From a virus: 24,019 nt of DNA. The stretch is taken from positions 1 through 24,019 of IMG/VR virus record IMGVR_UViG_3300021437_000083; one strand, given 5' to 3'. This document shows, in pieces, positions 1 through 24,019 of this stretch (position 1 is its first letter; each line of letters starts with the position of its first letter). Both the position numbers and the translations under genes were made by a program. Under the pieces are notes generated by a model, which was not told the DNA's origin, made no database searches, and worked only from the letters and a program-made list of their open reading frames with translations.

Positions 1-1
1 T

Positions 2-1300
2 TTATGCTTTCTGATTAGCTACAGCTTGAGGGTTAAACTTAGCCTGGATTGCGCGGAAGAAATCTGGTCCTAACGCTGCCACAGTTTTTGCGTCAATTAC
101 GTACTCACCGTCACTAAGTTTGGCAGGTATAGAGTCAGAAGTACCAGTGCCTGCGCCAGATACTTTTCCCCCTGTTGCCAGTCCGCTAGGACTCTCTGTT
201 GCATTACCTCCGCCAATAGTACCTGCCATATCATCCATACTCATAGAAGAAGGATCAGTACCATTGGAGATAGTTTGATTCAGAGTATCTAGGACAGCTG
301 TAGGATTATTATCAGCTGCCTGCGCAGTTCCAGGTTCTGCAGCTTGTGTACCTCCCATAGCATTACCTAGCACTGAAGCCAAGAGAGATTGTTGGGCTGT
401 AGGAATACCGGAGATATGAGAAGCTATCATTCCCAGAACTGGGTTAGCGACTGTTAGCATACTCATGCCGATAGATCCTAGGACTCCGCCCACATCCACA
501 GGAGTTCCGGCATTCTGGTTAGGGGCGGAGACAGTACCCATCTCCTGATTAATCTGCTTAGCACCTCCACTAGATCCAGTAGCTCCACCAGTTTTCTTTA
601 TATCATCAGTAGGAGTTGTAGAATCTACCAGACCTCCGTCTGCAAACTTAAGCCAGTCTCCCACATCCGAGAGTCCGCTAGAGATACTATCCCACAGAGA
701 AGATCCTAACTCTCCAGCTCCAGAACTTGTTACAGCTCCTGTGACAGCATCTCCAATACTAGATGCTACTGAGCCTGTGGCGCCTGTCGGTAAGTTAACA
801 CCTTGCTCCAGATTCTGTAAAACTCCTAGAGCTGGGGAGTTAGAAGCTCCACCGCCTAGCAGAGAATCTAACATACCAGTAGATGCTTCAGATGCTTTAT
901 CTGAGAGTTTCTTCAGCAGAGGAGAACCTAACTGCATTGTTGCCATCGAGCCTACAGTAGATCCGATACGCTCAGGAGAGAATGCTCCAGGAACTTTAGT
1001 TGTCTTGGTATCTCCAGAGCTAGTAGTTGTCTGTCCTGCATATTTAGCTAGGAGATTACCAGCAACTTCACCGCGCCCGAGAGCTAAGGAAGTATCTCCA
1101 TATGCTGACATTCCCGCTGCGTGAGATGCTCCAGCTAACGGTGCCATCTCTTGAGCTATCAACGCATTGAGCTGGTCCTGAGTGACGTTAGATCTAGTGG
1201 TGGTAGTTGCAGGAGATGTGGTAGTTTCCTGCTGTGTGCCACTAAATAATCCTAGCAAGGCATTCAAAGATCCAATCGAGTCTACTTTAGCAATAGGCAT
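2..1300 (-). CDS. Gly/Ser/Thr-rich virion protein with SDGEYVI-type C-terminal motif
   Basis: A complete 432-aa protein of low complexity, rich in Gly, Ser, Thr and Ala, with no signal peptide or convincing membrane segment. The last ~56 residues (from about 377) hold a conserved-looking block, GTSDSIPAKLSDGEYVI, followed by a short helical tail. I know this kind of block from the C-termini of phage tail or internal virion proteins, where it sits near structures passing through the tail channel. The body (residues 1-370) has no motif I recognise. The start codon overlaps the holin stop by one base (TAATG), so it is the last gene of the visible late operon and probably translationally coupled. 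A structural or ejected (internal virion) role is inferred from the motif and position; it could also be a degenerate tape-measure-like protein. Confidence 0.6.
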   Translation of the reverse strand: MPIAKVDSIGSLNALLGLFSGTQQETTTSPATTTTRSNVTQDQLNALIAQEMAPLAGASHAAGMSAYGDTSLALGRGEVAGNLLAKYAGQTTTSSGDTKTTKVPGAFSPERIGSTVGSMATMQLGSPLLKKLSDKASEASTGMLDSLLGGGASNSPALGVLQNLEQGVNLPTGATGSVASSIGDAVTGAVTSSGAGELGSSLWDSISSGLSDVGDWLKFADGGLVDSTTPTDDIKKTGGATGSSGGAKQINQEMGTVSAPNQNAGTPVDVGGVLGSIGMSMLTVANPVLGMIASHISGIPTAQQSLLASVLGNAMGGTQAAEPGTAQAADNNPTAVLDTLNQTISNGTDPSSMSMDDMAGTIGGGNATESPSGLATGGKVSGAGTGTSDSIPAKLSDGEYVIDAKTVAALGPDFFRAIQAKFNPQAVANQKA

Positions 1301-1788
1301 TATTTAACTCCAGTTTTTGCTTTAATCATCTCAGTGAAGAATGGCATCACATTTGTGATAGCTCTCTCACCGAATAGGAATCCTAGAACTAGGAAGTTAA
1401 CTATCCAGAACGCATTAGATACTACAGGATCTGTCAGTTTCCAAAGTCCGCTAAATACTCCATAGTCCAGATAGAGAGTTGCGAAACCCCAGGCTGGTCT
1501 CTGTGCACCTCGCAAGAAGATCATGAGAGTTCCCACATATGGGATACCTTTCAGATCCGCCGCAGATCCTTCGTACATAGCAATGCGATCTGATAGATCT
1601 TTCTCAGCCTCCTGCTGGGCTTTAGAGAACTCAACAGATTTCTGTAGCTCAATATTCTGGGCTGCAAGAGCCAACTGAGCTTTCTGCTCTGGTGACATAT
1701 CAGGAGGTAGATAGGCCTTAATACCTTCCAGTATTGTTTGTCCTAGTCCACCTGTTGCTGCGTTAGCTAATGCATCAAAGAAGCTCAT
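1300..1788 (-). CDS. Holin, GTA-type three-TM family
   Basis: 162 aa. The N-terminal half (to about residue 75) is amphipathic helix rich in Ala, Gln and Glu, with an acidic coiled-coil-like stretch at 45-70. Then come GIPYVGTLMIFLRGAQRP (81-98) and two strong hydrophobic segments at about 100-116 and 124-140, the latter ending in FGERA. The Arg-Pro before the first strong segment and the overall plan match the holin family first described for gene-transfer-agent release (GTA_holin_3TM). The product would sit in the inner membrane and let the neighbouring endolysin out. It overlaps the endolysin stop by 4 nt (ATGA), the usual coupling for a lysis pair. Family assignment is by recalled pattern, not search. 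Confidence 0.75.
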   Translation of the reverse strand: MSFFDALANAATGGLGQTILEGIKAYLPPDMSPEQKAQLALAAQNIELQKSVEFSKAQQEAEKDLSDRIAMYEGSAADLKGIPYVGTLMIFLRGAQRPAWGFATLYLDYGVFSGLWKLTDPVVSNAFWIVNFLVLGFLFGERAITNVMPFFTEMIKAKTGVK

Positions 1789-2258
1789 GCTATTCCTACA
1801 CCTCTTGGGTCAGTTAGTCCGGTAGCGTATCCACCATCTGATAGTAAGGATAACACTTGACCCTTCTGAGCACTACCGGGGATACTATTCCATGAGATAT
1901 GAATCCAAGTATGTTCCAAGATTAGTTGGTCCCATCCTATAACTTCCTTATGCTTCATAAGTTCCTGAGCTATGCGAGTAGGTGAGCCGAAAGCTGGACA
2001 CACAAAATCTACTGCCTCCCCCTTAATATGTTGGGAAGTAGACTTAGATCCTAGAGCTGCATTGAGAGAAGGACAGCGATACCAGCTATCTATACTGATA
2101 GGACGATTACCTAGGGCGGCCCGCACCTTCTCAAGTTTCACGGCTGTCTTGGTAATGACTGGTATTAGTTCTAGAGGGATGCTATTATCTATCCCTTTCC
2201 GCGCCGCAGTATCAGACTTAGAGGCTTCTTCTAGGTAAAAATGTTCGGTTAGTTGCAT
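1785..2258 (-). CDS. Endolysin, M15 family peptidase (Peptidase_M15_3 type)
   Basis: 157 aa, compact single domain. The zinc-site signature SQHIKGEAVDF gives H77 and D84, and WIHIS gives H120, the third ligand; E115 just before it is a candidate catalytic glutamate. The motif SWYRCPSLNAALGS at 58-71 is also typical of this M15A group, which cleaves peptide cross-links of peptidoglycan. There is no signal peptide, so release would depend on the holin encoded immediately downstream with an ATGA overlap. All three metal ligands are present, so it is probably active. It is transcribed with the virion genes, as expected for late lysis. Confidence 0.88.
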   Translation of the reverse strand: MQLTEHFYLEEASKSDTAARKGIDNSIPLELIPVITKTAVKLEKVRAALGNRPISIDSWYRCPSLNAALGSKSTSQHIKGEAVDFVCPAFGSPTRIAQELMKHKEVIGWDQLILEHTWIHISWNSIPGSAQKGQVLSLLSDGGYATGLTDPRGVGIA

Positions 2259-2261
2259 GAT

Positions 2262-2813
2262 TTATAACTCAGGTTTGAAAGATAACAAAGAGGTTCCGAG
2301 AGCATAGCCTACTTTTTGGCTAACTGTTCCAGGAGCTGCAGATATAAGGCCTGCAGTGTTAGATAAATAATAGGTAGTTCCAACTGTGAGGCCAGAGACA
2401 AGAGTGCTAACTCCTCCCTCTATAAACTCCCCAAACTCGCCGGCCGCAATGGTAGTGGTACTCCAAGCTCTTGCTGGTTTCCCGGCCGCTGCTGCCGAAG
2501 CATTCCTAGCTCCTATAACTCCAGAGCCTATGTCATAGAAGTTAACCATAGCGCCAGCAGTTATAGCCTCACCAGCTTTAGCATATATCCGAGTTAGATT
2601 CTTTACCATATGTCTCGAGACTGAAGAAACTGCTGACCAGTATGCTTGGTCCTCACCTAGCGCGCCAGTATAAGTATCTATCGCCCCTTGTAGGACTTTG
2701 ATACCATTCCGCAGTTTCAGGTTATCTACATACACCTCCGGGTATTTATCTGAAGGTATCTCTGGTATAGCTGATATACCTGTGTTAGTGGAGTATCCTG
2801 GATTCTGTGCCAT
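2262..2813 (-). CDS. Putative virion/appendage protein, 183 aa
   Basis: No enzymatic motif seen. The N-terminus carries a Tyr/Pro-rich segment (about 20-30) and then a predicted helical stretch. The C-terminal ~60 residues (GLTVGTTYYLSNTAGLISAAPG, then a VGYALGTSLLSF ending) form a small beta-rich domain that I recognise from many phage tail and baseplate accessory proteins, where a YYLS strand is followed by a Gly/Pro turn. Its start codon shares one base with the stop of the 581-aa tail protein and it precedes the endolysin by 3 nt, so it is co-translated with structural genes. Structural role is inferred; exact position in the particle is unknown. Confidence 0.6.
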   Translation of the reverse strand: MAQNPGYSTNTGISAIPEIPSDKYPEVYVDNLKLRNGIKVLQGAIDTYTGALGEDQAYWSAVSSVSRHMVKNLTRIYAKAGEAITAGAMVNFYDIGSGVIGARNASAAAAGKPARAWSTTTIAAGEFGEFIEGGVSTLVSGLTVGTTYYLSNTAGLISAAPGTVSQKVGYALGTSLLSFKPEL

Positions 2814-4558
2814 TATCGTTTCCCATTAATGTGGAACTGGAGAACAACTGAGTCCATAATAAATCCACCTTGCACTAAGAGAGAGTGATTGATGCCGGTA
2901 GCTCTACATCCATACTCTCTCGTAAGTCCTGAGGAATAGGTAAGAGCTGGAGTTGATTTCACAGTATTCTTTCCGTCTAGTGCAGTGAGGACAGTTACAT
3001 CGAAGTTCTGCCCAGATCGAGTTGATTCCAACGCAATTGTGTCTAGTGTCATCATACGCGCGCGCACATGCTGGTACTTCCCTAGCAAGAGAGTTCCCTG
3101 AGATAGTGCATGCCCGATATTAAAATCTACTGTGACAACGGATCCATCAGCTCTTAGGAAAGCAAAACTCTCCTTAGGAGCTTCCAGGATTCCGGCAGTT
3201 GCTAGATGGTAAGTGAAACACTGTACATGATCTATCTTAAGCTTGCCGTACCGCTTAGTTATCAGATCCAGGACCAGAGCATGAGTCAGCTTATTGATAC
3301 CATAAGACATCACCAGATACCTATCTACAACTACCGATAGCTTCTTGGTCATCGTAGAAGATAGGACATACTGAGTAAACTCTTTAGTGGAGTCATCGAA
3401 ATCTTCGAAGTATCCTCCAGAGATGAAATCAGTTATCTCAGTATACATAGTCTGAGTCTGCTGAGTGTTAATCAGTTGCAGGCCAGATGTTGTGTATGCA
3501 TATAAGCCTGAGGTGTTAGCATCCCAGGTTACATAGTCCATGTTAGTAAGCCCGCCAGAGTTCACAAGTTCCTTAAACTGGAAAGGATAACGAGTGTTAT
3601 TCTGATAGATAGCTGCTACACAGTTATCAGCGGTACCTACAATAAACCCAAGAGTTATGGGTGCACATAAGTTAATAGCGCCTCTGGCAGATTCTACTGG
3701 ACCACCCCCAGCTCCTGTAAGTAGAGATGGATTAAAGTCTGTAGGATCTACGGTGGAAGACCATGCAACCATTGCAGCTAGAGGTTTAGTTGTCAGTGTA
3801 ACTCCTGCAGCTGAGGCTGTGGCAGGGTTGCTTATTATTACAGTAGTACCTCCCAGAGCTACGATTGTGGTACTATCTGGTATGCCAGCTCCAGTGATAA
3901 CTGCACCTGCAGTCATACCAGTTATACTAGCCACAATTACAGCTGTATTTCCTACAGTGGTTGTTCCGGTAGTAGCTACACCTGCAACACCCTGAGTCCA
4001 GGCAATCATATATCCCATCGAGTATGTGATACCAAGAACTCGACTAGCTACCAGACCTTTAAGAGTTACAGATATGAGTGTACTAGATGCAAAGTCATAA
4101 GTAAAGCATCCATAATTTGCAATATAGATATAAGCAACACCTGCTACGTAAGCAACAGTTACATTACCAGGAAACGTGGTTCTTATATATACCCAGGGCG
4201 CGCCAGAGCCGTCGGAGATATAGAAATCATTACCTGTGCTATACGACATAACTCCGAGAAATGCCTTATTATCAGCATAGTCTCGGAGTAGGAATATATC
4301 AGAGAATCCTGACATGCCAGGAATAGGAGGTAGCTGCTGCTTATAACCTACAGACTGCAAACCTTCCTGATGTGGCATCACATTGTGGCAGTAATAGATT
4401 TGCGGGATTCCCTTGTCCTTATCCAGATCCTCTGTAGAGAAAGCAGTGCGCACATAGTTCTGATCCTGTTGAGGAACAATAACTGAGCGGCCCCAGTTCT
4501 CAGAAAGAAAAGGGAAAGACTTAGCAGAGAGGTTTCCTCGGTAAGTGATTTGTCCCAT
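2813..4558 (-). CDS. Tail hub/stopper-like beta-propeller virion protein
   Basis: 581 aa. After an N-terminal region describing an ordered virion component, repeated short beta-strand blocks appear (DIFLLRDY, AYIYIANYGCFTYD, MGYMIAWTQ, MVAWSSTVDPTDFNPSLLTGAGGG, LSVVVDRYLVMSYG), as in propeller-like phage tail proteins that close the tail channel of podoviruses (P22 gp10-like in role). The WSS...DPTDF...TGAGGG block at about 266-286 is the part I recognise best. A separate beta domain of about 65 residues (about 195-258, Gly/Thr/Val-rich) appears inserted between MIAWTQ and MVAWSS, splitting what should be adjacent strands. The gene lies between a 149-aa tail protein and a 183-aa virion protein. 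Family placement is by recalled similarity. Confidence 0.6.
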   Translation of the reverse strand: MGQITYRGNLSAKSFPFLSENWGRSVIVPQQDQNYVRTAFSTEDLDKDKGIPQIYYCHNVMPHQEGLQSVGYKQQLPPIPGMSGFSDIFLLRDYADNKAFLGVMSYSTGNDFYISDGSGAPWVYIRTTFPGNVTVAYVAGVAYIYIANYGCFTYDFASSTLISVTLKGLVASRVLGITYSMGYMIAWTQGVAGVATTGTTTVGNTAVIVASITGMTAGAVITGAGIPDSTTIVALGGTTVIISNPATASAAGVTLTTKPLAAMVAWSSTVDPTDFNPSLLTGAGGGPVESARGAINLCAPITLGFIVGTADNCVAAIYQNNTRYPFQFKELVNSGGLTNMDYVTWDANTSGLYAYTTSGLQLINTQQTQTMYTEITDFISGGYFEDFDDSTKEFTQYVLSSTMTKKLSVVVDRYLVMSYGINKLTHALVLDLITKRYGKLKIDHVQCFTYHLATAGILEAPKESFAFLRADGSVVTVDFNIGHALSQGTLLLGKYQHVRARMMTLDTIALESTRSGQNFDVTVLTALDGKNTVKSTPALTYSSGLTREYGCRATGINHSLLVQGGFIMDSVVLQFHINGKR

Positions 4559-4559
4559 A

Positions 4560-5009
4560 TTATGCCTGTGTACCTACCACAGTTCCATCAAAGTCTGATA
4601 TCGGTGCAGAGTTCTTAACCCGTAACTTACCCACAGAGTCTACCCAAAGATGGTAAGAACCTAAGACAATGTGGGCGCCATTCCAGCCGGAGTTTCCCAC
4701 ACTATCTGCCACGATAACATTGCCAGATACTTGACCTAAAGATCCAACACCAGGTTTAAGATATAGTGATCCGCCAGTTGCAGCATACGATGGGTTAGCG
4801 TCTTGCCCACGCACATTCGCAGACACTGGAGCTGATAAGGTAACTGGATAAGTATTTACTGGAGCAATACCTTGAGGTATAAGTTTCCAGGCAGTAGAAG
4901 CTGTATAGTCTCCTGCAGATACCTGCACTCCATCACCAAGATTATTAGTGATACGTGCATATTTATAGGTAGGTAGAGTGCTACCTCTTGGAATGTTTAG
5001 TGTTGCCAT
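4560..5009 (-). CDS. Small tail/fibre-associated protein, 149 aa
   Basis: A beta-rich protein without membrane segments. The C-terminal third contains SGWNGAHIVLGSYHLWVDS and KLRVKNSAPISDFDGTVVG, a block I recognise as the end domain of various phage and prophage tail-fibre or baseplate proteins (a short beta-meander presenting His and Trp). The N-terminus, PRGSTLPTYKYARITNN, is also repeated in tail accessory proteins. It sits within the fibre gene cluster, 1 nt before the next gene in either direction, so it is part of the same translation train. Probable particle component; may decorate or terminate a fibre. Confidence 0.55.
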   Translation of the reverse strand: MATLNIPRGSTLPTYKYARITNNLGDGVQVSAGDYTASTAWKLIPQGIAPVNTYPVTLSAPVSANVRGQDANPSYAATGGSLYLKPGVGSLGQVSGNVIVADSVGNSGWNGAHIVLGSYHLWVDSVGKLRVKNSAPISDFDGTVVGTQA

Positions 5010-5010
5010 A

Positions 5011-5313
5011 TTACTTTCCAGGTGGGCTCATATGTAGGAGAGAATAGATGGTTGCAATACCTGCACCAATAGTACCTAACCACTTAGCTGCGATGCCTAG
5101 GTATTTTAGAACTTTAAAGAATGTCTTCCCAAGCTCTAGTATGTCTTTTATCTCTTTGGTAAGCTCAGTATTCTCTTTTAGAGATACTCTGGTTTCCTCG
5201 TGAGATGCACGATTCTCCTCGATAAGACTCTGCATACTATTCATACGATCCTCGCCTTCATCTAAGCGTGAGTGGATTGCATTTATATCTTCTTTGGTAG
5301 CTACTTGTTCCAC
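5011..5313 (-). CDS. Coiled-coil plus C-terminal TM protein, XhlA-like
   Basis: 100 aa. Residues 1-57 are highly charged heptad-like helix (EDINAIHSRLDEGEDRMNSM and on), predicted coiled coil. Residues ~72-93 (LGIAAKWLGTIGAGIATIYSLL) form one membrane helix, followed by a short MSPPGK tail. This plan, acidic coiled coil then one C-terminal TM, matches XhlA/haemolysin-type phage proteins, which anchor in the cytoplasmic membrane and take part in lysis. It is separated from the holin/endolysin pair by three structural genes, so it is either a second lysis component (antiholin or accessory holin) or a membrane-anchored adsorption/exclusion factor. Function is inferred from architecture only. Confidence 0.6.
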   Translation of the reverse strand: MEQVATKEDINAIHSRLDEGEDRMNSMQSLIEENRASHEETRVSLKENTELTKEIKDILELGKTFFKVLKYLGIAAKWLGTIGAGIATIYSLLHMSPPGK

Positions 5314-5328
5314 GAAAAACTCCCCTAT

Positions 5329-6045
5329 TTAAGCGTCTGGGAACTGCGTAGTTGGCACAGTAAATCCAGATGTGTATCTAGCAATACCTTTAGTAAGGCG
5401 AAGATCATCCAAGTTACCCACTAGGTAGTAATCAGGGTATGCACCGAACTGACCTATGACAAGAGATTGAGTAGAGTCTACCGTACCTATACCAGTAACA
5501 GTAGAGTTAGTTCCCTCCAGAACACCGTCAGTAAAAGCGTAGATGTTTCCGCCAGATCTAACTATAGCAATATGGTGCCAGTTTCCATCTGTGACAGTGG
5601 TAGTACCTGCAGCATAGTATTGAGTTCCACCTACCCAGAAACCTCCCTGAACCTTTCCAGTAGAGTTGATAGCAAACCAAGGTCCACCTCGATCTCCAGT
5701 AGAACCATCTGCAGGACATTGCATCAAGATAGTTCCATAGGCGGCAGGATTAACAGTACCTCGATACCAGCATTCAGCTGTCCAGTCTCCTGTACCCAGA
5801 GTCCAATCAGGAGAGTCAGGAGTATATAAGTAAGCTGCACCAGGGAAAGAGAAGCTACCGGACCCGAACTTCTTATTAGTAGTATCAGATCCTACAGCTC
5901 CTGAGATTGTCATCCCGTGACCTTTAACATCTGTGGTCGTAGTATTGAAGTGCATCAATAGAACAACATTATTAAAGTATGGATCATTAGCAGATGCCGA
6001 AGATTTATTCATCAGCATCATTACTCGTCTTAGCATCTCGCTCAT
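5329..6045 (-). CDS. LamG/concanavalin A-like lectin domain appendage protein
   Basis: A 238-aa protein with the chosen start. The core (from NNVVLLMHFN to the end) is a laminin-G-like jelly roll: opening strand, KGHGMTISGAVGSDTTNKKFGSGSFSF, the W-x-x-E-C-W strand, GNWHHIAIVRSGGNIYAFTDG, and a closing LDDLRLTKGIARYTSGF segment, all hallmarks of phage LamGL domains that bind sugars. Probably a receptor- or capsule-binding fibre tip or decoration. Start choice: a longer form at 6066 adds 7 cysteine-rich residues, but the ATG at 6045 forms an ATGA overlap with the upstream fibre gene, the junction style used elsewhere in this operon; no strong Shine-Dalgarno decides between them. Confidence 0.75.
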   Translation of the reverse strand: MSEMLRRVMMLMNKSSASANDPYFNNVVLLMHFNTTTTDVKGHGMTISGAVGSDTTNKKFGSGSFSFPGAAYLYTPDSPDWTLGTGDWTAECWYRGTVNPAAYGTILMQCPADGSTGDRGGPWFAINSTGKVQGGFWVGGTQYYAAGTTTVTDGNWHHIAIVRSGGNIYAFTDGVLEGTNSTVTGIGTVDSTQSLVIGQFGAYPDYYLVGNLDDLRLTKGIARYTSGFTVPTTQFPDA

Positions 6046-7052
6046 ACAGCAGCTACACAGCGCCACTTAGATGTAGCAGTGTTCCATATGAATGCAACTG
6101 CCAGCATTGCAGTTCCAACTGTTGTTGTTGGCAATGTGACTGTGCTAGATTCAAAAGAGGTTCCCCAGGTAATTGCAACTGCCGCAGTTCCTGTAATCTC
6201 AATAATCAGACACTGATTATCTACAGGTGTACCTGATAGACCTGAAGTCATCGAGGTAATTGCAACTGCCTGAGCAGTTAGCTTATAGATATCTACAGTG
6301 TCAGTATTGATTGTAGGAGTTGCAGAGGATGTAGTAGATCCAACCCGAGGGGAGATTCGTTTGTTTGTTAGATTCTCAGAGCCTGCTGGTGTGGTGTAAT
6401 CAGTTCCGGCGATTGCGGCAGTAAGAGCGTTGGCGCCATTACCTTTTGCAACTCCTGAGATAGTACCTATCGGGGCCTGATAGTCAGTACCTACTACTGC
6501 AGCTGTGAGAGCGTTAGGTCCATTACCCTTAGCTAGCCCTCCTATAGTCCCGATAGGTGCTTGATAATCGGTGCCAGCTACTGCAAGAGTTAGCGCATTT
6601 CCAAGACCTTTAATCATTCCTGTAACTAATGTAGTCAGGGTGATAGCTGGGGTAGTTGATGGAGTAGCTACAGTACCTGCGAAACCATTTGCTGATACTA
6701 CAGAGGCAGAAGTTACAGAACCACCGCCGCCCGCTGTTGCATTAATAGTTACCTGGTTTGCATCAGCAGCAATAGTAATACCAGATCCAGCCACTAGAGA
6801 CTTAAATGGAAGGTTAACACCAGATTTGGTTGCAGCTAGTCCAGTGCCTGTACCTAAGTTAGAGGAGGTGTTAGCTTCTCCTGAACCTCCACCTGAGCCT
6901 GTGATACCAAGATTAGCTCTGGCAGTTGCAGCATCCGAGGCGCCCGTACCTCCAGCAGATACAGGAATTACGTCACCAGCAATGAATTCTCCCAAGGCAA
7001 CTGCATGCCCTGAGGTCTTATAAGATTTAAGTGGTATAACTTCTGTAGTCAT
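6042..7052 (-). CDS. Tail fibre protein with internal repeats, 336 aa
   Basis: Residues 6-44 (IPLKSYKTSGHAVALGEF, then GGTGASDAATARANLGI) are a typical fibre N-terminal attachment segment and align with residues 5-43 of the 490-aa fibre upstream. A Gly/Ser linker follows (52-60, 108-112), then three ~27-residue repeats (about 145-224) with the pattern KGxGxALTxAVxGTDYQAP, as in phage fibre shafts. From about 225 (GSENLTNKRISPRVGSTT) to the end is a beta-rich tip of the kind ending in W-x-x-x-A-x-V. Probably trimeric and part of the adsorption apparatus. The start overlaps the stop of the 56-aa gene by one base. Confidence 0.75.
   Translation of the reverse strand: MTTEVIPLKSYKTSGHAVALGEFIAGDVIPVSAGGTGASDAATARANLGITGSGGGSGEANTSSNLGTGTGLAATKSGVNLPFKSLVAGSGITIAADANQVTINATAGGGGSVTSASVVSANGFAGTVATPSTTPAITLTTLVTGMIKGLGNALTLAVAGTDYQAPIGTIGGLAKGNGPNALTAAVVGTDYQAPIGTISGVAKGNGANALTAAIAGTDYTTPAGSENLTNKRISPRVGSTTSSATPTINTDTVDIYKLTAQAVAITSMTSGLSGTPVDNQCLIIEITGTAAVAITWGTSFESSTVTLPTTTVGTAMLAVAFIWNTATSKWRCVAAV
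6381..6620 (-). repeat. Three in-frame ~27-residue repeats in fibre shaft
   Basis: Three consecutive copies of a unit reading KGLGNALTLAVAGTDYQAP, KGNGPNALTAAVVGTDYQAP and KGNGANALTAAIAGTDYTTP lie at residues about 145-224 of the 336-aa fibre protein. The copies differ at wobble and a few amino-acid positions, so they are diverged rather than freshly duplicated. Copy-number change by recombination would lengthen or shorten the shaft. Confidence 0.8.
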
Positions 7053-7222
7053 TACTGGATCTCTTTGGGAACTTGAGCTGCTTGAGCTACCTGGATCTGC
7101 TGGTTAATAGAGTTAATAACTGGAGCTACTTCTCCATAAGGTGCAAGCATCAGAGCTTTACTAATAACTGCCAATTCCTGTTGATTCAGGGTTAGTGTAA
7201 CTGTTTGCATATTAGGTGCCAT
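7052..7222 (-). CDS. Conserved small protein between fibre genes, 56 aa
   Basis: 56 aa from the chosen ATG: MAPNMQTVTLTLNQQELAVI at the start, then a helical SKALMLAPYGEV...INSINQQI segment and a Gln/Ala-rich tail. I have seen such short QTVTLTLNQQEL proteins beside phage fibre genes, but know no function; a fibre chaperone or trimer-assembly aid is a guess from position. Start is uncertain: the ATG at 7222 overlaps the upstream fibre by 11 nt, the ATG at 7210 gives 52 aa, and an ATG at 7273 would add a hydrophobic leader lying fully inside the upstream gene. No Shine-Dalgarno is evident for any. Downstream coupling is by a one-base overlap with the 336-aa fibre gene. Confidence 0.55.
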   Translation of the reverse strand: MAPNMQTVTLTLNQQELAVISKALMLAPYGEVAPVINSINQQIQVAQAAQVPKEIQ

Positions 7223-8684
7223 AGTAAGGAATACGATAAGGAATGCCATTAAAGGCAACTGTAAGGAAACCAACAGGATTAGCTGGTAAAGTTCCAGATC
7301 CTCCGGTGGCAGATAGAACCGAGGTACTGCTACCTACAAAATTAAGGGCAGTTGCTTCGATAGTTACGTATCCGAAACCTGCAACAATATCTCCCCGGAT
7401 AGATGCTTTCTTATACGAACTCTGCCACCAGCTAAGAGAGTATCCTCCAGGCATTGCGATAGCATCTTGTTCTGTATATGCACCAAAAGGAGATGTGTCA
7501 CCAGCCACAGATCCATCACAAAACACGATACCTTTATCACAGGAGGCACCATTGTAGATGATACCTATAGCACACGTAACATTATTGTTTGGTGTGTAAG
7601 TTGCATCAGCGCCAGCAGCAAGCCACAGGATAGGAGTAACTGCATTACCATCGAAATAGTTGGGAGTCATCCGAGATGTACTACCCTTATTCCATATATC
7701 TATCTCTAGTCCGTGAGCAGCTCCAGATCCAATCTCACGAATAGTCTCCATGTAAGATGCATATACTGTCTGCACACTGACTGAGTTATTGTTGTGAGCA
7801 TAAGCTTCCAAGCCTACAACTCCCATACCTGTGGCAACACCTGCAGACTGGGAAGCTCCTAGAACACCTGCATGTCCTACAGGAGATATACCTTTTATAG
7901 CTGCAGGAGAGTTATTGTAGTGCCCAACTCCATTCATATAATCCACTGGAGGACCTGAATACATTCCCTGGAAACCTGCAATATCTAGTTTACCTACAGT
8001 AGTAACTCGACCTGTGAGAGATCCGGCACCTGTAAATGTAGCTCCAGCATCTACGATCCAGTTGCAGTCGCCAGTTGCAGAGGCTAGATTCCACACACCT
8101 TTAGTAACTTTAACTTGTCCGGCAGATCCGGCAACTGTTCTAGCAGATGCGAAGGCAGCATCAGAGGCTGTAGCTCCTGTAGGATCAGCGCCAGCGTAGG
8201 CTGCCACATATATCTCATATCCACCACCGCCGGAAATAGATAGATCTCCTGAGCCCAGGAGAGAGTTTCCATTCACAGTTTTAATATTAGTGCCAGATAC
8301 TAGAGTGGGCTGCTTAGTTGCAATCGAGGCGGCCTGGGCAGTTGATACAGGCTTACTAACATCGGAGGTATTATCTACGTTACCCAGGCTTACATCTGCT
8401 TTAGTAAGAACTACTGCACCTGTGCGGCCTGCTACGGAAGTTACAGACCCAGATCCACCACCTGTTGGAACCTTAAATACTGCATGTCCAGTCAGGGTAT
8501 CTTTAGTGAGGACATACTCATTAACTGCGCCAACCACATTAGTAAGAGTGTCTATGGCAGTTTGTGCATCTTGGGCACCTGTGCCTCCTGAAGCAATCCC
8601 AAGTGTGTCAGTAGGATCAAACTCGGCCAGGGACATAGCAGTCCCAGAAACTATATTTGCCTTAAGAGGTAATTTATCTGCCAT
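7212..8684 (-). CDS. Tail fibre protein, 490 aa
   Basis: The N-terminus (LPLKANIVSGTAMSLAEF, then SGGTGAQDAQTAIDTL) is a fibre attachment segment paralogous to that of the 336-aa fibre. A shaft follows with the widespread phage motif SVAGRTGAVVLTKADVSLGN at about 83-102 plus a NTSDxxKPVSTAQ block (105-117), then TVNGNSLLGSGDLSI (136-150). Residues ~155-460 form a large beta-rich receptor-binding region of no family I recognise, and the end (GFLTVAFNGIPYRIPYY) is a standard fibre terminus. Probably the main receptor-binding fibre. It lies between the 139-aa fibre-base candidate and the 56-aa gene. Confidence 0.78.
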   Translation of the reverse strand: MADKLPLKANIVSGTAMSLAEFDPTDTLGIASGGTGAQDAQTAIDTLTNVVGAVNEYVLTKDTLTGHAVFKVPTGGGSGSVTSVAGRTGAVVLTKADVSLGNVDNTSDVSKPVSTAQAASIATKQPTLVSGTNIKTVNGNSLLGSGDLSISGGGGYEIYVAAYAGADPTGATASDAAFASARTVAGSAGQVKVTKGVWNLASATGDCNWIVDAGATFTGAGSLTGRVTTVGKLDIAGFQGMYSGPPVDYMNGVGHYNNSPAAIKGISPVGHAGVLGASQSAGVATGMGVVGLEAYAHNNNSVSVQTVYASYMETIREIGSGAAHGLEIDIWNKGSTSRMTPNYFDGNAVTPILWLAAGADATYTPNNNVTCAIGIIYNGASCDKGIVFCDGSVAGDTSPFGAYTEQDAIAMPGGYSLSWWQSSYKKASIRGDIVAGFGYVTIEATALNFVGSSTSVLSATGGSGTLPANPVGFLTVAFNGIPYRIPYYGT

Positions 8685-8692
8685 ATCAATCC

Positions 8693-9112
8693 TTAGATAA
8701 TTGGGATATTGCTAGGTGTGAGATCTGTAAGATAGAAAGGTAGTGCACCTGTCGAATCTAGTGGTATGTTATTTGGTATTCCACCTGAGGTGAAGAATGG
8801 GAAAGAGTGGAATATGGTGTTATCTACTACCTTCACAGTGTCAATTGGAAAGCCAATAACTTCTACAATATCTGCAGCTGTGACAGGAGTCACAAGAGTT
8901 ATAGAAGTAGATGAGCTCTCTGCATAGTTAGTGACATTTAACTGCTTATTCCCATTAACATAAACCCAGATAGAGTTAGTATTAGGAGCATAGCTAAAGG
9001 TGGAGATACTAAAAACTGTCTGTCCATCTACAGGAGAGAATCTCTGTGAAGCTAGTCCGCCAGAGATTATGGAAGATCCTGATCCACCGCCACTCCAAAT
9101 ATTTGCTGTCAT
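8693..9112 (-). CDS. Fibre-base or appendage connector protein, 139 aa
   Basis: A short Gly/Ser-rich head (ANIWSGGGSGSSIISGG) precedes a beta-sandwich segment, FSYAPNTNSIWVYVNGNKQL, then NVTNYAESSSTSITLVTP and DIVEVIGFPID. This strand pattern (x-VYVNGxxQ-x-x-x-x-x-Y...I-x-F-x-x-x-x-x-x-D-x-V-E-V) is widespread at the N-terminal region of phage tail fibres and as stand-alone connectors. It is placed between the head-tail adaptor and the large fibre, fitting a role in joining fibres to the tail. Virion role is inferred; no catalytic residues seen. Confidence 0.6.
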   Translation of the reverse strand: MTANIWSGGGSGSSIISGGLASQRFSPVDGQTVFSISTFSYAPNTNSIWVYVNGNKQLNVTNYAESSSTSITLVTPVTAADIVEVIGFPIDTVKVVDNTIFHSFPFFTSGGIPNNIPLDSTGALPFYLTDLTPSNIPII

Positions 9113-9123
9113 AGAGATCTTTC

Positions 9124-9714
9124 TTAGTAACCAGCTGCCAGGATATTAGAGGCTTTTAGCATCTGAATCTGTTCTGGGATTAGTGTTCTATAAGCTGCAG
9201 CTTCTTCGTCTTTACCGATTGCTTTAAAGACTGTAGCTGCTGCGTCAAAAATAATTGCGTAAGGATGATCAAGAGCTACCCAAGAATTATATCCAAGATT
9301 TGTGATATCTGGATTCAGATAGCAGCCTAGGAGATAGTATTGTTCTTGGGTATCAGACTTGATATTTAAGTAAGCACCTGCGGCGTAGTAGATATTAGTT
9401 TTCTCTACTACATACCTATCGAGAGTATTCTCAGGGAGAACAAGTGATAGGAATTTGCCAGGAGCTTGGCCAGAGTTATCATACTTACGTAAGTATTTTA
9501 CTGCGCGCCAGAGAGGTATGAGAGTTCTATACTCTAGCTGTTGCAGGTAATCAGAAGTCTGAAAGGATACACCAGTTTCGAATATATCTTTGTAATAGAA
9601 GTCGGACTGGTGAGCTTTGAGAGTTGCAGATTTGATGGCCGCAGTAGTCTCAGCTACACGATCAGGACGACCTGTAATTGTATATACCTCATCCACCAAT
9701 TCTGCAAAGTTCAT
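9124..9714 (-). CDS. Head-tail adaptor protein (P22 gp4-like role)
   Basis: 196 aa, mostly helical. The N-terminal MNFAELVDEVYTITGRPDRV and following KSATLKAHQSDFYYKDIFETG resemble podovirus adaptor proteins that bind the portal and extend the tail channel. A middle beta portion (residues ~70-135: Trp, Leu-rich, LPENTLDRYVVEKTNIYYAA) and a helical end (ALDHPYAIIFDAAATVFKAI and on) match the same plan. Length is in the usual range (about 150-220). It lies two genes downstream of the capsid gene, the usual place for completion proteins. Assignment is by overall pattern, so moderately secure. Confidence 0.65.
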   Translation of the reverse strand: MNFAELVDEVYTITGRPDRVAETTAAIKSATLKAHQSDFYYKDIFETGVSFQTSDYLQQLEYRTLIPLWRAVKYLRKYDNSGQAPGKFLSLVLPENTLDRYVVEKTNIYYAAGAYLNIKSDTQEQYYLLGCYLNPDITNLGYNSWVALDHPYAIIFDAAATVFKAIGKDEEAAAYRTLIPEQIQMLKASNILAAGY

Positions 9715-9733
9715 TTAGATTACCTGTTATCTA

Positions 9734-10135
9734 TTATTTCTTAGTTACACTCATCAAGCGAGCAGCTAGGCCTACACCAGATCCGCCTTCAGCAGCTACT
9801 GCAATATCGGCAGTACTAGCTGGAGTTAGTGCACCCTGTGTGGAAGTTCCCATATCATTGGTTGGATCAATAGCGGCTGCTTCTGAGGCTTTATACTCAG
9901 CAATGATCTTAGCGCGCAAAGCAGCTAATGGATCTACAGCTTCTGAATCAATCTCGCGTTCGGCAGCATCAACATAAATTATCGGATGACCTTTTGCAAT
10001 CTCGTCATCTAGTTCTGCAATCTCATCTGCAACTCCTGTAGCGAACTTACCTTGCACGAAAATGGCAGGTTTACCGTTACGGAAGATATAATTAACTGAC
10101 GGGAGAGTTGCTTTGTAAACTCGTAGTAAAGACAT
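9734..10135 (-). CDS. Head-region protein of unknown function, 133 aa
   Basis: Opens with VYKATLPSVNYIFRNGKPAIF and continues with an acidic GVADEIAELDDEIAKGHPII block and a Asp/Glu-rich helix; the final ~35 residues are low-complexity Ala/Gly/Thr. I recognise the N-terminal block from proteins next to phage capsid genes but know no experimentally defined role; head completion or minor capsid component is possible. It has a good Shine-Dalgarno (AAGGAAACAAA then ATG), and is separated from the capsid gene by an 80-nt gap holding inverted repeats, so it may be expressed separately from the capsid gene. Confidence 0.6.
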   Translation of the reverse strand: MSLLRVYKATLPSVNYIFRNGKPAIFVQGKFATGVADEIAELDDEIAKGHPIIYVDAAEREIDSEAVDPLAALRAKIIAEYKASEAAAIDPTNDMGTSTQGALTPASTADIAVAAEGGSGVGLAARLMSVTKK

Positions 10136-10158
10136 TTTGTTTCCTTAGGGATAGAAGG

Positions 10159-10195
10159 TGCAAGTTTTTATTTTAGGCAGAACTTGCAAACTGCC
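10159..10195 (-). repeat. Two competing inverted repeats after the capsid gene
   Basis: Within the 80-nt gap after the capsid gene, TGCAAGTT (10159-10166) pairs perfectly with AACTTGCA (10181-10188), and GGCAG (10176-10180) pairs with CTGCC (10191-10195). The two hairpins overlap and exclude each other. Neither is followed on the minus strand by a clear U-run (the first-formed hairpin in the leftward transcript is followed by UAAAAUAAAAA), so this is not a standard terminator; an RNA processing or partial attenuation site is possible. Confidence 0.4.
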
Positions 10196-10215
10196 CGCCC
10201 TAGGAAGGAGCCGGA

Positions 10216-11448
10216 TTAACCTGCTGCAGCTGCAGTCAAGTTATAAACGATTGAGTTAGCAGGAGGATTCTTGATAACACAAGTGAGTTCGGTAGTCAGG
10301 GTACCGCCGACAGCATCGATACCGTTGTCAGTAGCATCCATATCACCACCTTCTGGCATGTTAAACTCTTTATTCTGAGTCTTACGATCACCAAGATAAG
10401 CCAAGCGGAATGTGGACAGATCTACTGCAACTGCCATTTTGCTCCAAGAGGTATTGGAGTTAAACAGTGGATGCTCGATCATGCGGAAAGTTCCACGAGC
10501 AGTCTTGAATGTGGAGAACTGCAGACCGTAGGAAGTTTGTCCATCGGTAATGTAGTAAGTACCATTCAAGCGGCCGATGTTGTTAAGAACACGCTTAGCA
10601 GTTCCACCGACAAACAGTACACGCTCATTAGCTACTTTAGGATCAGTAGCTTGGTTGAATACTGGATCGAGGAAACCTTCCAACTGTGTGTAGTTAGTGG
10701 TACCGCCGGCAGTATTAACGTTAACAGCGCTGAAGTAGGAAGGATAGTAAGACAAGTTACCAACAATGTTGATCAATCCATCCATAGTACGGAATGGTTG
10801 TCCATTGCGCGAACCTTGGGACTTCTGACCAAAGAAGATAGCTTTCTCAATATCGGCAGCATGGAAAGCTGCGCAGTCCTGGCGAGATTCAGCGACGTTA
10901 GTCTCGCCTGCAATCATCATCGTGGAACGAACTGTGTCAGAGATAGCCCAAGTATTACGGAAGATCTGAGTCAGATTGGTAATACGAACTGGGTTGATAA
11001 TCAGAGACTGAGGACGTACAGAGGACTCTTCGAAAGCATTACCAACTTGGAACAAGTTAACAGATGCTGCGATAGCCTGAGCTGCCACAGTACCAACTGC
11101 ACGCTGCACAGATACGCTAGTACCAGATACGACGGCATTGATAAGAATGTTCTCGCCAGTTGTATCTACACGCATAATCATGCCTGGGAGCACGTTAGAT
11201 GTAGAACCTACTGTGAAGATTGTGTCAGTTGCAACTTGGCCGGCAGCAGATACTGTCAGCTGAGGGAACAACATTGTTTTAGTAAAGAATCCATGTTCAA
11301 CTTGCACAGCTGTGTCAGAAGAAAGCATGGAAGTCATACCAAAGAGGGGCGCAGTACCATTTGGCATCAGACGAGTAATCATCGATGCAAACGATTTCTT
11401 TGCCAGATCTTGGGTAAGTTGACCAGAGTTAAAAATACCAGCGGACAT
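10216..11448 (-). CDS. Major capsid protein, SU10-like (PF17236-type)
   Basis: 410 aa, HK97-fold type inferred. The region RPQSLIINPVRITNLTQIF (about 145-163) followed by RNTWAISDTVRST is the most recognisable block of SU10-type phage capsid proteins, as is KMAVAVDLSTFRLAYLGDRK near the C-terminus. Residues ~65-132 look like an added small beta domain (SNVLPGMIMRVDTTGENILI, then GTSVSVQRAVG), plausible as an exposed capsid ornament. The start is supported by AGGAAACTAAA before ATG. It lies directly downstream of a scaffold and a head protein and is the expected most abundant product. The capsid identity is well supported by context; the exact family is recalled. Confidence 0.88.
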   Translation of the reverse strand: MSAGIFNSGQLTQDLAKKSFASMITRLMPNGTAPLFGMTSMLSSDTAVQVEHGFFTKTMLFPQLTVSAAGQVATDTIFTVGSTSNVLPGMIMRVDTTGENILINAVVSGTSVSVQRAVGTVAAQAIAASVNLFQVGNAFEESSVRPQSLIINPVRITNLTQIFRNTWAISDTVRSTMMIAGETNVAESRQDCAAFHAADIEKAIFFGQKSQGSRNGQPFRTMDGLINIVGNLSYYPSYFSAVNVNTAGGTTNYTQLEGFLDPVFNQATDPKVANERVLFVGGTAKRVLNNIGRLNGTYYITDGQTSYGLQFSTFKTARGTFRMIEHPLFNSNTSWSKMAVAVDLSTFRLAYLGDRKTQNKEFNMPEGGDMDATDNGIDAVGGTLTTELTCVIKNPPANSIVYNLTAAAAG

Positions 11449-11481
11449 TTTAGTTTCCTATATAAAAAGAGTTATTGAGGA

Positions 11482-12159
11482 TTACAGCAAGCTTTGGCCC
11501 AAACCTGTGATAGTCACAGTAGGAGCGAAAGTTACAGCATTCAAGGAAAGTGTGGAGGAAGCGTTAGCAGAGAGAGTAACACCAACACCTTGCTGGATAC
11601 TGATAATGTTACCAGATACACCAGAGCCAGTTACCAGTTGGCCAACAGAGAGTTGCGAAGTCTGGAACTGGGTTAGGCCAGTCAGAACTGCAGAACCGTT
11701 GGTTTGGTTAACAGCAAAAGTCTGAGGAGGAGTACCGTTGGTAACTTGTACCAAGAAGTCCTTAACAGAAGATGCGTTAACTGTGGAGGTATTAGCACCG
11801 AGAGTTACACCAGTACCGGCAGCAATAGTTGCAGCGAAAGCCACAGTATTGATATAGCGCAAACGGAAACTCAAACCAGGTTGCACTGCATTACCGCCAG
11901 CTAGGCCATTGGTAGGAGATTGCTGGAAAGAGTAGTTAGCTACCAAAGCTGCAATGATATTAGCAGCAGTGTCGGTAGTATCTGTGTATGCACCAACTGG
12001 GCCAGTACGGCTTAGAACTCCAGCAGTTAAGAGAGCGGCGGTAAGAATACCTGCGCCGACAGTACCTAACGACTGGATAATTTCAGCTCCACCGATAACA
12101 TCACCAGGAAATACCTGACGTTGCAAAGAGCCATCATAAATGACAGGCTTAAAGATCAT
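11482..12159 (-). CDS. Putative head decoration/structural protein, 225 aa
   Basis: Begins FKPVIYDGSLQRQVFPGD, a short N-terminal module common in phage head-decoration-type proteins, then a helical patch (about 25-70) and a long beta-rich Gly/Thr/Val section. Residues ~150-210 (NGSAVLTGLTQFQTSQLSVG, QLVTGSGVSGNIISI, GVGVTLSANAS) resemble the inserted domains of the capsid and 581-aa tail proteins. It has one of the clearer Shine-Dalgarno sites here (TAGGAG 6 nt before ATG), suiting a highly expressed virion part. Position between scaffold and capsid genes supports a head role; cementing of the capsid is an inference. Confidence 0.6.
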   Translation of the reverse strand: MIFKPVIYDGSLQRQVFPGDVIGGAEIIQSLGTVGAGILTAALLTAGVLSRTGPVGAYTDTTDTAANIIAALVANYSFQQSPTNGLAGGNAVQPGLSFRLRYINTVAFAATIAAGTGVTLGANTSTVNASSVKDFLVQVTNGTPPQTFAVNQTNGSAVLTGLTQFQTSQLSVGQLVTGSGVSGNIISIQQGVGVTLSANASSTLSLNAVTFAPTVTITGLGQSLL

Positions 12160-12181
12160 AGAAAACTCCTATAAGGAAAGA

Positions 12182-12952
12182 TTAAGAAAGGAAAGCAGAC
12201 CAATCCTCAGATTTCGCTGCCTTAGCCGCTGCACGAGATGCAGGAGTTTCAGGAGCCTTCGGTGCAAATGTTGAACCAAGAGCTGCGAAATAATCATTAA
12301 CTTGTGATTGAATCTCAGAAGATGTTGCAGAAGGATTCTTACGAACCAGCTGCTCACCAAGAGCTTGAACCAAAGGAGTTAATGCAGGATTGTTTAGTAG
12401 GGGATTGTTGTCTTGAAGGTTCTCGTTTACAGAGAGCTTCTTAACTAGAGAGGGTAGTCTTGCGTCGAAACCTTGCTGTGCTTTCTCGAGTGCTTGGTCT
12501 ACAATTTTGGTAGTAGCAAACGCTGATTGTGCGTATACAGATTGTGCGACTTTATTCATTGATTCTGCAAAAGCTTTAACTGCTTGCTCACCTCCAGCTG
12601 CGATAGCTTGAAGATGTTCAGGAGAAATAGTCTTTGTAAAATCTACCTTGCCTGCAGCTTCCATCATTGATTGCGGAGTAACATTCGCAAACATTGGCTG
12701 GTTACCTTCAGGTGCAGCATTTGTAGGAGTTTGCCAGATGTCCTTAAATGTATCTAGCGGGGATACAGGATCAGTGTTGGTAGCTGCAGGCTGTGCTGGG
12801 ACAATACCATTCGAGGCAGTTTGTGGAGTTGCCTGAGTTCCTGGCATTGGTTGGCCTGGGTTAGCTACTTGCGTAGGACCTCCGGGAGCAGGAGGTGTGT
12901 TAGCGGGAGTTGCAGCTGGTTGAGCTGGGCGAAAGAGATCCATAATGTTCAT
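12182..12952 (-). CDS. Capsid scaffolding protein
   Basis: 256 aa. An N-terminal disordered Pro/Ala/Thr/Gln-rich region (about 8-85) is followed by a predominantly helical middle (about 95-225: KTISPEHLQAIAAGGEQAVK, QALEKAQQGFDARLPSLVKK) and a short basic/hydrophobic C-terminus ending SEDWSAFLS. Disordered head, helical body, a capsid-binding C-terminal helix and placement just before the capsid gene are the hallmarks of phage scaffolds. The start at 12952 is preferred to the in-frame ATG at 12943 because CTAGGAACTTATC lies right before it. No protease motif is seen, so it is probably a plain scaffold expelled from the procapsid. Confidence 0.82.
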   Translation of the reverse strand: MNIMDLFRPAQPAATPANTPPAPGGPTQVANPGQPMPGTQATPQTASNGIVPAQPAATNTDPVSPLDTFKDIWQTPTNAAPEGNQPMFANVTPQSMMEAAGKVDFTKTISPEHLQAIAAGGEQAVKAFAESMNKVAQSVYAQSAFATTKIVDQALEKAQQGFDARLPSLVKKLSVNENLQDNNPLLNNPALTPLVQALGEQLVRKNPSATSSEIQSQVNDYFAALGSTFAPKAPETPASRAAAKAAKSEDWSAFLS

Positions 12953-12967
12953 GATAAGTTCCTAGAG

Positions 12968-13240
12968 TTAGTCGGCCAAGTTACGAAGTTGCTGCTCAGA
13001 CTCGGAACTCCGAAGCAACATTACACGGATAATAGACATTTGGCCTTTCAAGAATGCCTCATCCTGTGCAAATTTTAATGGATTAGTTGGGTCGAAATCC
13101 ATATTTAGTCGGCTCTCAGCTATCTGTGAAAGTTCATTCTGTAGGAGAGCCACTTGGTCCGCTGTAAGAATTGAACCTGCTAGTACCTCCCGTCGAGAGA
13201 GTTCATAGTGAGAGAAAGTTCCTTGTGTTATCTTAGCCAT
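12968..13240 (-). CDS. Conserved 90-aa protein between scaffold and portal
   Basis: Small acidic helical protein beginning KITQGTFSHYELSRREVLAG and containing LTADQVALLQNELSQIAESR and FDPTNPLKFAQDEAFLKGQM. I have seen such TFSHYELS proteins between portal and scaffold genes of other phages, without a known function. The aromatic-rich DEAFLKGQM segment could be an interaction helix. No Shine-Dalgarno is evident; the start lies 9 nt after the portal stop, so reinitiation after portal translation is likely. A packaging or assembly cofactor is a reasonable guess from position only. Confidence 0.6.
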   Translation of the reverse strand: MAKITQGTFSHYELSRREVLAGSILTADQVALLQNELSQIAESRLNMDFDPTNPLKFAQDEAFLKGQMSIIRVMLLRSSESEQQLRNLAD

Positions 13241-13249
13241 TTTTATATA

Positions 13250-15310
13250 CTAGGTTGAAGAGGGTTGGGAAGCTGATGCAGGATTAGTACCAGTTTGCTG
13301 TCCTGAAGGTGCTCCAGGCTGGTATCCAAACTGCTCAGGTTTAGGTTGATCTGGTAGGAGTTTCTGTACCATCGCTTGTAGATCTTGCATAGTAACTCCA
13401 TCGATTTTCATAGTAGCTGCTTTCGCAAGTTCTGCAACCTGGGCCGCCGCACTTTGCCATTGTTGCATAGCTTGTTCGTAGGCCATCTGCTCAGGAGATT
13501 TCTCGAAAGGTGTCAGATCTACGTTCCTTGTTTTCATCATATACGAGAAAGCAGGAGCGAGATTATAACCAGCACCAATCTGGGGAGATGATCCCATAGT
13601 TTGGATAGCAACAGTGAAATCATCCCCACCGATCTGTTTGTCAGTAGGAGTGAGTCCATCAGTTACTTTGAACTGTGCCTGAGATTTCCGGAGAGCAACA
13701 GGATCGATCTTAACTGTAGACTGAGCAGAAGGAGAGTAGATAGAAACTCCTGCCTGATACTGCATAATGTTAAGTTTCAGAATCTGCTTGAGAGGAGTAA
13801 AGACTTGAGACTCTAGGAGCATCGAAGTCATCTGATCCCTACCATTGGCATTATTCATAACATCAGCATATTCGTGCTGAGTCTTGTTACCTTTAACAAA
13901 CTGACCTTGCTTAGCTTGGTTCTGTCCGTTAACTGTATTTGCCATTTGCATCATCTGTGGTAACTCTTGGAAAGCTACAGCAGATTGGTCATCTCGGAAC
14001 GGGAATGCATACACAGCTTCATTGATTGGTTTACCATAAGCTGCAGGACGCACTGGGATCTTGGCAGAAGGATTATCGCTATTTATATGGGCCTCAGAAA
14101 CTCGTGAAGGGTCATAGAGAGTACGATCAGAAACTGCCCTACGACGGGCGGCCATAGCAGAATTAACTAGCGCAGATGAAATGTCCTGGAAAGGTTTAGC
14201 ATTCTCAGCGAGAGACTTTGTCTGGAATCCTAGGCCATCTTCATTAGACTGGCCAAATAGGACGGGCAGGTAACCGTGTGCATTAGTTTGTCGCTCAGCG
14301 TAGATTAGTACTTGGTGGTTAACAATATAGAACTTCCACACCTGGGGAGTATTAGCTGATGGAACTCGTAGACCAAAATCTGCTGGGATAATGCGCGCAT
14401 AGAGTTTAGTTACCTCATAGAGATTCTTGTACTGTATCTCACCTTGGGGACGATCTAGGATACCTGCCCAACTCATCCAGTCAGTTGTGCGTTTAGGATC
14501 TATCTGCATGAGAGCTGCAGGATTAATCTGTGGTATATAGTAAGATTCGATACCACCAGTTCCAGAACCTCCCTGAGTTCCCATCCCGGACTCGAAAGCA
14601 GCTTTCACATTAGAGATCATCTTATCTGGAAGCTCATTGATAAACTTCTTCAGATGGATGCGGCTCATCAGTTTCGTAGTTCCTACAAACTCACCATTCT
14701 TATAGATCTCAGTCGGCTTGTAGCGAGTATCGAAGAAAGTGTTATATAAGTCCCAGCGTTCCAGAGTATTACCTTCCCAGATAACTTGCTTGGGTTTGCC
14801 TTCCTTACCTGCTTGGAAAGACAGATCAGTTTCTACAGCCTCTGTAACTTCCCTGCCCCAATCAACTTCTACAGCGCCAATGTTATACTTAAAAATGTCC
14901 CTAAAAAATATCTGTAACTGCTGTACCCATCCACCGCGAATAGAGTTCTCTTCCATAATCGCTTGGTACTGGAGAGCTGTATCTTCCTCAGCCGCAGGAG
15001 CAACCATCCCGAAGATGGGAGAGCCTGTAAGAAACACAGAAGATTGATAAGTTACAGCGGCCTCTACTTGAGGCATGACAACTGGAACCGTTACATTCTG
15101 GAACTTAGTTGGGTCACCGTAGCGATTAGCAAGCTTAGCGCGCCAGCCTTCCTGAGTCCAATCATTTTCTCGGATGTAAGAGAGATCTCGTTGGCGCATT
15201 TGTTCTCGCAAGTTCCATTGCTGATTAAGCATTGAGTAACATTGCTTGTGGAATTGGATGAGCGCGGATTGAGATTTCTCTGGGATGATTAGGGGAGTTG
15301 CTGATGACAT
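13250..15310 (-). CDS. Portal protein
   Basis: 686 aa, within the long range of podovirus portals. The N-terminal region has IRENDWTQEGWRAKLANRYG and the VTVPVVMPQVEAAVTYQSSV block that I associate with portal wing domains; further on are FFRDIFKYNIGAVEVDWGRE, the clip-region-like YKPTEIYKNGEFVGTTKLMS, and GQNQAKQGQFVKGNKTQHEY before the stem/crown. The last ~90 residues are helical and then Gln/Pro/Ser-rich and disordered, as in barrel or crown extensions. It is a dodecameric channel at the capsid vertex, binding terminase and adaptor. Lies immediately upstream of the 90-aa gene and scaffold. Identity is well supported by size, order and motifs. Confidence 0.85.
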   Translation of the reverse strand: MSSATPLIIPEKSQSALIQFHKQCYSMLNQQWNLREQMRQRDLSYIRENDWTQEGWRAKLANRYGDPTKFQNVTVPVVMPQVEAAVTYQSSVFLTGSPIFGMVAPAAEEDTALQYQAIMEENSIRGGWVQQLQIFFRDIFKYNIGAVEVDWGREVTEAVETDLSFQAGKEGKPKQVIWEGNTLERWDLYNTFFDTRYKPTEIYKNGEFVGTTKLMSRIHLKKFINELPDKMISNVKAAFESGMGTQGGSGTGGIESYYIPQINPAALMQIDPKRTTDWMSWAGILDRPQGEIQYKNLYEVTKLYARIIPADFGLRVPSANTPQVWKFYIVNHQVLIYAERQTNAHGYLPVLFGQSNEDGLGFQTKSLAENAKPFQDISSALVNSAMAARRRAVSDRTLYDPSRVSEAHINSDNPSAKIPVRPAAYGKPINEAVYAFPFRDDQSAVAFQELPQMMQMANTVNGQNQAKQGQFVKGNKTQHEYADVMNNANGRDQMTSMLLESQVFTPLKQILKLNIMQYQAGVSIYSPSAQSTVKIDPVALRKSQAQFKVTDGLTPTDKQIGGDDFTVAIQTMGSSPQIGAGYNLAPAFSYMMKTRNVDLTPFEKSPEQMAYEQAMQQWQSAAAQVAELAKAATMKIDGVTMQDLQAMVQKLLPDQPKPEQFGYQPGAPSGQQTGTNPASASQPSST

Positions 15311-15352
15311 ATTAGTTTTTGGAGGGTGATAGGAAAGAAGGAGTTGGTAGAG

Positions 15353-15787
15353 TTAGTACTTACAAGTTTCCCAGCCTGCCAGGAAACATTGTTGTCCCTC
15401 TACCAAAGAGATCTTACCTGCACATACAAGTTTCTTAACTCTAGTCTCCAGAGCATCTTTTACGTGAGCACCAGAAGCTCCTACCCAAGATTGTATGGCT
15501 AGGTTCTCAATGTGGGATGGATGGCCGCCAACCTCCAGAGGAACTATATGATCTAGCTCGTACTGCGGGGCATCTTTCCAGGATAGACCTTTTGCTAACA
15601 ACTCTGCCTTTTTAATCGAGTTGGTGTAAGTTACAGAAGGCCGGATGGTTGCTGTGTAGCCGGAGGTACAGATAGTGCGGGAAATATTATCTTGGGTAAC
15701 AGCTGGGTTAGTGGAACCAACAGCGTAGGCAGATGCACAGGTTAGAGATGCTAGGGAGAGGGTGAGACTAGAAAGGAGAGTTTTCAT
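15353..15787 (-). CDS. Exported HNH-type nuclease
   Basis: 144 aa. Residues 1-22 are a textbook Sec signal peptide (MKTLLSSLTLSLASL, ending in AYA before VGS). The mature part carries YELDHIVPLEVGGHPSHIENL (76-96), an HNH/ββα-metal motif with H80 as candidate general base and N95 as metal-side residue, and H108 later. Four cysteines (C40, C122, C134, C142) suit disulphides in the periplasm. Related ELDHLIPLELGG proteins are known as small secreted bacterial HNH proteins. Start at 15787 is supported by AGGAT 7 nt upstream and lies 20 nt inside the terminase gene. Its unusual place between terminase and portal differs from the cytoplasmic packaging-associated HNH enzymes, which lack signal peptides. 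Whether it destroys extracellular or periplasmic DNA, including superinfecting genomes, is inference. Confidence 0.75.
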   Translation of the reverse strand: MKTLLSSLTLSLASLTCASAYAVGSTNPAVTQDNISRTICTSGYTATIRPSVTYTNSIKKAELLAKGLSWKDAPQYELDHIVPLEVGGHPSHIENLAIQSWVGASGAHVKDALETRVKKLVCAGKISLVEGQQCFLAGWETCKY

Positions 15788-17327
15788 ATGTAGATCCTAT
15801 ACGAACTTTGGAGAATTCCTGCTCTTCAATAATAGTTCTAGCAAGTAGAAGATTAGAGTACATCTCTATTACTTTCGGAGCGTATGTAAGGCAGTCTAAA
15901 ATACCATCAGTGTTATCTCGTTTCAGAGGATTAAACTGTGATATCTGTAAGTTAACTTGTGCTTTGCAATCTGGGTGGACAAAGATCTCTCCAGCCAGTA
16001 GTTGTTTGAACATCGTAAGGATACGAGAGTTCTTAGAGTAAGAGCCCGAGTAAACTTCCACAGCTTCGATACCAATAATCCCTCGCTGGAGACAGATAAA
16101 CTCGAACCAATATTTAAGCGTGTACTGATAAGCATTTGATTCAATTGCAATAATACGGCAGTTCTTAGATAGTGCTATCTTAAGGGATTCTGCGATTGTG
16201 TCACCTGGGGATAGGCGCTCTTCTATCAGTTTCTTACATACTGGGTATCCATTATGGATCTCAAAGTACATGATAGTTACTGCATCAGCGCCCGGCTTAT
16301 CTGTGGCAGGATCGATGACAATAAAGTTTCCGAAATGTATATCATCTTCTTGGAAAGGATAATCCGGGAGCTTGTTAAGATCTACAAGGTTATTAACTGA
16401 GGCATTCTCGTCGTTAAGAACTTCTGCAAAGAATACCTCTGGTCGGCCCATTGCCAGATCATTCTCGTATTCTTTCATCAGCTGGGATATTGGCTGTAAC
16501 TCTTCCCAGAGACTTTCTCCAGATGATAAGATTCCACCTGCGATAAACTTAACCCAAGTAGGATTATGCTTGAGTTTGCGCAGGAGAGAGTGTTTGGTAG
16601 GATACATGTTAGCAATGAAGATGAAGAGGCATCCGTGAGGGCTCTTAGCTTTCATCGCAGTACCTACCATCCAGGTCTCTAGTTTCGCAGAGACTGTCTC
16701 AGAATCAGCATCTTCGCGAGTTTGTATGTCGTCAAAGATCATAACATCTGGGCGCTCATTCTCAAGAGTTATACCTCGAATGTCAGATTCAGCGCCTGCA
16801 CCCATCAAGATAACATTGCGCCCCCGAAATCCAAATCTCTTGAGATCTTGTCTGTCTGTCTCGGCTCCTAGTTTCCAATCTCCGAATACTTTCTTCATAT
16901 TAGTTTCAGAGAGCATCGACATAATATCTGAGATGATATTATTTGCTTTAGTCTGAGTACCACAAATGATGAGGATGAATTTCTTTTTGGTGAAAAGGAT
17001 GCAGAAAAGAACAAAGATCTTTATGAGCATAGTTTTACCGAAACCGCGTGGGAGTCCGATCGCTAGTTGCGAGAAATCACGAGTCCTGGTTACATAAGAG
17101 ACTAGCCAATTCCAGATAGATTTGAATACTGGTGGAAACAGGTAGCGAAAAACTACTGGCATTGCGAGAGCGGCCAGGAAATCGAGAGATTCTTTTGCTA
17201 GTTTCTCTACCTGATCTACCTGGAATACTGACTCTTTCGCAACTTCAAACTCATCTATCTCTAGGGGTGCAGTTTCTACGGTGACAGGAGTATCAAAGCC
17301 TAGAGCGGCTGCATCTATTCTTGCCAT
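15768..17327 (-). CDS. terL: Terminase large subunit
   Basis: 519 aa ATP-driven DNA packaging motor and nuclease. The ATPase half has Walker A GLPRGFGKT (91-99), a C-motif candidate around LFIFIANMYPT (234-244) and Walker B PDVMIFDD (193-200) with the acidic pair D199-D200. The nuclease half has D339 in VIDPATDKPGADAV, E395 in IIAIESNAYQ and D474/D478 in DGILDCLTYA, the usual acidic triad. All catalytic residues are present. No Shine-Dalgarno precedes ATG; the start is 6 nt after the stop of the 35-aa mini-ORF, so reinitiation is likely. Its 3' end overlaps the HNH gene by 20 nt. Confidence 0.92.
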   Translation of the reverse strand: MARIDAAALGFDTPVTVETAPLEIDEFEVAKESVFQVDQVEKLAKESLDFLAALAMPVVFRYLFPPVFKSIWNWLVSYVTRTRDFSQLAIGLPRGFGKTMLIKIFVLFCILFTKKKFILIICGTQTKANNIISDIMSMLSETNMKKVFGDWKLGAETDRQDLKRFGFRGRNVILMGAGAESDIRGITLENERPDVMIFDDIQTREDADSETVSAKLETWMVGTAMKAKSPHGCLFIFIANMYPTKHSLLRKLKHNPTWVKFIAGGILSSGESLWEELQPISQLMKEYENDLAMGRPEVFFAEVLNDENASVNNLVDLNKLPDYPFQEDDIHFGNFIVIDPATDKPGADAVTIMYFEIHNGYPVCKKLIEERLSPGDTIAESLKIALSKNCRIIAIESNAYQYTLKYWFEFICLQRGIIGIEAVEVYSGSYSKNSRILTMFKQLLAGEIFVHPDCKAQVNLQISQFNPLKRDNTDGILDCLTYAPKVIEMYSNLLLARTIIEEQEFSKVRIGSTYENSPF

Positions 17328-17333
17328 AGTAGT

Positions 17334-17441
17334 TTATTTGGTTCTTTTGGAGAGCAGGAGCTGGATTCTGAGCAGTTGGTCCCGAGCTGCGGCCTTATTT
17401 CGCTGCTCTAATTCTGCTTTCTTAAGAACTTGTGCTAACAT
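17334..17441 (-). CDS. Basic helical mini-protein between small and large terminase genes, 35 aa
   Basis: A 36-codon frame (MLAQVLKKAELEQRNKAAAR, then DQLLRIQLLLSKRTK) fills the gap between the DNA-binding terminase gene and terL. It is preceded by AAGGAGG then 5 nt and ATG, the strongest Shine-Dalgarno in the window, and overlaps the upstream gene by 20 nt. Its stop is 6 nt before the terL start, which itself lacks a ribosome site. It may be a real small protein (basic, helical) or chiefly a translation-coupling leader for terL. The GGAGG lies in a run of Gly codons of the upstream gene, so chance is possible. Confidence 0.5.
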   Translation of the reverse strand: MLAQVLKKAELEQRNKAAARDQLLRIQLLLSKRTK

Positions 17442-17976
17442 TTCCGCCTCCTTGGAGTGTGGGAGAGCCGACATTTGGAACTCCTTTCATTTTCGCTAGT
17501 AACTTATCCATCGACGCAGATTGTACTGTAACCAGATCTTGTGCGCCAGCCTTAATTACCTGGTTATTTATATTAGTTGTGAAGTTTTGCAGGATTTGTG
17601 TCGGCATCAGGAGTTGCACGACAGTCTGCTGGGAAGTTATCGATTCTGGGGCAGATGATCCGCGCCTCTTAGCTCCATTAATTATCTGAATTGATTTTAG
17701 AATCTCCATCGGACGCATCATGTAGGGAAGGCAGTCTTTTAGTTTCGTAACTAACTGATCTTCGAGAGAGTCATAAGCGGCATCGCGCGTGTTGTGTTTC
17801 GCTAGATTCTCGAATCTTAGTTCCGCAACTTGTGATGCAAACTCGGGTTGTGATAGGAGCTGGGAGATGCGGGAGGTAGATACGCCTACAGCTGCCGCGA
17901 CTACTTCTGGTCCTAACCCTTGTCCTAGCAAGGTGAGGGCGCGAGATTCTGTAGAGGTTGTGGTGGATGAGGACAT
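17422..17976 (-). CDS. Terminase small subunit-like DNA-binding protein
   Basis: 184 aa. The N-terminus after a Ser/Thr-rich lead has a helix-turn-helix (about 20-42: LGPEVVAAAVGVSTSRISQL) then two helices (RFENLAKHNTRDAAYDSLED, QLVTKLKDCLPYM). The C-terminal third is Gly/Ser-rich and low complexity. Position directly upstream of terL, the first gene of the leftward operon, and the HTH-plus-helices plan match small terminases that recognise the packaging site; I do not recognise a specific subfamily. It could instead be a transcription factor of the late operon. A weak AAAGAAA lies before the ATG. Confidence 0.6.
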   Translation of the reverse strand: MSSSTTTSTESRALTLLGQGLGPEVVAAAVGVSTSRISQLLSQPEFASQVAELRFENLAKHNTRDAAYDSLEDQLVTKLKDCLPYMMRPMEILKSIQIINGAKRRGSSAPESITSQQTVVQLLMPTQILQNFTTNINNQVIKAGAQDLVTVQSASMDKLLAKMKGVPNVGSPTLQGGGNVSTSS

Positions 17977-18207
17977 AGTAAGATTTCTTTTATTCCTAGG
18001 TATGGGTAGATGATATAGGAGATGTTGGTAGGTAGGTAGGAGGGATAGTAATGGAGGGGTTGGGTTTGGTTTTGGAAAAGTTTAGTAAAATTGGAGGGAT
18101 GAAATAGGCTACAGGCGAGGCCAGAGCCAAAAAAGGCTTCTACCCCCCCCTGTCTGCCGGATGAGAATGATTCTTGTTTCGATTTGGCTCGGAGATATGA
18201 ACTATGG

Positions 18208-18221
18208 ACTAACCAGTTAGT
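18208..18221. repeat. 14-bp near-perfect palindrome ACTAAC-CA-GTTAGT
   Basis: ACTAACCAGTTAGT consists of 6-bp arms with a 2-base centre. It lies between the start of the leftward operon and the operator cluster. Such a small palindrome could bind a dimeric regulator, but it occurs only once and may be chance. Confidence 0.3.
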
Positions 18222-18329
18222 ACATTTGGGTAGATGGGTATGGTATGGTTGGGGTAGATGGTTGGGATAGGCGCTAGGTATGGGAGAGACAGGATAGGTT
18301 GTAAGTTTCGTGCAAGCTGGGGCGCGATG

Positions 18330-18394
18330 TGACATTTTTGTCAGTCTCAGCGCGAGATAAGAGTGTGTGACAAAAATGTCTGACACGATTGTCG
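18330..18394. promoter_or_regulatory. Three TGACA-N4-TGTCA-type operator sites
   Basis: Site 1 TGACATTTTTGTCA (18330-18343) is a perfect 5-bp-arm palindrome. Site 2 TGACAAAAATGTCT (18368-18381) is its reverse complement except for one base. Site 3 TGACACGATTGTCG (18381-18394) keeps the GACA-N4-TGTC core and abuts site 2. The 24-nt gap between sites 1 and 2 includes a partly self-complementary TCTCAGCGCGAGA. Spacing and symmetry suggest cooperative binding by a dimeric repressor controlling one or both divergent transcripts. No matching repressor gene is recognised in the window. Confidence 0.6.
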
Positions 18395-18528
18395 GGTAAG
18401 CAAGTATCGTGCCAGTGGATGTAAGGTAGGCGTAAGAATAGGTAGAAACTACTGGATATGCATACAGGTTATGGGTCTATATGAGTCTATTTTCAGACAG
18501 TCTAGGGGGCGTAAGACACACAGTTAAT

Positions 18529-18557
18529 TTGAGAGTTGGCACACAGCTTGCTTTATA
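18529..18557 (+). promoter_or_regulatory. Candidate sigma70 promoter for the 65-aa gene
   Basis: TTGAGA (18529-18534), a 17-nt spacer and TTTATA (18552-18557) form a plausible -35/-10 pair about 44 nt before the ATG at 18601. It is downstream of the operator cluster by about 135 nt, so direct repression by promoter occlusion is not obvious. Called by eye only. Confidence 0.4.
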
Positions 18558-18600
18558 TATTACATCACCAACCCTGCTCAACTAACTAAGGATTTATATC

Positions 18601-18798
18601 ATGCGTAAGATTGAAACGTTTAACAACACTGCGACACAAACCCGCGTCTATTGGTGCGTTGAATGGCAAGAATACCAAGTTAAATTTTATCGTGTTGCTG
18701 GCGGTGCGTTTAAAATTGATTCTGATAGTACATATCACACTGACAACAAGCAAGATGCTATCGATACAGCACGTAAAATGAATGCTACTTATCGATAA
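18601..18798 (+). CDS. Small early protein of unknown function, 65 aa
   Basis: The product has an aromatic-rich middle (RVYWCVEWQEYQVKFYRVAG) and a helical end (NKQDAIDTARKMNATYR). The alternation of Trp/Tyr and charged residues looks like a three-stranded sheet followed by a helix, a layout found in small nucleic-acid- or host-protein-binding phage proteins, but I cannot name a family. The ATG has TAAGGAT upstream, the same initiation style as the genes at 18922 and 21270. Codon use (CGT, GGC, GCG, ATT, GTT) is unlike the CTA/ATA-rich genes further right. As the first rightward gene behind a promoter it is likely expressed early. Confidence 0.65.
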   Translation: MRKIETFNNTATQTRVYWCVEWQEYQVKFYRVAGGAFKIDSDSTYHTDNKQDAIDTARKMNATYR

Positions 18799-18814
18799 TT
18801 GGGATGCACTCACA

Positions 18815-18871
18815 AATTAGATTCTAGGTGCAGCTAATGTGTGTTAGAATCTAATTCGGGAATATCTCCCA
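18815..18871 (+). promoter_or_regulatory. Two-hairpin leader A upstream of the 221-aa gene
   Basis: AATTAGATTCTA (18815-18826) pairs perfectly over 12 bp with TAGAATCTAATT (18845-18856), loop 18 nt, followed almost at once by GGGA-ATATC-TCCC. About 50 nt later come AAGGAT and the ATG at 18922. The first stem is AT-rich and has no downstream U-run, so a standard terminator is unlikely. TGCAC (18805-18809) could alternatively pair with GTGCA in the loop. The same architecture occurs at 21185-21233. Confidence 0.55.
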
Positions 18872-18921
18872 TTGGTCTCACCACCATAAACCCATAAACC
18901 ATATCACAAGGATTCTATATC

Positions 18922-19587
18922 ATGTCTACATTCTCTCAAGCTCACACAGTCACATTATTCGATGCGAAAAAATCTCAAGCATTGACCGGACAGCGGTTAG
19001 CGAAAGTAAGATATAAAACTACTGCCAAACAAGTTGCAAAGTTTCCCTCGGTTTGCGCCTCGGTGCCATTTCTCTCCCATGATGCTATCGAGGAAAGTAT
19101 TGCTGCTCTCTTACCTCATATTCGCTTGATGCTAGAAAATGCTCAAGATGGAGTTATTAGGAGCTTGTATGAGAGTTCCGAAGGTTCTCTGTCTCTTGTC
19201 ACTGATTCTGACATTTCTATCGCTGCTTGTATCGGTTTTCTGGAAACTGTAGAAGCTGGCACTAGGTTGACAAAAGAGTTTATTGAATCTTGGTTCTCCT
19301 CGAATGTGCAGGAGATGCTAGAAGCTGTAATTGTCGAGAAACTAAGTTTTGTAGGAGATAAAGAGTTGACACCAGAACAATCAGTTACGATCTCGAAACA
19401 TTGTAATGGTTACAAAGATTTGTACGCTAGTTTGGCCGGGGGAAAAACTATTCTGCAACCTACTCAAATTTCCTCGCTACTGAAAGTGCTAGATTTGGTT
19501 GATTCTGACGAGGTAGGAGATAAATTGAAAGCTCGATTAGTTTCGATGCAGAATAAACCTAAGATTGAGGAGTTGCTAGAGTTGTGA
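18922..19587 (+). CDS. Early protein of unknown function, 221 aa
   Basis: No signal peptide, TM segment or catalytic motif was found. The N-terminal 45 residues are basic (ALTGQRLAKVRYKTTAKQVA), the middle has acidic helices with few aromatic residues (AIEESIAALLPHIRLMLENA, SIAACIGFLETVEAG), and the end is a helical, charged segment (LDLVDSDEVGDKLKARLVSM). I do not recognise the family; a helical scaffold- or DNA-associated early protein is possible. It starts after CACAAGGATTCTATATC and ATG. It stands alone between leader A and the origin-like region, with mixed Leu codons (TTG, CTC, TTA, CTA), unlike the genes to its right. Confidence 0.7.
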   Translation: MSTFSQAHTVTLFDAKKSQALTGQRLAKVRYKTTAKQVAKFPSVCASVPFLSHDAIEESIAALLPHIRLMLENAQDGVIRSLYESSEGSLSLVTDSDISIAACIGFLETVEAGTRLTKEFIESWFSSNVQEMLEAVIVEKLSFVGDKELTPEQSVTISKHCNGYKDLYASLAGGKTILQPTQISSLLKVLDLVDSDEVGDKLKARLVSMQNKPKIEELLEL

Positions 19588-19655
19588 GATTTCACACCAG
19601 ATAAATAGCTAGATATATTCACTCGATAGTTATGTGACAGATAACTATTTAATTG

Positions 19656-19944
19656 ATTATAAGTTTCGACCCTCGAATAGTGACTATTTGACTTTTTGAC
19701 TTTTTGACTATTGACCCCGCGACCCGTTTTGACCCCCCCCTCGACCCCTCACCCATAATCTTTCTATCTCCTATAACTCCCATACTTCCTAGTATCTATC
19801 TATCTATCTATCTATCTACCTCCCATCTATCCACTACCTATCCTATATCTTATATATACCTACCACTTAAAAATTAGATACTAGATATGTATAGGGTATA
19901 TATATAGTATGTATATAGATAGATATATGTATATTATAAGTTTC
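19656..19944 (+). repeat. 12-bp direct repeat ATTATAAGTTTC
   Basis: Identical copies at 19656-19667 and 19933-19944, 277 bp apart. The second lies in the AT-rich core, the first just left of the outer inverted repeat. Confidence 0.6.
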
Positions 19945-20052
19945 TTATATTCTTATTATGATTTTAATTTTTAAGTGGGGGTTAAATATATACCGGGTGA
20001 TAGGTTATAACTCCCATACACTACTCGCTAGTTACTCTGGGTATGGGAGTTA
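19772..20052. repeat. Middle repeat TATAACTCCCATAC, two direct and one inverted copy
   Basis: TATAACTCCCATAC occurs at 19772-19785 and 20006-20019. The inverse GTATGGGAGTTA at 20041-20052 can pair with either; with the nearer copy it makes a 12-bp hairpin with a 21-nt loop. A degenerate inverse TATAGGAGTTAT follows at 20059-20070. Confidence 0.7.
19863..19978. repeat. Inner 14-bp perfect inverted repeat around the AT-rich core
   Basis: CCACTTAAAAATTA (19863-19876) and TAATTTTTAAGTGG (19965-19978) are perfect reverse complements 88 nt apart, bracketing a run of TATATA-type dinucleotide steps. It could extrude as a cruciform arm or mark the limits of an unwinding element. Confidence 0.75.
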
Positions 20053-20086
20053 CTGGTATATAGGAGTTATGTCTATAGGCCCGGGG

Positions 20087-20115
20087 TTGACCCACGACCG
20101 GGGGTGTGCTACCCT
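20087..20115 (+). promoter_or_regulatory. Candidate promoter of the right-arm operon
   Basis: TTGACC (20087-20092), 17-nt spacer, TACCCT (20110-20115). The -35 is good, the -10 weak (TA...T kept). The two 16-bp iterons begin right after the -10, so a protein bound there would cover the transcription start, allowing autoregulation. Confidence 0.3.
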
Positions 20116-20188
20116 ATGGTCAAATAGTCACTTGGTCAAATAGTCACTCGCCCTTCCCATAAACTTTCTAAACAAAGGAAACTAAGCT

Positions 20189-20359
20189 ATGCCTACAAAC
20201 TTCATACCCACACCAAACATAGTACCAGAGCTAACAAAATGGCTGCACTCATTCTCACACCTGCCCCTTGACTGGATAGTCTCCACATTAGGGGAGCAAG
20301 GTTTCACACGTGACGAGGTATCAGAAGCAATCAAAGGATATATAAATGACACAATCTAA
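20189..20359 (+). CDS. Small right-arm protein, 56 aa
   Basis: The frame MPTNFIPTPNIVPELTKWLH...LDWIVSTLGEQGFTRDEVSE...IKGYINDTI has good signs of being real: AAAGGAAAC upstream, phage-like codons (CTA, ATA, ACA), and a 14-nt overlap with the next gene. It looks like a Pro-rich head with a short helix-turn-helix-like pair of helices (about 27-51: DWIVSTLGEQGFTRDEVSEA). This could be a small DNA-binding or winged-helix-like early protein; the family is unknown. It is the first gene of the operon that continues into the helicase, directly after the iterons. Confidence 0.65.
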   Translation: MPTNFIPTPNIVPELTKWLHSFSHLPLDWIVSTLGEQGFTRDEVSEAIKGYINDTI

Positions 20360-20783
20360 CTCTGGCGCGCCTGCTAAGTATCGCCCGTATTTCATAGCAT
20401 CGCAGATACAAGAGATACTAAGATGCTTAAAAACTAGCTCTACTGATTATGATCTGATAAGATACCTAGAAACATTTTCAGCTAAGATAGAGTTTGGTAC
20501 AGTATCTTTTCATAAGCCTACACCTAGACACCTCTCAGGCTCACAAGATTCTATACAAGATTCTCAACCTACCCCTAGTCTACCAACTGATGTACCCTAC
20601 TCAGTAACCAGAGAGCGCCTATATAAACGCTGGCTAGATTCCCCAGAGAATCTAACATCCTATCAGCTAGAGCAGGTATCTATCTATCGATATGAGAATG
20701 ATATGATGACGCCTGACGAGGAGATAGGATATGTAGAAGCTCTGGCGCGAGCAGAAACAAAAGATATGTATGTAGGGAAATAG
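20346..20783 (+). CDS. Right-arm protein of unknown function, 145 aa
   Basis: No recognised family. The N-terminal ~50 residues are helical (PYFIASQIQEILRCLKTSST), residues ~58-83 are Pro/Ser/Thr/Gln-rich and probably disordered, and the C-terminal ~60 are helical with many Tyr/Glu/Arg (RERLYKRWLDSPENLTSYQL, EEIGYVEALARAETKDM). The start is preceded by AAAGGATATATAA. It overlaps the 56-aa gene by 14 nt, consistent with coupled expression. A disordered linker between two helical parts suggests an adaptor or regulatory role, but nothing more can be said. Confidence 0.65.
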   Translation: MTQSNSGAPAKYRPYFIASQIQEILRCLKTSSTDYDLIRYLETFSAKIEFGTVSFHKPTPRHLSGSQDSIQDSQPTPSLPTDVPYSVTRERLYKRWLDSPENLTSYQLEQVSIYRYENDMMTPDEEIGYVEALARAETKDMYVGK

Positions 20784-20794
20784 GAGATATAGAT

Positions 20795-20935
20795 ATGTTT
20801 ACACTTACTGGATTGATACTATCATTTATACTAGCTGGAATGTTTCCAGTAGATACAGCCCCGAACCCAAGCCCGACCTATGAGACACATGAGACACCTA
20901 CACAGACTGATAAACCTAGCATTACTAATAACTAA
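20795..20935 (+). CDS. Small secreted or membrane-anchored peptide, 46 aa
   Basis: MFTLTGLILSFILAGMFPVD then a Pro/Thr/Glu-rich polar tail (TAPNPSPTYETHETPTQTDK...). The first ~17 residues form one hydrophobic helix without a preceding charge or a lipobox Cys; the rest is soluble and disordered. The ATG follows TAGGAG by 8 nt, a good ribosome site, and the gene starts 11 nt after the previous stop. Possibly an inner-membrane peptide with an exposed tail, such as an exclusion or host-takeover factor; function is unknown. Confidence 0.55.
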   Translation: MFTLTGLILSFILAGMFPVDTAPNPSPTYETHETPTQTDKPSITNN

Positions 20936-20987
20936 CCTAATGATACTAATCATACTAACTTATTTATATGTCCACACCCACATCTAA
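20880..20987 (+). CDS. Candidate overlapping TM micropeptide, 35 aa
   Basis: In the +1 frame relative to the 46-aa gene: MRHMRHLHRLINLALLITNL, then MILIILTYLYVHTHI. A basic His/Arg head precedes a 20-residue hydrophobic helix made of the CTA/ATA codons typical of this arm. It overlaps the end of the 46-aa gene by 56 nt and the start of the next by 20 nt, so it fills an otherwise empty gap. No Shine-Dalgarno is seen, which is the main weakness; translation would need coupling. It might be a chance frame. Confidence 0.35.
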   Translation: MRHMRHLHRLINLALLITNLMILIILTYLYVHTHI

Positions 20988-21165
20988 AACATCCTCCAAA
21001 ACATCTAAAGCATCCAGAGTATCTAACCGACACCTATCCTGGCTAGATCATGCATTCCGGCATTTCTCAGATTCTTATTCACCTACATACGATACTTGCA
21101 TCGACCAAAGAGACGAGCACCTAATGTATCTATGCCTACTATCTCACATAGGCGCTTTTTCGTAG
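20968..21165 (+). CDS. Small right-arm protein, 65 aa
   Basis: A Ser/Thr/Lys-rich basic N-terminus (STPTSKTSSKTSKASRVSNR) is followed by a short ordered part (HLSWLDHAFRHFSDSYSPTY, IDQRDEHLMYLCLLSHIG). Codon use (TCC, ACA, CTA) agrees with its neighbours. There is no visible Shine-Dalgarno; translation may be coupled to the overlapping micropeptide. The basic tail suggests nucleic-acid contact, but this is guesswork. It is the last gene before leader B. Confidence 0.5.
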   Translation: MSTPTSKTSSKTSKASRVSNRHLSWLDHAFRHFSDSYSPTYDTCIDQRDEHLMYLCLLSHIGAFS

Positions 21166-21184
21166 TTCCTGAGAGATATTCTCC

Positions 21185-21233
21185 ATATATACACCCCTAG
21201 GAAAGCTGGTGTATATATTGGGAAACCTCCCAC
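21185..21233 (+). promoter_or_regulatory. Two-hairpin leader B upstream of the 338-aa gene
   Basis: ATATATACACC (21185-21195) pairs perfectly over 11 bp with GGTGTATATAT (21208-21218), loop 12 nt, followed by TGGGA-AACC-TCCCA. AAGGAT and the ATG at 21270 follow after ~35 nt. A small hairpin GAGA-GATAT-TCTC (21171-21183) precedes it. The plan repeats leader A although the arms differ in sequence, so the structure rather than the sequence appears conserved. No U-run follows. Confidence 0.55.
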
Positions 21234-21269
21234 ACTGTAACTAACCATTGTAACCAAGGATACTATCAT

Positions 21270-22286
21270 ATGAAAATACTATGCTCTATATCTGGTATAG
21301 AGTTCACTTGTGAACACTTCCCAGCTTATCTATCCGCGAGAGAAATAGCTCACCCAATATTCTCTCTACCCCAGAAGAAACTACTATCTTACCTAGGTAA
21401 GTGGTCCTCCTCGGAGCTAACACCAACCGATTCTTACCTACTATTCCTATCTATCCTAAATTCCTCCTCCCTAGTAGAATTCAGAGTGCCAGTTACCCGC
21501 ACTCACCTGACTGATTCTCTAGTTGCTCAAAACATGGAGGGGTTATCCAAAATCGTATCTCGTATAAATGCAGTAACATCACCTGCCGCAGTATTCCCTC
21601 GCTATGTAGTCTCACCTGATACTAAAACCCTAGATAACATATCAGCTTGGATAGAGAATTGGGAAGAAGCATGGCAAGATTTCCAAGATGGATATGCTAG
21701 AGAGTACGAGTCCAGGAAACTAATAACCCGCGAGGCTGCACTAGAGCGATTGATTAAGAATCCACACCTACCAGTATCTGCTTATGCATCTAAGATAGCA
21801 GACTGGGCGGCGATAGCAGGTAACTTCCCAGGGTATCTAATTACCTCACCATTCTCAGGACTAAAAATATCTATGTCAGATTACTGGAAAGATATTATCC
21901 AAAGATGTTCCAGAGAAGAATCTATCTTCGCTGTCCCTCAAGTAGATATACAAGACCTACTAGACCACTGCGAAACTAACATATCTATCGGGACTATCTG
22001 GTCTAACTCTCTCTTTAAGGTTCTGAGAAATGCAATAACTAAACAGCGTAACTTCCTAGGCCTAGGAGATATGGACCTATCCCGTTCTAAGTTTCGTATC
22101 CTATCTGAAGATGATACAACCGAGACAGCTAACATTAAGGCCATGATAGATTCTGCACCAGAGCATGAACCATCACTAGAGCAGTACCCAAATAAGATAG
22201 CTTATCTAAAAGCTAAACTACGCTGGCAGATGGCTAAGAAATATGGTACTCCCCCAGCTACACAGGAAGATGGAGATATAGTATGA
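21270..22286 (+). CDS. Right-arm protein of unknown function, 338 aa
   Basis: No family recognised. The first ~90 residues contain two short Cys (C5, C14) and hydrophobic stretches (PIFSLPQKKLLSYLGKW, SYLLFLSILNSSSLVEFRVP) but no true TM helix. Residues 130-170 are helical and Trp-rich (AWIENWEEAWQDFQDGYARE). Near residues 245-265 is SLFKVLRNAITKQRNFLGLG, and the end is acidic and helical, finishing in QLEQ..PNKIAYLKAKLRWQ. Start follows AAGGATACTATCAT. The stop overlaps the next gene's ATG (ATGA). Its position immediately before a helicase suggests a replication or recombination role; a helicase loader is a guess only. Confidence 0.6.
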   Translation: MKILCSISGIEFTCEHFPAYLSAREIAHPIFSLPQKKLLSYLGKWSSSELTPTDSYLLFLSILNSSSLVEFRVPVTRTHLTDSLVAQNMEGLSKIVSRINAVTSPAAVFPRYVVSPDTKTLDNISAWIENWEEAWQDFQDGYAREYESRKLITREAALERLIKNPHLPVSAYASKIADWAAIAGNFPGYLITSPFSGLKISMSDYWKDIIQRCSREESIFAVPQVDIQDLLDHCETNISIGTIWSNSLFKVLRNAITKQRNFLGLGDMDLSRSKFRILSEDDTTETANIKAMIDSAPEHEPSLEQYPNKIAYLKAKLRWQMAKKYGTPPATQEDGDIV

Positions 22287-22639
22287 CCAACACCTCTGGA
22301 CAACAGATAAACTTACTAGATGACTTCGCCGCCCTAGTAGTAGACTACCAAGCGGCTGAAAGAATCGAGACACAATTCTATCTGTCACCTACCTTTGTAG
22401 CTTCTCAGCTAGAAAAGTACTATCTCCTACGCTGGCAAGGTGATTACCTAATATCTAAGGTAGATACTTGTCTAGGTATCCGCCCAGATACCCTAACCCA
22501 TCAAGACACAGTCTACCATCTAAGATATATAGCTCTTACACCTTATGATCTAGTAGCTAATCAAGATGCACAATATAAACTATCATTTAGAAAGCATAAG
22601 AACTCCCAGACTGGTGTAGTTCTAATTAAGAAAGTGTAA
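22283..22639 (+). CDS. Right-arm protein of unknown function, 118 aa
   Basis: Alternating aromatic and charged segments (INLLDDFAALVVDYQAAERI, VASQLEKYYLLRWQGDYLIS, RYIALTPYDLVANQDAQYKL, a basic FRKHKNSQTGVVLIKKV end). It is small and probably alpha/beta; I do not recognise a family. It overlaps the 338-aa gene by 4 nt and the helicase starts 1 nt after its stop, so the three are one translational unit. A helicase partner or single-strand DNA handling role is inferred from context alone. Confidence 0.6.
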   Translation: MTNTSGQQINLLDDFAALVVDYQAAERIETQFYLSPTFVASQLEKYYLLRWQGDYLISKVDTCLGIRPDTLTHQDTVYHLRYIALTPYDLVANQDAQYKLSFRKHKNSQTGVVLIKKV

Positions 22640-22640
22640 T

Positions 22641-24019
22641 ATGTCCCCCACACCTACCACGATAACCAAAACTAGGTTACAAGAGATTGTAGCTAAGATG
22701 CGAGCAGATAAGCTAGCTGCCCAAAAAGCATCACAAGTTCCAGAGCCGACACCAAACCCTGAACATACCGGCAATGCTGCAGGTGCCACAGATAAGAATG
22801 GTAACCTTATCTCCTACAACTCCAAGCAACAAGAGTTTGTATCTCTAGCATCTACCGGTGCATCATGTGTTCTTATCGGTGCCGCAGGTACAGGTAAAAC
22901 AACCTGTATGAAAGGTACAGTATCTACCCTAATCGACTCTGGTTTCTTAGGTCTTCTACAAGCCGAGGGACACAAACACCTATCTACAAACTCCCCAGGT
23001 ATTGCTATCTGCGCCTATACTCGCCGCGCAGCTAATAATATACGAAAGAATCTGTCCTTAGATGTGCAATCTAACTGTATCACAATCCATAAACTCATAG
23101 AGTATACACCTGTATACTATGCGGTAGTAGATGAGGCTACGGGTACTGAGAAAACTAAGATGTGTTTCGAGCCTACAAGAAACCAAGCTAACCCGCTACC
23201 AACATCTATCAAAACCATCATATTCGAGGAATCTTCTATGATAGGTACTGATCTATACAAGGAAGTTATAGCAGCTTGCCCGCACCGACCCCAACTAATC
23301 TTCCTAGGAGATATTCAGCAACTCCCGCCTGTCTTCGGACCTGCTATCTTAGGTTTCAAACTCCTATCTCTCCCGGTAGTTGAACTAACCGATGTCTACC
23401 GGCAGGCTTTAGAATCTCCTATCATAGCTCTAGCCCACCGTATTCTTTCAGGCAAACCTATCCCGCATAGAGAGTATGCAGATTGGAAGAAACCAGATCA
23501 GCTAACTATACATGCATGGAAAAAGAAGATCTCTGCGCAAGATGCTCTATCTACTGCAGGACAGTTCTTTATAGCAGCTGAAAAATCTGGAGCTTATGAC
23601 CCTGAGGAAGATATGATCCTCCTGCCATTCAATAAGTCTTTCGGAACTATTGAACTAAACAAGATCATAGCTAACCATCTCTCTAAGAAACGAGGTGTTG
23701 ATACCTATGAGATAGTTACAGGATTCTTTAGACACTACTTCAGTGTAGGAGATAAGGTGCTATATGAAAAGGAAGATGCTGAGATTGTTAAGATCGAAAC
23801 TAACCCAGCCTACTCTGGAGCTAAGTGTCTTCCACACTCTCCAACACTAGATTACTGGGGATATGATCCTGTAACTAAGATACCTGACACAGCTAACCCT
23901 GATGATTCTAGCCAAGCAGATGTAGATTTCCTGCTATCCCAAGTAGCAGCCTCAGATCAGGAGCGTGTACATCAAGCATCACACACTCTCCATCTAAAGA
24001 TGCTAGACTCTGAGCAGAT
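22641..24019 (+). CDS. RecD/Dda-like SF1 helicase, C-terminally cut by window end
   Basis: At least 459 residues from ATG at 22641, open to the end of the window. A low-complexity N-terminus (1-55) precedes a helicase core: Q-motif-like YNSKQQEFV (59-67), Walker A GAAGTGKT (80-87), motif Ia CAYTRRAA (124-131), Walker B IIFEESSM (193-200, with Glu-Glu instead of Asp-Glu), motif III LGDIQQLPP (222-230) and the following DVYRQ. These are the marks of the AAA_30/RecD-Dda group, 5'-3' DNA helicases used in phage replication and recombination. The later motifs V and VI lie beyond the window. The unit is downstream of two unknown genes in a coupled operon. Confidence 0.85.
   Translation, partial: MSPTPTTITKTRLQEIVAKMRADKLAAQKASQVPEPTPNPEHTGNAAGATDKNGNLISYNSKQQEFVSLASTGASCVLIGAAGTGKTTCMKGTVSTLIDSGFLGLLQAEGHKHLSTNSPGIAICAYTRRAANNIRKNLSLDVQSNCITIHKLIEYTPVYYAVVDEATGTEKTKMCFEPTRNQANPLPTSIKTIIFEESSMIGTDLYKEVIAACPHRPQLIFLGDIQQLPPVFGPAILGFKLLSLPVVELTDVYRQALESPIIALAHRILSGKPIPHREYADWKKPDQLTIHAWKKKISAQDALSTAGQFFIAAEKSGAYDPEEDMILLPFNKSFGTIELNKIIANHLSKKRGVDTYEIVTGFFRHYFSVGDKVLYEKEDAEIVKIETNPAYSGAKCLPHSPTLDYWGYDPVTKIPDTANPDDSSQADVDFLLSQVAASDQERVHQASHTLHLKMLDSEQ

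Follow-up and report, generated by a model that had tools for sequence, protein, structure and literature searches.

Mirrored arrays of 8-bp units around an AT-rich core at the early promoter of an apparently uncultured phage clade: a candidate control site and possible replication origin

The sequence analysed here, called the window below, is the whole 24,019-base viral contig IMGVR_UViG_3300021437_000083 (positions 1-24,019). Its leftward structural genes end with the gene for the large terminase (phrog_38), and a putative small terminase (17422-17976) was assigned by its position and its homology to the annotated small terminase of Tiera. After the terminases the genes run rightward: gpA (18601), gpB (18922-19587, plus strand, encoding a 221-aa protein), the repeat region described in this work, and the early genes (20189-24017, plus strand). 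The early block starts with two small ORFs (20189-20359 and 20346-20783, both plus strand), followed by gpG (21270-22286, plus strand) and a superfamily-1-like helicase matching Pfam AAA_19/AAA_30 (22641 onward, plus strand), which is open at the contig end. An earlier note, made by a model from the letters alone, had placed the repeats between two rightward gene blocks upstream of a helicase, and this context was borne out. A small ORF that directly follows the large terminase gene (15353-15787) has weak similarity to HNH nucleases (E 0.044).

The nearest annotated phages by terminase share 33-36% identity with the window and are Aeromonas phage P5, the Pseudomonas PaP2/119X/PaMx41 group, which belongs to Fredfastierviridae, Jamesmcgillvirus, and Polaromonas phage Tiera. 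The sequence comparisons suggest that the region is carried by a podovirus-like phage clade that is a distant kin of Fredfastierviridae (PaP2/119X). Because neither gpB nor gpG had a match in the cultured phage records searched, the clade appears to be uncultured. Similarly, gpG was not found in the plasmids searched, nor gpB in the genome contigs searched. One distant gpG relative (L132, 27% identity) comes from the MAG of a Thermoprotei archaeon, where its 4.7-kb contig may be viral or wrongly binned.

Two arrays of 8-bp units lie at the two sides of the region. The left array (19679-19711, plus strand) is made of four units GACTNNNN, with GAC at 19682, 19690, 19698 and 19706, and the right array (20116-20148, minus strand) is its inverse, with GTC at 20119, 20127, 20135 and 20143. 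What had been described as an outer repeat pair, AGTGACTATTTGAC (19679-19692) and its two inverted copies (20119-20132, 20135-20148), is present in all its copies, but its anatomy is that of two inverted arrays of 8-bp units. The exact 16-bp tandem reported at the right end (20117-20148) is likewise there and is in fact two pairs of such units. The repeats lie far outside what chance would give. The interval 19626-20148 contains 11 exact inverted 12-mers, whereas 300 shuffles yielded 0.04 on average and never more than 3, and its three exact inverted 14-mers have no counterpart in shuffles. The best imperfect inverted pair reaches a score of 18.0, and the highest among 100 shuffles was 12.5. 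As folding of the region without the outer arrays gave a weak signal in the window (z -0.75), it is the outer arrays that bear most of the statistical weight.

Inside the arrays, the middle repeats TATAACTCCCATAC (19772-19785) and GTATGGGAGTTA (20041-20052) and the inner repeats CCACTTAAAAATTA (19863-19876) and TAATTTTTAAGTGG (19965-19978) were found as well, so that every repeat named in the earlier note was located where it had been placed. The inner repeats bracket the AT-rich core (19863-19978). The middle repeats share the motif GGAGTTA, whose left copy is TATAACTCCCATAC on the minus strand and of which three further copies lie in 20006-20070, at 20006-20019 (minus strand), at 20041-20052 (plus strand) and, in degenerate form, at about 20060-20070 (plus strand). 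The proposed nesting of concentric pairs holds for the repeats themselves but not for a single concentric middle pair, since the extra copies of the middle family also make a local hairpin and exact concentricity is partly a choice of which copies are paired. Between the left array and the core runs a C-rich, G-poor tract (19713-19862, plus strand; skew -0.60 to -0.67 in 100-bp windows), which contains a (TCTA)n tetranucleotide run at 19793-19820. A relative encoding an identical gpB (L011) ends about at this run, probably through an assembly break. A hairpin, ATAGTTATGTG-A-CAGATAACTAT (19626-19648, plus strand), opens the reported interval 3' of gpB and is not significant in the window.

To place these features in a family context, relatives were collected by IMG/VR scans with gpG and gpB, using single sequences and alignments, which gave about 40 loci. 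About 45 uncultured relatives, all of them encoding gpB, share the inverted-array architecture in the same order (gpB, array, C-rich tract, AT-rich core, second half, promoter, mirrored array, early genes), with the arms about 200-470 bp apart. Of 36 regions, 30 had a best inverted repeat within 900 bp that exceeded the best from all 15 dinucleotide shuffles, one of them (L030) through a pair other than the arrays; the remaining six (L025, L026, L031, L035, L038 and L049) did not. An 8-bp period was seen in 30/32 left arrays and 28/32 right arrays, array self-identity being 0.75 at lag 8 versus 0.32-0.40 at lags 5-7 and 9-12. The unit sequences themselves vary widely between phages, as in GACTAATT, AGACCGTC, AACCAATT and ATGCCAGA.

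The two arrays of one phage match each other. Across 32 phages, left/right complementarity averaged 18.6 within the own genome versus 10.4 between genomes, and none of 100,000 permutations was as good, a figure that is not a strict probability because the 32 phages share descent and because four divergent relatives in which no promoter was placeable (L049, L057, L058 and L061) were excluded. Kinship alone would not bring two loci of the same genome into agreement. Repeat position, orientation, 8-bp period and pairing are thus kept in the relatives, whereas unit and intervening sequences are not. By the test that the earlier note had set, conservation of repeat positions but not of intervening sequence, the outcome speaks for an array bound by protein. 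Three-unit GAC/GTC arrays are confined to this locus in the near-complete relatives, bar one chance match in G001. The region is real and conserved and, judged by its evolution, functional. Among individual relatives, a 43.8-kb contig (L118:4540-4681) has two array copies on one side, 121 bp apart, and in L029 and L039 the complementarity of the arm ends extends past the 8-bp units (AATCTTGTCC/GGACAAGATT versus AATCTTTCC/GGAAAGATT), with matched changes on both sides.

The inner features are kept to different degrees. Across the inner regions of the 32 phages, GGAGTTA/T was counted 25 times where 2.1 were expected; it is found in 13 of the phages, mostly on the plus strand right of the core and on the minus strand left of it. 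By these counts and orientations, the middle pair belongs to another family of sites, set in mirror orientation and present in part of the clade. Of the inner pair, it is mainly the right arm (ATTTTTAAGTGGGG-like) beside the AT-rich core that is kept. Every interval between the arrays holds a 30-bp stretch of 70-100% A+T, which reaches at least 83% and lies near the middle in most relatives. The DNA left of the core is C-rich in nearly all relatives, and that right of the core is G-rich in many. In the segment between gpB and the left array, a hairpin stronger than in shuffles (z below -2) was found in 21/32 phages, some with T-runs, and gpB transcripts may therefore stop before the left array. 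Clear intrinsic terminators occupy the hairpin position in L031, L033 and L056. The GTGACAG loop of the hairpin is kept in the window, L003 and L008, where the stems are altered yet still pairing.

Complementary arrays could also act as RNA, the left array in the gpB transcript pairing with the right array in the leader of the early mRNA, and the region does fold better than shuffles (z -5.0 on the plus strand, -3.4 on the minus strand). However, the arm mismatches that would be G-U numbered 54 on the plus strand versus 65 on the minus strand (p=0.36), neither strand showing an excess of G-U over A-C, and this absence of strand bias is more in keeping with a DNA-binding protein that reads the two arrays than with an RNA stem. 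The RNA reading is further opposed by the hairpins, some with T-runs, that often stand between gpB and the left array, by unit order being swapped between the arms in some phages and by the lack of any Rfam match; we regard it as extremely improbable. The swap of two units between the arms of L024 would suit interchangeable protein sites, and the combination of a fixed pitch with a changeable sequence would suit proteins bound side by side in a rigid geometry.

A blind scan pointed to gpB as a companion of the arrays. A pattern for the commonest unit (RGTCTRRCRGTCTRRCRGTCT) was run against 2.9 million IMG/VR viral contigs and matched 37, of which 21 encode gpB (nine of these were already in our set and some others are near-identical). 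An inverted partner 240-400 bp away (score at least 11) was present in 18/18 gpB contigs with enough flank and in 0/16 contigs without gpB (score at most 9). Arrays and gpB go together. Since gpB is always adjacent to the arrays, lying directly upstream of the left one in the relatives, and always accompanies them, it is the positional candidate for the protein that would read both, although one without a recognisable DNA-binding fold. It belongs to no PHROG family and to no Pfam family above the cut-off. Its AlphaFold model (pLDDT 83.7, pTM 0.51) has two strands followed by helices and, when compared by Foldseek with PDB and viral models, had no hit at E<0.001; the gpG model had none in PDB at that threshold. 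VIA-align Z values of 5.5 or less linked gpB to helical phycobiliproteins, a likeness that we took as a common helical arrangement and set aside.

Other candidate binding proteins were sought among the early genes. No ribbon-helix-helix, ParA/ParB or Rep family was found among about 60 early proteins scanned from the window and its relatives, the Pfam cut-off for ribbon-helix-helix being E<0.05, which divergent small proteins could escape. A ParA-type ATPase was likewise absent from the scanned early proteins of G001, G005 and others. A family-A polymerase is encoded in 12/12 of the relatives' records, and relatives also encode a DUF3987 helicase-like protein, a Sak4-like protein and an exonuclease. 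In two close relatives, L004 (3525-4184) and L009 (3145-3888), the protein encoded by the first early gene beyond the right array has a long Ala-rich repeat tail (AAYAANAA...), whose length differs between them.

A sigma70-type early promoter, TTGACC-N17-TACCCT (20087-20115, plus strand), had been missed in the earlier note. Its -10 touches the right array, which begins at the -10/+1. In relatives the -35 is TTGACA in 26/31 and the spacing 17 in 25/31, and A2 and T6 of the -10 are present in 31/31, an invariance that is partly by construction, placement having been guided by the consensus. In all phages with a placeable promoter, the right array lies on it. A mirror promoter at the left array was considered and rejected (score 6.2 versus 6.4 in shuffled sequence; the right side scores 9.4). 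We also discarded an invertible promoter switch: the promoter points in the same direction in every relative where it could be placed, and the arms are imperfect copies.

The overlap of array and promoter raises the possibility of a pure transcription switch, in which a repressor or immunity protein would bridge a proximal and a distal operator, with no role in replication and with the core as flexible DNA only. The arrays are unique to this locus, the left one has no promoter of its own, and the right one overlaps the -10/+1 wherever the promoter was placeable. A repressor would moreover be expected in the wider group, because the PaP2-type phage Shea shows superinfection resistance (PMC13348215). 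This explanation leaves unaccounted for the near-midpoint AT-rich core and the shift from C-rich to G-rich DNA in many relatives, and we hold it to be a real possibility that falls well short of an even chance.

The evidence for an origin is mixed. The region had been put forward as a novel phage origin, and the AT-rich core near the middle agrees with this; the skew sign, the DnaA boxes and the initiator do not. A change in the sign of cumulative GC skew had been predicted at the site, but the cumulative minimum falls there in none of nine relatives, and in 5/9 of these relatives (41-46 kb) it is the maximum, with a terminus-like sign, that lies within 1.4 kb, GC skew being a weak guide in phages, where divergent transcription confounds it. 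The minimum of PaP2 is 2.3 kb away. A DnaA box (TTWTNCACA) was found in 0/32 regions and an IHF site in only 1/32; not all phage origins have DnaA boxes. Measured against iteron origins, the locus has tandem 8-bp units that are present and conserved, and no initiator was identified among the proteins scanned. Measured against ribbon-helix-helix operators or centromeres, it has contiguous 8-bp units overlapping a promoter, where units of 7-8 bp are expected. Shea persists unintegrated as an episome (PMC13348215), which makes a maintenance origin plausible in the wider group. The overlap of the right array with the early promoter, seen wherever the promoter could be placed, speaks for transcriptional control no less directly than the other findings speak for an origin, and the two roles are compatible.

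The episomal state of Shea would also suit a partition (centromere-like) site resembling the promoter-overlapping heptad arrays of pSM19035, as short tandem non-palindromic units, direct and inverted and set on a promoter, typify the sites of ribbon-helix-helix ParB proteins (PMC9499535; PMC5016525). Such a role seems improbable, because each array has only three to four units and the scan of early proteins turned up neither a ParA-like nor a ribbon-helix-helix protein. A packaging or genome-end site read by terminase is very improbable. The small terminase gene is near, and the records of PaP2, 119X and most PaMx phages start in the equivalent interval, but other PaP2-type records (20Aug470, FBPa48, Neko) run straight through it, the relatives' contigs cross the site, as do three circular assemblies (127-bp end overlap), and packaging would have no need of an early promoter at one arm. 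We rejected the PaP2-type phages as cultured counterparts of the site: their inverted pairs score 10.5-12.5 versus shuffle maxima of 10.5-13, and PaP2 p01 and p56, at the positions of gpB and gpG, had no match to the gpB/gpG profiles and are not detectably homologous. CCAAGGT-like repeats do lie on both sides of the equivalent interval in PaP2 (L015, 1-450 and 43300-43783) and its relatives L090-L094.

Several known systems resemble the site in part. The Omega/parS system of pSM19035 uses a ribbon-helix-helix ParB and contiguous 7-bp non-palindromic units, direct and inverted, that overlap the promoters of replication and maintenance genes (PMC9499535). Both systems have short contiguous units, direct and inverted, overlapping a promoter, but the phage site has an 8-bp pitch and two separate mirror arrays round an AT-rich core, its units vary between phages, and no ribbon-helix-helix or ParA gene was found among the early genes scanned. 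The ParG/parH-OF sites and the met boxes of MetJ have an 8-bp pitch and ACTC boxes. In plasmid TP228, ParG/parH-OF combines direct and inverted repeats with AT-rich spacers (PMC5016525). The phage arrays resemble the ParG and MetJ sites in having tandem units near or on promoters and, in some phages, a four-base core with an AT-rich spacer (GACT-AATT); unlike them, they come as mirrored arms 200-470 bp apart, and no homologous protein was detected.

Phage P4 pairs its ori with crr, two sites that are kilobases apart and not known to be placed on the early promoter as here. The P4 repeats are bound by the winged helix of the alpha protein (PMC4234260). Short iterons at two sites (whose cooperation is proposed here), AT-rich DNA and a phage-encoded helicase are common to both, whereas the helicase of the present clade is of DUF3987 type and binding of repeats by the alpha protein is a feature of P4. 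The iterons of plasmid and lambda-type phage origins are usually 17-22 bp. Like those origins, the site has repeated putative binding sites beside AT-rich DNA and a promoter; unlike them, its arrays are mirrored and lack DnaA boxes, and no Rep protein was identified among the proteins scanned. The resemblances to pSM19035, ParG and P4 are analogies and not memberships. By such analogy, the site would be of the paired iteron/operator kind, in an uncultured phage clade, with features not seen in the systems compared.

We favour a model, to which we give somewhat less than an even chance, where a bridged nucleoprotein site controls the early promoter and probably also serves as the origin, one phage protein binding both arrays. 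In this model, a single phage-encoded protein would bind the tandem 8-bp units of both arrays. Bound at the right array, it would lie over the -10/+1 of the early promoter and control that promoter, perhaps by repression. Copies bound at the left array, which is mirrored and lies 200-470 bp upstream, might be bridged to those on the right into a DNA loop that would hold the AT-rich core between the arrays. The assembly could also open the core, making it an origin for the clade's helicase, DUF3987 ATPase and family-A polymerase. The parts that the model joins (the arrays, their pitch and pairing, the promoter overlap, the core and the family-wide conservation) are observed features. A more specific version, in which the mirrored 8-bp-pitch arrays are a combined origin and early-gene switch read by gpB through a new fold, the recognition sequence having been replaced repeatedly while pitch, number, mirror orientation and left-right match were kept, is in our estimate unlikely as a whole.

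The region would thus represent a control site, possibly an origin, for a clade of which the records searched contain no cultured member, and it adjoins the strictly linked gpB with its unmatched fold. The matched drift of the two arrays would be a natural record of the coevolution of binding sites and their protein at a fixed geometry, and the matched arrays predict the binding motif of each phage directly from its sequence. If the origin part of the model is true, the site is relevant to the way in which episomal (pseudolysogenic) podoviruses initiate and maintain replication.
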